A stretch of DNA of 64,000 bases from Pseudoalteromonas sp. (GTDB lineage Bacteria; Pseudomonadota; Gammaproteobacteria; Enterobacterales; Alteromonadaceae), in NCBI RefSeq assembly GCF_018402495.1, contig NZ_JAGYIU010000002.1, positions 834,984 through 898,983 of the forward strand, written 5' to 3'. The translations under genes were made by a program, and so were the position numbers. Numbering within the stretch: the stretch's first letter is position 1; every line of letters starts with the position of its first letter. Shown piece by piece: positions 1-64,000 of the stretch. The notes beneath the pieces are model-generated. The model was not told where the DNA came from. It made no database searches and worked only from the letters and a program-made list of their open reading frames with translations.

Positions 1-2
1 AG

Positions 3-1415
3 CTTACAGCTCACTTAAATTCAGAGCTGAACCTGCACTATATTGATATTAATAACGGTTACGATGCATTTACCCTTGATAATTCTCGCAACAGTATTGC
101 TGATGAACCAGGTGAAGATAACCAACAAAGCTATGCTATAGGCCTTAAAAACACCTATACCGGTTTTGACGCGTTTGATGTGAGCTTAAACCTTTCAGCC
201 ATTGATACTGAGCTTTTTTATAGTTTTGATGAAGACTGGGTGTGTAACGATGCAACTAAGCCGCAATTATGCGCCGCCGGTTTACACCCAGATGGTTATA
301 GCTCAACAGATATTTATAGCCGCGATCGTGATGATCAAGCCCTCGATCTGCAGTTTACTGGTAAAGCAGGTAACTGGGTGGCGGGTATTTACTATCAAAA
401 CCGAGATGTAGATTTAGCGCGCCAATATACGTGGCTAGCAAACCTATTTGCTTCAACTTACGAAACCAAAAATATCGCAGCTTATGGTCAACTAGCAACG
501 GAAATTGGTCCAAAAACTACACTTATTACTGGTTTACGTGTTGAGCAATACCAAGGTGATTACACCGACAGTAACGGCTTTATTGAAGAGACTGATGACG
601 TAATGGTTGGCGCTAAATTAGCACTTGAATACCAAGTTATTGACCGCACCATGATTTACACCAGTATTACCCGCGGTTACAAAGCCGGTGGGATTAATTC
701 TGAAGCGTTGGCAAAAGCAAAAGATGAAGGGTTAAGTTTAGATGCTGATTTTTTCAAACAGCATACTAGCTTTGATCCAGAGTACTTATGGAGTGGTGAG
801 TTTGGTGTTAAAGGCAGCTCATTGGATAATAAGTTTACACTGCGTTTAGCTGCATTTTATATGCACCGTGACAATATTCAATTAAAGTCGTGGCAAGTAT
901 CAGACCAACAATTTACCGGTTATGTCGCCAATGCCAGCTCTGGCAGTAACTATGGCCTTGAAATTGAAGGCAGCTATCAACTAACACCAAACTTATTTAT
1001 TACCGGAAGTGCCGGATACTTAGACACTAAAATTAATGACTTTGTTACTAAATCTGGTTTAAATCAAGACGGTCGTGAGCAAGCACAATCCCCTAAGTAT
1101 CAATATGCGTTTAGTGCACGCTATAACTTAACCAATGCGTTGTACGCGATGGTGGGTGTTGAAGGTAAAGATGATTATTACTTCTCCGATAGCCATAATG
1201 CACAAGCTCCAAACACAAACTTAGTGAATGTAAGCCTTGGTTACGAAGCCGATATGTGGGCTGTACGCGCATGGGCACGTAATGTGTTTGATGAAACCGT
1301 TCCAACTCGCGGTTTTGAATTTGGCAACAACCCGTTAGATGGTTACGCAACCCAAACTTACACACAATTAGGCGAGCCTCGCGTAGCCGGTGTTACGTTT
1401 ACGCTTAATTTGTAA
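3..1415 (+). CDS. TonB-dependent outer-membrane receptor, C-terminal part (5' truncated by window edge)
   Basis: This is the C-terminal part of a TonB-dependent receptor, an outer-membrane beta-barrel that imports iron-siderophore complexes or other large nutrients using the TonB-ExbBD proton motive force. The frame is open from the first bases of the window, so the start, signal peptide, TonB box and plug domain lie outside; the GTG at 180 is internal. About 470 residues are visible, made of alternating aromatic beta strands, with the typical stretch DRTMIYTSITRGYKAGG and the C-terminal end RVAGVTFTLNL. The ligand cannot be told from this part; the layout is that of the broad 'iron complex receptor' group. 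It converges on epmA, with a terminator hairpin between them. Confidence 0.9.
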   Translation, partial: LTAHLNSELNLHYIDINNGYDAFTLDNSRNSIADEPGEDNQQSYAIGLKNTYTGFDAFDVSLNLSAIDTELFYSFDEDWVCNDATKPQLCAAGLHPDGYSSTDIYSRDRDDQALDLQFTGKAGNWVAGIYYQNRDVDLARQYTWLANLFASTYETKNIAAYGQLATEIGPKTTLITGLRVEQYQGDYTDSNGFIEETDDVMVGAKLALEYQVIDRTMIYTSITRGYKAGGINSEALAKAKDEGLSLDADFFKQHTSFDPEYLWSGEFGVKGSSLDNKFTLRLAAFYMHRDNIQLKSWQVSDQQFTGYVANASSGSNYGLEIEGSYQLTPNLFITGSAGYLDTKINDFVTKSGLNQDGREQAQSPKYQYAFSARYNLTNALYAMVGVEGKDDYYFSDSHNAQAPNTNLVNVSLGYEADMWAVRAWARNVFDETVPTRGFEFGNNPLDGYATQTYTQLGEPRVAGVTFTLNL

Positions 1416-1423
1416 TACTGCGA

Positions 1424-1434
1424 CCAGTTGTCAG
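1424..1434 (+). repeat. Short heptamer-like repeat element (CAGTTGT/CAGTTCG)
   Basis: Just after the receptor stop, CCAGTTGTCAG reads as two imperfect heptamers. The same 11 bases occur directly after the fbp stop at 13140-13150. Degenerate heptamers in the opposite orientation (on the minus strand TCAGCTA, TCAGATT) lie beyond the hairpin at about 1484-1512. Confidence 0.4.
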
Positions 1435-1445
1435 TTCGAGAATAA

Positions 1446-1478
1446 AAAACACCGCGTTTAATGCAAACGTGGTGTTTT
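1446..1478 (+). terminator. Rho-independent terminator between the receptor gene and epmA
   Basis: Inverted repeat AAAACACCGCGTTT / AAACGTGGTGTTTT with a 5-base loop. It is flanked by A-rich sequence on one side and T-rich sequence on the other, so it may serve both convergent genes. Confidence 0.8.
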
Positions 1479-1516
1479 CTAATCTGATAGCTGACCGCTT
1501 AAAGCTATTAGCTGCT

Positions 1517-2491
1517 TTAAGCCCTTGCCACATCAAACGCGATCACCTCTTTTATTTTTTGCTTGTTGGTTGCCAACATAACCAATCTATCAATCCCTAA
1601 AGCCACACCCGCACATTGTGGTAAACCATGCTCAAGAGCGGCAATTAAACGCGTATCCATAGGCACTTGTTTTAAGCCACTGGCAGCGCGGTAGGCGTTA
1701 TCTTGGTGAAAACGTTTAGCTTGCTCTTGCGCATTAGTAAGCTCATTAAAGCCGTTTGCCAGCTCCATATTTTTATAATAAAGCTCAAAGCGCCCTGCAA
1801 CTCGCTGATCGTGCTCACAGATTTGTGCAAGTGCCGCTTGCGATGCGGGAAAGTGATACACAAAACATGGCTTATCTTGGCCAATCATAGGCTCTACTTT
1901 CATACAAAATAACAATTGCAGCAAGGTGTCTTTGTGAGTCTCGTGTTTAGCGATATCAGCAAACCCGTGCTCGCAGGCAAGTTGTTGTAGTTGTTCAACA
2001 GATGCGATTAGCGGATCGAGTCCTAACACCTTCTTAAATGCGTCTTGATAAGTAACACGTGTTGCAGGCTCTACAGTTAAAACGAGCTGCATGAGCTCAT
2101 CTATTTCGTCCATTAGCGCAAACTCGTCAAAACCTGGACGATACCATTCAAGCATTGTAAATTCAGGATTGTGATGACTGCCCGCTTCTTCATTTCTGAA
2201 TGCCTTGCAAAGCTGGAAAATAGCGCCTGAGCCGGCCGCTAACAAGCGTTTCATCGCAAACTCTGGTGATGTTTGTAAAAACAGTGGCAGCCCCCCAGCG
2301 TGGCCTGGGCCCACAAATGTAGTATTAAAGCTGGCCAAATGCACATCGGTTACACTGGCAGCACTCAAACTTGGTGTTTCGACTTCCATTACATTACGAG
2401 CATAAAAGAATTCACGAATGCTGCGCATAATCGCTGCTCGTTGCTTGAGTGTATCTATGCTGGCACTCGGCGCCCAAAGATCTGCTGACAT
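1517..2491 (-). CDS. epmA: EF-P--(R)-beta-lysine ligase EpmA (PoxA/YjeA/GenX)
   Basis: EpmA is a cytosolic class II lysyl-tRNA-synthetase paralogue that ligates (R)-beta-lysine to a conserved lysine of elongation factor P. The 324 residues match the family length and cover only the catalytic core, with no anticodon-binding domain. Motif 2 is visible as [20 protein letters not shown] and motif 3 as [12 protein letters not shown] near the C-terminus. The ATG at 2491 has a GGAG ribosome binding site 5 bases upstream. The gene lies directly downstream of efp, its substrate, but an intrinsic terminator sits immediately before its ribosome binding site, so expression probably depends on readthrough. 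EpmB, which makes beta-lysine, is encoded divergently from efp. Confidence 0.95.
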
Positions 2492-2500
2492 ATTTTCTCC

Positions 2501-2531
2501 AAAAAAAAAATCCCAGCTTAAGCCGGGATTT
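2501..2531 (-). terminator. Intrinsic terminator of efp abutting the epmA ribosome binding site
   Basis: On the minus strand the sequence forms a stem AAATCCCGGCTTAAGCTGGGATTT followed by a run of ten T. The T-run ends at 2501 and the epmA GGAG is at 2500-2497, so any epmA transcription from the efp promoter must read through this signal. Confidence 0.85.
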
Positions 2532-2553
2532 AATTAATAAGGCGTGTTACTGC

Positions 2554-3120
2554 TTACTTAACACGGCTTACGTATTCACCATTGCGAGTGTCTACTTTAA
2601 TTACTTCGCCAATTTGTACGAATAATGGAACACGTACTACAGCACCTGTGCTCAGCGTTGCTGGTTTACCACCTGTGCCTGCTGTATCACCTTTAAGACC
2701 CGGATCGGTTTCAGTGATCTCAAGCTCAACAAAGTTTGGTGGAGTAACAGCAATTGGGCTGCCGTTCCATAATGTAATAGTACATACATCGTTTTCAACT
2801 AACCATTTGCCAGCATCGCCCAGTGCTTTTTCGTCAGCAGCGATTTGTTCAAATGTTTCGTTGTTCATGAAATGCCAAAATTCACCGTCTGTGTATAGGT
2901 ACGCTAAATCGGTATCCATTACATCAGCACCTTCAACCGATTCACCCGATTTAAAGGTTTTTTCAAGTACCTTGCCAGAGATAAGCTTACGGATACGAAC
3001 ACGGTTAAACGCTTGGCCTTTACCCGGTTTTACCATTTCATTTTCTAAGATACTGCAAGGCTCGCCGTCCATCATAATTTTTAGGCCGCCCTTGAACTCG
3101 TTGGTGCTATAATTCGCCAT
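2554..3120 (-). CDS. efp: Elongation factor P
   Basis: EF-P binds between the P and E sites of ribosomes stalled at polyproline and stimulates peptide bond formation. The 188 residues match the family: an N-terminal KOW-like domain followed by two OB domains. The modification loop reads VKPGKGQAF, with the target lysine at position 34, as in the Escherichia coli protein that is beta-lysylated by EpmA. The C-terminal segment contains the family signature around [20 protein letters not shown]. The start has an AGAGGA ribosome binding site a few bases upstream. The modification enzymes EpmA (downstream) and EpmB (divergent) are its neighbours, which supports lysine-type modification here. Confidence 0.98.
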
Positions 3121-3154
3121 CGTTTCCTCTATTTATATTTTTCGAGTAATCTAC

Positions 3155-4174
3155 GTGCCAATGATACAAAGAAATGAAGCAAATTTGCATAAAAACTGGC
3201 AAAAAGAATTAGCAAATGTAGTTACCTGCCCAAAAGTGTTGTTAGAAATGGTTGGTTTATCGAGCCAAGTCCATGAAAACGACATAAAAGCGCGTAGCTT
3301 GTTCCCTGTTCGTGTGCCATTGCCTTTTATAAAAAAAATTCGTCACGGCGATGCAAATGACCCTTTATTGCTGCAAGTTATGCCCCGCCATCAAGAGTTT
3401 TTAACTAAATCAGGGTTTAATAAAGATCCGTTACTTGAGCAAGATAACAATCAACCGGGTCTGTTACATAAATATAAATCGCGTGTTTTAGTCATGTTTA
3501 AAACCGGTTGTGCAGTAAATTGCCGCTACTGCTTTAGACGCCATTTTCCTTATCAAGAAAACCAACTGAATAAACGTAGCCTTATTGATGCATTGAGTTA
3601 TATAAAATCTGATAAAAATATTAACGAAGTGATTTTAAGTGGTGGCGATCCACTAATGGCCAAAGACGATGCTATTAGCTGGTTTTTAGATGAACTTGAG
3701 CAAATACCACAAATTAAACGCATGCGCATACACAGCCGCTTGCCCGTGGTTATTCCTGCACGTATTACTGAACAATTATGTGAAAGATTAGCAAAGTCAC
3801 CATTAAAAATTATATTCGTTAATCATATTAACCATGCAAACGAAATAGATAATGACTTTAAAAACGCCATGAACATGCTCAAAAAAGCCAATGTGCTGCT
3901 GTTAAATCAGGCGGTTATTTTAAAAGATGTGAACGATACAGTTGATGCGCAAATAAACTTAAGTGAAGCGTTATTTGATGCGGACGTACTGCCTTATTAT
4001 TTACACTTACTGGATAAGGTCGAAGGCGCAAGTCATTTTGATATTGACGAACAACACGCAATAAAAATTCAGGCCGAGCTACTAAAAGCCCTGCCTGGAT
4101 TTTTGGTGCCTAAACTAGTTCGAGAAATAGGAGGTCAAAAAAGTAAAACCCCTATCGACCTCAAATTAGTTTAA
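3155..4174 (+). CDS. epmB: EF-P-linked lysine 2,3-aminomutase EpmB (YjeK)
   Basis: EpmB is a radical SAM, PLP-dependent enzyme that turns (S)-alpha-lysine into (R)-beta-lysine for EF-P modification. The radical SAM cluster motif CAVNCRYC lies at about residues 119-126, followed by the glycine-rich SAM segment EVILSGGDPL. At 339 residues it is the short EpmB type rather than a clostridial catabolic aminomutase. Start choice is between GTG at 3155 and ATG at 3161; neither has a strong ribosome binding site. Only 34 bases separate it from the divergent efp start, so at least one promoter must overlap a coding region. Its stop overlaps the stop of the convergent small gene by 4 bases. Confidence 0.93.
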   Translation: MPMIQRNEANLHKNWQKELANVVTCPKVLLEMVGLSSQVHENDIKARSLFPVRVPLPFIKKIRHGDANDPLLLQVMPRHQEFLTKSGFNKDPLLEQDNNQPGLLHKYKSRVLVMFKTGCAVNCRYCFRRHFPYQENQLNKRSLIDALSYIKSDKNINEVILSGGDPLMAKDDAISWFLDELEQIPQIKRMRIHSRLPVVIPARITEQLCERLAKSPLKIIFVNHINHANEIDNDFKNAMNMLKKANVLLLNQAVILKDVNDTVDAQINLSEALFDADVLPYYLHLLDKVEGASHFDIDEQHAIKIQAELLKALPGFLVPKLVREIGGQKSKTPIDLKLV

Positions 4175-4380
4175 ACATAAACGTTTACATTATTGCCAAG
4201 TGTTGCAGTGACCGACTTAGCCGGTGTTTGCGCACTTGTTGATTGTGCAGCACCTTCAATAAGTGCCAGTGCAGCGGCACCATCAGCTTGCTGTTGCTTT
4301 TTAGATAAAGCAGCAGTTAATACTTCTGCGCCCTGGCCTGCACCAGGCATTGTAGGTAGATTTCCACCTGATATATTCAT
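4171..4380 (-). CDS. Small YjfB-like protein (putative motility-associated family), 69 aa
   Basis: This is a 69-residue, Ala- and Gly-rich protein with a predicted central helix (GQGAEVLTAALSKKQQQADGAA) and the C-terminal motif LGNNVNVY. That pattern resembles small YjfB-type proteins, labelled 'putative motility protein', whose members end in similar LGxNxx motifs; the assignment is from memory and moderate. There is no signal peptide, membrane segment or catalytic motif. The stop overlaps the epmB stop head-on (TTAA shared), with no terminator between them. The function is unknown. Confidence 0.55.
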   Translation of the reverse strand: MNISGGNLPTMPGAGQGAEVLTAALSKKQQQADGAAALALIEGAAQSTSAQTPAKSVTATLGNNVNVYV

Positions 4381-4496
4381 AACTCACACCTGACTTTTAA
4401 CTGTAATACACGTATTATAGTCGCTGAATTGGTAAATTACTTTACCAACCCACTTAAGTATTTATCGGCAACATTGCACTAAGCTTTAGGAAAACC

Positions 4497-4787
4497 ATGG
4501 ATTCTATCATTGAACAACTCAACGCCAACTTAAAAATTGTTTACCGTCAGGCACTTGACGCTGACAAAAAACTCGATGAGTTACAACAGCAAGGTCACGG
4601 AAAATTTAAAGCCTTATTTGCCGAGGACGCTGGATTTAGTTTTGAAGCTAAACGTTTTAAGCCTTACGTGTTAGACGTTGCCGCTGATGTAGAAAGCTTA
4701 TCGAGCGAAGGCTTTGATGAAGAAAAACTAAAACAAGCGGTTATTAAACTACAAAATTTACTAACGCTGTTGGCGACCTTTAAATAA
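4497..4787 (+). CDS. Small helical hypothetical protein, 96 aa
   Basis: The product is unrecognised. It is 96 residues long, charged and probably almost entirely alpha-helical, with leucine-spaced segments at both ends (IIEQLNANLKIVYRQALDADKKLDELQ and KLKQAVIKLQNLLTLLATFK), which suggests a small helical bundle or coiled coil. It has no signal peptide or membrane segment, so it is probably cytosolic. A good ribosome binding site (AGGA) precedes the ATG. It has its own terminator and stands alone between a minus-strand small gene and the convergent DUF3016 gene. Confidence 0.7.
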   Translation: MDSIIEQLNANLKIVYRQALDADKKLDELQQQGHGKFKALFAEDAGFSFEAKRFKPYVLDVAADVESLSSEGFDEEKLKQAVIKLQNLLTLLATFK

Positions 4788-4804
4788 AAATTAGCGACTT
4801 ACTT

Positions 4805-4834
4805 GCAAAGCGTCTACCAAAGTAGATGCTTTGC
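4805..4834. terminator. Terminator between two convergent genes
   Basis: The 13-bp arms GCAAAGCGTCTAC / GTAGATGCTTTGC (one G.T pair) enclose a 4-base loop, CAAA. The hairpin lies 18 bases after the stop of the small helical protein and just before the stop of the DUF3016 gene, so it may work in both directions. Confidence 0.75.
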
Positions 4835-4840
4835 ATTATT

Positions 4841-5329
4841 CTAAATACGCGGTAAAATTTGCTCACCAAACCATTCAGTTAATAAGCGTTTTTCATAGTA
4901 AAATGCCTCATCGCGACCCATTTTAATTTTATCCATGAAGCTCATATCTTTGAGTTTTACATCAGTTGCTTCATTAATTATATTCCCTTTGTCATCTTTT
5001 AATTCATAGTTAAATTCAATCCGTGGAAAGTGAATGGGTTTAACCACCCGAATTTCGTTAACTCCACCAAAGCGCACATCACCTGCTAAATCAATATCTG
5101 TTACTTCAATACTAAGCGTATAGTCTTTTGGTAGCTGCTCGGCAAGTTTTGCCATGTGCTTTTCAATACTATTAGCAATATGCTTATGGTATGAGCCTTT
5201 AGTTTGATTTGATGGGCGTACATCGCGATAATCATTAAAGTCATGCCATTTAACTTGTGCCTCGCCCGCGCAAACAACACTCGGTAGTGCAATAAATAGT
5301 AGCATTGCTATTTTTTTAATTGAGTTCAT
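4841..5329 (-). CDS. DUF3016 family periplasmic protein
   Basis: This protein of about 162 residues has an N-terminal signal peptide (MNSIKKIAMLLFIALPSVVCA), so it is exported, probably to the periplasm. The mature part matches the DUF3016 family in its features: an opening EAQVKWHDFNDYRDVR, a central segment LSIEVTDIDLAGDVRFGG and a C-terminal LLTEWFGEQILP. The family has no known function. I start at the ATG at 5329 because GGAG lies 7 bases upstream; the TTG at 5341 would put that site inside the gene. It appears to be a single-gene unit upstream of and divergent from galE. Confidence 0.85.
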   Translation of the reverse strand: MNSIKKIAMLLFIALPSVVCAGEAQVKWHDFNDYRDVRPSNQTKGSYHKHIANSIEKHMAKLAEQLPKDYTLSIEVTDIDLAGDVRFGGVNEIRVVKPIHFPRIEFNYELKDDKGNIINEATDVKLKDMSFMDKIKMGRDEAFYYEKRLLTEWFGEQILPRI

Positions 5330-5580
5330 ACGTTTCTCCAACGAGTATGCTGATCATTATAATCAACTAAATATTTTACAAATTGCTATACCTTACTTTA
5401 GCAATTACATATGAACTATAACTTAATCTTCACGCTAAGGTGTTATTAAAACTGCACAAAATGTAATCAAAAGTACAGCTTGCGATGTTACGATTGCAAA
5501 ACAAATAAAATAACACATGTAAAATCTCATTATTTATGGTGAAATTAGCGTAATTGAACAGAGGTTTCCAAGGAGTATTC

Positions 5581-6597
5581 ATGGCAATTTTAGTAACCGG
5601 TGGCGCAGGCTACATTGGCTCACACACCGTTTTAGAACTTTTACAGCAAGGCAGCGACGTTATCGTTATCGATAACTTGAGTAACTCCTCTGAAGAGTCA
5701 CTTAAGAGAGTAAAAGAAATTACTGGTAAAGCAATTATTTTTTATCAAGGTGATATTTTAGATAAATCCTTTTTAAACTCAGTATTTGCAAAACATACCA
5801 TCGATAGTGTAATTCATTTTGCTGGCCTAAAAGCCGTGGGAGAATCGGTCGTAAAACCCATTGAGTATTATCAAAATAATGTACAAGGTACACTAACACT
5901 AGTTGATGCTATGCGTGATGCGGGTGTATTCAAACTGGTATTTAGCTCTTCAGCTACCGTATACGGCGACCCAGCAAGCTTACCAATACGCGAAGACTTC
6001 CCCGTTGGCGGTACAACCAACCCATATGGCACGTCTAAACTCATGGTTGAAATGATGCTACAAGATATCGCTAAATCAGATGAGCGCTTTGCGTTTGCTA
6101 TTTTGCGCTACTTTAACCCTGTCGGTGCACATGAGTCAGGCTTAATTGGTGAAGATCCTAATGGCATCCCTAATAATTTACTGCCTTTCATTTCACAAGT
6201 TGCGGTTGGCAAATTAAAGCAACTTGCTGTATTTGGTGACGATTATGATACGGTTGATGGGACTGGCGTTCGTGATTACATTCACGTTGTAGATTTAGCC
6301 CTAGGGCATTTAAAAGCACTTGATAAAATAGCCGCAGAAACCGGTGCGCTTGTTTATAACCTTGGTACAGGTAACGGCTATTCAGTATTACAAATGGTCA
6401 ACGCGTTTATTAAGGCTAGCGATCAAGCTATCCCGTATGCGGTGTCACCTCGTCGCCCAGGTGATATTGCAGCTTGTTATGCCGCACCAGAAAAAGCGCT
6501 TAATGAATTAGGCTGGCAAGCTGAGCGTGGCATTGATGTCATGATGCAAGATACTTGGCGCTGGCAATCAAATAATCCAAATGGATACAGTAAATAA
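5581..6597 (+). CDS. galE: UDP-glucose 4-epimerase
   Basis: GalE is a cytosolic, NAD-dependent short-chain dehydrogenase-type enzyme that interconverts UDP-glucose and UDP-galactose, feeding galactose metabolism and surface polysaccharide synthesis. The Rossmann motif GGAGYIGSH is at the N-terminus, the catalytic Ser is in [10 protein letters not shown] and the YxxxK pair is in YGTSKLM. The length of 338 residues equals that of the E. coli enzyme. The ATG at 5581 is preceded by AAGGAG at 5570-5575; an upstream in-frame start at 5554 would add residues without homology. There is no Leloir pathway neighbour, so a role in glycan synthesis is as likely as galactose use. A strong terminator follows. 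Confidence 0.97.
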
Positions 6598-6598
6598 A

Positions 6599-6625
6599 GG
6601 TTTTAGGTTTTAGGTTTTAGGTTAG
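6599..6625 (+). repeat. Tandem heptamer GGTTTTA x3 plus partial copy
   Basis: Three perfect copies of GGTTTTA (6599-6619) and a partial copy GGTTA follow the galE stop directly. The last copies form the left arm of the galE terminator, so the array could allow several hairpin registers. Confidence 0.85.
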
Positions 6626-6656
6626 TTTGAGCCTAAAACCTAACATCTCTTTTTTA
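6610..6656 (+). terminator. galE terminator built from heptamer repeats
   Basis: A 12-bp perfect stem, TTAGGTTTTAGG at 6610-6621 with CCTAAAACCTAA at 6632-6643, has a 10-base loop and is followed by CATCTCTTTTTT. It lies between galE and the convergent zapE. Confidence 0.85.
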
Positions 6657-6659
6657 CCC

Positions 6660-7769
6660 CTACCAATTTTGCATTTCTACAATCCGTGACTGGGTTCGCG
6701 CATATTCAAAACTTAACTTTTTACCTTGGTATAACTCGTTTATGTCGGCCTGGGCATTAATTACCAGTAACTTGTGGCAATCGTAAAACTCATCGACTAA
6801 GGCAATAAAACGCCGCGCTTCATCATCGAGCGTATGCTCATCCAATTGCTGCTTTTCTCGCTGATAGCTATCTTCTATACCATGCACAATAACCTTACCG
6901 GTTGCTTCTTTGCCCATTATTGGCACGTTAGCGATGTAAACCACCGAAAATTGTTCCGCTAAAAACATGTAATCATTAGCGCTGCGAGGACCTGAGCACA
7001 ATGCCATAAAATCAATCAGCAGTGCATCGTTAGCTTTTAATAAATAGGGAAGTGCTCGGCCATGCACAATTATTGTATTATCACGCGTTGCTTGAGGGTA
7101 TGCGGATAAAAACCCAGCCTCAAACTCCGTGTGGGGCAAGTTAATAAAATAATGACGACTGCTTCTACCGTACCTGAAGCGATGGTCTTCCTCCCCCGCT
7201 ACGTTAATTACATGGCAATGAGCATTTATTAAATCGATAGTTGGTAAAAATCGCGCGCGTTGCAAACCGTTATAATAAAGTTGCTCAGGTTTTGCGTTAG
7301 AGGTTGCGACTAGTACCACGCCTTGTTGAAACAAAGCGTTAAATAACCGAGCCAAGATCATGGCATCACCAATATCACTCACAAAAAACTCATCAAAGCA
7401 CAGTATCTTTATCTCTTTGGCCCACTGTTTAGCTATTATTTGTAGCGGATTTTTATCCCCTTGTAACTTGGCCAATTGAGCATGAATTTTTTCAATAAAG
7501 TGATGAAAATGCAGGCGCTGCTTTTTTTCTGTGGGTAAGTTTTTATAAAATAAATCCATCAGCATAGATTTACCTCGGCCAACGGGACCGTATAAATATA
7601 CCCCTTTGATTAACGGTGCTTTTTGCCACCAGCTTGTTGGCTGATTTAATTGCTCACTCAAAGACTGTAACGCACTCACGGCTTGGTGCTGCGCCACATC
7701 AAAATCAAGCTCTCCTGATGAAACTTTGCGGTGGTACAGGCTTAAAATTTCTGTGTTGGGCTCTGTCAT
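6660..7769 (-). CDS. zapE: Cell division protein ZapE (AFG1-family ATPase)
   Basis: ZapE is a cytosolic AAA-like ATPase related to mitochondrial Afg1/Lace1; in E. coli it joins the Z-ring late and destabilises FtsZ polymers in an ATP-dependent way. At 369 residues it matches the family. The Walker A motif is GPVGRGKSML near residue 60 and Walker B is ILCFDEFFVSDIGDA. The family segments RARFLPTIDLI and the C-terminal DELYQ-like end are present. It is a single gene, divergent from rsuA and converging on galE. Confidence 0.95.
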   Translation of the reverse strand: MTEPNTEILSLYHRKVSSGELDFDVAQHQAVSALQSLSEQLNQPTSWWQKAPLIKGVYLYGPVGRGKSMLMDLFYKNLPTEKKQRLHFHHFIEKIHAQLAKLQGDKNPLQIIAKQWAKEIKILCFDEFFVSDIGDAMILARLFNALFQQGVVLVATSNAKPEQLYYNGLQRARFLPTIDLINAHCHVINVAGEEDHRFRYGRSSRHYFINLPHTEFEAGFLSAYPQATRDNTIIVHGRALPYLLKANDALLIDFMALCSGPRSANDYMFLAEQFSVVYIANVPIMGKEATGKVIVHGIEDSYQREKQQLDEHTLDDEARRFIALVDEFYDCHKLLVINAQADINELYQGKKLSFEYARTQSRIVEMQNW

Positions 7770-7827
7770 GGTATTTCACTATCCGCTATACTCGCGGCCA
7801 TTGTAGCCGACTAAAAATGTGAACAAC

Positions 7828-8526
7828 ATGAAATTTCCTTGCCGTTTAGATAAATTTATTAGCCATTTAGCAGAGTTACCACGCTCAAAAGCCCGCGCAG
7901 CAATAAAAAGCCAAGCGGCTTGCGTTAATGGCGAGTTGATCACTGCATTCGACTTTCAAGTTACTCAACAAGATGACGTGCTATTTTATGACGAGCCATT
8001 AGTTTTTTTAGGTAAACGCTACTTTATGCTCAATAAGCCGGTAGGTTATGTGTGCGCTAATTCGGATGAGTTACACAAAACCGTATTTGATTTACTTGAT
8101 GAGCCAAATTTGAGCGATTTCCATGTTGCTGGGCGTTTAGACATAAACACGACAGGCCTAGTGCTTATTACTAACGATGGCGATTGGTCACACAAAATTA
8201 CCTCGCCTAAAAAGAATAAATTTAAAACCTATTTGGTTGAAACCCAAGAGCCGATTACCGATGATGCACTGCAGCAATTGCGCGACGGTGTGCAGCTTCA
8301 CAATGAAAAAGATTTAACTCGCCCGGCTATTGCTGAGCGCTTAGGGAATTATGGTTTACGCTTGTCTATTTCTGAGGGTAAGTATCACCAAGTAAAACGT
8401 ATGCTAGCAGCGGTAGATAACAAAGTAGTTGAATTACATCGTGAACAAATTGCGGGTATAAAGCTAGGTGAAGATTTGGCTGCAGGTGAATACCGCCCAC
8501 TAACCGCCGCAGAGATAAAACTGTAA
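7828..8526 (+). CDS. rsuA: 16S rRNA pseudouridine(516) synthase RsuA
   Basis: RsuA isomerises U516 of 16S rRNA to pseudouridine during small-subunit assembly. It has an N-terminal S4-like RNA-binding part (RLDKFISHLAELPRSKAR), the linker YFMLNKPVGYVC, and the catalytic motif GRLDINTTGL with the active Asp near residue 107. The stretches LHNEKDLTRPAI and ISEGKYHQVKRMLAAV match E. coli RsuA closely, which separates it from RluB, RluE and RluF. Either GTG at 7819 or ATG at 7828 could start the gene; the ATG fits the family N-terminus and no clear ribosome binding site decides. It ends next to a heptamer-repeat region. Confidence 0.95.
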   Translation: MKFPCRLDKFISHLAELPRSKARAAIKSQAACVNGELITAFDFQVTQQDDVLFYDEPLVFLGKRYFMLNKPVGYVCANSDELHKTVFDLLDEPNLSDFHVAGRLDINTTGLVLITNDGDWSHKITSPKKNKFKTYLVETQEPITDDALQQLRDGVQLHNEKDLTRPAIAERLGNYGLRLSISEGKYHQVKRMLAAVDNKVVELHREQIAGIKLGEDLAAGEYRPLTAAEIKL

Positions 8527-8540
8527 GGTTGTTTAAGTAC

Positions 8541-8572
8541 TAGGTGTTAGGTGTTAGGTGTTAGGTGGCAGG
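8541..8572 (+). repeat. Tandem heptamer TAGGTGT x3 with degenerate copies
   Basis: TAGGTGT occurs three times (8541-8561), followed by TAGGTGG and CAGG. It starts 14 bases after the rsuA stop. Confidence 0.85.
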
Positions 8573-8640
8573 AAAACATAAAAACTTAAACGCCATGTTT
8601 TATTTCTTACTGACGATTGCCCTTTCCTAGCTTGCTTAAT

Positions 8641-8670
8641 TCCTGTCTGAAACCTGACGCCTAAAATCTG
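8641..8670 (-). repeat. Degenerate heptamer array, opposite orientation
   Basis: On the minus strand this reads CAGATTTTAGGCGTCAGG followed by TTTCAGACAGGA, a degenerate series of units of the same kind. It faces the forward array at 8541-8572 across about 68 bases and ends just before the stop of the DUF2884 gene. Confidence 0.5.
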
Positions 8671-8673
8671 CCC

Positions 8674-9447
8674 TTACGATTTAATCTGTACTAAATCAAA
8701 GTCTGTCATCCCGGGTACAATGGCTTGCAGACGAGACTCAGTAATATCTAGAGAGTTTAAGCATTCACAATATTCAGAGGCTTTAAGTTCTAATTGGTGG
8801 GCTTTTTTCTGTAACGACTTATCGATTTCTTTGGTGATGATATCCATGCGTTGCCCCATGTCGTTCATGCGGTCTTCGATGTTTCCCTCTCGAGATTTAA
8901 ACGCATCCCCGAGCGACATTAAAATAGCACCCAAAGAGCCATGTACAGCAGAGTGTATTTTTTGGCTAATTTCTTTAGTAAAAAAATCATCAATTTGGGA
9001 AAGTGATTGAGGCGCTATAAAAAAGAAGTCGTCGCCGCGTTTAAATTTATCCATAAGCGCACGTTCAACATATTGCAACTGCGTTTTAAGTACTTCAGGC
9101 TCTTTATCTGACATGCCCTCAACAACATGCTCAATGGCGCTGAGCCCTAGATTAACCCCATCAGTGGCTAAATCGACCAGCTCTGGCACTGTTTGACGAA
9201 TACCAATACTAAATTGCTCTAGTACTTTGCTTTCCTCAGTACTTAAGTCGACCCAGTAACCTCGGATAAATAATTGAGTATTATTGTTTATTTGCACCCT
9301 TGTTTGGCCTTTATCTACAATCCGAATCACATCATCAGTAATAATTAAACCATGACGAAGTTCAACATCACATAATTTTTGTGCGATTGCATTGTTGCTT
9401 AAAAGTGCCAGTGTTAACGCCAATATCGAACGAGATAAAAACGCCAT
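8674..9447 (-). CDS. DUF2884 (YggN-like) exported protein
   Basis: This protein of 257 residues has a signal peptide ending near NNAIA, giving a periplasmic product. The layout resembles E. coli YggN (DUF2884): an N-terminal region with a Cys and short beta strands (LCDVELRHGLIITDD), then long amphipathic helices rich in Glu, Lys and Gln, and a CxC near the C-terminus (EYCECLN). No function is established for the family. ATG at 9447 is chosen because GAGG sits 5 bases upstream; the GTG at 9453 overlaps that site. It follows the metalloprotease gene on the same strand, but a hairpin separates them, so it is probably its own unit. Confidence 0.8.
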   Translation of the reverse strand: MAFLSRSILALTLALLSNNAIAQKLCDVELRHGLIITDDVIRIVDKGQTRVQINNNTQLFIRGYWVDLSTEESKVLEQFSIGIRQTVPELVDLATDGVNLGLSAIEHVVEGMSDKEPEVLKTQLQYVERALMDKFKRGDDFFFIAPQSLSQIDDFFTKEISQKIHSAVHGSLGAILMSLGDAFKSREGNIEDRMNDMGQRMDIITKEIDKSLQKKAHQLELKASEYCECLNSLDITESRLQAIVPGMTDFDLVQIKS

Positions 9448-9523
9448 AAACACCTCAAAAAAGACTAAAATAGGGGTGGCTAGGTTAACAAAAAACCAAC
9501 TTTATGCAAGCAAAAGTAACACC

Positions 9524-9565
9524 CTAAAAACAAGGCACTATGAAACGTAACGTTTACACAGCGCC
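9524..9565 (-). terminator. Terminator downstream of the zinc metalloprotease gene
   Basis: On the minus strand GGCGCTGTG(T)AAACGT pairs with ACGTTTCATAGTGCC, a stem of about 15 bp with a one-base bulge and two G.T pairs, followed by TTGTTTTTAG. Confidence 0.6.
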
Positions 9566-9586
9566 TCTTTAGTCTCGCTTTTAAGC

Positions 9587-12016
9587 TTAAATAGGAGAGC
9601 CTGGAGGTATGGGTAACGCTTTAAAGTTATCAGGCCATTGGCCTGTTGTTAAAAACTGATTAATTTGCGCTGCTAAATAGTTTTTAAATGCGCTATCACC
9701 CACCTGCGGATGGCCCAGTAAAGTGTGTTGATTAAACTCATCCGCTAGTTTACTTAAATAAAAATGCAGTTGTGCTTGCACTTCAGGACTAAGTGCATCA
9801 TTAACAACAAGATCAGCCATGGTTTTTGCCGTCAAGTATTGTACTCGTTGCGTAACTTTCCCTGTCATAGTGGCAGGCGCAGATACATCAAATACCTGCT
9901 TATTTAATTGTTTAAGCAGCCCATCTAAACTATAAAAGCGGTTATCTCGTGCTTGCTGCTGTGCTAATCGGTTTAAGCGCTGAGCATTAAGTAATAGCGA
10001 TAAACTATGCTGCGCGGCAACCTCAGGCAATGCAAGTGCATCCATAGTTAAGCCGGTACGCCCCATTATACTTTCTCGTGATTTAGATTCACCATAGGCT
10101 TTAGGTACAATCAACGAAAGTATCGACTCTGGCAGCATTAAATTAGCTGCTTTTAAGGTAAATAAAATCGCATTAACCGCCTGTTGTTGAGTCTCTTTAG
10201 CTACAACTTGGGCGCCTTTAACAGGGGCATCACTGCGAATTTCATAGTCATAATCAACGCCTGCGATAAGCTTAGCGACCGCTTCAACTTGATAACGATG
10301 CAATAGGTAAAGCGGCACTAACTTTTCTTCTAACTGCGACAGCGCAACACCCGTTTTTATGGTGTTAATACCAAATTGCCCAAGTGCCTGTTTTCGCACA
10401 TCAAGCACTCTAAGTAGCTCCTCACTTGGGTTACTGCCGTTATCCCAAAGATGTGCCATAGGATGTGCACCGCCTTTTGCACGTGCATCACTGTCAGAAA
10501 TAAACGCTAAACCTTGGGCTTTATTTTGCTGTAGGATAGCCGCAAGTTCTTCGCTCTCATCTAGGCCGGTAAAGTCGCTGTAGCCGTACTTGATCACTTG
10601 GGTATCCCATGCACCTATGCCTTTAGCGTAACCTTGAGATACATCTAACTGGCCATTATCTGCAAAACTTAACAACGGATGCGGGTAATCCATCACCGAG
10701 GCGCGATTATTTACCGATGCAGCAAAGTTATGTGCAATTCCTAGTGTATGGCCAATTTCGTGAGCACTAAGTTGGCGAATACGATCAAGTGCCATTGTAT
10801 GTAAAGTACTTGCCACTTCATTGCCTTTTAAATAAGGCGATGCAAGTGATTCAGCAATGAGAATATCCTGGCGCACTCGAAGCGACCCCAGTGTGACATG
10901 CCCTTTAATAATTTCGCCAGTACGTGGATCTATAATTGAACTACCATAAGACCAGCCTCGGGTAGCACGGTGTACCCACTGAATAACGTTGTAGCGCACA
11001 TCCATAGGATCAGCATTATTTGGTAGCACTTTAATTATAAATGCATTTTTATAGCCCGCCGCATTAAAAGCGTCATTCCACCATTGTCCGCCTTCTAGTA
11101 AAGCCGTTTTTATTGGCTCAGGTACACCAGGATCTAAGTAATACACAATGGGTTTTACTGGCTCACTAACTGCTAGGTTTGGATCTTTTTTTACTAAACG
11201 ATGGCGCGGAATATAACGCACGTACATAGACTCATCGAGCCCCGCCGCGTAATTTTTATGCTCCACACTCCAAAAGCCTGATTGCGGGCTAAATTGACGT
11301 GGTGTGTAATTATCATCAGGTAATTGAATGAGTGAATGGTGCATATGAACAGTCAGTGCATAAGGATCTGCACTCACTTGACGAACAAAGTTACCCGGCT
11401 TAGCCCCTTTAAACGTGAGAATAGCCTCAAGTTCTGTATTTTTTACAAAGGCTTTAGAGCGATTCATGTACACCGCGCTTCGTGATTCATCGAGGCTAAA
11501 CTGCCCTTGTTTACGAGCCGCTAAAGTACGGCTTACGCCATGTACATCGCTCAGTAAATAAGGCGTGTAGTCTATTAATGCGGCATTATCATCTTGCGCT
11601 ACAACCTTAAAACCCGCCAAAATACTCGACGCAAACGCTTCTTTAACGCTTTGCTGCTCTGCTATATTGCTTGTGTTAGCACGATAGTAAGTGTTCACAG
11701 CGCGTAACATCACCTTATTGCCAAAGCGTTCAAACTGAACCAAATAGGTACTACCCAACTGGCCTCTATCTAAACCAATATCGTTAGACCCTACTCCATA
11801 AGGTAAGCTGTGCTGTAATAAAAATTGTTGCTCTAGTTTATCAACCTTTAAATACACATTGCCATTTTGCGTGTCGTAAAAGAAAGAAAAATAACCCGGA
11901 AAATGGTTCATTTTTTCAGTAAATTCGTCAATAGACTTAATTGCTGCGTGCGCTTGGGTTATCATACAGAGCAGCACAGTAAAGAGTATGTAACTTAGTC
12001 GTGATATTTTTTGCAT
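9587..12016 (-). CDS. Secreted zinc-dependent metalloprotease (DUF5117/DUF4953 type), 809 aa
   Basis: This is a large exported zinc protease. An N-terminal signal peptide (LSYILFTVLLCMITQAHA) is followed by a region typical of DUF5117/5118 (FPGYFSFFYDTQNGNVYLKV and similar) and then a metzincin-like catalytic domain. The zinc motif HEIGHTLGIAHNFAAS lies at about residues 415-430, giving HExxHxxGxxH, with a downstream Met-turn candidate SVMDYPHP. The C-terminal third is helical (DUF4953 region). The substrate is unknown; related proteins occur widely in marine bacteria and Bacteroidetes. It is divergent from fbp and has its own terminator. The assignment to this family is confident, its physiological role is not. 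Confidence 0.9.
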   Translation of the reverse strand: MQKISRLSYILFTVLLCMITQAHAAIKSIDEFTEKMNHFPGYFSFFYDTQNGNVYLKVDKLEQQFLLQHSLPYGVGSNDIGLDRGQLGSTYLVQFERFGNKVMLRAVNTYYRANTSNIAEQQSVKEAFASSILAGFKVVAQDDNAALIDYTPYLLSDVHGVSRTLAARKQGQFSLDESRSAVYMNRSKAFVKNTELEAILTFKGAKPGNFVRQVSADPYALTVHMHHSLIQLPDDNYTPRQFSPQSGFWSVEHKNYAAGLDESMYVRYIPRHRLVKKDPNLAVSEPVKPIVYYLDPGVPEPIKTALLEGGQWWNDAFNAAGYKNAFIIKVLPNNADPMDVRYNVIQWVHRATRGWSYGSSIIDPRTGEIIKGHVTLGSLRVRQDILIAESLASPYLKGNEVASTLHTMALDRIRQLSAHEIGHTLGIAHNFAASVNNRASVMDYPHPLLSFADNGQLDVSQGYAKGIGAWDTQVIKYGYSDFTGLDESEELAAILQQNKAQGLAFISDSDARAKGGAHPMAHLWDNGSNPSEELLRVLDVRKQALGQFGINTIKTGVALSQLEEKLVPLYLLHRYQVEAVAKLIAGVDYDYEIRSDAPVKGAQVVAKETQQQAVNAILFTLKAANLMLPESILSLIVPKAYGESKSRESIMGRTGLTMDALALPEVAAQHSLSLLLNAQRLNRLAQQQARDNRFYSLDGLLKQLNKQVFDVSAPATMTGKVTQRVQYLTAKTMADLVVNDALSPEVQAQLHFYLSKLADEFNQHTLLGHPQVGDSAFKNYLAAQINQFLTTGQWPDNFKALPIPPGSPI

Positions 12017-12170
12017 AATCTTATCTTTGTTATTAGCGTTTTAAATGCGATGTAGGTAACCCATTATAGGGGGTTATATATACAATACCGTTATTTAAGA
12101 CGAATTTCAGCGCTCTAAACTAATCTCTCTCACATTATGATTGGTTTTAACACGTTATCAGGAAAAAAGA

Positions 12171-13139
12171 ATGCGTAGACTCCCACCAGTATTACTAGAA
12201 GATGGCTGTTCAAGAGAACTTTTGTCGTTAATTCGTACCATTTTAGCAGCATGTAAAGAAATATCATTTCGTGTCGGTCAAGGTGAATTATCGGGCGTAT
12301 TAGGCTCAACCCTTGATGAAAATATTCAAGGCGAAACACAAAAGAAACTCGATGTCCTGTCTAATCAGTTATTAAAAGATATATTACTGGAGTCGGGAAC
12401 GGTTAAAGCGATTGCCTCTGAAGAAGAAGATTACACCGTAGCGGGTAACCCAGATGCTGAGTTTATTGTGGCCTTTGACCCGCTTGATGGTTCGTCAAAT
12501 ACCGATATTAACTCGCTGGTAGGCACTATTTTTTCTATCATGAAAGCGCCGGTAGGCTCTGATGCTGCAGATGAAAAGATTTTTATGCAGCCAGGTCGCC
12601 AACAAGTAGCTGCGGGCTATGTACTGTATGGCCCATCAACCATGCTTGCGCTAACCACAGGTAAAGGGACTCGCATGTTTACCTTAGATAAAACTCAAGG
12701 TAGCTTTTTACTTACCCAAGATTTTGCAAAAATTCCAGCACAAACCAATGAGTTTGCAATTAACGCTTCTAATCAGCGTCATTGGCAGCCAGCGATGCAA
12801 AACTACATTAACGATTTACTGGCCGGTGATACAGGCCCCCGCGGTCAAAACTTTAATATGCGCTGGATTGCCGCTATGGTCGGTGATGTTCATCGTGTAC
12901 TTAGCCGTGGTGGTTTATTTACTTACCCAACCGATACCAAAGATCCTAATAAGCCTAATAAACTGCGTTTACTTTACGAAGCAAACCCAATGGCAATGTT
13001 AGTAGAGCAAGCCGGTGGTATTGCTTCAACAGGCACTGAGCGTATTATGGATATTCAGCCTGATGCCATTCATCAGCGTGTGGCAGTTATTTTAGGCTCT
13101 AAGGACGAAGTAGAAACTTGCTTGAGCTACCATAAGTAG
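12171..13139 (+). CDS. fbp: Fructose-1,6-bisphosphatase class I
   Basis: This is the Mg-dependent, cytosolic gluconeogenic enzyme that converts fructose 1,6-bisphosphate to fructose 6-phosphate. Metal-binding motifs ASEEED and [11 protein letters not shown] are present, as are the substrate-binding [14 protein letters not shown] and [20 protein letters not shown]. The 322 residues fit the short gammaproteobacterial form. The ATG at 12171 has an AGGA site 7 bases upstream; an in-frame TTG at 12141 would add a non-homologous extension. It is a single gene with its own hairpin terminator. Confidence 0.96.
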
Positions 13140-13150
13140 CCAGTTGTCAG
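13140..13150 (+). repeat. Short heptamer-like repeat element, second copy
   Basis: CCAGTTGTCAG follows the fbp stop directly and is identical to 1424-1434 after the receptor stop. In both places a terminator hairpin follows within about 12 bases. Confidence 0.4.
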
Positions 13151-13157
13151 AAAATAC

Positions 13158-13184
13158 AAGCCGCATTTAACTTAAATGCGGCTT
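13158..13184 (+). terminator. fbp terminator
   Basis: The perfect inverted repeat AAGCCGCATTTAA / TTAAATGCGGCTT is followed by AGTATTATTTATT. The tail is weak for a Rho-independent signal. Confidence 0.65.
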
Positions 13185-13251
13185 AGTATTATTTATTCGT
13201 TACATAAAACCGCAGTAAGCTCGCATCTAAAAGAGTTGAGTTAGCCTAAAT

Positions 13252-13578
13252 CTAGTCCTTTAATAATGCTAATAGTTGTTCAAGCTTTTTGTGGCTAAGC
13301 TCTCCCATTTGCTCGCTATTACTTAGCGCGTAAATAACGCCTTCATGCTCGGCGCAATTTATGTCATCTCGCGACTCAATTACATTTGCCCACAGCTCCA
13401 AATCGTCAATATCAATTTCTTTATTCAAACAACGCGTAAGTACATTAATTAGTACAGGTTTTGTGAGTGTGTACAGGTAGGTTTTATTGTTTGCTGCGGT
13501 TGAAACAATCACACTAATGGCACTATCTCTTTGCTCGCCAAATGTAATAAATTCAGCCAATGCTTTTTGTATATTCAT
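13252..13578 (-). CDS. Hypothetical small acidic protein, 108 aa
   Basis: The product is unrecognised. It has 108 residues, is acidic and probably helical, and has no signal peptide or membrane segment. A notable segment is DLELWANVIESRDDINCAEHEGVIYALSN, which resembles the style of small soluble immunity or regulatory proteins, but no family is claimed. Its start lies 43 bases from the likely start of the divergent CWC/DUF5522 gene, so the two may share a promoter region. Confidence 0.65.
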   Translation of the reverse strand: MNIQKALAEFITFGEQRDSAISVIVSTAANNKTYLYTLTKPVLINVLTRCLNKEIDIDDLELWANVIESRDDINCAEHEGVIYALSNSEQMGELSHKKLEQLLALLKD

Positions 13579-13621
13579 AATGTTTGTTATTCTTGCTGCT
13601 CTACTGTTAATAAGACCTAAA

Positions 13622-13972
13622 ATGACCCAGATAAACTGCAGCCAATGTAATACAACGCTTAACTGTAATGTAGAGAATATATCAGCATGCTGGTGCAGTG
13701 AGCTACCTGCTATTTTACCGCTCGATGATACAACAACCAGTTGCTTATGCCGAACATGTGCCCTTGCTAAAATTAATCGCTATTTAGAAGCCATATACAC
13801 TCAACCAATTAAAGCCCAAATAGCTTTTGCTAAACAATTTAGCAGCAACGATAATTTAATTGAAGGGTTAGATTACACCATGCAAAATAGTTACATGGTG
13901 TTTAGTAAGTGGTATTTTTTAAAGCGTGGCACCTGCTGCAAAAACGGGTGTAAGAACTGTCCCTATCGTTAA
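13622..13972 (+). CDS. Cys-rich CWC domain plus DUF5522 protein, 116 aa
   Basis: This is a small two-part cysteine-rich protein. The N-terminal part fits the Cys_rich_CWC pattern (CSQCNTTLNCN...ACWCSEL...CLCRTCA) and probably binds a metal. The C-terminal part, YMVFSKWYFLKRGTCCKNGC followed by KNCPYR, fits DUF5522. These two modules are usually seen as short separate proteins or in combination in marine gammaproteobacteria; no function is known. The ATG at 13622 is chosen because homology begins there; upstream in-frame ATGs at 13517 and 13580 would add a hydrophobic segment. It converges on the sulfurtransferase gene with a 1-base gap. Confidence 0.8.
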   Translation: MTQINCSQCNTTLNCNVENISACWCSELPAILPLDDTTTSCLCRTCALAKINRYLEAIYTQPIKAQIAFAKQFSSNDNLIEGLDYTMQNSYMVFSKWYFLKRGTCCKNGCKNCPYR

Positions 13973-13973
13973 A

Positions 13974-14804
13974 TTAGTCACCCTCTGCAATGGGCAATGA
14001 ATCATCGGCTCCCCACTCACTCCAAGAACCGTCGTAAACACTTAAATTTTTATAGCCGCATTCATCGGCGAACAGCGCTAACGCACAGGCTGTAACGCCA
14101 GAGCCGCAGCTAAATTGCAACTGCGTAGCATGACCAACTAATTCGCGAAATCTTGCCTGTATATTCACCAGAGGCTTTGGCTCGCCATTGTCTAATAAAC
14201 TAGTTAAAGGTAGCGAATAGCTGTTAATAATATGGCCGCTACGCATTCCGGCTCTTGGCTCACTACTTTTGCCGGTAAAGCGCTCATAAGCGCGTGCATC
14301 TAAAATAACTGTATTGGCATCTTCTGTCGCGCTGAGCACTTCATGCTTACTAATAAAATAGCCAGGCTGGTATTGAGCTATAAAATTGCCTGTCGCTGAA
14401 GGCTGTGTATAACCAGATTGAACAGGGTAACCGTGTTCCAACCACTTAGTTAAACCGCCACTGAGCACTTTAACATTATCAAATCCCATGGCTTTGAACA
14501 TCCACCAGGCTCTAGGTGCACTAAATAACCCTGCATCTTCATAAATCACCACCAGTGAATCGTGATTAACACCTGCTTTTTGCATCACCTGAGTAAATTG
14601 TTCAGCGCGACACAAAGTATTTGGTAACGGGTTTGAAGTGTCTGCGAGTTCTTTTTTGATATCAAATCGTTGTGCTTTAGGTAGCATAGCGACTGGCGAG
14701 TATTCACCGACTGCGGAAGGGCGTAACATCCCCGCATCAAAAATAACTAAATTACTTTGTTCTAAGTGAGCATATAACCATTGTGCACTAACCATGTTTT
14801 TCAT
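13974..14804 (-). CDS. sseA: 3-mercaptopyruvate sulfurtransferase (rhodanese family)
   Basis: This is a tandem-rhodanese sulfurtransferase of 276 residues that transfers sulfur from 3-mercaptopyruvate (or thiosulfate) to a thiophilic acceptor through a cysteine persulfide. The N-terminal inactive rhodanese domain includes YEDAGLFSAPRAWWMFKAMG. The C-terminal domain has the active-site loop CGSGVTA with the catalytic Cys at residue 233. This loop is the mercaptopyruvate type; thiosulfate enzymes usually have CRKGVT. It has no signal peptide, so it is cytosolic. It stands alone. Confidence 0.9.
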   Translation of the reverse strand: MKNMVSAQWLYAHLEQSNLVIFDAGMLRPSAVGEYSPVAMLPKAQRFDIKKELADTSNPLPNTLCRAEQFTQVMQKAGVNHDSLVVIYEDAGLFSAPRAWWMFKAMGFDNVKVLSGGLTKWLEHGYPVQSGYTQPSATGNFIAQYQPGYFISKHEVLSATEDANTVILDARAYERFTGKSSEPRAGMRSGHIINSYSLPLTSLLDNGEPKPLVNIQARFRELVGHATQLQFSCGSGVTACALALFADECGYKNLSVYDGSWSEWGADDSLPIAEGD

Positions 14805-15354
14805 TGTTCTCGATCCAATAAAGTTTTTACTCGTACCTTCGTTTTTAACTTATTACACAATAAATCTATTCACTTATAAAATATCATAAACTTATAATTG
14901 TAATAGGTTCATTAAATAATAAGTGATTATCCATCTCCAAAAATTATTTTTCTTATATTAAATAGCCCTATAGCTTTGTTATTTTGAAGCAAGAAAACCC
15001 TGTCGACAGCAAGACAAAAGCTTCATTATTTAGTTGTTCTAAATGATTAAGTATTACTGCGAGTTGGTATGAAAGACTACATTAAACAGACCTCCCTTTC
15101 AAAGAAGGTAAGAGCGTATATTAGCAACAATTGAAGTTGTAATTAAGAAAATGTAAAAGCAAGCCCAATTAATTTGTTGTATCAATATAAGATCTATAAC
15201 TTACTAGGTTATATGAAGTCAAAGTAAACGACCTTATGTCTGATGTAAAATTTAAGCAACTAAAAGGTAACACCTACAAGACATATATTGATAATTTTAG
15301 CTGCTGAAGTAATTTAAATTAAGATAATGCCATAATAAATATAGTATTACCTTT
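14805..15354. other. 550-bp AT-rich gap without a convincing gene
   Basis: No gene of normal length is seen. Two very short plus-strand frames with protein-like composition occur (15069-15134, 21 codons; 15236-15307, 23 codons), but neither has a good ribosome binding site. They could be remnants of coding sequence lost by deletion. The base composition is clearly more AT-rich than in neighbouring core genes. Confidence 0.6.
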
Positions 15355-15762
15355 TTAAGTATTACTGTTTTGGGGGTTACGAACGACCTCAATGATTTCA
15401 GTAGTCGATATAGAAGGTGTACGCGCTAAATATTTAACTTCACATAATGCTTTATATTCATCAAACTTACCGAACCAGTCGTCACCCATTACTAATAAGT
15501 TAGCCTTATGCTGCTTTATGTATTCTCCTTTGAGCTCTAAAGAATGCTCTATAAAAACCTCATCGACGCAGCGCAACGAACTAATGATTTTTATTCGTTC
15601 AACTTCACTATAAATTGGCGCCCTACCTTTTTTTTGCATATTAAGCATATCGGATGAAATCCCGACTATTAAATAGTCACCAAGCTCTTTAGCTCGCTCT
15701 AAAATATTAATATGACCAATATGGAAAATATCAAAAGTACCAAATGTTATAACTCGCTTCAT
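15355..15762 (-). CDS. Glycerol-3-phosphate cytidylyltransferase-like (TagD family)
   Basis: This is a small nucleotidyltransferase of 135 residues. The HxGH motif is HIGH at residues 14-17 in FDIFHIGHINILERA, and the C-terminal RTPSISTTEII fits the RTxGISTT signature. TagD enzymes make CDP-glycerol from CTP and glycerol 3-phosphate for teichoic acids and some Gram-negative capsules. A different alcohol phosphate (for example in the adenylyl/FAD synthase-like group) cannot be excluded, but the next gene belongs to the CDP-glycerol glycerophosphotransferase family, which supports CDP-glycerol. Its start overlaps the stop of that gene by one base (TAATG), so translation is probably coupled. Confidence 0.85.
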   Translation of the reverse strand: MKRVITFGTFDIFHIGHINILERAKELGDYLIVGISSDMLNMQKKGRAPIYSEVERIKIISSLRCVDEVFIEHSLELKGEYIKQHKANLLVMGDDWFGKFDEYKALCEVKYLARTPSISTTEIIEVVRNPQNSNT

Positions 15763-16826
15763 TAGTAATTCTCTAAATAATTAGCTATTCGTTTAGCACA
15801 TAAACCATCAACTTTACCTGCTAACTGCTCAATAATCTTTTTACGATTACGTTTAAATTCGCTCGTCTCAGTTGTACATGTTTTTATAGCATTAGGTAAT
15901 TCACTGTATTGATTTGCTCTATGACAAATTTCATGAAAATATTTAATATCTTCATCTAAACGTGCCTTGAAGCGATAAGAAAATAAGCCTCGATAACTCC
16001 ACCTCAATTTATAAAAGTCGCACCATACCACTGGCTTATCTAATGCAGCAAATTCAAAAATTGCTGATGATGCGTCCGACAACATTATATCTGCAATAGC
16101 TAAAAAAGGTGTTAAGTTAAACTCACTCTCATTTGCTACATATACATTCTTGTATTTTTGCCAATTCAATATTTTTTGTTTTTGCTTTCTGTAGCGTGAT
16201 TTTGCAAGGCTAAAGAAATGCGGCTTTATTATTATATTATAATCTGAGAATTGGCTGGGGAAATCATCATTCATACATTCTATAGAGCTCGGATAAAATG
16301 TTGGCGCGTACAACAAAGTAAGTTTATTTTCGTCTAATCCTAATTGCTGTTTGTCTAGTCCTTTAATTGTTTTGTTTAATATAGGGTCTAATTTTGCGTA
16401 CCCTGTATCAATGAAGTTTCCATTTGGGTATAGCGTTTCTAAACGCTTCAATCGATGTTCACCTTCTACAAACCGAACTGTAGTGGTTATGTTTGATACA
16501 TCGTAATAGCAACTTTTCGGGCCAATGCCATGCTGCATCAAAGCACTTTTTTTATTTAGTGCCGCTGTATCTAAAAATGCATTACCAAAAATAACCCAAT
16601 CACACTCATGGGTATTATAAAATGCTAACGCTTGCTCTGTACTTTCTAACCATACTGACTTTAAAGCCAGTTCCGCAACAAAGTTTTCACATATAGTAAT
16701 AAACTGCGAGTCTTGTGACTTATAAAATACCAGCGAACACTGATGGCCTTTTATTGATAACTCTTCAATTACAGGTAGGTACTGTGGTAAATAGTAAATG
16801 TGTTGAACATCAAAATATACAAGCAT
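15762..16826 (-). CDS. CDP-glycerol glycerophosphotransferase family protein (TagB/TagF-like)
   Basis: This protein of about 354 residues is related to TagB/TagF, enzymes that transfer glycerol phosphate from CDP-glycerol to a membrane-linked glycan or growing polymer. It has a GT-B-like fold pattern; the family hallmark is in MLSDASSAIFEFAALDKPVV and the preceding IIIKPHFF. A single such protein with TagD suggests glycerol-phosphate decoration or a short polymer on a surface polysaccharide. I start at the ATG at 16826; the upstream TTG at 16850 has no support. A TATAAT-like -10 lies about 32 bases upstream. Base composition is AT-rich compared with neighbours, which is consistent with horizontal transfer. 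Confidence 0.82.
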   Translation of the reverse strand: MLVYFDVQHIYYLPQYLPVIEELSIKGHQCSLVFYKSQDSQFITICENFVAELALKSVWLESTEQALAFYNTHECDWVIFGNAFLDTAALNKKSALMQHGIGPKSCYYDVSNITTTVRFVEGEHRLKRLETLYPNGNFIDTGYAKLDPILNKTIKGLDKQQLGLDENKLTLLYAPTFYPSSIECMNDDFPSQFSDYNIIIKPHFFSLAKSRYRKQKQKILNWQKYKNVYVANESEFNLTPFLAIADIMLSDASSAIFEFAALDKPVVWCDFYKLRWSYRGLFSYRFKARLDEDIKYFHEICHRANQYSELPNAIKTCTTETSEFKRNRKKIIEQLAGKVDGLCAKRIANYLENY

Positions 16827-16857
16827 TAATAATACATAATTAAAAAACAATATTTCT

Positions 16858-16863
16858 ATTATA
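16858..16863 (-). promoter_or_regulatory. Candidate -10 element for the tag-like gene pair
   Basis: TATAAT on the minus strand lies 32 bases upstream of the ATG at 16826, in the 82-base gap after the globin gene. No good -35 sits at 17 bases, so the promoter call is weak; readthrough from the upstream operon is the alternative. Confidence 0.3.
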
Positions 16864-16908
16864 CATATGTGAATGCCACTATAGAACTCAAAAAAGGAAC
16901 CGTGTATT

Positions 16909-17328
16909 TTAAATTTTTATAATTTCACCACGCAGGGGCGCCATTTTAGCTAAAATTTTATTTTGCACTGTATGTGGGATATTTTGTTCATTCATCGCAT
17001 TTATTAATAAATCGACAACGTGATTAAAGTCTTTTTCATTTATATTCATCCCGGTATGAATTGCGACCATAGAGTCGCCTTTATATTCACAAGGGCCTTC
17101 TGCCAGAGAGCATAAGTGACTAATAAATCCTTGTCGAAAATGGCTAATATTGCTGTGCTCAAAATAATGAAATACTTGATTATCGTTGCCTATTTGCGCA
17201 ATAAAACTATCGGTTAGCTTCTCAAGCCCAGCTCGTTCGCCAAGCTGCTGATACAAAGAGGTGTTGGGTTGGGTTGTACACCCTGCAAGTAAGTTTAAAC
17301 AACAAAAAATAAATACACTCAGTTTCAT
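16909..17328 (-). CDS. Lipoprotein-anchored group 1 truncated haemoglobin
   Basis: This 139-residue protein combines a lipoprotein signal peptide (lipobox LLAGC, Cys at about residue 17) with a group 1 truncated (2/2) globin domain. The domain opening SLYQQLGERAGLEKLTDSFIAQI and the F-helix region MVAIHTGMNI, with the likely proximal His, fit the family. Most bacterial trHbs are cytosolic; here haem would sit in the periplasm on a lipid anchor and could bind O2 or NO or carry out redox chemistry. The ATG at 17328 overlaps the stop of the DUF3034 gene by one base. It is the last of four overlapping genes with a cupredoxin-like protein and a c-di-GMP protein. Confidence 0.88.
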   Translation of the reverse strand: MKLSVFIFCCLNLLAGCTTQPNTSLYQQLGERAGLEKLTDSFIAQIGNDNQVFHYFEHSNISHFRQGFISHLCSLAEGPCEYKGDSMVAIHTGMNINEKDFNHVVDLLINAMNEQNIPHTVQNKILAKMAPLRGEIIKI

Positions 17329-18158
17329 TACCAATACCCCGTAACCGATAAATACCAGCCAGTTTGATTATTAACACCAGCAATCCGCCCTAAGTCTAAA
17401 TAAGCCGCAGTGACACTCATGTGTTTATTAGGGATCCACGCTATAAATAAATCGCGCCAATCTTGCTCGCCCAACCCTAAATTATTGGCTTTTTGCCGAT
17501 ACTCAATGCCAACGGCTAATTCGCGACTTAAAAACACCGCACTACTTGCTTCTAGTAAAATATGACTGCCTTCATTAGCGCCACCATATCCTAACAACCC
17601 TAACTGATTGGCTTTACTGTAGCGGGTGGTTACATTCCAAAACCAGTTGTATCCAGCAAGTGCTCCCAAATGCAATTTACTGGCAGCAAGGTACACATCG
17701 GTACCGCTTGTGTTTTTAGCCCCCACTAACTTTGCTACTGTGCCATCCTCTAGTGATTTATGCTGTACGCCCACACTTAGCTGTGGCCACTGACTATAAA
17801 CAATATCACCGTATAAACGTACTTTTGCTCCAGTAATTGACTGCTCTATTTCGGTATTGAGTGCAGGCACATCAAACTGCTGCACTGCATAACTGAGCTC
17901 AACACGATTGAATAGGTTTAGTTGCATGCCGCAGGCATCAAGACGATAGTCAGTAACATCAGCACGACTACAAAAACCATTAACAGCCCATTCGTCTTCA
18001 CTGGCATACCCTGCCAATTGTGCCCAAGGAACTAATCCGCCCCCTGCACTACCTTCAATTTGAGACACCCCAGGTGTTGCTAATAACTTGCCCGTTGCAG
18101 CCACACTTAACGTACTGCAAAGTAACAGTGACATACTCAATAAAAATTTAATGTACAC
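17328..18158 (-). CDS. DUF3034 family outer-membrane-like protein
   Basis: This protein of 276 residues has a signal peptide (LLSMSLLLCSTLSVA) and a mature part rich in Gly, Tyr, Trp and alternating strands, ending in an aromatic residue (YLSVTGYW). That is the pattern of a small outer-membrane beta-barrel. The N-terminal PGVSQIEGSAGGGLVPWAQLAGY is typical of DUF3034. Its function is unknown. Translation starts at a GTG preceded by AGAGGA and overlaps the end of the GGDEF/EAL gene by 11 bases. Its place in an operon with a periplasmic globin and a cupredoxin suggests an envelope redox or small-molecule role, which is inference. Confidence 0.87.
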   Translation of the reverse strand: MYIKFLLSMSLLLCSTLSVAATGKLLATPGVSQIEGSAGGGLVPWAQLAGYASEDEWAVNGFCSRADVTDYRLDACGMQLNLFNRVELSYAVQQFDVPALNTEIEQSITGAKVRLYGDIVYSQWPQLSVGVQHKSLEDGTVAKLVGAKNTSGTDVYLAASKLHLGALAGYNWFWNVTTRYSKANQLGLLGYGGANEGSHILLEASSAVFLSRELAVGIEYRQKANNLGLGEQDWRDLFIAWIPNKHMSVTAAYLDLGRIAGVNNQTGWYLSVTGYW

Positions 18159-20463
18159 GCTGATATTCCTCTAACCATTGTTCTAATTGCTGCGCTTTTA
18201 AAGGGCGACTTAAATAGTAACCTTGCGCATGATCGCATTGCATTTCGTGAAGCATTGATAAAGACTCAGCGGTTTCCACACCCTCAGCCACAACAGAAAA
18301 CCCCAATTGGTGACCCAGCGTGATTGAAGAGCGCACTATGTATTGATCTTTTTGTGATTCGTGCAGAGTTAAAATAAAGCATTTATCTAACTTAAGCTCA
18401 TCAATAGGTAACATTTTTAAGCGCCCCAATGATGTTTGTCCGACACCGTAATCGTCCAATGAAATTTTAACACCAATACCTTTTAAGTCTTGTAACGCTT
18501 TAATACCTTGGGCTTCATTTTCAATCATATCGCGCTCTGTAAGCTCAATAGTGACAACGCTTGGGTTTACTTGGTATTTATTTAAGGTGGCTACCAAAGA
18601 AGCGTGAAAACCTGAATGAGCAATATCTTGGGCAGAAACATTAATAGCGGCTTGTAAATGAATATCCTTTTTTGACCAATCGGCTATTTGTGCAATCACA
18701 GTCTCGACAACCCAAGCGGTCAGCTCGACGATTAACCCTGATTGCTCAGCTAAATCAATAAAGACCTCGGGCGACACCCAACGACCGTCTTGACGTTGCC
18801 AACGGATAAGAGACTCTACTTTGTCAATTTTCTGACTTTTAATATTCAACTTAGGCTGATAGGTCATAAATAATTGTCCATTATCATCATCAATTGCTTG
18901 TTTGAGTTCATCAAGCATAATTAAACGCTCCAAATGCGCCTCATCTTCACCGTCTTGATAATAATGTAAGCTTTGCTGACTCGTTGTAGCTGCATCTACA
19001 GCAATGAGTACACGTCGCATTAAATCGTCTGCTTTAGTCCCTTGCTCTGGGTATTGCACAATACCAGCATTAAAACGTAAGCTTATTTTTAAATTTTTAA
19101 CCTTGTAAGCTAGCTGTAATTGCTTGAGTAAATCAGCCACAGCACATTTTACCTGCTCAACCTCTGCACAAGGGTAAACCGTTAAAAATTCATCGCCACC
19201 AATACGGGCATGAAAACCACCTAGCTCATCAGAAAATTGACGAATACGGTTTGCCACTGCAATTAAACATCCATCCCCTACTTGTGGACCAAGCTTATCG
19301 TTTATATGCCTTAAGCCTTTTATATCAATAGCAACAAGCGTGTACCGCGCATCATTAGTGAGCCGCTTAGCTAATAAATCTAACATAGCAGAACGGTTAT
19401 AAAACCCTGTTAAAGTATCGTGATGTGCTTGAAAACTTATTTGCTGCTCACGTTTGTTAATATCATTACCCATGTTATTAAACGCGCTGACGAGGGTTTC
19501 TATTTCACTACTTTGTTTTTTACCTTCAAATTTAAAGCGGTAGTCGCCTTTAGCAAACTGCCTTGCAATAACAACGAGCTGTGAAAGCCCTGAGGTTAAA
19601 TTATTGGCTAATAAACTACTGGTAATCACACCAAATAGCATAGTTAAAACAGCGAGTGTGATCAGCGTTAATAATAATTGCTCAATATCGCGATAACTCG
19701 AGGTTAAATCTGCGCTAAGCAGTAAGTTTATCGGATGCGATTGTAAAGAGGGTAAAGCTATTTGTTCGTTTTCATAGGCCAAGTATTCTGCAAAAAAACG
19801 AGCCGTAGTTTTATTGGTAAAGTAAGTTATTGGTTGAAAGTTATCTGGTTGGGATACTAGCGAGCTTGTTGCAAAATCATCTAATTGCGCAACAAAACTC
19901 ACCTCCATACCGGTTAAGCTTTTTAGCTCAGTGGCCACAGCAGATGTTATTTTAAATCCGACCAAACTGTAAGCTATGGTTCTGGGAGTTTTAACTGGCA
20001 ATAAAATCACTTGGTACAGCTGGTTATTTAACACCACAAAGCTCGATTGCTCAGCGTTATTTAATAACTCATCCATCAAGGGTTGTAGATTATCGGCAAA
20101 ATTTTGTGCATTAACATTAGCTGATACTAACCGCCCTGATAAATCGAGCAACAGCATAAGATCCGCATTGATCCGTTGACTGTGGTTGTATAACACACTG
20201 CTAATAGTGGCGGCATCTCGCGTAGCAACCGCTTGCTTAAAACCAAAATCAGCGGTTAACACCTTTGCGGCTGTTAATAATAAGCTCTCTTTTGATTTTA
20301 AATATTGTTTATAAACACTTTGCGCAACCGTTATATTTTGCTGGACTTTTTCTGCCTGAAACTTACTAGTAGACCACCAAAAACTCACTAAACTGAGTAA
20401 AGTTGTAAGTAACACCAAGCCAACGCATAGCGTTGTTATACGGCTGCGTAAATTATTGCCCAT
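18148..20463 (-). CDS. Membrane-bound GGDEF/EAL c-di-GMP protein
   Basis: This is a 771-residue sensor-type protein. An N-terminal membrane segment (about residues 7-30), a periplasmic region of about 230 residues, a second membrane segment (about 265-290) and a HAMP-like linker are followed by GGDEF and EAL domains. The GGDEF motif is intact (ARIGGDEFLTVYP, about residues 422-426), so cyclase activity is possible; the RxxD inhibitory site five residues upstream is missing. The EAL signature is ESLIRW (about residue 549), with ELTERD, SLDDYGVG, ELKLDK and VAEGVET present, so phosphodiesterase activity is also possible. ATG at 20463 has GGAAGG upstream and overlaps the cupredoxin gene by 11 bases. 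Confidence 0.93.
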   Translation of the reverse strand: MGNNLRSRITTLCVGLVLLTTLLSLVSFWWSTSKFQAEKVQQNITVAQSVYKQYLKSKESLLLTAAKVLTADFGFKQAVATRDAATISSVLYNHSQRINADLMLLLDLSGRLVSANVNAQNFADNLQPLMDELLNNAEQSSFVVLNNQLYQVILLPVKTPRTIAYSLVGFKITSAVATELKSLTGMEVSFVAQLDDFATSSLVSQPDNFQPITYFTNKTTARFFAEYLAYENEQIALPSLQSHPINLLLSADLTSSYRDIEQLLLTLITLAVLTMLFGVITSSLLANNLTSGLSQLVVIARQFAKGDYRFKFEGKKQSSEIETLVSAFNNMGNDINKREQQISFQAHHDTLTGFYNRSAMLDLLAKRLTNDARYTLVAIDIKGLRHINDKLGPQVGDGCLIAVANRIRQFSDELGGFHARIGGDEFLTVYPCAEVEQVKCAVADLLKQLQLAYKVKNLKISLRFNAGIVQYPEQGTKADDLMRRVLIAVDAATTSQQSLHYYQDGEDEAHLERLIMLDELKQAIDDDNGQLFMTYQPKLNIKSQKIDKVESLIRWQRQDGRWVSPEVFIDLAEQSGLIVELTAWVVETVIAQIADWSKKDIHLQAAINVSAQDIAHSGFHASLVATLNKYQVNPSVVTIELTERDMIENEAQGIKALQDLKGIGVKISLDDYGVGQTSLGRLKMLPIDELKLDKCFILTLHESQKDQYIVRSSITLGHQLGFSVVAEGVETAESLSMLHEMQCDHAQGYYLSRPLKAQQLEQWLEEYQRVH

Positions 20464-21118
20464 TACCTTCCCTAAATTTACTACCAAAGGTATTTCGTGG
20501 TGCAGGCGTAGACGTATTTATAGTGATTGATAACGGGTTGGTTGATTCTATATCAAATAGCTTTTTATTATCCAAAGGAGCTGTTTGCAGTGAATGCCAA
20601 ACACTGGCTTGCACAGGAAAAGTGTCTGTTTGAAGTTCAATACGCCCTTGCTCGTCGCTGGTATATACCTGATCACTGTTAGCAACATAAATATAGCCCA
20701 CCATAGAATCGTGGATATTGCAGCCTAGAACAACAACGCCTTGATTATCAAACTTAATAGGTTCTTCTGGCTGACCTGAATATAATTTTAACTGAAAAGG
20801 CTTAGCCTTTGAAAAAGAATAAACATGATGGCGAATATCATCACTATTTGGAAAATTAACGTACTGACCTTGGCGCACAATAAGCAGCTGTGGTGAAAAC
20901 TGTTTATCAACTTGATCCATCACCGCTGTGGGTAAATTACTTTGTACTTTTGAGGAAGGTAAATGCTTTATTTCGACTACAGCATTAGGCAATACTTGAC
21001 CATGCTGATCTTTAATAACCAAATTAATAGAATTACCAAACGCCGATACACTAAACAATGCACCCACAATTAATAAAAAACGACGTTTTGCAATAAGTTG
21101 CGATGCTCGCTCTAACAT
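20453..21118 (-). CDS. Cupredoxin-like periplasmic protein ('methylamine utilization protein' annotation type)
   Basis: This 221-residue exported protein has a signal peptide (FLLIVGALFSVSAFG) and a plastocyanin-like domain. Likely type 1 copper ligands are visible: His in DIRHHVYSF (about residue 96) and the cluster LGCNIHDSMVGY (Cys, His and Met at about 130-137). The preceding SPQLLIVRQGQYVNFPNSD is typical of cupredoxins. Such proteins are often labelled 'methylamine utilization protein', but no mau genes are nearby. It is the first gene of a four-gene overlapping operon with a GGDEF/EAL protein, DUF3034 and a lipoprotein globin. ATG at 21118 is preferred over the TTG at 21130. Confidence 0.83.
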   Translation of the reverse strand: MLERASQLIAKRRFLLIVGALFSVSAFGNSINLVIKDQHGQVLPNAVVEIKHLPSSKVQSNLPTAVMDQVDKQFSPQLLIVRQGQYVNFPNSDDIRHHVYSFSKAKPFQLKLYSGQPEEPIKFDNQGVVVLGCNIHDSMVGYIYVANSDQVYTSDEQGRIELQTDTFPVQASVWHSLQTAPLDNKKLFDIESTNPLSITINTSTPAPRNTFGSKFREGNGQ

Positions 21119-21254
21119 AACCACACCCAAAAATTCACTATAGGGTAAGTTAATTAGAGACGAGCACTAATTGCAAGAATTATAGCTCAGTTACTTAAAA
21201 TAAATACTTTTTCACTAGTTGAGTTCAGCTTTATCATTAAGATTAACTTGCTCG

Positions 21255-22358
21255 TTAGTGATTAATTAAACCGTAATCAGCATCTAAAATAGCAATCACT
21301 TCTTGGCGCGGATCATTGGGTATAACGATCTCTTTACCAATTATTTTACTGGCTATACCCACATAAGTGTCAGACACTTCAAGCATCACTGACTCAGGTA
21401 GAATATAATCTTTTGCTAACTGCTCACGCTCAGCCATACGATCTTTATTTAGTAACACGTCACTCTCTGGCACATTATTAATTAACAGCTGGCGAAAACC
21501 TTCTTTTGAGTTTTCAACAATGTTGCCATCTTTATAAGATGCTTCATCCCAAATACGTGATGAATCGGGTGTCCCTACTTCATCAATATAAATAAGTTGC
21601 TGCACGCCATTGATATCGTCGACATATCCAAATTCAAATTTAGTATCAACGAAAATTTGCCCAAGCTTAGCTAGCTCATTACTGATAAGGCCGAACCCTT
21701 CTACCAACAATTTTTCGTATTTTGTGACATCGTCTGCCGATTTAAAGTTAAATACATCTAAGTTGTTTGTAATATTCTCACGCGTGATATTCACATCGTC
21801 AACAGCAGGAATATCAGCCACCCCTTCAATAATACCTTTAGTAGAAGGAGTAATAAGTACTTGCTCAAGCTTTTGATTGGCAATTAAGCCATCTGGTAAA
21901 TTAATACCACAAAAATGTCGTTCGCCTTTAGCATAGTCGCGCCACATACTGCCGGTAATATATTGACGAGCAATCGCTTCAACTTTAACCGTACTGGCTT
22001 TACGTACAATCCATACATAAGGATGAGGAATATCAACAATGTGATTGCCAGCCAAACCAGCTTCATTAAACATGTTAAACCAATGAGCAGCCACTGAGTT
22101 CAATGCAATGCCTTTACCAGGTACGCCATTTAAGCCATTTTCACCTTGCCATATGCAATCAAATGCAGAAATCCTGTCTGAAATAACCATAATAGCTAAT
22201 TCAGTATCGGCAGGGACGTTATAGCCTTTTTCATTTATTAAGCGTTTACTGTCTGCATCGGTTAACCAATAAACTGAACGCACTTTACCACTGTGCACTT
22301 TACCTTTGGTACGTATGGGTAAGTCATCGTTTACGTCTAAAACTTTATAGCTAGTCAT
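21255..22358 (-). CDS. purC: Phosphoribosylaminoimidazole-succinocarboxamide synthase (SAICAR synthetase)
   Basis: PurC performs the ATP-dependent condensation of CAIR with aspartate in de novo purine synthesis. At 367 residues this is the longer form of the enzyme. Signatures are GKVRSVYWL near the N-terminus, [24 protein letters not shown] and the C-terminal [14 protein letters not shown]. The ATG at 22358 follows GGAG at 22368-22365; the frame stays open to 22451 but the extra residues have no family support. No PurR-like box was seen upstream. It is divergent from the ABC transporter genes. Confidence 0.95.
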
Positions 22359-22578
22359 GCTATCTCCGGGGTTTGGCATGCTCAAAGAGCAAAGTATGGA
22401 ATTGGGGTTAGGCGCTCTATAATAATCTAGGCAACCATAAAGCTCAATCACTGCCCAAAGTATTATTATTTATCCGAAAGAGATAATCTTTCCCTTCATA
22501 TACTTATGCGTAATAATCAATTAACATAATACGATAAATTCATTCAAACGTCCCCTATAGGTTGCGAAGTAACGCGTT

Positions 22579-23265
22579 ATGATTAACCTTGAGAATGTGT
22601 CTTTTAAATGGCAAAAAAACGCAGCTATCCCGACTCTTGTGATTAAACAGCTCATTATTAATAACGGTGAGCATGTTTTTTTACATGGTCCAAGCGGCAG
22701 TGGTAAATCCACCTTATTGGCGTTATTGGCAGGTATTAATATAACCACCAGTGGCCAGCTATGTGTTTTAAACCAAGACCTAAATGCACTCACCAACGCA
22801 CAGCGCGATGCATTTAGAGCGGATCATATTGGCATTATTTTCCAAAACTTTAATTTACTACCTTATTTAACCCCATTAGAAAACGTCTGTTTGGGGTGCC
22901 AATTTTCAAAAAAGCGTCAGCAGCATGTATTCAGCCAAGCTAATGATTTAGTGAGTGAGGCTGCTCGATTACTCAATGCACTGGGCTTAGAGTCGCACCT
23001 TCATAATCAAAATGTTGCTACTTTGAGTATTGGCCAACAACAGCGAGTTGCTGCAGCAAGAGCATTTATAGGCAGCCCTGAACTTATTATTGCCGATGAG
23101 CCCACTTCAGCGCTTGATACGCAAAATCGTGAAAGCTTTATCAAGCTGTTGTTTGAACAAGCCAAAAAAAATAACAGCACGCTTGTTTTTGTCAGCCACG
23201 ATGAAACATTAAAGCCACTATTTAGCCGCACAATCGACTTAGTAAATTTGCAAGGTGATGTATGA
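22579..23265 (+). CDS. ABC transporter ATP-binding protein (Zrg/LolD-like)
   Basis: This is a cytosolic ABC ATPase of 228 residues from the LolD/MacB-like group that partners with FtsX-type permeases. It shows Walker A GPSGSGKST, a Q-loop in IFQNFNLLPYLTPLENV, the signature LSIGQQQRVAAARAF (Ile in place of the first Gly), Walker B LIIADEPTSALD and a switch His in VFVSHDE. Its stop overlaps the start of the permease gene (ATGA). With the following permease and DUF3299 protein it resembles the Zrg zinc-responsive module of Vibrio, but the DUF2796 partner is not next to it. No clear Zur box was found upstream. Confidence 0.9.
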   Translation: MINLENVSFKWQKNAAIPTLVIKQLIINNGEHVFLHGPSGSGKSTLLALLAGINITTSGQLCVLNQDLNALTNAQRDAFRADHIGIIFQNFNLLPYLTPLENVCLGCQFSKKRQQHVFSQANDLVSEAARLLNALGLESHLHNQNVATLSIGQQQRVAAARAFIGSPELIIADEPTSALDTQNRESFIKLLFEQAKKNNSTLVFVSHDETLKPLFSRTIDLVNLQGDV

Positions 23266-24509
23266 TTTTATTTAAACTTGCCTATAAAAGTTTGCTCAAT
23301 AGGCGGGCTAGCGTATTACTGACATTGCTCACTATTGCGATTAGCGTCATGTTATTACTCAGTATTGAGCGCGTTCGCGTGGATGCCAAAAGTAGTTTTA
23401 GTAATACCATTTCGGGTACCGATTTAATTGTTGGCGCACGTACTGGCGATATTCAATTACTCCTCTCCTCGGTATTTAGAATTGGCCATACTAACAATGG
23501 GGTGAGTTGGCAAAGCTATCAATACATAACAAAACAGCGCGGGGTTAAGTGGAGCATTCCTATCAGCCTTGGAGATAGCCATAAAGGTCAAGCTGTCTTA
23601 GGCACCACACTCGATTATTTTAAGCACTATCGATTTGCTAAAAAACAGCCCTTAGCATTTGAACAAGGACTGGCTTTTGCTAGCATCAATGAAGTTGTTA
23701 TAGGGAGTGAGGTTGCAAAAAAATTAGCCTATAAAATTGGTGATGAAATTGTGATTTCTCATGGTATGGGCAATACTAGCTTTCATCATCATGACGATAA
23801 TCCCTTTAAAGTGGTTGGTATTTTAAAGCCCACTGGCACGCCTGTGGATAAAACCTTGCATGTGCCACTGGCGGCAATTGAACTGATCCATGGTGGCGCA
23901 GACAATGCACATGATGATCATCATGACCACTCAAACCACGCATTAGTTGGCCATCCACAACAAATTACTGCTTTTTTAATGGGCTTTGACTCCCCGCTTT
24001 ATACACTGCAAGTAAGGCGCAACATTAACCAATATAAAAAAGAGCCCCTTTTAGCGATTATGCCCACTGTTACTCTAAAAGAGCTTTGGGAAATGCTGGC
24101 AATTGTAGAAAAAATACTGCTGTTATTTTCATTTGTGGTGGTCATTATTAGCTTGCTCGGTATGTTAACCACATTACTTGCTAACCTTAATCAACGCCGC
24201 AGAGAACTGGCAATACTGCGTTCTGTGGGTGCCCGCCCTTGGCAATTATTTTCGCTGATCAGTATGGAGTCACTGCTCACCACCTTTTTAGGCTGCTTGG
24301 TAGGCTGTATTTTATTTTATGCGCTTATGGGCACGACGGCGGGTTACTTACAAAGCCAAGCAGGGGTAAGTATTAATATCAGTGTACTCTCTGACTATGA
24401 ACTCACTTTGATTGGCGTTATTATGGCTGCGGGGTTCGTTATTGGCTTGATCCCCGCTACACGCGCTTACTTTTATTCTCTTAGTGATGGTATGAGTATA
24501 AAAATATAA
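23262..24509 (+). CDS. ABC transporter permease, FtsX/MacB type, with His-rich loop
   Basis: This 415-residue membrane protein has an N-terminal transmembrane segment, a large periplasmic domain, and three C-terminal segments with the FtsX-domain sequence LNQRRRELAILRSVGARPWQLF. The periplasmic loop contains a histidine/aspartate-rich stretch (HDDHHDHSNH, about residues 218-230) and a second one, HHHDDN near 170, typical of metal-binding loops. MacB-like systems act mechanically on periplasmic partners and need not transport across the inner membrane. The likely partner is the DUF3299 protein downstream. A link to zinc or another transition metal is inference from the His clusters and from Zrg. 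Confidence 0.9.
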   Translation: MILFKLAYKSLLNRRASVLLTLLTIAISVMLLLSIERVRVDAKSSFSNTISGTDLIVGARTGDIQLLLSSVFRIGHTNNGVSWQSYQYITKQRGVKWSIPISLGDSHKGQAVLGTTLDYFKHYRFAKKQPLAFEQGLAFASINEVVIGSEVAKKLAYKIGDEIVISHGMGNTSFHHHDDNPFKVVGILKPTGTPVDKTLHVPLAAIELIHGGADNAHDDHHDHSNHALVGHPQQITAFLMGFDSPLYTLQVRRNINQYKKEPLLAIMPTVTLKELWEMLAIVEKILLLFSFVVVIISLLGMLTTLLANLNQRRRELAILRSVGARPWQLFSLISMESLLTTFLGCLVGCILFYALMGTTAGYLQSQAGVSINISVLSDYELTLIGVIMAAGFVIGLIPATRAYFYSLSDGMSIKI

Positions 24510-24529
24510 ATTTTAGGAAGATCATAACG

Positions 24530-25024
24530 TTGTTTAAATTAACTACACACTTTTTAATGCTCTTAAGCGCAGTGCTAATTAGCTTTGCTAGCATTGCAAA
24601 TCCCCCCAAAGAAATTTTTTGGGAAGATTTAATTCCAGAGGGTCATGTGCAAATAGACACCCAAGCACAAGCTAATCACGAAGGCAGTGAGCAAAACTGG
24701 GTGCAACCTGATTTGGACGCGCCAGTTGTTAAAGCGCTTGATGGGCAGTCTGTTAGCTTACCTGGGTTTGTTGTGCCACTTGAAGGCGACAGTGAACTTA
24801 TTACCGAGTTTTTATTAGTCCCTTATTTTGGCGCCTGTATTCATGTTCCTCCTCCGCCGCCAAATCAACTGGTTCATGTAACCATTAAGGGCGGTGTGCC
24901 TATCGATAGTTTATACGATGCGATTGTTGTAACGGGCGTTATTAAAACACAAACTTGGTCGGGCGAAATAGCCCAAGTAGGTTACACAATGCAAGCAGTC
25001 GGTGTCGCTCCCTTTGAGCTTTAA
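24530..25024 (+). CDS. DUF3299 periplasmic protein (ZrgD-like)
   Basis: This 164-residue exported protein has a signal peptide (LMLLSAVLISFASIA) and the DUF3299 core: LPGFVVPLEGD, then FLLVPYFGACIHVPPPPPNQ, with the conserved Cys-x-His. The C-terminal GYTMQAVGV fits the family. Start: TTG at 24530 with AGGAAG 9 bases upstream; no ATG is suitable. DUF3299 proteins are typically encoded with an FtsX-type ABC pair, as here. The exact role is unknown. The original terminator of this operon was split by the IS insertion that begins 33 bases after the stop. Confidence 0.88.
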   Translation: MFKLTTHFLMLLSAVLISFASIANPPKEIFWEDLIPEGHVQIDTQAQANHEGSEQNWVQPDLDAPVVKALDGQSVSLPGFVVPLEGDSELITEFLLVPYFGACIHVPPPPPNQLVHVTIKGGVPIDSLYDAIVVTGVIKTQTWSGEIAQVGYTMQAVGVAPFEL

Positions 25025-25044
25025 ACCATATTAAAATTAAAAAA

Positions 25045-25057
25045 CCGCGTAAAACGC
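25045..25057 (+). terminator. Left remnant of the split terminator, with the left target duplication (25046-25057)
   Basis: CGCGTAAAACGC here is repeated exactly at 26488-26499 on the other side of the IS. Joining the flanks rebuilds CCGCGTAAAACGCGG with A-run and T-run, a bidirectional terminator. The remnant could still stop minus-strand transposase transcripts, because on that strand it is followed by a T-run. Confidence 0.8.
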
Positions 25058-25058
25058 T

Positions 25059-25091
25059 AATGCCAGTCAGTTAAGCTGACTGGTATTTTTT
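25059..25091 (+). terminator. Terminator-like hairpin at the left IS end
   Basis: AATGCCAGTCAG / CTGACTGGTATT with loop TTAAG is followed by a T-run (25086-25091). On the plus strand this can stop transcripts coming from the DUF3299 operon. The transposase stop codon lies inside its left arm. Confidence 0.6.
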
Positions 25092-26401
25092 CTCTTGTTA
25101 GATGGGTATTTAGATGGCTTGGGTTTGACCCACCGTTTATAGCACCTATCTTCGCGCCGCCTTGGCAATTTAAAGTAACCTAACTGCTCTATTAATAGCG
25201 CGTAGTGCTTTGGAATATTCCCCGCTGATGTCAGTGGTATCGTTGCAAAATATTGGGTGACTGCCATTGAGCAACTCGCAAAACTAAGTTGATTTGGTAT
25301 TACACTATCAAGCTTACTCGCAGCTTCTGTCATCGCTTGTCTTATGAGGTTATATGCGAGTAATATCCCCCACAATTCTTGCTCTATCATATCGGGCCGC
25401 TTGCTTCTCAAGGTATATTTACTGTTCAATAGTGTTTGTTTCATTTCTCTAAAGCCCAGCTCTATTTCCCAGCGATAACAATATAATTCAACCATTTCCT
25501 CATTTGGAAAGCGCATTGGGTCAATCATAGACGTCAAAATGCGATAGGTTTTTCCTCTAATTGTTTTTGTAACTAAGCGAGCCTCAACATGAGTAGGTAA
25601 GTCACTGAATTTCTTTCTAGATTGCGGGGTAGACGTCAGTCGTATCTGTAAGTCATTAGGGCTTATTTTCTTTATCACTTCAAATTGAAGGTCTTTGCGG
25701 GCGGGTATCATCCAGTGCCTTTGTTTTCCTGCTTGTTGCCAGCGACTCAGTAGCCCAAGGGAATAATACCCTTTATCAAATATCGTTAACGAGTTATCTG
25801 GCGTTTGCTCAATGAGCTGCTCAGCTAATCGCATTTCACTCGTTCTATAATCAGAAAATGCACTGTTGATGAGTTGGTGGCTGGTGACTTCCATATGGCA
25901 GACCATACGTATTTTAGGAAAGATATTTTCACTGTGCCCATTGCTTTGGGCTTTAAATGTTTCATGATTTTCAGGTGTGTCTGTTGTCCGCCAAACAACA
26001 CCATCGACAGCGAGTAAATTGAGCCCCGCCCATGTTTCAAATTTATCGCTCTGGTAACTTTGCTTTGCCATTGCTAAGAATACTTGCTTAACAGCTTCTG
26101 AGCCTAGACGTTGCCTAGCTTGCACGATTGCACTGGGTGCTAATAAAGGTTTTTTATCAGGTAACATAATGTCCATTTGAGTTGCTATATCCCAAACCGA
26201 ACGTTGCCTAAATAAGCTCATGCCAATGATTGACCATAATACAGCTTCTAAGGGGAGGCGGCGCTTTCTAACAGTTGCTACGCCAGCTTGTTGAAAAGCG
26301 TGTTCAATTAATTCTGGGGAGAGTATTTCGGCATACTTTTCAAATGTGTTAAACGTGTTGCATGCATCGAGAGTGGAAGCTAATTCATGAGCAAGTTGCA
26401 T
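25067..26401 (-). CDS. IS4-family transposase
   Basis: This 444-residue DDE transposase starts with an IS4 N-terminal domain ([20 protein letters not shown], then [21 protein letters not shown]). The catalytic residues are the Asp in LLAVDGVVW, the Asp in LTIFDKGYY and the Glu in [15 protein letters not shown], which also gives the Y-x2-R-x3-E-x6-K signature. The frame has no stop or frameshift, so the protein is probably active. The ATG at 26401 has AGGA 7 bases upstream, inside the 3' arm of a hairpin. The stop codon overlaps the left inverted repeat. Confidence 0.95.
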
Positions 26402-26404
26402 AAA

Positions 26405-26435
26405 AAAATCCTATGACCTGTGATCATAGGATTTT
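26405..26435 (-). promoter_or_regulatory. Hairpin sequestering the transposase ribosome binding site
   Basis: The 12-bp perfect arms AAAATCCTATGA and TCATAGGATTTT have a 7-base loop. On the minus strand the 3' arm holds the AGGA site of the transposase, followed by T7 and the ATG. A transcript entering from outside would fold and hide the site; one starting from the internal promoter would lack much of the 5' arm. Confidence 0.65.
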
Positions 26436-26458
26436 GATCTCATTTTACCGATCGTCAA
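26430..26458 (-). promoter_or_regulatory. Candidate transposase promoter overlapping Dam sites
   Basis: On the minus strand TTGACG (26458-26453) lies 17 bases from AAAATC (26435-26430). GATC sites at 26450-26453 and 26436-26439 touch the -35 and the -10; further GATCs are at 26422-26425 and, in the terminal repeat, 26477-26480. Confidence 0.4.
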
Positions 26459-26487
26459 GCTTTTTCTTCCTTAACTGATCGGCATTA

Positions 26488-26508
26488 CGCGTAAAACGCG
26501 GTTTTTTT
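26488..26508 (+). terminator. Right remnant of the split terminator, with the right target duplication (26488-26499)
   Basis: CGCGTAAAACGCGG followed by a run of eight T on the plus strand. In the minus direction (end of tldD) the T-run now lies beyond the IS, so tldD transcripts may run into the element. Confidence 0.7.
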
Positions 26509-26530
26509 TAATCACAATTACTCACTAAAT

Positions 26531-27970
26531 CTAAGCGGTACCGCCTACCGTTAGCTGATCAATTTTCAAGCTTGGTTGGCCAACACCCACAGGGACACTT
26601 TGGCCGTCTTTACCACATACCCCTACGCCTTTATCCAGCGCTAAGTCGTTACCTACCATAGAAATTTGTTGCATAACCTCAGGGCCATTACCAATTAATG
26701 TTGCCCCTTTAATTGGCTGGGTGATTTTACCATTTTCAATTAAATACGCTTCTGAGGCACTAAATACAAACTTACCTGAGGTGATATCCACTTGGCCACC
26801 ACCAAAGTTTGGTGCAAACACGCCTTTTTTAACCGTGCTGATAATATCAGCTTGGCTGTGCTCGCCGCCTAACATATAAGTATTGGTCATACGTGGCATA
26901 GGTAAATGCGCGTATGACTCACGACGTGCGTTACCTGTTGGGTTTACCCCCATCAAACGCGCGTTCATTTTATCTTGCATATAGCCTTTTAAAATACCGT
27001 TTTCGATAAGTACGTTATAAGCGGCAGGCGTGCCCTCGTCATCTACATTAAGTGAACCACGGCGATCGGCCATAGTACCATCATCAACCACAGTACATAG
27101 CTCTGAAGCAACTTTTTGCCCTACTTTACCGCTAAAAGCAGATGCGCCTTTACGGTTAAAGTCACCCTCAAGGCCATGACCTACCGCTTCGTGTAACAAC
27201 ACGCCTGGCCAGCCATTACCTAATACCACTTCCATAGTACCTGCCGGGGCATCGATAGCTTCTAAGTTTACTTTAGCTTGACGAACGGCTTCTTCTGCAA
27301 AACCCATCCAACGCGGCTTACCATCTACCAGCTCTTTAAAGTAACCATAATCTAGGCGCGCACCGCCACCAGCACCGCCACGTTCACGGCGACCATTCTT
27401 CTCTAGTAATACAGAGCAGTTTAAACGGATCAGTGGGCGTATATCGGTAGCAAAGGTGCCATCGCTGGCTGCAATTAATACTTCTTCGTATACCGCAGAC
27501 ATTGAGCTAATAACTTGCTCAGCATCAGGGGCTAATTCGCGAATATAATTTTCAAGCTCACGTAACAAATTAACTTTATCGGTATCGCTCATGCTAGAAA
27601 TAGGTTGATGCGGTGCAAACTGCTGCTTTGCAGCCACGTCACTAAATACTTTAACCGCTTTATCTTCACCGGCATCGGCAATACTTCGTGCTGCCGTGGC
27701 TGCTTTGTTTAACGCTTCAAGATTGATTGCGTCTGAATATGAAAAACCGGTTTTTTCACCGCTTACAGCCCGCACCCCCACGCCACGCTCAACGTTATAA
27801 GAGCCTTCTTTAACAAGGCCATCTTCTAATACCCAAGACTCATGATGACTCGATTGAAAATAAAGATCGGCATAATCAACTTTGTGCTGGTGAATATAAG
27901 CTAATGTTTTTTCGAGTTCTTCTCGATTTAGCTGGCTGTCGTGTAATAAATGCTGTTCAACCGAATTCAT
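26531..27970 (-). CDS. tldD: Metalloprotease TldD
   Basis: TldD forms a heterodimeric zinc protease with TldE (PmbA) that trims leader peptides and unfolded peptides and is needed for microcin and CcdA processing in enterobacteria. The 479 residues fit. The zinc-site motif [16 protein letters not shown] (HExxxH) is present, as is the C-terminal GGxxxI-like segment [16 protein letters not shown]. Translation is coupled to the upstream nitrilase gene by an ATGA overlap. It closes the long minus-strand mreB-to-tldD gene run. TldE is not in this window. The IS element inserted just after its stop in the shared terminator. Confidence 0.96.
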
Positions 27971-28806
27971 AATAATGGCTCTCTAAATCGTTGGTGAGAT
28001 TGCAGCGGCATATCTCGTCTAATTTTGTGTAACTGGTTTAAATCTACGGTGCAACTAATAAAACCAAGCCCTGTTGATTTTTCACTTAATGTTTCACCCC
28101 AAGGCGATAACATGAGGCTGTGACCATAAGTTTGCCTACCGTTTTCATGCGTTCCATATTGCGCTGCAGCAATAACGTAACATTGCGTTTCTATAGCTCG
28201 CGCTGCAAGTAGCGGCTGCCAATGCGCTTTACCTGTTGGCACAGTAAACGCACTGGGTACTAATATAATTTCAGCGCCTTTGCGAACTAAGGCATTAAAT
28301 AAACCAGCAAAACGCAAATCATAACACACTGTTAAACCAATTTTACCAAAGGGCGAATCAACAAGAACAACCTCATCGCCCGCTTGAGTAAAATCGGATT
28401 CTCGATAGCTGCCGGTCTGGTCATCTACCTCAACATCAAATAAATGTATTTTGTTATAGCTTGCAACAATATCGCCTTGGTTATTAAACAAGTGTGAGGT
28501 AGCGTAATACTTATGCTGGCTATACGGCTCTGGTAACGTGCCAGCATTTAACCAAATATTGTGCTTACGGCACAATTCACTGAGTTGCTGTTTGTACTGT
28601 TCAATACGCTGTGACACTAAAAGCGTATCACCTGCGTGTTTACTAAACACTAAAAACGCTTCTGGTAGACACACTAGCAGCGGGCGAGCTGTCGGTAAGT
28701 TTTGTACTGCCTGTTTTAATTTTGCAATATTATCATCTGGGTTTAAGCCCGAGCACATTTGCAATGCAATAATCATAGGCGCTGTATTGACGCATTCTGT
28801 ATTCAT
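27967..28806 (-). CDS. Carbon-nitrogen hydrolase (nitrilase superfamily, Nit-like)
   Basis: This 279-residue cytosolic amidohydrolase has the catalytic Glu in LPEAF, the Lys in [11 protein letters not shown] and the Cys in LTVCYDLRF. The pattern fits the Nit1/Nit2-like branch, whose members hydrolyse omega-amides or deaminated glutathione; the exact substrate cannot be told. It overlaps yhdP upstream and tldD downstream, both by ATGA, so it is cotranslated with them. This position between yhdP and tldD is common in Alteromonadales and Pseudomonas. Confidence 0.92.
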
Positions 28807-31800
28807 TGTGTGGCGCTCACCTCGGCATCTTTGAGCTTTAACTTTGAAGGTGCTTGAGGCTGATTTTGTGCAGCTTGCGGCAAAGTCACTTCTCGGCTCT
28901 TACGATCTAACTCTTGCACCTGTGGATCATTCATTGTACCTGTCACTTTAAAGTTGATCTCTGAGATCACTCGCGCAGAATGAATTACTTTATCAATAGC
29001 TAAAGCAGCAAGCCCCGTTACCGGGTTAACCATCCAAGCCACAATCACAGGAATACTTGAGGTTACTTGCGGTGCAACGGCTAAGTCGTAATCTATTTCA
29101 AGGGTGTTTAAATTGGCATACCCTTTTATAGAGAGATCGGCTGGCACTCCATCCATTTTAGTATCTTGGGTATAGGCAATGCCTTTATCTATCTGCATGG
29201 TGCCTTTCATACTGTTATAGAAAAAACCTTTAGAAAATACATCTCTAAAATCAAGCTTTAACTTACGCACTAATGAATCAAGGCTCAGTAATGAGAATAC
29301 CCGTGCGCCCCCATCACTGATTTCAGTTAAATGGCCTTCGCCTAAATCCCAGCTAATTTCGCCATTTAAACTAGCAATGTCTAAATCATAAGGTGCCGCT
29401 TGCCAATTTAGCTGATAGTTTAAGTTTGCCTTTGAATCTTTAATAGTGGTGGTAATATCAAACTCATTAAATAACGCGCCAATATCATCACTTTTAAGTT
29501 CACCGCTCATCGCTGTTAGGCCATTCTGCCATTGCCCTTTAGTCCGTAATATATGGTCGCCTTTATCTACCACTAGTTCAGAAATAAGCAGCTTTTTACC
29601 ATCGCCTAACAATGAGGCGCTTACTTTATCAAGTTGATAATGACTCACTTTACAATCGGCACATTCAAATTCAATAGCCGGTAATTTTGTAAGCCATGCA
29701 AGTTGTTCAGGGGTTGATTTTTCGCTCGGTTGCTCTGATTCTGTATCTAAAAAGTTAAGCCTTAAATAATCGCTAATAATTCGAATCGGCTGACTTAATT
29801 GCCCGCTAGGTATAAATACTTCGGCTCTTAACTCTTTGGCATTGAGCTTTAATTGCAAATTATTATTTAGGGGCGATAAACGCATATCAAAATCATTAAA
29901 CTGCATGCCACTAACATTAAAAGAGTTAATATTCGCAACGACCTCATGCAATGGCGGCATCACGCCCGGCGATGCACTCTCAGGCTGCATTTTAGCCACA
30001 TTAATAATTTGATCAATTAAATCAACCCAAGGTAATAACTCACTCTGCGCTAAATTAATACTCACCGCTAAATCTTGTGAGTTAAGCCCTAAGTCTTTTT
30101 CACCGATGATAAAATGAGCGTTGGTAAACTGCGATTGAGTATTGTCTAGAATGGCATTGAAATAAAATAACTCATTAATATTTGCGGTAATTAAATTAGA
30201 AATATCGTCACCTTGAATAACCGCACTCAGAGGCCAAATTTGCTCACTGCTTTTTGTATATACTCTCGGCAAGGAACTACTTAAGCCAATAAGTGGCGAT
30301 TCAACTTCGGCACGATAGTTAAACCCTTGCTCGGTAAAATTAAGCTCTAAAGCAATATCAACGTCACTTTTCCCGTTTAAGTAACCATCCAAAATGCCTT
30401 GGCCATGGTTTATGAGTGTTTGCGCATCAAGCTGAGCATTTATATTTATATTAGCGCGATAATCCTCTGCGTTTGCGTCACTATTGTAGTTAATAGTTAA
30501 TGGCATACCAAGCCAAGTAGCAGTGGCGTTTGTTAGATTTACTTGCTGATTTTTAAAATTTAGCTCACCCTTTAAATGCTCAAGAGAAATACCAGGCGCA
30601 GAAATATAAAGAGGTGAGTCGAGTAAATTAACCTTACCAGTTACACTCGCTCCGCCCTCAAATTGTGAACCTATTAGCAATTCAATATTTGCACTTGCAA
30701 GCCCCTGCCCTTGCACAATATTAAAAATATCAGCCAAAGGATTTGCTAAAGGCGTGGCGGCAAAAAAGTCATGCATTTTTTCAAGCTCAGCTTGCTTATC
30801 AATACTAACCACCAATGGCGCATCGTCCATTAAGTCATCAATACTCACATGTACACTACTGCCAACGTCAAGGTTTACCAATTGACCTTGCTGACTATAA
30901 ATATCCATTCGCTCATTTGAAAAATGCAACGCTACACTCGCATTAGTGACAGCAGGCCAAGCCGGATCGAATTGATAGGTAGCATTATCTATTTGCGCTA
31001 AAACATCAAACTGCCCAGAACCATCGTCAAATGGAAAGCCTGATAATGGACCAGAAAATAACACCTGGGCATTTGTTACTTCGCCTGATTTTATTGCGCC
31101 ATTTAAATAACTAACTAACTCAGGGCTCATTAACGTTAAGGGAAAATAATGACCGGCAATACTGGCATCGGGCGCAAATGCTTCAGCATATAAATCTAAG
31201 CGTGGCGTGTCTCCTAAGCTTAATTGCATCTGTGCGCTTAAGGTCACTTCATTGTTATCAAACCACAGGTTATCACTGCTAATATGCCAATCACCTGAGC
31301 GCTTAGCTAAATCTAATTCAATGTTTAGCTGGTTATAGTCAATATTATTACTAAAACTAGCACCTGTAATTAAGTGGCTGTTTTGGCCAAAAATAGTGAT
31401 CCGGCCATATTGCTGATTAACCAATCCATCAACCCTTAAGGATTGAGCGGCGGGTACGGCGTTTTTCTCTTGCCAGCTAATTTCATCGGCTTCAAACCAC
31501 AACTGCCACTGCTTTGCATCTGCAAACTCTAGGTACGCGTTTTTTATTTCACCACTGGGTTGGCGAGCTAAGAAAGGGGTTAAGTCAGTAAAATTAGTTA
31601 ATTCTGCTAAATCATTTAATAGGGCTAAATCGAGTTGCTGTAGCCATATTTTATTTTGCTTGCCTAATAAAGCTTCAAATTCGAGGCTAGGCCACGTTAT
31701 TTCATTTGTACTAAACGCTAAGCCGGTACTTTTCAACCGCCAGCTATTTTGCTCAGGGTATAAATGAAATCCCCCTTCACTTAGGCTGACCTTTTGTGTT

Positions 31801-32651
31801 TGTTCATTGAGTTGCCAATTTACCGCACTCGGTAACCACTGTACTTTTACGTCACTTACTAAGCCTTGTTCTAGCCTAAGCCATGCTTGTAAATTTAAAT
31901 CGCTGTGCAGTTGCTGCTTTTGAGTATTAATATACTGGGCTAGCCAATTTGACACATCCACTTGATTAGCTTGCACATACAAATCACCTATCATTTGCTC
32001 TAAGGTTTCACCTTTGAGTGCAATACGGGCATCAAAATTCCCCACTGAAATACCCGGTAATGCCAGGCTACCACTGCCAAGATGCTGTTTATCCTGGTTT
32101 TGCCATACAATGTTTTCTAATAACAATTTACGTTCTTTGTTATCTTCTAGTACAAAGCTGATGCTGGAGTTTTCTATTGCAAAGTGACCGGTTTCGCCTA
32201 AAAACAGTCCTTCTATTAATTCTTTTTGCTCAAATGAAACTTCATCTTGATCACCTGCAAATAAATTGGCGACATTAACCTTGGTATGAAAACCATTGAT
32301 CACAAAGTAATTTGATTTAAGCTGCAGCGACTTTAAACTTTCCCAAAGGTTTAGCTCTAAACTGGTTTTAGCTATGGTTAAAGAGATAGGGGCTGTTTGG
32401 TTGTCTTTAAATGATAATTCTTCGAGTACTAAAGCGGGACCACTGCCTTGCCAACTTGCTGATATAGCGCCTATGGATAAACTAATATCAAACTTATCAT
32501 CAAGGTAGCTTTCAATATCTCCTTTATAATCGTTCGCGTAGGGTAAGGTGTATTTTAAAATAGAAACAATCACGGCCAGTAGTACTAAAATTACTGCACT
32601 TATTTGCCATAATTTTCGTACACAATAAAAACAAGCCGCTTTAAATTTCAT
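28803..32651 (-). CDS. yhdP: AsmA-like envelope protein YhdP
   Basis: YhdP is a very large inner-membrane-anchored protein of the AsmA family. In E. coli it forms, with TamB and YdbH, a bridge that moves phospholipids to the outer membrane. Here it has 1282 residues, with one N-terminal transmembrane segment (about residues 17-37) and a long periplasmic repeat-beta-groove region with the DUF3971/AsmA C-terminal pattern (DYDLAVAPQVTSSIPVIVAW near the end). The length and position between rng and tldD support the call. Start and stop overlap its neighbours by 1 and 4 bases, so translation is coupled. Confidence 0.94.
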   Translation of the reverse strand: MKFKAACFYCVRKLWQISAVILVLLAVIVSILKYTLPYANDYKGDIESYLDDKFDISLSIGAISASWQGSGPALVLEELSFKDNQTAPISLTIAKTSLELNLWESLKSLQLKSNYFVINGFHTKVNVANLFAGDQDEVSFEQKELIEGLFLGETGHFAIENSSISFVLEDNKERKLLLENIVWQNQDKQHLGSGSLALPGISVGNFDARIALKGETLEQMIGDLYVQANQVDVSNWLAQYINTQKQQLHSDLNLQAWLRLEQGLVSDVKVQWLPSAVNWQLNEQTQKVSLSEGGFHLYPEQNSWRLKSTGLAFSTNEITWPSLEFEALLGKQNKIWLQQLDLALLNDLAELTNFTDLTPFLARQPSGEIKNAYLEFADAKQWQLWFEADEISWQEKNAVPAAQSLRVDGLVNQQYGRITIFGQNSHLITGASFSNNIDYNQLNIELDLAKRSGDWHISSDNLWFDNNEVTLSAQMQLSLGDTPRLDLYAEAFAPDASIAGHYFPLTLMSPELVSYLNGAIKSGEVTNAQVLFSGPLSGFPFDDGSGQFDVLAQIDNATYQFDPAWPAVTNASVALHFSNERMDIYSQQGQLVNLDVGSSVHVSIDDLMDDAPLVVSIDKQAELEKMHDFFAATPLANPLADIFNIVQGQGLASANIELLIGSQFEGGASVTGKVNLLDSPLYISAPGISLEHLKGELNFKNQQVNLTNATATWLGMPLTINYNSDANAEDYRANININAQLDAQTLINHGQGILDGYLNGKSDVDIALELNFTEQGFNYRAEVESPLIGLSSSLPRVYTKSSEQIWPLSAVIQGDDISNLITANINELFYFNAILDNTQSQFTNAHFIIGEKDLGLNSQDLAVSINLAQSELLPWVDLIDQIINVAKMQPESASPGVMPPLHEVVANINSFNVSGMQFNDFDMRLSPLNNNLQLKLNAKELRAEVFIPSGQLSQPIRIISDYLRLNFLDTESEQPSEKSTPEQLAWLTKLPAIEFECADCKVSHYQLDKVSASLLGDGKKLLISELVVDKGDHILRTKGQWQNGLTAMSGELKSDDIGALFNEFDITTTIKDSKANLNYQLNWQAAPYDLDIASLNGEISWDLGEGHLTEISDGGARVFSLLSLDSLVRKLKLDFRDVFSKGFFYNSMKGTMQIDKGIAYTQDTKMDGVPADLSIKGYANLNTLEIDYDLAVAPQVTSSIPVIVAWMVNPVTGLAALAIDKVIHSARVISEINFKVTGTMNDPQVQELDRKSREVTLPQAAQNQPQAPSKLKLKDAEVSATQ

Positions 32652-34123
32652 TACATCATTACCACATCAAACTGCTCTTGGCTGTATAAACTTTCTGTTT
32701 GGATATTGACCTGCTTTCCAATAAATAGTTCTAACTCAGCTAAATTGTGATACTCATCATTTAATAGCGCCTCACAAACTGCAGGCGAAGCATACACTAC
32801 AAACTTATCTGCATCGTAAGCGCGATTGACACGTACTATTTCACGAAGAATTTCATAACAAACTGTCTCGACTGTTTTTTGTGAGCCTCGTCCTGAACAG
32901 GCAGGACATACATCACACAGTACATGCTCTAGACTTTCGCGAGTGCGTTTGCGAGTCATTTCAACTAAGCCTAATGCCGACAAACCATTGATATTAGATT
33001 TGGCACGATCTTTAGATAGTGCAGATTCTAACGAGTGCATTACGCGACGTTTATGCTCATTGCTTACCATATCAATAAAATCAATAATAATGATACCGCC
33101 TAAATTACGCAGCCTTAATTGGCGCGCAATAGCAGACGTTGCTTCTACATTAGTATTAAAAATAGTTTCTTCAAGATTACGGTGGCCAACAAAAGCACCG
33201 GTATTTACATCAACAGTGGTCATTGCTTCAGTTTGATCTATGATCAAATAACCACCCGATTTTAAAGTCACTTTACGATGCAGTGCTTTTTGAATTTCAC
33301 TTTCTACATCAAATAAATCAAAAATAGGGCGTTCACCTGGGTAATACTCAAGCACTTGTGATAATAAAGGCACAAACTCTTCAGTAAACAGCTTAAGCTC
33401 TTGGTAGGTAAGCTTAGAGTCAACACGAATGCGCTCCATATCTTCACCTACATAATCACGTAACGTTCTAAAAGCAAGTGTTAGATCTTCATGCAAGATA
33501 CTGGCTTTGCTGGTTTTTCTGCGTCTGGAAACTATTTTATCCCACAGTTTTTTTAAAAACGCAGCATCGTGTCTCAGCTCCGCTTCACTTGCACCTTCGG
33601 CGGCTGTTCTAACAATGAAGCTACCGTTTTCATCGCCGTATTCGGCCACAATTTTTTTAAGCCTTACACGCTCATCTTCCGTTTCGATACGCTGACTAAC
33701 GCCGACATGGGTCGCATCTGGCATAAACACCAAATACCGTGACGGTATCGTGATATCAGTGGTTAAACGTGCCCCCTTGCTACCTAAAGGATCTTTAACC
33801 ACTTGCACCATAATGTACTGGCCTTGACGCACGAGTTCACGAATATCTTGAACTTTTTTAATCGGCTCGTCGTCAACCCCTTCCACAATAGAAGCACTAT
33901 TGACTATATCTGAAGCATGTAAAAAGGCGGCTTTTTCTAGGCCTATATCAACAAAAGCAGCTTGCATACCGGGTAACACTCGACTTATTTTGCCTAAATA
34001 AATATTGCCCACTATGCCTAAGTTACCAATCCGCTCTAGCTGAATTTCTTGTAATACACCGTTTTCGATTAGGGCAACGCGACTTTCACTTGGCGTGACA
34101 TTGATCAGTAGTTCTGTACTCAT
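32651..34123 (-). CDS. rng: Ribonuclease G
   Basis: RNase G is a single-strand endoribonuclease of the RNase E family that matures the 5' end of 16S rRNA and takes part in mRNA decay. At 490 residues it lacks the long scaffold region of RNase E. The S1 domain holds GNIYLGKISRVLPGMQAAFVDIG (residues ~38-60); the catalytic region contains GGIIIIDFIDM, and the zinc-link motif is CPACSGRG near residue 407. It starts one base after the maf stop and overlaps yhdP by one base. Confidence 0.96.
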   Translation of the reverse strand: MSTELLINVTPSESRVALIENGVLQEIQLERIGNLGIVGNIYLGKISRVLPGMQAAFVDIGLEKAAFLHASDIVNSASIVEGVDDEPIKKVQDIRELVRQGQYIMVQVVKDPLGSKGARLTTDITIPSRYLVFMPDATHVGVSQRIETEDERVRLKKIVAEYGDENGSFIVRTAAEGASEAELRHDAAFLKKLWDKIVSRRRKTSKASILHEDLTLAFRTLRDYVGEDMERIRVDSKLTYQELKLFTEEFVPLLSQVLEYYPGERPIFDLFDVESEIQKALHRKVTLKSGGYLIIDQTEAMTTVDVNTGAFVGHRNLEETIFNTNVEATSAIARQLRLRNLGGIIIIDFIDMVSNEHKRRVMHSLESALSKDRAKSNINGLSALGLVEMTRKRTRESLEHVLCDVCPACSGRGSQKTVETVCYEILREIVRVNRAYDADKFVVYASPAVCEALLNDEYHNLAELELFIGKQVNIQTESLYSQEQFDVVMM

Positions 34124-34124
34124 G

Positions 34125-34694
34125 CTACCCTCTTAAGAATGTATGTAATAGTTGTTCGGTCTCATGTAAAGGTAAGCCTACAACGGCAAAATAGCTACCT
34201 GAAATATGTGTAACAAAACGCCCACCCAACCCTTGGATACCATAACCGCCAGCTTTATCTTGTGGCTCGCCTGTTAACCAATAGGCTTGTATTTCTTGAT
34301 CATTGAGTGTTTTAAAGGTGACATCAGTACTGACCACACAACTGAGCACTTTATCTGGTGAAGCAAAAGCGATAGCAGTTAATACTTGATGCGTATTGCC
34401 TGATAAGCGCTTTAAGATTTGCGTAAAGTCGTCTTCATCTCGTGGTTTGCATAAGGATTGATTATCTATCACCACAACGGTATCACTGCCTAAAACAGGG
34501 CGATCAGTATAACCTTGCTCTACACCCATTTGCGCCTTCAAACGCGCCAAGCGCTCTACATAATCATACGGAGATTCATGTGCAAGCTGGCTTTCATCGG
34601 CATCAACACTAAATTGTGAAAACTCAATACCCAATTGAGTTAAAAGCTCTTTACGACGAGGAGAGGCGGAGGCTAAATATACTGCGCAAGTCAT
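34125..34694 (-). CDS. Maf-type nucleotide pyrophosphatase (YhdE-like)
   Basis: Maf family proteins hydrolyse nucleoside triphosphates to monophosphates; the YhdE subgroup acts on dTTP and UTP and is linked to inhibition of septum formation. The 189 residues include the N-terminal signature YLASASPRRKELL and the conserved VLGSDTVVVID and QDKAGGYGIQG. It overlaps mreD by one base. Its place between mreD and rng is the standard one for the YhdE type. Confidence 0.94.
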   Translation of the reverse strand: MTCAVYLASASPRRKELLTQLGIEFSQFSVDADESQLAHESPYDYVERLARLKAQMGVEQGYTDRPVLGSDTVVVIDNQSLCKPRDEDDFTQILKRLSGNTHQVLTAIAFASPDKVLSCVVSTDVTFKTLNDQEIQAYWLTGEPQDKAGGYGIQGLGGRFVTHISGSYFAVVGLPLHETEQLLHTFLRG

Positions 34695-35173
34695 TATCTG
34701 ATCCTAAAGTGTCTACGGTATTTTCTAAGTAATAAAAATACCCATATCCAACTCAACATACCTGTTAATACAGGCCATAAGTAATGTGGGCTAAAATAAA
34801 CCCCAAGTAAAAAGTGATTCAACCAAAACTGCATTAAATGGTAAAGCGTTAAGAACAAGCCTATAAGTAGGCTTTGTTGCCATAGAGAAAAATTGCGAAT
34901 TTTTTGAAAGTTACTCGCAGTCACAAAAATACACACTGAATAAGTTAATGAATTAACACCCAATGAAGAGCCTGTTGCTAAGTCAATTAGTAACCCAACA
35001 ACCCAAGCAGTCCCTATATTTAATCGATGCGGTAAAGCCAAAGACCAGTACATAAGTACCAACAGCACCCAGTCTGGACGAAATGGTTCAAGTGAAAAGG
35101 GTAGTGGCATTAACGCCATTACAAGTGCAAAGAAAATGCTTACAGCGATTAGGAGCATCTGACGGTTAATCAT
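34694..35173 (-). CDS. mreD: Rod shape-determining protein MreD
   Basis: This is a small integral membrane component of the rod complex (elongasome) that links MreB filaments to peptidoglycan synthesis. The 159 residues form five or so hydrophobic segments, with RPDWVLLVLMYWSLALPHRLNIG in the N-terminal half, typical of the family. It follows mreC with a single-base gap and overlaps the next gene. Confidence 0.94.
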   Translation of the reverse strand: MINRQMLLIAVSIFFALVMALMPLPFSLEPFRPDWVLLVLMYWSLALPHRLNIGTAWVVGLLIDLATGSSLGVNSLTYSVCIFVTASNFQKIRNFSLWQQSLLIGLFLTLYHLMQFWLNHFLLGVYFSPHYLWPVLTGMLSWIWVFLLLRKYRRHFRIR

Positions 35174-35174
35174 C

Positions 35175-36007
35175 TCATATCAACTCCAGCTGATTTAGCC
35201 ACAATACAACTAGCAACCGAATACGATCTAATTGAGCAATCGGCTCAGCAAATACTTGCGAAAAAGGTTGACCTTCATCCCGTGTAATCTCAGTGATCAC
35301 CGCCACCGGGTAACCTTCAGGAAAAGTCCCCCCCAGCCCTGAGGTAACCAGTACATCACCAATACGTACATCTAAACTATGCGGCACATGTGATAACTTC
35401 AACACATCAATTTTGCCAATACCTTCAACCACTGTGCGTACATCATTACGCAATATACGAACAGGTGTGGCATGAGTATTATCTGTAATTAACAAAACCC
35501 GTGAAGTTGTAGAACCGACTTTTGTAAGTTGACCAACCACCCCCATATCATCAATTACCGCTTGATTTTCACTTAAACCATCGTTAGCGCCTCGATTAAT
35601 CACTACTTGATGGCTATAAGGATTTGAATGAACAGAGAGTACTTGAGCAATAATTTTACGATTCGGGTGCTTTGCAGAAGAGCCAAGTAATGCGCGTAGC
35701 TTTTTATTTTCTTTTACTAAAAATTCATATTGCTGTATTTGCTCGCTTTGCAATGCCTGCTTTTTTTTGAGTGCTTCATTTTCGGAAAGTAATTGCTCGC
35801 GAGTATGCAAGCTTTTAGCGCTTAAACTAAATATTTCGTAAGGTAAGTTAGCTACGTAAATTAATGGACTGACCAACGTGTTCAAACTAGTGCGAATATT
35901 CTCACCACCTTGCGTGTACTTGTCTCCAAAGATCAATACGATACTCAAAAGCACTGCGACAAAAAGTCGCAGTTGCAAAGAAACCGTTTTTTCAAACATT
36001 AATTTCA

Positions 36008-36008
<1 letters not shown>
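35175..36008 (-). CDS. mreC: Rod shape-determining protein MreC
   Basis: MreC is a bitopic inner-membrane protein whose periplasmic part activates PBP2/RodA in the elongasome. An N-terminal membrane segment (about residues 12-28) is followed by a coiled coil (EQLLSENEALKKKQALQSEQ) and the double beta-barrel domain (VIDDMGVVGQLTKVG, VTSGLGGTFPEGYPV). It has 277 residues. The ATG overlaps the mreB stop by one base (TAATG). Confidence 0.96.
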
Positions 36009-37108
<1,100 letters not shown>

Positions 37109-37158
37109 TCAACACAATGAGCAATGGAAAGCGCAGCCGTCTTTATAATCATTTAAAG

Positions 37159-37175
37159 AGGAAGTACTGCTTCCT
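37159..37175 (-). terminator. Possible weak terminator after the SUMF1-like gene
   Basis: On the minus strand AGGAAG / CTTCCT with a 5-base loop is followed by CTTTAAAT, just downstream of the stop at 37185 and upstream of mreB. Confidence 0.35.
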
Positions 37176-37184
37176 AATCGAATG

Positions 37185-39233
37185 CTATTGCTCTCTTACT
37201 AAGCGAAAGCCAATATAATTAGATCTAAAATCTGGTGTTAAAATCAAACGCGTTGATACGCGAGCAAGACTCGGTGCAAAATTCCAAGCGCCGCCGCGAA
37301 CAATCGCATCTTTGTTATTCCCTATACTGCTAGTCCATTCCCATACATTGCCTACGGTATCGTATAAGCCAAATGCATTTGCAGAAAACGATCCTACAGG
37401 TGCGGTGCGTTTATTTGACCACTCACTACCACACCAGCCACAGTTTGCTAGATTTCTACCTACTTCATCGCCCCATGGATAATCTGTTTCAGTATTTGCA
37501 CGTGCCGCATATTCCCACTCCACTTCATTAGGTAGGCGATATGTTTGGCCTGTTTTATCAGAAAGCCAATGTGCATAAGCCTTAGCATCTGAATGAGTCA
37601 AACATACAGCCGGGAAATTATTGCTCTGCTCAAAGCCTGGATTACGCCAGTTCAAACTTACTTCCCAGACCGGCTCACCATTGAGGTAATAAGCACACCC
37701 TTTATCTTTTTCAGCTTCAGTTTTATAGCCCGTGTTATTTACAAAGTTTTCATACTCGCCTACGGTAACTTCTTTGCTCTGTATCATAAAGGAGTCTTTA
37801 ATAGTATGCTCTGTAATAGGGCGCTCATTGGCTAGTCCACTCCCATTCAAATCACCCATTTTGAACTTGCCAGCAGGAATAACTATTAAATTTGAGGCTA
37901 TATCAGTTGTTACTTTTTTAGATATAATCTTGTCGCCACTGATGTCGTCTTTACTTTTCTCTGGCATATTTGCCGATGCATCAGTCAGCTGAAGTTTTTT
38001 TTTCAATGTCACGCGCAGTGTTCTTGCTTTAGTTAGATTTAATCGCTCCTTGTAAGGTTCAAACCCTGACTTGCGAACTTCTATATCGTGAAAACCAGCT
38101 GGTAAGTTTGTTACTAATCGAGTTGAACCATAGCTCACCCCATTAATATACACTTCATCATCATATACGTTAGAGCGTAACGTTAACTGTACCTGTGGTT
38201 TGTATTCTTTAGAATTAACCAAACTGGCGTTCTTATCAGTCTTTGATGGATTATAGTTTCTGCTCTTCACTTCAGATAGCTGGCTAATATTTGCTTCAGA
38301 AATAGTGCTATTATCCATCTCACTACTGAATGTTAACTGACTATCTGAGAAAGTAGTACCGTAAGGTGACTGGTAAGTATTCGCTAAAGGCGTACCGTAC
38401 TCTACACAAAAACTATTGCTAACCCCCAGTAAGTTACATAAACGGCTACTATTTACATCACCACGCATTGTAACGCTTAGCTTTACGTTGTAATTACCTT
38501 GCCCACTAAACGCACTATTAACTACATGGCTACTTAGTATTTGCACTTGTGCTCCAGCCATTTTACGCTTTGGCTCTACGAGACTTTCTTCCGTTAAATT
38601 GGCAAAAATTTGATCAATAAAGCGCTTAGTGGCTTTTTGTAATCCCATTTGCTGACCGCGCTGTTCACAGGTAGCAAGTGTTTCAGTCCGTTTACAATTA
38701 ACTATATGTTCGAGCTCTAGCGTACCCTCTCGGGTAAATTCATTGCGTAAACGCTCTACCCGAGCTGTAGTCAATTGTTCATTTAAGTTTTCAATCGTGT
38801 TTTGAAGCGTATGTTTTGCTGCACGAATTTGCTCAATATCTTTACGATGAGATGCAATTGCCGCCAATTGCATAGAGATATCATCTTTATTTTGTTTATG
38901 CTCTACAACCGCTTTTTGATATCGAGATTGTGCAGGGCTTATATTCAGAGAAGGGTTATCAACTAAACGCCGATACATTTCATTCATTGCATTTAATGCT
39001 TGGTTTTTTTCTTTCTCAAGCTCTGTTGAGCGTTTATTAAGAAGCTCTAACTGAGTTTGAAGTTGACTCTCTTCCTTTAAGTATTTTTCAAGCATTGTCG
39101 TTGAACGAACATGTTCAGTTTGTTTTGTATTAATCTCAGATTCAATTCTATTTACAGTCGTTGTATCTTGTGCAAATACTGAGCTTACAAAAAAGCTAGC
39201 AGAAATTAACAGAGATAAAGGAGCAATTCGCAT
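37185..39233 (-). CDS. Exported PEGA / formylglycine-generating-enzyme-like (SUMF1) protein
   Basis: This 682-residue exported protein has three parts. After a signal peptide (LSLLISASFFVSSVFA) comes a long coiled coil (about residues 25-200; ESEINTKQTEHVRSTTMLEK and onward), then a PEGA domain (DDEVYINGVSYGSTRLVTNL), then a SUMF1/FGE-sulfatase domain (FKMGDLNGSGLANERPITEH; RLPNEVEWEYAAR; GLYDTVGNVWEWTSS; FRSNYIGFRLVRE). The copper-binding cysteine pair of true formylglycine-generating enzymes is absent (PSLARVSTR in its place), so it is probably a binding module or a different enzyme. ATG at 39233 has GGAAT upstream. It sits between mreB and the PLP enzyme, where Vibrio has MSHA genes. Confidence 0.85.
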   Translation of the reverse strand: MRIAPLSLLISASFFVSSVFAQDTTTVNRIESEINTKQTEHVRSTTMLEKYLKEESQLQTQLELLNKRSTELEKEKNQALNAMNEMYRRLVDNPSLNISPAQSRYQKAVVEHKQNKDDISMQLAAIASHRKDIEQIRAAKHTLQNTIENLNEQLTTARVERLRNEFTREGTLELEHIVNCKRTETLATCEQRGQQMGLQKATKRFIDQIFANLTEESLVEPKRKMAGAQVQILSSHVVNSAFSGQGNYNVKLSVTMRGDVNSSRLCNLLGVSNSFCVEYGTPLANTYQSPYGTTFSDSQLTFSSEMDNSTISEANISQLSEVKSRNYNPSKTDKNASLVNSKEYKPQVQLTLRSNVYDDEVYINGVSYGSTRLVTNLPAGFHDIEVRKSGFEPYKERLNLTKARTLRVTLKKKLQLTDASANMPEKSKDDISGDKIISKKVTTDIASNLIVIPAGKFKMGDLNGSGLANERPITEHTIKDSFMIQSKEVTVGEYENFVNNTGYKTEAEKDKGCAYYLNGEPVWEVSLNWRNPGFEQSNNFPAVCLTHSDAKAYAHWLSDKTGQTYRLPNEVEWEYAARANTETDYPWGDEVGRNLANCGWCGSEWSNKRTAPVGSFSANAFGLYDTVGNVWEWTSSIGNNKDAIVRGGAWNFAPSLARVSTRLILTPDFRSNYIGFRLVREQ

Positions 39234-39566
39234 ATATTCCAGTCCCAAAAAAGCGGCAATTATTTGGTTATTATTATTTTTATAATAAAACCTTATGCTA
39301 TGTACTTGCAGCACAAAACACAAGCTTTGTTGATTTATTATCTCAGTTTACAACTATTCGCCCGTTTCATGCCAGTAAATAACCATTTCATTTGTACTAA
39401 ATAGCTAATTTATTTAACAACAACGAGATTTATCTACATTTTACACTATTAAAATATCAATTTAGTCGACTATTTATATTATTAAATTTGCCTTAGCAGT
39501 AAAGCATGAGCCAAAATAACTTTATTACGCCCTTCGTAAATAAAAAACCAACAATAAAGAGTGATA
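39234..39566. other. 333-bp intergenic region, divergent promoters
   Basis: AT-rich sequence between the divergent SUMF1-like and PLP-enzyme genes. It presumably holds both promoters; no clear operator or RNA signature was seen. Confidence 0.5.
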
Positions 39567-40475
39567 ATGCCAACACCATTCAGTATTAATGAAAATACTT
39601 ATTTACAAACAATTACCAGTCAACTGCTAACAGACAAAAAATTAGTCTTAAACATCAAGCGTGATGATTTATTACACCCACTTATCAGTGGAAATAAATG
39701 GCGAAAACTCAAGTATAATTTAGTCCATATGCAGCAGCAGGGAAAAACAGAGCTACTTACTTTTGGCGGAGCTTTCTCAAACCATATTCATGCGTGTGCA
39801 GCAGCGGGAAAAGAGTTTAATTTAACAACCCACGCAATAGTGCGCGGCCCAGAGCTAGATCTAAATAATCCAACGCTAAAATTTGCACAGCAATGTGGTA
39901 TGCAGTTACATGCGGTCAATCGTTTAGAGTACAAACAACGACATGATAAAGCATATTTAGCAGAATTGCAGACGCGCTTCCCAAACGCGTATATTCTACC
40001 TGAAGGAGGCACTAACGAGTTTGCTATTGAGGGATGTAAAGAGCTCGCTCAGAGCTTACCTGAGCACGACTACTTAATCTGCCCTACTGGCAGCGGCGGT
40101 ACTTTAGCTGGATTAATCGAGGGCAGCTCAAATAAAACTAACTTACTCGGCATTGCTGTTTTAAAGCAAGCAGAGTATCTGCGAGACGAGATACAAATTC
40201 TTAGCCCTAAAGCAAAATCACAAAAAAACTGGCAACTGCTTACTCAATTTCACGATGGTGGATATGGCCGTTTTTCTACTGAACTATGGCGATTTTGCCA
40301 ACATATGCAGCAGCAACACCATTTACCCTTAGAGCCTATTTATAGTGGCAAAATGATGTATGCACTATGGCAACTCATTCATGATGATTACTTTACTGCC
40401 AATAGCAGAATCATTGCAATCCATACAGGTGGGCTACAGGGTTTAGAAGGTTTAAAATACCGTGGATTGATATAA
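39567..40475 (+). CDS. PLP-dependent deaminase / D-cysteine desulfhydrase family protein
   Basis: This cytosolic fold-type II PLP enzyme has 302 residues. The PLP-binding Lys is in LISGNKWRKLKYNL (about residue 51), and SNHIHACAAAGKEF, PTGSGGTLAGL and the C-terminal IHTGGLQGLEGL fit the ACC deaminase / D-cysteine desulfhydrase family. The substrate cannot be fixed from sequence; D-cysteine or ACC-like amino acids are usual in this family. ATG at 39567 is preferred to the GTG at 39561. Its stop is 17 bases from the stop of the convergent CsrD-like gene. Confidence 0.9.
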   Translation: MPTPFSINENTYLQTITSQLLTDKKLVLNIKRDDLLHPLISGNKWRKLKYNLVHMQQQGKTELLTFGGAFSNHIHACAAAGKEFNLTTHAIVRGPELDLNNPTLKFAQQCGMQLHAVNRLEYKQRHDKAYLAELQTRFPNAYILPEGGTNEFAIEGCKELAQSLPEHDYLICPTGSGGTLAGLIEGSSNKTNLLGIAVLKQAEYLRDEIQILSPKAKSQKNWQLLTQFHDGGYGRFSTELWRFCQHMQQQHHLPLEPIYSGKMMYALWQLIHDDYFTANSRIIAIHTGGLQGLEGLKYRGLI

Positions 40476-40492
40476 CTTTTTAATCTCTTCTA

Positions 40493-42127
40493 CTAGTGAA
40501 ATGCAACCTGGGTGTAATTGGGCAATAACTTAGAAAAATAGCCCCCTTGCGCCCCACTAATCCCTATCTCTTTTAAAAACTGTAATTCTTGAGGCGTCTC
40601 TACATCAAGCGAAAACACTGATAAACTCAACAATTTACTTCTGTGCATAATATCTTTAACGTATTTTTGTTGTAAATTATTCCCCTCTATTGCGTGAACA
40701 AGTTCAGCGGCTAAGTTAACCCCAGATATCTGTTTATTGGGGGTAAACTTAAAAATACTTTTACTATTTCTAACATCATCAATAATAATACTAAAATTCA
40801 GTGCTGCTATGACTGAAAACGCCTCTTGCAAACGTAACTGATTGTTTAAAAAATCTAATTCATTAATCGAAAACTGCAGTGTTTGTTGCTTTTTTAAGCC
40901 TCCAACGTGGGAACTTAACCAGCTCCAAAACTCACTATTAAACCAGTTTCTAGGATGTAATTTAATACTAATAACCGACGATGAATTATCTATAAGTAAT
41001 AGTTTTTTTACTTGCATAACTACCGCTTTATCGTGCATTAGCGCCTCATCTTGGTTATAAAACTCACAGAGACTTCCTTGACTATTGGCCTTGTTATTAC
41101 TTTTAATTAGCACATGATGCTTAATAATAGCGCCGCTGTATAGCTCATATACAGGTTGAAATAAAATAGCTAACTTTTGCTTTTCAATTCGTTGTGGAAT
41201 TGAATATCTATCTAGCTTTTGAACATGACCATAATTTAACGCTAATTGGTGATAATGCTTAACTCGATTTTGCTGCGAAAGAGTAAGTGCCGACTTTGCC
41301 AACTGATACACCATAACCTGATCAGCCTCGGAATAATAAGTACATAAACCTACTTTTACATGCCTCTGTGCAGTTCTTGGCGCCAATACATAAGCGGCAC
41401 TTACAATGCATTGATGTAAATATTTAGCGCAATTGAGTTTATCAATTACATCAATCCCTTTGAGAGTAAAAGCGAAATTGCCTGCAGTTAATAACTTAAC
41501 GGATATTTCAGTCGTATTAATAAAGTCTTTTGCCAATAAGACTTTAAGAGTCGCTTGTAAGTCAGTGTTTGCATCAAAATGGCATTCACACTGAATAAGT
41601 GCAAATACATTATATTTAATTGCTTCCTGCACATTAGTTGTCGCTATTGGAGCGAGCTGTAAAGAACTCACTTTGGGTGCATAACGCACTTTCTTATTAT
41701 TAAAGTGCTGCTGACGTTTAGAGGTTATTGTGCTGTTTTTTATTGTTTTAGGCTTTTTAAAACGTCGAATACAAAGCATAGCGAGCAAAAGAACCGCGTT
41801 TATTATTAAAAACAAATAGCTATAGCTATACCAAACTGGCCATGAGTAGAGCAAAATTCCTTTTGAGTTAGCGCTAAAATAATGTTTTTGTTTTTCTATA
41901 TAAATAGAGTTTTTATTAGGGGCGAGCGTAAAAGGCGTATTTGCAATAAGTTGATTTTCATTGGCCAATGGCTGTTGCAATTGCTTTGCTAGCTTTAAAC
42001 CAACTTGCTCGTTTTGATGCTGTAAAACCAAACTTAAACCGCTATTAATAATCACTAGCAAGGCGATACACAGAGCATAAAACAAAGCATTTGAATAATT
42101 GGTAAAGTGAAATTTACTGGCTTTCAT
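40493..42127 (-). CDS. Degenerate GGDEF/EAL protein, CsrD/MshH-like
   Basis: This 544-residue membrane protein has two N-terminal transmembrane segments (about residues 13-32 and 102-125), a degenerate GGDEF-like region without the GGDEF motif and a degenerate EAL region. The EAL-opening segment is recognisable (LAILFQPVYELYSGAIIKHHVL) but the EAL motif itself and most metal ligands are missing; the end GGYFSKLLP matches the GYxFSKP pattern. Loss of both catalytic sites and its position beside ssb, in the region leading to mreB, match CsrD (E. coli) and MshH (V. cholerae). CsrD promotes turnover of CsrB/C small RNAs. ATG at 42127 has GGTGGG upstream. Confidence 0.75.
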   Translation of the reverse strand: MKASKFHFTNYSNALFYALCIALLVIINSGLSLVLQHQNEQVGLKLAKQLQQPLANENQLIANTPFTLAPNKNSIYIEKQKHYFSANSKGILLYSWPVWYSYSYLFLIINAVLLLAMLCIRRFKKPKTIKNSTITSKRQQHFNNKKVRYAPKVSSLQLAPIATTNVQEAIKYNVFALIQCECHFDANTDLQATLKVLLAKDFINTTEISVKLLTAGNFAFTLKGIDVIDKLNCAKYLHQCIVSAAYVLAPRTAQRHVKVGLCTYYSEADQVMVYQLAKSALTLSQQNRVKHYHQLALNYGHVQKLDRYSIPQRIEKQKLAILFQPVYELYSGAIIKHHVLIKSNNKANSQGSLCEFYNQDEALMHDKAVVMQVKKLLLIDNSSSVISIKLHPRNWFNSEFWSWLSSHVGGLKKQQTLQFSINELDFLNNQLRLQEAFSVIAALNFSIIIDDVRNSKSIFKFTPNKQISGVNLAAELVHAIEGNNLQQKYVKDIMHRSKLLSLSVFSLDVETPQELQFLKEIGISGAQGGYFSKLLPNYTQVAFH

Positions 42128-42495
42128 AACCCACCGGCACATCAAATAAGTTATTAAAGTGTTGTCTACTATTTGCAATTGTACAAGCCAACAATAAAAG
42201 TTTAGCGGAGGTTTAAAAGTTAGTACTTAATGTTTATAAACATTATATTTAGCCTTCAATTAGTTAACTAAACAGTAGTCATTATTTATATATTAGTTTG
42301 AACAAAGGAGGGCTTGGCTTAAAAAATAAAAAGACCAGTATCACAGTGCTTTTTACACATTCATATGTTTACTTTAGGAGGTGTTTATTCAGATTTAAAA
42401 ACTGTAAAAATGGAATACGGTCATTTTTTTAATAAAAAAAGCCGCTTAATAGCGGCTTTCTAGAAAATTTTCAACATTTCTAACTTTGTCTTTGT
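42128..42495. other. 368-bp region upstream of the CsrD-like gene, with the ssb terminator
   Basis: AT-rich sequence that probably holds the promoter of the CsrD-like gene. Near its right end is the ssb terminator. Two AGGAGG-like stretches (about 42305 and 42376) do not lead into an open frame of useful length. Confidence 0.5.
42434..42459 (-). terminator. ssb terminator
   Basis: On the minus strand AAAGCCGCT / AGCGGCTTT with a 4-base loop is followed by a run of seven T. Confidence 0.85.
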
Positions 42496-43188
42496 CTAAA
42501 ACGGGATATCGTCATCAAAGTCGATTGTTGGTTCCATTGGGTTTGATGCGCCACCTTGCGGTGCATTTTGTGGCTTAGGTGCAAACCCGCCTTGCTGTTG
42601 TGGTGCACTATTTTGCTGTGGTGCAAAACCACCTTGCTGCTGTGACTGGTATTGATTGTTTTGCTGCGGCGCTGGCTGCTGAGCAGGTGCAGATTGTTGC
42701 TGTGGAGCATAACTGCCTTGCTGACTATTTTGGCCTTGGTTATTTTGACCATAACCACCGCTTTGTTGCCCGCCTTGATAGCCACTGCTTTGTTGACCAC
42801 CTTGGTTACCTTGATAACCACCACTTTGTTGGTCGCCACCGCGTGCACCTAGCATTTGCATTTGACCCGTAAAGCCATCAACAACGATTTCTGTGGTATA
42901 TTTTTCTTGGCCTTGTTGATCAGTCCATTTACGGGTTTGAAGTTTACCTTCTACGTAAATTTGTGATCCCTTACGACAGTATTCACCCACAATTTCAGCT
43001 AACTTGCCAAAAAATACCACACGGTGCCACTCAGTTTTATCAACCATTTGGCCAGTGTTTTTATCTTTATAGCTATCTGAAGTTGCTAAGGTAATATTTG
43101 CTACACCATTACCATTAGGCATGTAACGAACCTCAGGATCTTGCCCTAAATTACCAACCAAAATTACTTTGTTCACACCGCGTGCCAT
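42496..43188 (-). CDS. ssb: Single-stranded DNA-binding protein
   Basis: SSB coats single-stranded DNA in replication, recombination and repair and recruits partners through its tail. The 230 residues have the OB-fold ([33 protein letters not shown]), a long Gln/Gly/Pro-rich linker with GGYQG- and GGFAPQ-type repeats (about residues 115-215) and the conserved acidic tail DFDDDIPF. The linker is longer than in E. coli (178 residues in total there). It lies next to yajR and uvrA as in related genomes. Confidence 0.98.
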
Positions 43189-43208
43189 GGAACCATCTCC
43201 TATAAACG

Positions 43209-44576
43209 TTAGATTAAACCAGCCACTCTTCGGGCTTGGTCTAGGTCAAATTCTTTATCATTAATCTTTAAGTAGCTACGACTTTCATCGCGAACTACGG
43301 TTGCTTCTATTACGCCGGGTAAAGCAACTAACTGAGAAGCCAGTGTTTGTGCCTGCTCTTCAGAATCTAATTGGGTCATTAAACTAATAACTTTGCTTTT
43401 CGGTGGGACTTGCATTTTCCACGCAATAATAAGCCATATTACCCCAACAAGTGCCGCCGCCGCAAACACAGCTTGCGTACTAGTTGTTTGTGCTACATAC
43501 CCGCCAAGCATGCCGCCTAAAAAAGCGCCTAAAAACTGGCTCGATGAATACCCCCCCATGGCTGAGCCTTTTTGGCTTGCTGGAGCAATACGCGACACAA
43601 GAGCCGGCATAGTGGCTTCTAAAAAGTTAAACGCAACAAAATATAACAGCATACAAACCGCAATACCAACAACGCTGTTTGCCCACATAGACATACTTAA
43701 CATGCTGACTATTAAAACCATAACAGAACCAATAAAGGCTTGTTTTTCTTTCTCTTTTTTAATCGCCACTATCATTACTGGCACCATTAAAAAAAACGCC
43801 AAAAATAAAACCGGAATATAAAGCTGCCAATGGTTTTCGGCCACTAAGCCATCTTTAATTAATTGGCTTGGTAATACTACAAAAATAGTCGTTAATGTTA
43901 GATGCAGCAATAATACGCCTGCATTTAAACGTGCCAGCTGTGGGTGTTTAATCAATTTTTTGATGTCACTAAAACTGGCAAGCGTATCGCCTTTAGGGGC
44001 TTTATTTATTGCACTGGGAACGAGCATAGTGACTATAAAAATACCACACACAGCCAAAATAGCCGTTAACCAAAATACGCCTGCAATGCCCCACGAAGCT
44101 GCCACTATCGGCCCTAATAACATCGCAAACGCAAAGCTCATGCCGATGCTCATGCCAATCACCGCCATAACTTTGGGGCGCTGTTCATCACGGCTTAAAT
44201 CTGATGCAAACGCTAATAATGCGCTGGCGATAGCTCCCATGCCTTGTAATGCACGCCCTACCGTCACCATTTGAATAGACTCTGCCAAAGCAGCAATAAC
44301 CGAGCCTAGTGCAAATACAAGCAAGCCACCTACAATCACTTTTTTGCGTCCAATTTTATCAGACAGTCGCCCCATTGGGATTTGTAATACGGCCTGTGTT
44401 AAACCATATGCACCAATTGCAAAACCCACCCATATAGGTGAAAACCCTTCCAGCGATTGGCCATAAATAGCTAAAACTGGCATCAGCATAAACAAGCCGA
44501 GCATTCTAAATGCAAACACACTCGCTAACGATACGGCGGCGCGTTTTTCTCGTGAATTAAGTGAAGATGCGGTCAT
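43209..44576 (-). CDS. yajR: MFS transporter YajR-like with C-terminal YAM domain
   Basis: This 455-residue inner-membrane transporter of the major facilitator superfamily has twelve predicted membrane segments, motif A as [13 protein letters not shown] between segments 2 and 3, and a soluble C-terminal domain (about residues 388-455) matching the YAM domain of E. coli YajR. The substrate is unknown. It follows uvrA divergently and precedes ssb by 20 bases on the same strand, so ssb may be partly cotranscribed with it. Confidence 0.88.
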
Positions 44577-44739
44577 TATTTGCGTGATCTTACTGTGTTA
44601 AAAAATTAGGCAAGGATTCTATCACAAGCTTGGCAATAATTAATCGTCTATAATTAAGGATTTTTTCAATGATCAAGGATTAATATTGCAGCGTATTATG
44701 CGATACTGAACAAATAATTTTGGCAATAAACGAGATAGC

Positions 44740-47565
44740 ATGGAAAACATTGAAGTCCGAGGCGCCCGCACGCATAATTTAAAAGACATCAGCCTAACCA
44801 TCCCACGTGACAAACTAATTGTTATTACTGGTTTATCTGGTTCAGGAAAGTCATCGCTTGCATTTGATACGCTGTATGCAGAAGGGCAACGCCGGTATGT
44901 TGAATCGCTTTCTGCTTATGCAAGGCAGTTTTTGTCATTGATGGAAAAGCCTGATGTAGATCATATTGAAGGCCTTTCTCCTGCTATTTCCATAGAACAA
45001 AAATCAACCTCGCATAACCCACGTTCAACCGTGGGAACCATTACTGAAATCTACGATTATTTACGCTTGATGTTTGCACGAGTGGGCGAGCCTCGCTGCC
45101 CAACTCATGATTTACCGCTCGCAGCACAAACCATTAGCCAAATGGTCGATACGGCATTAGCGTTGCCCGAAGGCACTAAGTTAATGTTACTTGCCCCTGT
45201 TGTTAAAGATCGCAAAGGCGAGCATGTAAAACTATTAGAGCAGCTTGCAAGCCAAGGCTACATTCGCGCACGTATTGATGGCGAAGTGTGCGACTTATCC
45301 GATCCACCACCATTAGATTTACATAAAAAGCATACTATTGAAGTAGTGGTAGATCGCTTTAAGGTCAAAGACGGCCAGCAACAACGCCTCGCGGAATCAT
45401 TCGAAACGGCGCTTGAAATGTCAGGTGGTGTTGCCAATATTGCGTTTATGGATGACAGCAGTAAAGAAGAAATGCTGTTTTCAGCTAATTTTGCCTGCCC
45501 AACCTGTGGCTATGCGATGACCGAACTTGAACCGCGTTTATTTTCGTTCAACAATCCTGCAGGGGCTTGTCAAAGCTGTGACGGTTTAGGTGTAAGGCAA
45601 TACTTTGACCCTAATCGCGTGGTTCATAACCCTGAAATAAGTTTAGCTGGGGGTGCAATTAAAGGTTGGGACAAACGCAGCTTTTACTACTATCAAATGT
45701 TGCAAGCAGTTGCACAACATTACGACTTTGATTTAGATGTGCCTTATCAGGAACTAGCTAAAGAACATAAGAAAATTATTCTAGATGGCTCGGGTGATAC
45801 TAAAATTGCGTTTAATTACCGTAATGACCGCGGTGATTTAATTACACGTAATCATGTATTTGAAGGCGTGTTAAATAATATGAACCGCCGCTACCGCGAA
45901 ACTGAATCAAACTCTGTGCGTGAAGAGCTAGCTAAGTATCAAACCAGCCAAGCATGCCCTAGTTGTAAAGGCTCACGCTTGCGCCAAGAAGCACGAAACG
46001 TATTTATTGGACAAACTAACTTACCGACCATCACCCATATGAGTATTGGTGAGGCTATGAGCTTTTTTGAAGGCTTGCACCTGACTGGGCAAAAAGGTCA
46101 AATTGCCGAAAAAATTCTAAAAGAAATTCGCGATCGTTTATCGTTTTTAATAAATGTTGGCCTAAATTACTTATCACTTGAGCGCAGCGCCGACACACTC
46201 TCAGGCGGTGAAGCACAGCGTATTCGTTTAGCGAGTCAAATTGGCGCAGGGTTAGTCGGTGTTATGTATGTATTGGATGAACCCTCTATTGGTTTACACC
46301 AACGTGATAACGACCGTTTATTAAAAACCTTAGTGCATTTACGCGACTTGGGTAACACCGTTATTGTTGTAGAACACGATGAAGATGCTATTCGCGCCGC
46401 TGATCATATTATTGATATTGGTCCAGGCGCTGGCGTGCATGGCGGCCATGTTATTGCCCAAGGTACACGTGATGATATTTTGGCGAGCAAAGACTCTGTG
46501 ACGGGTCAGTTTTTATCGGGCGTGCGTAAAATTGAAGTACCAAAAGAGCGTCACGCAACGAACGATAAATGGTTAGAGCTGTTTGGAGCAACGGGTAATA
46601 ATTTAAAAAATGTTGATTTAAAAATACCCTTTGGATTAATGACCTGTATTACCGGTGTATCTGGCTCGGGTAAATCAACACTTATTAACGACACCTTATT
46701 TAAACTCGCTCACACTGAGCTTAATGGTGCCACAACCGCGGAAGCAGCACCTTATAAGTCAATTGCAGGTCTTGAACACTTTGATAAAGTGATTGATATT
46801 GACCAAAGCCCTATTGGTCGCACACCGCGTTCAAACCCTGCAACGTATACCGGTATTTTTACCGGTATTCGTGAGTTATTTGCGGGCACACAAGAAGCCC
46901 GTTCACGTGGTTATAAGGTTGGTCGCTTTAGCTTTAATGTTAAAGGGGGACGTTGTGAAGCGTGCCAAGGCGATGGCGTAATTAAAGTAGAAATGCACTT
47001 TTTACCAGACGTTTATGTTCCGTGTGATGTATGTAAAGGTAAACGCTATAACCGCGAAACCTTAGAAGTACAATATAAAGGCAAAAACATCAACCAAGTG
47101 CTCGATATGACCGTTGAAGATGCCCATGACTACTTTGATAAAATACCAGCCATAGCACGCAAACTTAAAACGCTAATGGATGTCGGGCTTTCTTATATTC
47201 GTTTAGGCCAAGCCGCTACAACACTCTCTGGTGGTGAGGCACAGCGAATTAAGTTAGCACGTGAGCTTTCTAAGCGTGATACAGGTAAAACCCTGTACAT
47301 TCTTGATGAGCCAACCACAGGCTTGCACTTTGCCGATATTGAACAGTTACTAGTAGTACTGCATCGTCTGCGCGATCATGGTAATACCATTGTGGTGATT
47401 GAGCATAATTTAGATGTAATCAAAACAGCTGACTGGATCGTTGATTTAGGCCCAGAAGGCGGTGCAGGCGGTGGGGAAATACTGATTGCCGGCACACCAG
47501 AGGAAGTAGCTGAATGTCAGCGTTCGCATACTGGTCACTACTTAAAACCGCTATTAAATAAATAG
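44740..47565 (+). CDS. uvrA: Excinuclease ABC subunit A
   Basis: UvrA is the damage-sensing ATPase of nucleotide excision repair and loads UvrB on lesions. The 941 residues contain two ABC modules with Walker [13 protein letters not shown] (near residue 30) and [13 protein letters not shown] (near 640), two LSGGEAQRI signatures, and zinc-finger cysteines ([28 protein letters not shown]). Both modules and the length are complete. No consensus LexA box was found in the 163 bases upstream, so SOS control, if present, is not obvious. Confidence 0.98.
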
Positions 47566-47594
47566 CGGTAATGCGCTTTAGATAAGGAAAGTCG

Positions 47595-48656
47595 GTGTTA
47601 AGGTATTTAAAAATTGCAAAATGGCGTGCTAATAAGCAGTTTAAGCAACAGCAGAAAAGTTGGCAACCACACCAAGTTAAACTGCTTAGCCATATAAAAA
47701 GCATATGGTTTAACCTTAACACCGCGCAAAAGCTTTACCTTCTTGCACTTATAAGTTTAGCTATTTTTAAGTTAACCTGGCTGTGTGCCACCATTACTAT
47801 TATTGCGCTGATCATAGAATTTTGGCCTAAGTTTAATCAACTGTGGAATTCACTCGCTGGTAAAGCACTTATTTTGGTATTTTATGCCAGTATTGCTAAC
47901 TTTGTTTTAGCAAGTGCTAGCGGCATTGTAAATGAAGTTACTCAGGTATCAGCTAATCACTTTAATTACACCCATAACTTTGCCACTTTATTATATTTAC
48001 CGCCTTGGACACTAGGAATAACCCTAGCAACACTGCTCGGGTTACAACTTATTTTGCCGTTTTACATTATAGTGTTATTACTAATCAAGCCTTTTGGATC
48101 TGATCGTATAAAGTTTATTAGCCAAAGCTACTCACCACTTCTCACTGCATTAATCCGCTTTTTTTTAGCGACGGTAGTGTTTGTAAGTCTGATTGCATTT
48201 ATTGATGAAAAACCGCCTGAAAAAGCATTAAACGATATAGTAAATAGCTTTGAAAATAGCCAATCGCTCGCAAATAAATCACCCGCTGAACAAGAGCAAG
48301 CTATAGAAAAGTTAAGTAAACAAATAGAGAAAAAACTCCCCTCTTCAGACAAAGACGAGGCTAAGACAAATACATTTGGTATTCACTTAGAAGGCGAAGA
48401 TGAGAATACTCAAACGGTTAGGCAATTTTTAGATACTAAAGGCTACTTTGAGCGCAGTAAACGATTAATCGCTATATTTGCCTATAGTTATGAAGCAGAT
48501 AGCTACTCTCGTTGTAAAAAATCAAAAGAGAGTAAGTCAATTGAGCTCAATGATTACGAAATTATTGAAATAACGCCTGATCAAAGCATGCCTTACGGCT
48601 ATCAATTTATAGTTAGAGCCTGTGAGTCTGCTGGTATTTCTGCTATAAAACATTAA
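47595..48656 (+). CDS. Unknown integral membrane protein, 353 aa
   Basis: I do not recognise this protein. It has 353 residues with about four predicted membrane segments in the first 210 residues (around 47-63, 65-80, 89-110, 135-167 and 180-200), followed by a charged soluble region. The soluble part starts with a helical Glu/Lys/Gln-rich stretch (ANKSPAEQEQAIEKLSKQIE) and ends with a compact domain containing two or three cysteines. It starts at GTG 47595 with AAGGA upstream, 29 bases after uvrA, and ends at a strong terminator, so it is probably cotranscribed with uvrA. Confidence 0.75.
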   Translation: MLRYLKIAKWRANKQFKQQQKSWQPHQVKLLSHIKSIWFNLNTAQKLYLLALISLAIFKLTWLCATITIIALIIEFWPKFNQLWNSLAGKALILVFYASIANFVLASASGIVNEVTQVSANHFNYTHNFATLLYLPPWTLGITLATLLGLQLILPFYIIVLLLIKPFGSDRIKFISQSYSPLLTALIRFFLATVVFVSLIAFIDEKPPEKALNDIVNSFENSQSLANKSPAEQEQAIEKLSKQIEKKLPSSDKDEAKTNTFGIHLEGEDENTQTVRQFLDTKGYFERSKRLIAIFAYSYEADSYSRCKKSKESKSIELNDYEIIEITPDQSMPYGYQFIVRACESAGISAIKH

Positions 48657-48661
48657 AATAC

Positions 48662-48690
48662 AAAAATGCCGCTAAATTAGCGGCATTTTT
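48662..48690. terminator. Bidirectional terminator between the membrane-protein gene and trpS
   Basis: AAAAATGCCGCTAA / TTAGCGGCATTTTT with a one-base centre, perfect, with A- and T-runs on both sides. Confidence 0.85.
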
Positions 48691-48711
48691 TATATCTGCA
48701 AACAAGCAAGA

Positions 48712-49716
48712 CTATGGGCGGCGAATAAACCCAACCGCATCATAAACTGCTTTTAATGTAGTCTCTGCGCGAGCACTGGCTTTTTCAGCCCCTTTTCTCA
48801 TGATGTCATTAAGAAGAGTTTGATCTTCACGAATTTCTTTAAAACGTGCTTGAATTGGCTCGATCATACTTACTACCGCGGCGGCCGTGTCTTTTTTCAA
48901 ATGACCATACATTTTATCTTCGTATTCAGGTACTAATTCTGTAATTGGGCGTTTGGTCGCCACACTCAGTAGCGTAAGCAAATTAGAAACACCTGGCTTT
49001 TCTTTACGATCAAAGTAAATACGTGCTTGTTCGTCTGAGTCGGTGACTGCTTTTTTTAGCTTTTTCTCAATCTTTTTTGGCTCGTCTAACATCATAATAA
49101 AGCCATTTGGATTTTCATCCGATTTAGACATTTTCTTCAGTGGATCTTGCAGGCTCATTACTCGCGCACCAAATTCTGGAATATACGGTTCTGGCAGCGT
49201 AAAAATGTCGCCGTATACATTATTAAAGCGAGTTGCAATATCACGCGTTAATTCAAGGTGCTGTTTTTGATCTTCGCCAACAGGTACTTTGTCTGCTTGG
49301 TATAATAAAATGTCAGCGGCTTGCAAAGCTGGATAAGCAAATAAACCCACATTAATGTTATTGGCATGCGTTGCCGATTTATCTTTAAACTGGGTCATGC
49401 GGTTAAGCTCACCCATTTGCGCATAACAGTTTAATACCCAACCAAGCTGCGCATGTTCAGGCACTTGCGACTGCACAAATAGAGCCGCTTTTTCTGGGTT
49501 AATGCCGCATGCCGTGTATAAAGCAACACCATCTAAAACGCGGCCACGTAATAATTCTGGATCTTGGCGTACGGTAATTGCATGCAAGTCTGCAAGCATA
49601 AAGTAGCTATCATATTCTTCCTGTAGCTTAACCCACTGGTTAATAGCGCCAACATAGTTGCCTATAGTCATACCACCGGTTGGCTGCATGCCACTTAATA
49701 CTACTGGTTTACTCAT
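48712..49716 (-). CDS. trpS: Tryptophan--tRNA ligase
   Basis: This is a class I aminoacyl-tRNA synthetase that charges tRNA-Trp. The HIGH-like motif is in [12 protein letters not shown], and KMSKS is present as [10 protein letters not shown]. The 334 residues match the bacterial enzyme. It is the last gene of rpe-gph-trpS, with 33 bases after gph. Confidence 0.98.
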
Positions 49717-49749
49717 GATTTTCCTTTATTTTTACTTAATTAAAAATGC

Positions 49750-50415
49750 TTAACGCTGTGTTAGTGTCGGTATTATAGCTAAGAAGTTATCGCATAGGTA
49801 CTGCGGATTATAATCCCCTAACCGCTCTCCCTGATGATACCCGTAAGTAAGCGCTATCACATCAATATTAGCAGCTTGTGCTGCGAGTATGTCACTCTTT
49901 GAATCACCAATCATAATCGCTTTATCAGGTGAAATATTTAACGCATCGCAAGCAAATAATAACGGCTCGGGTGATGGTTTTTTTGCCATATCGTCACCAC
50001 ATACTATCACCTCAAAATGACTGGCAATAGCAAGCTTATCTAAAAGTGCCTCTGTAAAACGGCGTGCTTTATTGGTGATCAAAGCTTTACGCATACCACT
50101 TAATGCAGCAAGCCCAGTTTCAACATGCTGATACAGTACACTGTACTCACCGACCTGCTCACTATAATGTTGATAAAACAAATTAATAGCGCGCTCGCTT
50201 AACGCTTCATCAAGATGCTCACTAATTTGCATATCACCGCAAAGGGCTCGCTTGACTAACATCTCAATGCCATTACCGACCCAACTCTCTACCAAACGCT
50301 GACTAACAATTGGGAACGCTAAATCACTCAGTGTTAGATTTAAAGCCATATACAAGTCGTACACACTATCAACGAGCGTACCGTCTAAATCAAATAATGC
50401 CGCATCATATTTCAT
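49750..50415 (-). CDS. gph: Phosphoglycolate phosphatase
   Basis: This HAD-superfamily phosphatase dephosphorylates 2-phosphoglycolate formed during DNA repair. The 221 residues contain HAD motif I FDLDGTLVDS, motif II ITNK and motifs III/IV around KPSPEPLLFACD and MIGDSKSDILAA. The start overlaps the rpe stop by one base (TAATG). The rpe-gph-trpS order is standard in gammaproteobacteria. Confidence 0.95.
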   Translation of the reverse strand: MKYDAALFDLDGTLVDSVYDLYMALNLTLSDLAFPIVSQRLVESWVGNGIEMLVKRALCGDMQISEHLDEALSERAINLFYQHYSEQVGEYSVLYQHVETGLAALSGMRKALITNKARRFTEALLDKLAIASHFEVIVCGDDMAKKPSPEPLLFACDALNISPDKAIMIGDSKSDILAAQAANIDVIALTYGYHQGERLGDYNPQYLCDNFLAIIPTLTQR

Positions 50416-51098
50416 TATTTAACACTGTCTAATTGTTGGCGCATTTCATCAATCACCGTTTTATAATCAGGCTGATTAAAAATAGCAGAGCCTGCAACAA
50501 ACATATCTGCACCCGCTTCAGCTGCTGCTGCAATGTTATCTACTTTAATACCGCCATCTACTTCTAAACGAATATTACGCCCAGATTTAACAATACGCTG
50601 TTTTGCCTCTCGCAGTTTCTCCAGTGTTTGTGGAATAAAGCTTTGCCCACCAAACCCAGGGTTTACCGACATTAATAAAATCACATCTATTTTATCCATA
50701 ACGTGATCAAGATAGCTCAAGCTAGTTGCAGGGTTAAACACTAAGCCTGCTTGGCAACCTTCATCTTTTATTAATTGCAAAGTACGGTCAATATGCTCAC
50801 TCGCCTCAGGGTGAAAGGTAATAATTGACGCGCCAGCCTGTGCAAACTGAGGAATTAAACTGTCTACCGGTTTTACCATTAAATGCACATCAATCGGCGC
50901 TTTAATTCCGTAATCGCGAAGCGCTTTACATACCATAGGGCCGATTGTTAAGTTGGGTACATAATGGTTATCCATTACGTCAAAATGAACGACATCAGCT
51001 CCTGCAGCCAACACTTTGTCGACATCTTCGCCTAATCGTGCAAAGTCTGCAGATAATATAGAAGGCGCTATTAAGTATTTTTGTTCACCGTTGAGCAT
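50415..51098 (-). CDS. rpe: Ribulose-phosphate 3-epimerase
   Basis: This pentose phosphate pathway enzyme interconverts ribulose 5-phosphate and xylulose 5-phosphate. It is a TIM barrel of 227 residues with the metal-binding His and Asp in [13 protein letters not shown] and IDVHLMV, and the phosphate-binding GGIKVDN and [13 protein letters not shown]. It is first in rpe-gph-trpS. In E. coli dam lies directly upstream; here two plus-strand small genes separate them. Confidence 0.97.
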
Positions 51099-51395
51099 CG
51101 CTAATCCGTTAATGAATAATTTATGGCGTTAATGTAACTTAATTAGCGAAGTTACCCAAGTAGCATCACTAAAAAATAGCGTTAAATAAGTAACGTTGAA
51201 GCCTTATTGTAGCTATTCATGAAAAGGATAACCTGTTGAGGATGTAAGCTTTTATAATTAAAAAAGAGTCTGTTTTTAAGCGGGTGCCACTCAGTATTTA
51301 AAACACAATACAAATAAACAATAACAAAAATAAAGTGTATTATTTAAGCAGTTTTTGTTATGCTGCGCGCAGGACTAAATTATTAGGTTTATACT

Positions 51396-51698
51396 ATGCG
51401 TGCTTTTAAAATTGGATTATTAATCACGTCGGTAAGTTTTATTATTTGGGCAACATTGTTTTGTTCAAATAACGGGCAAGATCTAAGCTCAGTTAATACT
51501 TGTCTTCATAAAGAACAAACCACCACGATTGACAATAACAGTGTAAATCGTTGTATCCAAATTGAAGAAGATTCGTCATGGGGATCTTGGTTAACAGGCG
51601 ATAGCCGTAGCGCGCAATTTCATTACTTGGACTTGCTAGAGCTGTTAACGGGTACCGATGACAAACACAAGCCCTCTTCAGTCAAACCGTTATTTTAA
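51396..51698 (+). CDS. Hypothetical single-pass membrane protein, 100 aa
   Basis: This is unrecognised. The 100 residues start with a hydrophobic segment (IGLLITSVSFIIWATLF) that anchors or exports it; the rest is polar with two cysteines (about residues 36 and 50) and the aromatic stretch SSWGSWLTGDSR. It lies 4 bases before the DUF2970 gene, so the two are probably cotranscribed and act in the envelope. The pair faces the dam gene. Confidence 0.6.
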   Translation: MRAFKIGLLITSVSFIIWATLFCSNNGQDLSSVNTCLHKEQTTTIDNNSVNRCIQIEEDSSWGSWLTGDSRSAQFHYLDLLELLTGTDDKHKPSSVKPLF

Positions 51699-51702
51699 TT
51701 AA

Positions 51703-51888
51703 ATGCAGCATTTTTTTAGCGCGTTACAAAGTGTGCTTGCTGCATTTTTTGGTGTTCAATCTGAAAATAAACGCCAAACAGATTTTAAGCACCACTCTCC
51801 TATTACCTTAATAGCTATTGCCGTAGTGCTTTTTATATTATTGCTACTGGCTATTTATGCAACCGTGACTTCGGTGCTAAATACATAG
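51703..51888 (+). CDS. DUF2970 small membrane protein
   Basis: This 61-residue protein begins with an amphipathic part (FFSALQSVLAAFFGVQSENKRQTDF) and ends with one transmembrane segment (ITLIAIAVVLFILLLLAIYATV). The N-terminal 'AAFFGVQS' pattern with a following Lys/Arg/Asp stretch fits DUF2970, a family of small inner-membrane proteins without known function. Its 3' end overlaps the 3' end of dam by 38 bases on opposite strands. Confidence 0.8.
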   Translation: MQHFFSALQSVLAAFFGVQSENKRQTDFKHHSPITLIAIAVVLFILLLLAIYATVTSVLNT

Positions 51889-52702
51889 CCATCAGCTCAT
51901 CCACTTTATTACGTGAACCGCCTTTTGGACTAATCGTACGTTTAACCTGAATTTTATCCAGTGATGCTTGACTGTAAATTTTGCGTGTCCACACGGTATC
52001 GTGGTTTGAAATTAGGACTGGCGTGCTATGTTCAAATGCAGCTCGCTCAGCCAAATTAGCTAAATTAGCCTGATCATCTAAGTTAAACCCGCCTTTAGCG
52101 TAAGAGGTAAAGGACGCGGTTTTACTTAATGGCACATAAGGCGGATCACAATAAATCACCGCATTTTTCGGTACTAATTTAAATACATCACCGTAACCTA
52201 AGCAGGTAAATGTTGCTCGTTGCGCTTTGCTAGCAAAAAAGTACATTTCTTTTTCAGGAAAATAAGGTTTTTTATATTTACCAAAAGGCACATTAAAAGT
52301 GCCCTTTAAGTTATAACGACATAATCCGTTATAGCCATGGCGGTTCATATATAAAAATAAAATAGCTCGTTCATACACATCGCTGCTTTGGTTAAACTGC
52401 ACACGATAATCATAATAAGCATCTGAGTGGTTGTTTAAATCAACAAATAGTTTTTTAGCATCGCTAATAAACTCATCTGGCGAACGTTTGAGTTCTTTGT
52501 ATAAATTGATTAAATCAGCATTTATATCGTTAAGTACATAGTGTTTGAAATTGCTATTTAAAAACACTGAGCCCGCACCAACAAAAGGTTCAACTAAGGT
52601 ATCTGCATGTTTACTTGCTTGCTTTAGTCGCGCGTTAATATCTTCAACGAGGCTGTATTTTCCGCCAGCCCATTTAAGGAAGGCTCTACTCTTTTGCTGC
52701 AT
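51851..52702 (-). CDS. dam: DNA adenine methylase Dam (GATC)
   Basis: Dam methylates adenine in GATC and supports mismatch repair, replication timing and gene control. The 283 residues show the N-terminal FLKWAGGKYSLV (SAM-binding FxGxG type) and the catalytic DPPY in VIYCDPPYVPLS, in the order of alpha-class methyltransferases. The C-terminal end overlaps the convergent DUF2970 gene. It is downstream of damX, as in E. coli. The IS4 element in this window has Dam sites at its regulatory end, so this enzyme may control it. Confidence 0.97.
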   Translation of the reverse strand: MQQKSRAFLKWAGGKYSLVEDINARLKQASKHADTLVEPFVGAGSVFLNSNFKHYVLNDINADLINLYKELKRSPDEFISDAKKLFVDLNNHSDAYYDYRVQFNQSSDVYERAILFLYMNRHGYNGLCRYNLKGTFNVPFGKYKKPYFPEKEMYFFASKAQRATFTCLGYGDVFKLVPKNAVIYCDPPYVPLSKTASFTSYAKGGFNLDDQANLANLAERAAFEHSTPVLISNHDTVWTRKIYSQASLDKIQVKRTISPKGGSRNKVDELMAMYLAPKSRLHK

Positions 52703-52755
52703 TGGCTCTTTACTTCAATTCGATGTTGCGCGATTTTACACTAAAGTCACTGAGT

Positions 52756-54060
52756 TTACTGATCAACTCGTGCAATTTCTTGTTTTATTTTGCTAATTTT
52801 TTTGTAGAAAGGTTTATTTTTTCTTACCCCTGCAGGAAGTGCTTGCAGTGCTTGTTTTGCCTCATTTAAGGTTGAAAAACTACCTGTTGTCACCACCCAC
52901 CACATTTTACCATTTCGTTTAGTTTGGTATGTATTAACGATGCTTTCTAGCTTATTTTCAACAATAAACTTATTACCTACTTGCTGCTGAGTTACTGCTA
53001 ATAACTGTATAACAAAGTGATCTTCAGGTTGCTCTAAATACCAATTACTCGCTACTTTTACTACTTGGCTTTGTTGCTTTGTTAGTGCAGGTTCAGTAAT
53101 AGGTTTTTCTTCAATAGCCGTCAAGGGTCGTTTTTCTTGTTCAACGATAATGGCAGATTCCGTTAAGCTGCCAACAATAGCTGGAACGTCATTATTAGCA
53201 CTCTCTTTAGTTACAAGCTGTGGTTCAGTAACAAGAGATGGTGCTTTAATCGGTTGCTCTTTGCTTTGAGTAACTTGCTCGGTTGTAATTGCAGTGGTAA
53301 GTACTTGTTCATTACTTTGACGATTAGAGTCTTTCCACCATTGGGTCATATCAGCTTTGTAAACCAGCCCGATGATCAGTAGCATAATTATCAGCAATAA
53401 TGTAAGTAACTGTAAACGCCAAGATACCTTATCTTTAACAATAACATCAGCAACCTGTTCGTTAGGTTGCCAAGCAAGTAAAAGACTCGGATTACCTTGA
53501 GCCTCAACTAAAAAGGTTTTAAATACAGGGTCTTCATCATAAGGTAACGCCGTGAAGTACCATGCCATTAGCTGCTTACTTTCAACCAAGTTTAATGGCT
53601 CTAAATGAATATTAACTGCATCTTTAAACGGCAATTTAGATTGTGATGCAATCATAATATAAAGTACATTAGGGGCGCTTTTTGATAATAGCTCAAGTTC
53701 AGTTATTAGCTCATCCGATAGGTGTCTGCCACCATCTATAACCCATAAACATGCACCGCATTGTTGTTGCCGCGCTAATTGGTAATAGTTTTGCGATAAG
53801 CTTAGGTTGTGATCAATTAAAGGGGCGTTAAAACTTTGCTCTAATAGCTGAGTCATTAATTGCACATCAGTCATCTGTGCGCTAACTTGCACAAACGCTT
53901 TATTAAAATCGTTATATTTATCAGTGATGAAGGTTTCAAGCAAATAGCTTTTACCTAGACCAGAAGTGCCCAACAAAACAATTAGGTTTTGACCATATTC
54001 AAATTGCAATGCGATTCTATCCACCAAAGCCGCACGGCTTGGTAAAATTTGTGACTGCAT
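52756..54060 (-). CDS. damX: DamX-like AAA/SPOR cell-division protein
   Basis: DamX is a bitopic protein that binds septal peptidoglycan through its SPOR domain. The 434 residues start with an ATPase-like domain (Walker A GTSGLGKS at about residues 32-39), followed by one transmembrane segment (LLTLLLIIMLLIIGLVY, near 220), a long Thr/Glu/Pro-rich linker and a C-terminal SPOR domain (HFVIQLLAVTQQQVG; KMWWVVTTGSFST). The ATPase part is more obvious than in E. coli DamX. It begins next to the aroB stop without a gap. Confidence 0.9.
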   Translation of the reverse strand: MQSQILPSRAALVDRIALQFEYGQNLIVLLGTSGLGKSYLLETFITDKYNDFNKAFVQVSAQMTDVQLMTQLLEQSFNAPLIDHNLSLSQNYYQLARQQQCGACLWVIDGGRHLSDELITELELLSKSAPNVLYIMIASQSKLPFKDAVNIHLEPLNLVESKQLMAWYFTALPYDEDPVFKTFLVEAQGNPSLLLAWQPNEQVADVIVKDKVSWRLQLLTLLLIIMLLIIGLVYKADMTQWWKDSNRQSNEQVLTTAITTEQVTQSKEQPIKAPSLVTEPQLVTKESANNDVPAIVGSLTESAIIVEQEKRPLTAIEEKPITEPALTKQQSQVVKVASNWYLEQPEDHFVIQLLAVTQQQVGNKFIVENKLESIVNTYQTKRNGKMWWVVTTGSFSTLNEAKQALQALPAGVRKNKPFYKKISKIKQEIARVDQ

Positions 54061-55131
54061 TTATTGCTCGATCAATGCTCTGACTTGATCATCAGACACA
54101 TCATCAACTAATGCACATTGACCAAATTCGGTGGGTAAAATGAATCGAATAGTCCCTTTTTTATTCTTTTTATCTTTGCGCATGTGCAGTAAAAAGTGCT
54201 CACCGGTCATATCGCTAGGTATCTCGATTGGTAAGCTATATTGCGCTATTAATGTAGTAATACGCTCTACATCTTCTTGTGTTAAATCTTGGCGAGTATA
54301 AGCAAGCTTTGCAGCAAGCACCATACCTGTTGCGACTGCCTCACCGTGCAGCCACACACCGTAACCCATTTGTGCTTCAATAGCATGCGCAAATGTATGC
54401 CCTAAATTTAATAGCGCACGAAGGCCTTGTTCCTTTTCATCCTCTGCAACAATAAGTGCTTTAATTTCACAGCACCTAAAGATAATGTGCTGTAAACACG
54501 CCTCATCTAACTGTTTTAATTCATTAATATGCTGCTCTAAATAAGAGAATAACTGAGTATCGTAAATCAGCCCATACTTAATAACTTCCGCCATGCCCGC
54601 AGCAAACTCGCGTGTTGGTAAAGTATGCAATGAACGCGTATCGATAAAGACAGCTTGAGGCTGATAAAAAGCCCCAATCATATTTTTACCTAGTGGATGA
54701 TTGACCGCAGTTTTACCGCCAACAGAAGAATCAACTTGAGATAATAACGTGGTTGGTATTTGGATAAAAGGCACGCCCCGCTGATAGCAGGCAGCTACAA
54801 ATCCGGTTAAATCACCTATAACGCCGCCACCTAGCGCAATTAAACAGGTGTCACGGCCGCAATTGTTCTCAAGTAGAAATGCTGAAATTTTTTCAAACCA
54901 AGTAAGTGATTTATATTGCTCACCATCTGGAATAATAAAATGCAGTGGGTTTAGCTGTGCTAATGAATCAAGCAACTGCTGAAGATACAAAGGCGCAATG
55001 GTTTCATTGGTAATGATGATAGGCCGACAATCACCAATGTGATGAATTAGACGGCCTGTATCTTGAAGTGCAGATTGGCCAATATAAATAGGATAACTTC
55101 GCTCGTCTAAATTAACAGTTAATTCAAGCAT
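54061..55131 (-). CDS. aroB: 3-dehydroquinate synthase
   Basis: This shikimate pathway enzyme converts DAHP to 3-dehydroquinate with NAD and a divalent metal. The 356 residues contain the NAD-binding GGGVIGDLTGFVAA, the metal ligands in the segment KYGLIYD...E and HTFAHAIE, and LHGEAVATGM. It lies between aroK and damX, the usual order. Confidence 0.98.
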   Translation of the reverse strand: MLELTVNLDERSYPIYIGQSALQDTGRLIHHIGDCRPIIITNETIAPLYLQQLLDSLAQLNPLHFIIPDGEQYKSLTWFEKISAFLLENNCGRDTCLIALGGGVIGDLTGFVAACYQRGVPFIQIPTTLLSQVDSSVGGKTAVNHPLGKNMIGAFYQPQAVFIDTRSLHTLPTREFAAGMAEVIKYGLIYDTQLFSYLEQHINELKQLDEACLQHIIFRCCEIKALIVAEDEKEQGLRALLNLGHTFAHAIEAQMGYGVWLHGEAVATGMVLAAKLAYTRQDLTQEDVERITTLIAQYSLPIEIPSDMTGEHFLLHMRKDKKNKKGTIRFILPTEFGQCALVDDVSDDQVRALIEQ

Positions 55132-55160
55132 GCTGGGTTAGTCCTTTTTAATACTGGCTT

Positions 55161-55679
55161 TTAAAAATCCAATTTCTCGATTATTTGGTTAGCAACAACT
55201 TTAGCACTCTGCTCATCAGTGCGTACAACAAAATCGGCTACTTCTTTATATAATGGTTCACGCTCTTCTGCTAAGCGCTCAAGTACATCACGAGGTGCTT
55301 CTTCTGTTTGCAGTAATGGGCGACGCTTGTCGCGTTGCGTACGTGCAACTTGTTTTTCGATCGGTGTCTCTAGGTATACAACAATACCGCGAGCCGAAAG
55401 CTTGTTTCTAACTTCTTTACTCATTACTGAGCCACCACCGGTTGCAAGTACAATACCTTGCATTTCGGTTAGGTCACCAATAACAGATTCTTCACGAAGT
55501 CGAAAGCCTTCTTCACCTTCAAGATCGAATACCCAGGCAATATCTGCGCCCGTGCGACGTTCGATTTCTTGATCCGAATCAACAAATTCAAGGTGTAATT
55601 GGTCAGCGATGTGACGACCAATCGTGCTTTTGCCAGCCCCCATGGGGCCAACTAGAAATATATTACGTTTCTCAGCCAT
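55161..55679 (-). CDS. aroK: Shikimate kinase
   Basis: This 172-residue kinase phosphorylates shikimate at the 3-hydroxyl. The Walker A motif is [15 protein letters not shown] (residues ~11-25); the shikimate-binding [11 protein letters not shown] and GGGSV are present. It is the first gene of aroK-aroB-damX-dam. Its promoter should be in the 449-base gap that separates it from pilQ. Confidence 0.97.
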
Positions 55680-56128
55680 ATCTTTTAGTACAAACGAACT
55701 CTAAAATTTGAAATAAAACCCCGCCTAACGACCTGGCCCCAAAATTAAGAAGGGGATTATCTCAGTAATCGGTCGGGTATTTCAAGTCAATTAGGATAAA
55801 AAGCCATATAACGAGCAATTAAACTAAATAATTACCCATTGGTTAACAAAAAAGCATCTTATTATAGGCTAGTTTATCTTCTAGGGTTAAAATTTATGCA
55901 ATTAAGGTTACTACATTGTTGCTTCATGAAAGCTTTTGCATGGTAATTCTACAAAAGCCTAGATTACAAACAACATAAACGCAGCCTCAAAATGCATCCG
56001 CAGTACAGCACATAATTAGAATTATATACTGCCTAATTGTACATTTATAGGGACTATTCACACTAAGATAACTAAATCACATGCCAATAGCTATCTAGGC
56101 TGTTGTTCAACCTAGATAGATTAGATAT
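55680..56128. other. 449-bp gap between pilQ and aroK
   Basis: No gene is seen. It holds a 9-bp inverted repeat CTATCTAGG / CCTAGATAG (56091-56119) without a T-run near the pilQ end, which may be a weak terminator or an operator. The part near aroK contains AAAACCCCGCC-like G+C-rich islands in AT-rich sequence and probably the aroK promoter. Confidence 0.45.
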
Positions 56129-58219
56129 TTAGTCTATTTGAATTTTAGGTGTGACAAAAATCAGCAGTTCACGCTTTTCATTGAACTCGCTAGTGCTTTT
56201 AAATAGTCTTCCAACGTAAGGAAGGTCGCCCAATAAAGGTACTTTTTTGGTCGAATTAATAATTTGCTGTTGGAAAATACCACCCAACACTACCGTTTGT
56301 CCATTCTCAACGAGTACTTGAGTCTCAATTTGTTGCGTATCAATCGCAACAGCTGGGCCTGTACCTGTTTGGACTGTATCCCCTCGGGTATCTTGAGTAA
56401 TAATTAAATTTAAAATAACCTTATTGTCTGGCGTGATATGGGGTGTAACCTCTAGACTTAGTACCGCCTTTTTAAAGCTTACAGTTGTTGCACCACTTGA
56501 TGCAGACTCCACATAAGGGATCTCAGTACCTTGCTCAATACGCGCTTTTTGCTGATTAGCAGCAGTAATGCGTGGGCTTGCAATGATCTCACCTTTATTT
56601 TCTTCTTCAAGTGCAGTTAATTCTAAATCAATTAATGTTCCGTTAGCTAATTTAGCAATATGCATACCGATACTAGCCGATGGATTCGCCACGGGTAAAT
56701 TTACGTTGAGTCGATCTGAAAGATTAGGAATATTACCATTGGAAATCGTTTCAGCGCCCTCTAAGGTACCCGAAACACCATCAGAACCTTGTTGATCACT
56801 AAACCCCCAACGAACACCCAAGTCTTCGGCTACGTTGTCACGTACAGTTACCATACGCGCCTCAATAACCACTTGTTTAACGGGAATATCTAATGTTTCA
56901 ACCATACGGCGAACACTCTCGATACTTTTTGCTGTGTCCTTCATTAATAATGTATTGGTACGTTGATCAACAGAAACGCTACCTCTGGCGGTAATAATAC
57001 TATTGGCGTCTGTTTTTAATAAGTCGGCAAAATTTTCTGCTTTAGCATAATTTAAGCGAATATATTCACTATAAAGTGGTTCTAAATCCTCAACTTGCTG
57101 CTTCGCTTTTAACTCCCTTGCCTCACGGGCAGCAAGCTCTTCAGATGGCGCAACCATTAAAATAGAGCCATCCATGCGCTTATCTAAACCTTTTATTCTG
57201 AGCACGACATCCAAAGCCTGATCCCACGGAACCCCATCTAGGCGAAGAGTAATATTACCCGTTACGGAATCACTTGTGACTAAGTTAAAATCATTGTAAC
57301 CAGCAATAATTTGTAACACAGCTCGCACAGGGATATCTTGAAAGTTAAGTGTCATCGGGCGACCTAAGTACTCTTTACCACCATCTAAGTAGGCATTTTG
57401 CGTTTCATCTTTCTCAACCGTTAAGGTAAAAATATTCTCAATTTGCTGATAGGTATAAGCAAAAGCAGTATTTGGTTCAATTACTAAACGTGTAAGATTA
57501 TCTTCTTTAAACGTTTCAATATTGCTCACCACAGTGCCAAAATCAAGTACATCTAATTCATATAATAAGTCATCTAAAATATCAGTATGATGAAACTCTG
57601 CAATAATTTTTCCACCGCTCTCATGAACCTCTACAGCAGCCTGAGTATCTTGCAGATAAACCAGTACTCTCGCCTCACCTTTTTCTCCACGGCGAAAATC
57701 AATTGCTTGAATACCATTAATGTAGTCAGAAGAATAGGCTGATTTATCTTCGGTAGTCGTTAAGGTTTGCTCTGTGAGTGGATTATCGGAAACTCTTATT
57801 GAAACTAAGTTATTGTTTACTTGCATTTCATAAATTTTTAATCGCTCCAGATTAATAGTCACTTTTAAACCCGCACTGGTCATAGTACTCGCTATATCAC
57901 TTATACCAGCTTGATTGATAGTAATACTCGTTAAACCCTCATCTAATTCTACTCCATCAAATAATAGTTCTATTCTTGCAGGACTATTAAAAATCTGTGT
58001 TGCTGGTTGCTGCTGTAGCTTTTCATCAAAGACAAGCTGTAATTCGGTTTCACCTTTAAGTAATGGGTTATATCGAACATCATAAAGTAAAGGAGTGGCA
58101 CTAACCGCTTTTGGTGTGAGTAGTAAAAAAATAAACAACAAAGCAGATAGGATATGATGATGCGAACACTCACCTTTGTGCATATAGGAAATACCTTTTT
58201 TCTTATTAATTTGCGCCAT
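56129..58219 (-). CDS. pilQ: Type IV pilus secretin PilQ
   Basis: PilQ forms the outer-membrane channel for the type IV pilus. The 696 residues have a signal segment, AMIN-like N-terminal domains, an N0/STN region (RPMTLNFQDIPVRAVLQII), an N1 secretin repeat and the secretin domain with VPLLGDLPYVGRLF and ELLIFVTPKI near the end. The ATG at 58219 has GAGG upstream and overlaps pilP by 14 bases; the ATG at 58183, just before the signal peptide, is an alternative. Confidence 0.96.
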   Translation of the reverse strand: MAQINKKKGISYMHKGECSHHHILSALLFIFLLLTPKAVSATPLLYDVRYNPLLKGETELQLVFDEKLQQQPATQIFNSPARIELLFDGVELDEGLTSITINQAGISDIASTMTSAGLKVTINLERLKIYEMQVNNNLVSIRVSDNPLTEQTLTTTEDKSAYSSDYINGIQAIDFRRGEKGEARVLVYLQDTQAAVEVHESGGKIIAEFHHTDILDDLLYELDVLDFGTVVSNIETFKEDNLTRLVIEPNTAFAYTYQQIENIFTLTVEKDETQNAYLDGGKEYLGRPMTLNFQDIPVRAVLQIIAGYNDFNLVTSDSVTGNITLRLDGVPWDQALDVVLRIKGLDKRMDGSILMVAPSEELAAREARELKAKQQVEDLEPLYSEYIRLNYAKAENFADLLKTDANSIITARGSVSVDQRTNTLLMKDTAKSIESVRRMVETLDIPVKQVVIEARMVTVRDNVAEDLGVRWGFSDQQGSDGVSGTLEGAETISNGNIPNLSDRLNVNLPVANPSASIGMHIAKLANGTLIDLELTALEEENKGEIIASPRITAANQQKARIEQGTEIPYVESASSGATTVSFKKAVLSLEVTPHITPDNKVILNLIITQDTRGDTVQTGTGPAVAIDTQQIETQVLVENGQTVVLGGIFQQQIINSTKKVPLLGDLPYVGRLFKSTSEFNEKRELLIFVTPKIQID

Positions 58220-58745
58220 TGGTTGCCGCCTCTAACATTTCTAATTTGGTCAAACGTTCTTTCCAACAACCTGACCCATCAGGGATTAATTCAACTAATT
58301 CAATATAGTCACTATTAACATTGGTTACTTTTCCATCATACGTTCCTAAATAGCTGCCTATTGATACGCGATGTAAGGTGTCATCAGCAGCTGTAATGAG
58401 TGCCCATGTTTTGCCATTCGATCCTATTGTGCCCTTCATTGCTAAGTTATCTAGTGGGTACTTCTCCAGTGGCTGACGAACACGCTCTGGATCTGGGTGA
58501 AGACAGTTTTTAATTTGTGTTAGTTTATTTTGTATAATTTCTGGCTCTGGTGCTACAAAAGGGCTACGTAAGTCTTTGGCGTTATATTCAAAGTGTTCAA
58601 ACTTAACTAATTCTGGTATTTTTTCGATACGCGCACTTGTATTTGCTTTAACCTGATCAATAAACTCCTTTTGCTCTGATGTATCTTCATTGCAGCCACT
58701 GAGTAACAACATTGCGGTGATTAAAAAGAGAAGTTGCTTTATCAT
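58206..58745 (-). CDS. pilP: Type IV pilus lipoprotein PilP
   Basis: PilP is a lipoprotein that connects PilN/PilO with the secretin. The 179 residues carry a lipobox (LLLSGC) and the core LRSPFVAPEPEI and MKGTIGSNGKTWALITAAD. It overlaps pilO by four bases (ATGA) and pilQ by 14. Confidence 0.96.
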   Translation of the reverse strand: MIKQLLFLITAMLLLSGCNEDTSEQKEFIDQVKANTSARIEKIPELVKFEHFEYNAKDLRSPFVAPEPEIIQNKLTQIKNCLHPDPERVRQPLEKYPLDNLAMKGTIGSNGKTWALITAADDTLHRVSIGSYLGTYDGKVTNVNSDYIELVELIPDGSGCWKERLTKLEMLEAATNGAN

Positions 58746-59344
58746 CTTGCCCCCTCTTCATAACGATATGTTTTTGCTATTACACTGAATGTTAACTGTT
58801 TTTCGCCGGATGATAAAATAGAGAAATCATGTAAACTTACTATTCTTGGTAGCTGCGCTACTTTCCCTACAAATTCACCAAACTCATGATAAGTTCCTAC
58901 CACTTCAATTTTAATAGGCAACTCTGTATAAAACTCTTTTTCAACTTCAGGCAGCCAACCAATTTTCAAGAACGTTAACCCGCTGCTAGTACCCACATAA
59001 GAAAGGTCATCTAACAACCCTGGCGTCTCGTTAGAGGTAGGTAGGCGTTTTAATAATTGAGAGAACTTATCTTCCATCTCAACCATTTGCTCCCGGTAAA
59101 TATCAAGTTTACTAGCAACCGCATACTTAGTTCGATAAGTTGTACGTAACTCAACTTCTTTGGCAACCGCATTATGGTAGCTCTCTATTTCATCCGACAC
59201 TAGTAAACTATAACTGAAAAACAAGACAAGGCAGGCAACAAAAGTGCCACATATTACTTTTACAATAACAGGCCATTCACCGATGTTATCGAGCTCTATC
59301 TCATGCCAATCTATCTCGGTAAACGATTTAAGATCAAGGTTCAT
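58742..59344 (-). CDS. pilO: Type IV pilus inner-membrane protein PilO
   Basis: This bitopic inner-membrane protein forms the alignment complex with PilN. After a cytoplasmic start (DLKSFTEIDWHEIELDNIG) there is one membrane segment (VKVICGTFVACLVLFFSYSL), a coiled coil and a ferredoxin-like domain (LPIKIEVVGTYHEFGEFVGK). The ATG at 59344 follows GAGG by 6 bases and overlaps pilN by 11; the GTG at 59356 is less likely. Confidence 0.95.
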   Translation of the reverse strand: MNLDLKSFTEIDWHEIELDNIGEWPVIVKVICGTFVACLVLFFSYSLLVSDEIESYHNAVAKEVELRTTYRTKYAVASKLDIYREQMVEMEDKFSQLLKRLPTSNETPGLLDDLSYVGTSSGLTFLKIGWLPEVEKEFYTELPIKIEVVGTYHEFGEFVGKVAQLPRIVSLHDFSILSSGEKQLTFSVIAKTYRYEEGAR

Positions 59345-59906
59345 TACGTACCTCACCTATTTGGCCAAATGGTTTTACGTAAAACTCCATGTTAAAATCA
59401 CTGAGTAAACGGGAAGATTGATCGCCAGCAACAATACCTTGCATTGTTGGGCGCTCTAATAAGTAAGAGCTTTGTACTTGTCGCAGCATAGTAGATAAAC
59501 GATTATTAGATTCGCTTTTACCTAGCACCTGAATTTGGCTACCTTTGCGCTCAAGCTTAGTTAAATAGACCCCTGCAGGGACTATTTTTGCCACTTCATC
59601 CATTATTTGGGTGCCTAAATTACGGCTACTTTGTAACTCTTCAATTAAACGCATACGCTGTTGTAAGTTTTCTTTTTTCTTGTCTAGATCACGTATGTCG
59701 CGAATTTTATTGTCGAGCGTGGTAATTTCTGAGCTAAGGAAATTATTTTTTAACGTTTGCCCCTCTTTTAAAGCACTATAAAACACACTCAACATATACA
59801 TGCTCATAAAACAGGCGATAACAACAACCAAAAGAAGTGTTATAAATTTCTTTTTTGATTGCTCACGTTTTAGCTCACGCCAAGGCAATAAATTTATATG
59901 TGGCAT
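59334..59906 (-). CDS. pilN: Type IV pilus inner-membrane protein PilN
   Basis: PilN pairs with PilO and binds PilM with its N-terminal motif INLLPWRE, visible at residues 4-11. A membrane segment (about residues 22-44) and a coiled coil plus a small domain follow; total 190 residues. The start overlaps pilM by 13 bases. Confidence 0.96.
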   Translation of the reverse strand: MPHINLLPWRELKREQSKKKFITLLLVVVIACFMSMYMLSVFYSALKEGQTLKNNFLSSEITTLDNKIRDIRDLDKKKENLQQRMRLIEELQSSRNLGTQIMDEVAKIVPAGVYLTKLERKGSQIQVLGKSESNNRLSTMLRQVQSSYLLERPTMQGIVAGDQSSRLLSDFNMEFYVKPFGQIGEVRNEP

Positions 59907-60973
59907 GATGAAAAGCTCCTCAATGCCAGCCCAGTTGCAATTGCAAATTGAGTACGATGACGCTGTATTATATGACGATCAACGCGAGGTGATATTTCCA
60001 TCTTTTCAAACGGCTCAACAATAACTGTGTGTATTCCTAATTCTTCAATCAACAATCTATCAATACCTTTAATCATCGCGGTTCCGCCTGTCAGTACAAT
60101 ATAGTCCAGTTGTTCTTTACCTGTGGTGGTTAAAAACATTTGCACTGCACGACGAACCTGTTGTAGTAATGATGTTTGAAAAGGGGCTAATACTTCAAAT
60201 GTATAATTAGGTGGTAAGTCACCGGTTGTTTTACCAATTTCAGCCTCATCAAAACCTTTATTATAGTAAGCAACAATACTATTTGTGTATTGATCACCTC
60301 CAAATACCTGATCGCGAGTATAAATTGTTTCACCCGACTGCACTACACTTACCAAAGTGAGCACGGCGCCAATATCCACTACTGCAACGGTTTTATCAAA
60401 AGCATCTGATGGTAACTGTTGGTAGTAAACATCCATAGCGCGGCTTAACGCGTAGCTTTCAACGTCCACTACTTTTGCTGTTAAATTAGCAGCACTTAGC
60501 GCACCGACTCTTGCTTCGACACTTTCTGTTCTAGCGGCAGAGAGCAGTACATTTATCTTGCTCGGATCAGCGCTATTTATAGAGAGCTTTTCAAAATCGA
60601 GACTTACTTCATCTAATGGGTAAGGAATTAAGCTGTCAGCTTCAATTTCAATCTGCGACTCTAATTCAGCATCGCTTAAGGAAACATCCATGAAAATGAC
60701 TTTGGTGATCACTGTTTGTCCAGAGACTGCAACAGCAGCAAATTTTAACGACTTAGGTAACTTTCGTTTTAGCTTAATTATAACATTACCAATGGCTTCA
60801 ATATCTTGAATGTTACGCTCGCTCATAGCGCCTTTTGGCATAGGTTCAATTGCAAGTGCTTCTAGTCGAAGCCCAGTTTCTGTTTCACTTAAAAGTACGG
60901 CCTTGATAGAGTGCGATCCAATATCAATACCTACCATCATTGGTGATGGTTTTTTTATTAGTTGACTTAGCAT
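59894..60973 (-). CDS. pilM: Type IV pilus actin-like protein PilM
   Basis: PilM is a cytoplasmic actin-fold protein that binds ATP and the PilN N-terminus. The 359 residues have the phosphate motifs VGIDIGSHSIKAVLL and VAVVDIGAVLTLV and the adenosine motif VLTGGTAMIKGIDRLL. It starts the pilMNOPQ operon, which is divergent from mrcA across 131 bases. Confidence 0.96.
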   Translation of the reverse strand: MLSQLIKKPSPMMVGIDIGSHSIKAVLLSETETGLRLEALAIEPMPKGAMSERNIQDIEAIGNVIIKLKRKLPKSLKFAAVAVSGQTVITKVIFMDVSLSDAELESQIEIEADSLIPYPLDEVSLDFEKLSINSADPSKINVLLSAARTESVEARVGALSAANLTAKVVDVESYALSRAMDVYYQQLPSDAFDKTVAVVDIGAVLTLVSVVQSGETIYTRDQVFGGDQYTNSIVAYYNKGFDEAEIGKTTGDLPPNYTFEVLAPFQTSLLQQVRRAVQMFLTTTGKEQLDYIVLTGGTAMIKGIDRLLIEELGIHTVIVEPFEKMEISPRVDRHIIQRHRTQFAIATGLALRSFSSCHI

Positions 60974-61104
60974 GTTTGCAACTTTGCCTTTGTTTTAATA
61001 ATAAACAAGTTATAATTTATATCTTAAAAAATATTATTCAATTTTTAATCAATATATACTAGCAGTCTCAACCTGTAATTGGGAGTCCGTTTAGGGAAAT
61101 ATCA

Positions 61105-63579
61105 GTGATTTTATTAAAAAGAACTTTACAATTTTTGATCATTTGTGCATTACTTGCACTAATTACATTGCTCAGCCTTTATTACTACGTTAAATCCGAT
61201 ATTCCCAGCGTGCAAGTTTTAAAAAATGTGCAATTACAAACGCCTATGCAAGTATTTACTAAAGATGGGCTTTTAATCAACCAATTTGGTGAAAAAAGAC
61301 GGATCCCTGTAACTATAGACCAAATTCCCCAGCCTTTATTACAGGCTTTTTTAGCGACTGAAGATAGTCGCTTTTATGATCATATCGGTATTGACCCAAT
61401 AGGTATAGTGCGCTCAGCGTTAGTACTTATTTCTACTGGTGAGAAAAAACAAGGTGCCAGTACTATTACCATGCAATTAGCTCGTAACTTCTTTTTAACC
61501 AGAGAAAAAGCCTATATTCGTAAAGTAAAAGAAATATTTATCGCTGTGCACATAGAAAATCTACTAACCAAGGATGAAATTCTTGAGTTGTACCTAAACA
61601 AAATTGAGTTAGGTAATCGTGCTTTTGGCATTGGTGCTGCGGCTCAGGTTTATTATGGTAAAGATCTAAAAGAGTTAACGCTTGCGCAAATGGCCATGAT
61701 TGCAGGACTACCAAAAGCGCCTTCGGCACTTAATCCAATTCGTAATCCAGCACGTGCTAAAGCACGAAGAAATGTGGTTTTAGGGAGAATGCTTGATGAG
61801 AAGTATATTTCAAGCACCCAATATGACGAAGCCATTAACCAACCGATTACTGCCTCATTTCATGGTGCTGAAATTGACTTATATGCGCCGTACATTTCAG
61901 AAATGGTACGAGCAGAAATGGTGTCACGCTACGGTATAGATAAAGCCTATAACTCAGGGTTTAAAGTGTACACCTCTGTTGAATCGGATGTGCAAAAAGC
62001 AGCGCAAACCGCCTTAGTTAATAACCTGCATGCCTACGATATGCGTCACGGGTTTAGAGGCCCTGAAGCAATATTATGGGATCCGCAAACAGAGCCACCA
62101 TTAGCGCAGTCGACATTATTAGAAACTTTAAAAGCGGTTGAAGAGCTTGGACCTTTAAAAACGGCTGCGGTGTTAAGCGTGAGCGATAGAAGCGCTGAAG
62201 TCATACTTAAAAGCGGCGAGCGCACAACCCTTACTTGGGATAACCTAAAGTGGGCACGTAAGTTTATTACACGCTATCGGCAAAGCTTTGCGCCTGAAAC
62301 AGCAAGCGATATATTAACGCCAGGCATGCAAATATGGCTGCGCAAAAATGACGATAATAGCTATATTTTAAGTCAAATACCTGAAGCGGCGAGCGCCATT
62401 GTTTCTTTAGACCCACAAGACGGGCGCATAAAAGCCATTGTTGGTGGATATAGTTTTGAACAAAGCCAATATAACCGAGCTGTACAAGCTAAACGCCAAG
62501 TAGGCTCAAATATTAAGCCGTTTATATATTCAGCTGCGCTTGAAAAAGGCTATACACTAGCGTCAATTTTAAATGATGCTCCTATAAATCAATGGGATAA
62601 GAGCCAAGGCGTTGCATGGCGACCAAAAAACAGCCCAGCTATTTATAATGGCCCAATAAGAATTCGTCGTGCTTTAGCCCAATCTAAGAATGTAATTTCC
62701 GTACGTTTATTAAGGGGCGTTGGACTGCAAAGTACAGCCGATCATTTATTAAAATTTGGTTTTGACGATAAAGATATAAATCGTAGTGAGTCACTGGCAT
62801 TAGGCAGTGCATCCATTACGCCGCTTGAATTAGCACGCGGGATGAGTGCGTTTGCTAATGGTGGCCACTTAATTGAGCCATATTTTATTTCTGAGATCCA
62901 AGATGCGATGGGCAATACTTTATTTAGAACTAATCCCACCATTATTTGTGATGATGAAACGACAACACCTAGCTCGCTAATGCTAGGTGAGCAAGTAGCA
63001 CCAAATTGTGCGCCGCAGATCATCTCTAAGCAAAATGCATTTTTAATTGCCAGCGCAATGAATAGTGCAATTTGGGGTGGCGGTAGCTGGTCACATAAAA
63101 CCGGTTGGAGTGGAACAGGCTGGCGCGCACAAGCGTTAAAACGTCGTGACCTTTCCGGTAAAACAGGAACAACTAATGACTCTGTAGATACTTGGTTTAG
63201 TGGCTTTAACCGCGATGTGATGACATCAGTTTGGGTTGGCTTTGATAATCCAGGTAATGCCTTGGGGCGCTCAACCTATAATAATAACTTAGGGAGTGGT
63301 CAAATATCTGGTGCAGAGTCGGGTGCAAAAACAGCATTACCTGCCTGGGTTGAATTTATGAGTGTGGCGCTCGATGGTAAACCTGACGCACCAATCGAGC
63401 CACCTGAAGGATTAGTGTCAATTCGTATTGATTTAGAAACTGGGTTATTAAGCCACAAAAACGATTACACTAGCCGCTTTGAATACTTTGAAAAAGGCAC
63501 TGCTCCTACCAAATATGTGTTATCACAACCAAATGACATATTTGAAGAAAACACTAAAACTGAAGAAGAGCTATTTTAA
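61105..63579 (+). CDS. mrcA: Penicillin-binding protein 1A
   Basis: This bifunctional class A PBP polymerises and crosslinks peptidoglycan on the periplasmic side. The 824 residues have one N-terminal membrane segment, a GT51 domain (TEDSRFYDHIGID; QGASTITMQLARNFF), an OB-like insert and a transpeptidase domain with SxxK in VGSNIKPF (near residue 469), SxN in AQSKNVIS and KTG in LSGKTGTTND. It starts at GTG 61105 with AGGG 8 bases upstream. The order with divergent pilMNOPQ is standard. Confidence 0.97.
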   Translation: MILLKRTLQFLIICALLALITLLSLYYYVKSDIPSVQVLKNVQLQTPMQVFTKDGLLINQFGEKRRIPVTIDQIPQPLLQAFLATEDSRFYDHIGIDPIGIVRSALVLISTGEKKQGASTITMQLARNFFLTREKAYIRKVKEIFIAVHIENLLTKDEILELYLNKIELGNRAFGIGAAAQVYYGKDLKELTLAQMAMIAGLPKAPSALNPIRNPARAKARRNVVLGRMLDEKYISSTQYDEAINQPITASFHGAEIDLYAPYISEMVRAEMVSRYGIDKAYNSGFKVYTSVESDVQKAAQTALVNNLHAYDMRHGFRGPEAILWDPQTEPPLAQSTLLETLKAVEELGPLKTAAVLSVSDRSAEVILKSGERTTLTWDNLKWARKFITRYRQSFAPETASDILTPGMQIWLRKNDDNSYILSQIPEAASAIVSLDPQDGRIKAIVGGYSFEQSQYNRAVQAKRQVGSNIKPFIYSAALEKGYTLASILNDAPINQWDKSQGVAWRPKNSPAIYNGPIRIRRALAQSKNVISVRLLRGVGLQSTADHLLKFGFDDKDINRSESLALGSASITPLELARGMSAFANGGHLIEPYFISEIQDAMGNTLFRTNPTIICDDETTTPSSLMLGEQVAPNCAPQIISKQNAFLIASAMNSAIWGGGSWSHKTGWSGTGWRAQALKRRDLSGKTGTTNDSVDTWFSGFNRDVMTSVWVGFDNPGNALGRSTYNNNLGSGQISGAESGAKTALPAWVEFMSVALDGKPDAPIEPPEGLVSIRIDLETGLLSHKNDYTSRFEYFEKGTAPTKYVLSQPNDIFEENTKTEEELF

Positions 63580-63586
63580 TTATAGC

Positions 63587-63628
63587 GAACATCAAAAAGG
63601 CCGCTAATTAGCGGCCTTTTTGATGTTC
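63587..63628. terminator. Perfect 42-bp palindrome acting as bidirectional terminator
   Basis: The arms at 63587-63607 and 63608-63628 are exact reverse complements with no spacer; the centre is GCCGCTAATTAGCGGC, with A5 and T5 runs beside it. It fills the gap after mrcA and reaches the stop codon of the convergent gene. Confidence 0.9.
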
Positions 63629-64000
63629 TAACTAATATTTTGTACCAACCAGTATAAGTCAGAGTGAACGCCAGCAGCAGTCACTTCTTTACCCGCACCG
63701 GGGCCTTGTATCACTAATGCATTTTGGTTATACCATTGGGTATTGATCACAAAAATATTATCGCCTGGGGTCAAATTAGCTACCGCTTCGCTTTTTGGTA
63801 CATAGGCAATCCCTACCTTAGCGTTTAGCGTGTTGTTTTCAAACTCTAATAACCCGGTGTAGCACAGTGCAGCATTTTGTTGCTGAGCCGCTTGCGCATG
63901 CTGCTCAATAAACGCATCTAAACGAGTCTTATTATCAATAAAGTCATTCCAGCTGCCTACAGTTAGCTCATCGGGCATCAATGCGGATAAAGAAATATCA
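63628..64000 (-). CDS. Bifunctional aspartokinase/homoserine dehydrogenase, C-terminal end (truncated by window edge)
   Basis: This is the last part (about 124 residues) of a homoserine dehydrogenase-type protein. The frame is open to the window end, so the true start is outside; the TTG at 63981 is internal. The end NALVIQGPGAGKEVTAAGVHSDL is the typical C-terminus of MetL/ThrA-type bifunctional aspartokinase/homoserine dehydrogenases and also occurs in monofunctional homoserine dehydrogenase. Which isozyme (thrA or metL) cannot be decided from this part. These enzymes make homoserine for threonine and methionine. Confidence 0.8.
   Translation of the reverse strand, partial: DISLSALMPDELTVGSWNDFIDNKTRLDAFIEQHAQAAQQQNAALCYTGLLEFENNTLNAKVGIAYVPKSEAVANLTPGDNIFVINTQWYNQNALVIQGPGAGKEVTAAGVHSDLYWLVQNIS

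Follow-up and report, generated by a model that had tools for sequence, protein, structure and literature searches.

The window, the whole stretch of 64,000 nucleotides that was analysed, belongs to a Pseudoalteromonas sp. genome of 3,850,955 bases, and carries on its minus strand four genes which run from 21118 down to 16909 and encode a putatively secreted cupredoxin (C), a transmembrane GGDEF/EAL protein (E), a DUF3034 protein predicted to form an outer-membrane barrel (D) and a truncated globin with the features of a lipoprotein (G). The genes were taken from the list of open reading frames, where the starts of C, E and G are in-frame starts within the longest listed frames. Consecutive genes overlap by 11 (C/E), 11 (E/D) and 1 (D/G) bases, and these coordinates confirm the overlapping four-gene operon described in an earlier note on this DNA; purine runs are present shortly 5' of E and D, within the preceding genes. 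The neighbour 5' of the cupredoxin gene, by eye similar to SAICAR synthase, ends at 21255, and the intergenic stretch that follows (21119..21254, minus strand) is, from its position, presumed to contain the operon promoter. The gene 3' of the operon begins at 16850 on the same strand; by Pfam, the adjoining stretch 15355-16850 (minus strand) contains a cytidylyltransferase-like and a CDP-glycerol glycerophosphotransferase-like gene. Between 15300 and 22600, neither promoter-like sites (14, compared with 23.8 in shuffles) nor terminator-like sites (6, compared with 5.3) were in clear excess. No DNA match was found in the plasmid collection, nor any match of C or D in PHROGs, and none of the open reading frames in the searched loci matched two of the four profiles.

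Features of the four proteins

The cupredoxin gene (20453..21118, minus strand) encodes 221 amino acids, which by eye begin with a signal-peptide-like stretch. The protein has no Pfam match, and in NCBIfam it showed a weak match to pseudoazurin, far under the cut-off. Its AF2 model (mean pLDDT 90.8) has amicyanin, pseudoazurin and plastocyanin as the top Foldseek matches (E-value about 1e-5), and the predicted fold is that of a cupredoxin. Three of the four probable type-1 copper ligands form the motif C133-N-I-H136-D-S-M139 (20702..20722, minus strand), whose C-x2-H-x2-M spacing is presumably that of amicyanin, while the first ligand would be H97 (20828..20830, minus strand). All four residues are invariant in 99 of 99 cupredoxins of this family, counted among proteins with an E-value below 1e-40, with the weaker and more distant matches left aside. 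By this His-Cys-His-Met set, C is probably a type-1 copper protein and would be loaded with copper. The fold and the ligand set are common to C and to amicyanin, pseudoazurin and plastocyanin; unlike these proteins, to which it is about 20% identical, C carries additional strands on either side, has a Trp-His pair that is largely conserved, and is associated with c-di-GMP enzymes. The usual role of type-1 copper sites is electron transfer, not copper buffering.

The second gene (18148..20463, minus strand, with an in-frame ATG at 20463) encodes a protein of 771 amino acids with two hydrophobic stretches, seen as 19-residue windows at 9 and 263 (about residues 9-27 and 263-281). Its domains are a putative periplasmic dCache_3 sensor (residues 43-202; 19858..20337, minus strand; PF14827, E-value 1.1e-9), a HAMP domain (residues 284-334; 19462..19614, minus strand; PF00672, E-value 1e-5), a GGDEF domain (residues 346-493; 18985..19428, minus strand; Pfam E-value 5.7e-27) and an EAL domain (residues 519-754; 18202..18909, minus strand; Pfam E-value 2.6e-65). 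In the window, the GGDEF motif and all eight catalytic positions checked in the EAL domain are intact. Among 79 relatives with an E-value below 1e-190 whose genes adjoin C, none departs from the eight EAL residues, but the GGDEF motif is often degenerate, with [GAS]GDEF present in 27 of the 79; in a separate count of 58 module members, 17 had the exact GGDEF. The intact motif of a diguanylate cyclase is consequently not a family-wide trait, and since the EAL residues are retained, the most likely output is breakdown of c-di-GMP by a phosphodiesterase. The control of c-di-GMP by this protein that the earlier note proposed would most likely be exerted by a phosphodiesterase. A search of the sensor region for conserved His, Cys or Met residues found none, so that a metal signal would need to be relayed by the cupredoxin.

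The third gene (17328..18158, minus strand, GTG start) encodes a DUF3034 protein of 276 amino acids, with a match to PF11231 (E-value 9.6e-109; 363 bits against a gathering cut-off of 25) and, by eye, a signal-peptide-like stretch at the N-terminus. The AF2 model is a barrel of 12 strands with a mean pLDDT of 83.5, in which residues 23-41 are mostly below 50. The nearest solved folds are FapF (Z 20.4), KdgM (18.8) and a COG4313 channel (18.3), and the copper transporter PcoB also appears among the matches (Z 13.0). The barrel architecture that the model of D has in common with FapF, KdgM and other 12-strand outer-membrane channels shows no function, as identity is about 10% and no common function has been shown; unlike FapF and KdgM, DUF3034 has a conserved Gly-rich stretch at the N-terminus. 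A Pfam family of unknown function is thereby provided with a predicted fold and a genomic context.

The last gene (16909..17328, minus strand) encodes a globin of 139 amino acids (PF01152, Bac_globin, E-value 2.6e-13) with an LAGC lipobox, identified by eye, at the N-terminus. A lipobox-like pattern is present in 115 of 147 related globins; among the rest, some have lipoboxes outside the pattern and others resemble plain signal peptides. The proximal F8 histidine (His91; 17056-17058, minus strand) is conserved in 138 of 138 distinct globins, and Cys73 (17110-17112, minus strand) and Cys80 (17089-17091, minus strand) each in 137 of them; by its histidine, G is a putative haem protein. The distal positions are apolar, at B10, E7 and E11 in 137, 138 and 138 of the 138 globins, respectively: B10 is I, L or V in 136 (with one M and one N), E7 is F or L in 134 (otherwise V or I) and E11 is L or F in 126 (otherwise I or M). 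Among solved chains, group 1 truncated haemoglobins (such as PDB 3aq5 and 1idr) come nearest; they belong to the same Pfam family and agree with G in the proximal histidine and in length. We take them to have Tyr at B10 and Gln at E7/E11, which fits their alignment with G, the position names being assumed likewise. G differs from them in its apolar distal pocket, its conserved cysteine pair and, by sequence, its character as an exported protein or lipoprotein. The polar pocket of O2/NO-type group 1 globins (B10 Tyr, E7/E11 Gln) is absent from G, and stable binding of O2 or NO dioxygenation is therefore unlikely. Of the haem, O2 and NO chemistry suggested earlier, the haem-binding histidine is kept, but the lack of polar distal residues weakens O2 storage or NO dioxygenation. 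One further truncated globin is encoded in the same genome (G000:C9:2126-2482), with a better Bac_globin score than G.

Conservation of the cluster and its two units

DUF3034 was found in 77 of 147 genomes of the family. In the samples of the class (369 genomes) and of the phylum (398 genomes) it was present in 18 and 39, respectively, and a search of 14 control genomes gave no match. From 122 distinct genomes with DUF3034, a set of 77 loci was assembled (76 fetched, plus the window), which leaves aside a contig-end match in G207 and 44 other genomes. All four genes are together in 58 of the 77 loci, in the order C-E-D-G in 50; in five, which are the five loci fetched from outside the class, C-E is divergent from D-G, and three more have all four genes in other forms (L049, where they are in pieces, L054 and L113). 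The remaining loci have D-G only (nine, some of them at contig ends), D alone (four) or other subsets (six), and C-D-G without E occurs in L080, L154, L160 and L201. The genes therefore cluster far beyond close relatives and into another class, so that the proposal survives one of the two refuting conditions set in the earlier note, a lack of co-occurrence outside close relatives.

A second set, the best 80 named loci among the matches listed, of which seven are identical to loci of the first set, contains all four genes in 67 cases; for the 73 further loci, the best among the matches listed, all four genes were found in 60 and the plain C-E-D-G order in 55. The named hosts among these best 80 matches include Pseudoalteromonas, Colwellia, Alteromonas, Methylophaga, Pseudomonas, Xanthomonas, Shewanella and Rheinheimera. 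The DUF3034 protein of the window is closest to Pseudoalteromonas among the named matches listed (69-78% identity for the four). Neighbour clustering revealed no fifth member: every other family is confined to at most 7 of the 77 DUF3034 loci, and no recurring cytochrome, oxidase or copper-resistance neighbours were seen in them. Because the order recurs and no other neighbour does, the arrangement goes beyond chance, and by comparison of genomes the cluster appears as a selected four-gene unit that is widespread and conserved.

Within it, two units can be distinguished by their occurrence, C-E and D-G. Among the 147 family genomes, 116 have both C and E, two C only, three E only and 26 neither (Fisher p = 2.5e-23, not corrected for kinship). 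For this count, only strong C matches, from the best 150, were taken as presence, and weaker ones as absence, so that five genomes with weak matches were scored as lacking C. As a rough check on kinship, made by eye, ten genera (g278, g279, g285, g296, g303, g305, g307, g308, g309 and g319) contain genomes with both genes as well as genomes with neither, and two genera, g321 and g273, include E-only genomes. Outside the family, E was present in 35 of 38 genomes with a strong C and in none of 28 with a weak C or no C; these 66 genomes were picked by C status, and some of them had contributed rows to profile A5. Of 145 E copies, 115 follow C directly on its 3' side, and in five genomes whose C has no E beside it (G386, G637, G652, G348 and G495) the enzyme gene lies elsewhere. 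E was not found in the C-bearing family genomes G395 and G439 (81% and 87% complete) or in the C-bearing genomes G107, G553 and G726 (the last 73% complete). As the two genes co-occur even when unlinked, the coupling of a copper-type protein to a c-di-GMP enzyme, the core of the earlier proposal, is well supported by comparative genomics.

Any C match (to an E-value of 0.001) was found in 77 of 77 family genomes with D and in 46 of 70 others, and D is missing from 46 of the 123 family genomes with any C match, both among the matches listed. G is near D in 72 of 77 loci, and in G358 and G280 the D-G pair is present with neither C nor E found. The four genes are thus clustered as the earlier note had seen, but the single module it drew from this is better divided, since C-E pairs occur independently of DUF3034 and the globin, and D-G is separable.

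Genes beside the cupredoxin away from DUF3034

Cupredoxin loci away from DUF3034 were chosen by hand, and 39 of these were used, the 40th (L267) being a full module. By a strict rule, E directly follows C in 21 of the 39, and L243, L252, L258 and L270 have a similar C-E layout in which the matches are weaker or overlap. A family of about 411 amino acids, here named B, is located beside C or C-E in 22 loci (L265:3939-5177, L236:5627-6856 and 20 further loci among L235-L269), 15 with and seven without an adjacent E, and is found in 15 of the 21 strict C-E loci. The five members scanned gave no Pfam match, and our reading of the sequences by eye suggests an exported barrel. The cupredoxin thus tends to be accompanied by a protein of outer-membrane type, which belongs either to the D or to the B family. 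A relationship of B to DUF3034 is not claimed, as the profile comparison was weak (probability 49 over 90 columns).

Several other arrangements were observed. In L236 (by Pfam) and L241 (by eye), C-B comes after a TonB-dependent receptor and a PKHD-type 2OG-Fe(II) oxygenase, which hints at iron uptake. L253 has a gene for a MauG-like dihaem protein, recognised by eye (3928-4941), that separates the cupredoxin gene from a large GGDEF/EAL gene, and in L273 and L274 such a protein is encoded close to cupredoxin-like genes. Directly 5' of the cupredoxin gene in L271 (987-1859), and by eye also in L270, lies a gene whose product, of 290 amino acids in L271, matches MtrB/PioB very weakly there (E-value 0.046). 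In L105 and L106, the cupredoxin gene is flanked by two copies of the GGDEF/EAL gene.

Proposed mechanism and its rivals

The reading that we prefer, and which we regard as having about equal chances of being right or wrong, is that the cluster is an envelope-spanning c-di-GMP control module of two coupled units. In the first unit, the periplasmic type-1 cupredoxin would serve as the receptor protein for the membrane GGDEF/EAL enzyme, and its copper or redox state would be passed to the dCache_3 domain and then through HAMP, altering the phosphodiesterase activity of the EAL domain. In the second unit, the outer-membrane barrel and the haem lipoprotein would supply, admit or process whatever alters the cupredoxin. 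Direct contact between C and E is suggested by their co-occurrence and adjacency, and a copper or redox signal, possibly NO, by the invariant ligand set together with an enzyme sensor that has no conserved metal ligand; export, copper and haem loading and phosphodiesterase output would likewise be parts of this scheme. A bolder and rather unlikely form of it would have a blue-copper carrier as the c-di-GMP receptor, whose redox state is set by electrons or NO arriving via the barrel and a disulfide-bearing haem lipoprotein, and which gates the phosphodiesterase; if true, this would be a new principle of c-di-GMP sensing, by which a cell reads the redox state at its outer surface and stays or leaves. 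Many GGDEF/EAL enzymes have no known input. For one such family, which travels with DUF3034 (at least 590 DUF3034 relatives in one collection), the cupredoxin is a close partner whose cofactor site can be read from the sequence, and it points to what the input is. A link from copper or redox chemistry in the envelope to biofilm control is now directly testable.

The main rival, which we consider somewhat unlikely, is that the cupredoxin, the barrel and the globin are themselves effectors, forming a periplasmic electron or metal pathway across the outer membrane, while E adjusts lifestyle and shares the operon with C through co-regulation, without direct contact. The mirror-tree comparison, given as partial correlations over 95 loci, is in line with this: the value for C and the E sensor was 0.10 (reached by 4 of 500 permutations) and that for C and the E catalytic half 0.12, whereas C-D (0.22), C-G (0.17) and D-G (0.40) were all above the sensor pair, which is therefore not singled out and receives no specific support for contact over these loci. 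The low sensor value speaks against the receptor model, as do the lack of conserved His, Cys or Met in the E sensor region, the seven C-B loci without an adjacent E, the existence of some unpaired C or E genes, and the regulator box patterns 5' of C (see below), none of which stood out clearly. The effector pathway is also favoured by the presence of C beside two barrel or barrel-like families even where E is not adjacent, by the four C-D-G loci without E, by the TonB-dependent receptor and 2OG-Fe(II) oxygenase before C-B in L236 and L241, and by the MauG-like protein, seen by eye, between C and E in L253. However, it accounts poorly for the close co-occurrence of C and E even when unlinked, for the absence of D from so many C-bearing family genomes among the matches listed, and for the lack of recurring cytochrome or oxidase neighbours in the 77 DUF3034 loci.

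It is improbable, in our estimate, that the cluster is a periplasmic sensor of NO or O2, in which the globin binds the gas, electrons pass to the cupredoxin and the cupredoxin switches the phosphodiesterase, with biofilm dispersal as an example of the outcome. The conserved proximal histidine and cysteine pair agree with such a sensor, as do the probable phosphodiesterase output and the presence of G in the cluster in most loci, but the apolar distal pocket sets G apart from the closest solved group 1 globins, as we presume these to be, and many C-E loci have no adjacent G. Box patterns for FNR, Fur, CopR/CusR, NsrR and CueR, with LexA as a control, were compared between the 5' stretches of 99 C genes and one shuffle of each, and no pattern was clearly above the shuffle. 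FNR-like sites with one mismatch, which would favour a gas sensor, occurred 5' of 6 of the 99 genes compared with 1 of 99 in the one shuffle, too few for judgement, and NsrR-like boxes, which would be expected to do so as well, were at the shuffled level, as were CueR- and CopR-like boxes. A copper-stress device, in which periplasmic copper is handled by C and the barrel while E responds to copper changes by lowering c-di-GMP, is very improbable in our estimate. The invariant type-1 ligand set and the PcoB match of the barrel speak for it. Against it stand the higher scores of D with FapF, KdgM and further channels of 12 strands (Z 18 to 20), the absence of recurring copper-resistance genes in the 77 DUF3034 loci and of an excess of CueR- or CopR-like boxes, and the general role of type-1 sites stated above.

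The excerpts of the open-licence literature that was searched, including PMC3770913, PMC8055020, PMC6515357, PMC8832773, PMC5847120 and PMC7019866, contain no description of the four-gene module; DUF3034 appears there in a retron paper, whose legend elsewhere has DUF3037, and in a Streptomyces gene list, neither of which concerns the module. Two known systems offer a comparison for the preferred receptor reading. In the polyamine receptor NspS-MbaA of Vibrio cholerae, according to excerpts of PMC8967002, a periplasmic partner acts with a membrane enzyme that makes or degrades c-di-GMP. The present cluster would likewise join a periplasmic partner protein, by putative contact, to a membrane c-di-GMP enzyme, but the partner is by its predicted fold a cupredoxin and not a polyamine-binding protein, and the cluster has a barrel and a globin in addition. 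In YfiBNR of Pseudomonas aeruginosa, as given in excerpts of PMC4655355, the outer-membrane lipoprotein YfiB acts through periplasmic YfiR on the control of c-di-GMP by YfiN. The chain proposed here would similarly lead from the outer membrane through a periplasmic protein to c-di-GMP control; the protein families differ by domain content, and, unlike in YfiBNR, a copper-type protein takes the periplasmic place, the enzyme probably acts as a phosphodiesterase, and the outer-membrane parts would be a barrel and a globin. By analogy, then, the logic would match that of NspS-MbaA and YfiBNR, while the parts differ.
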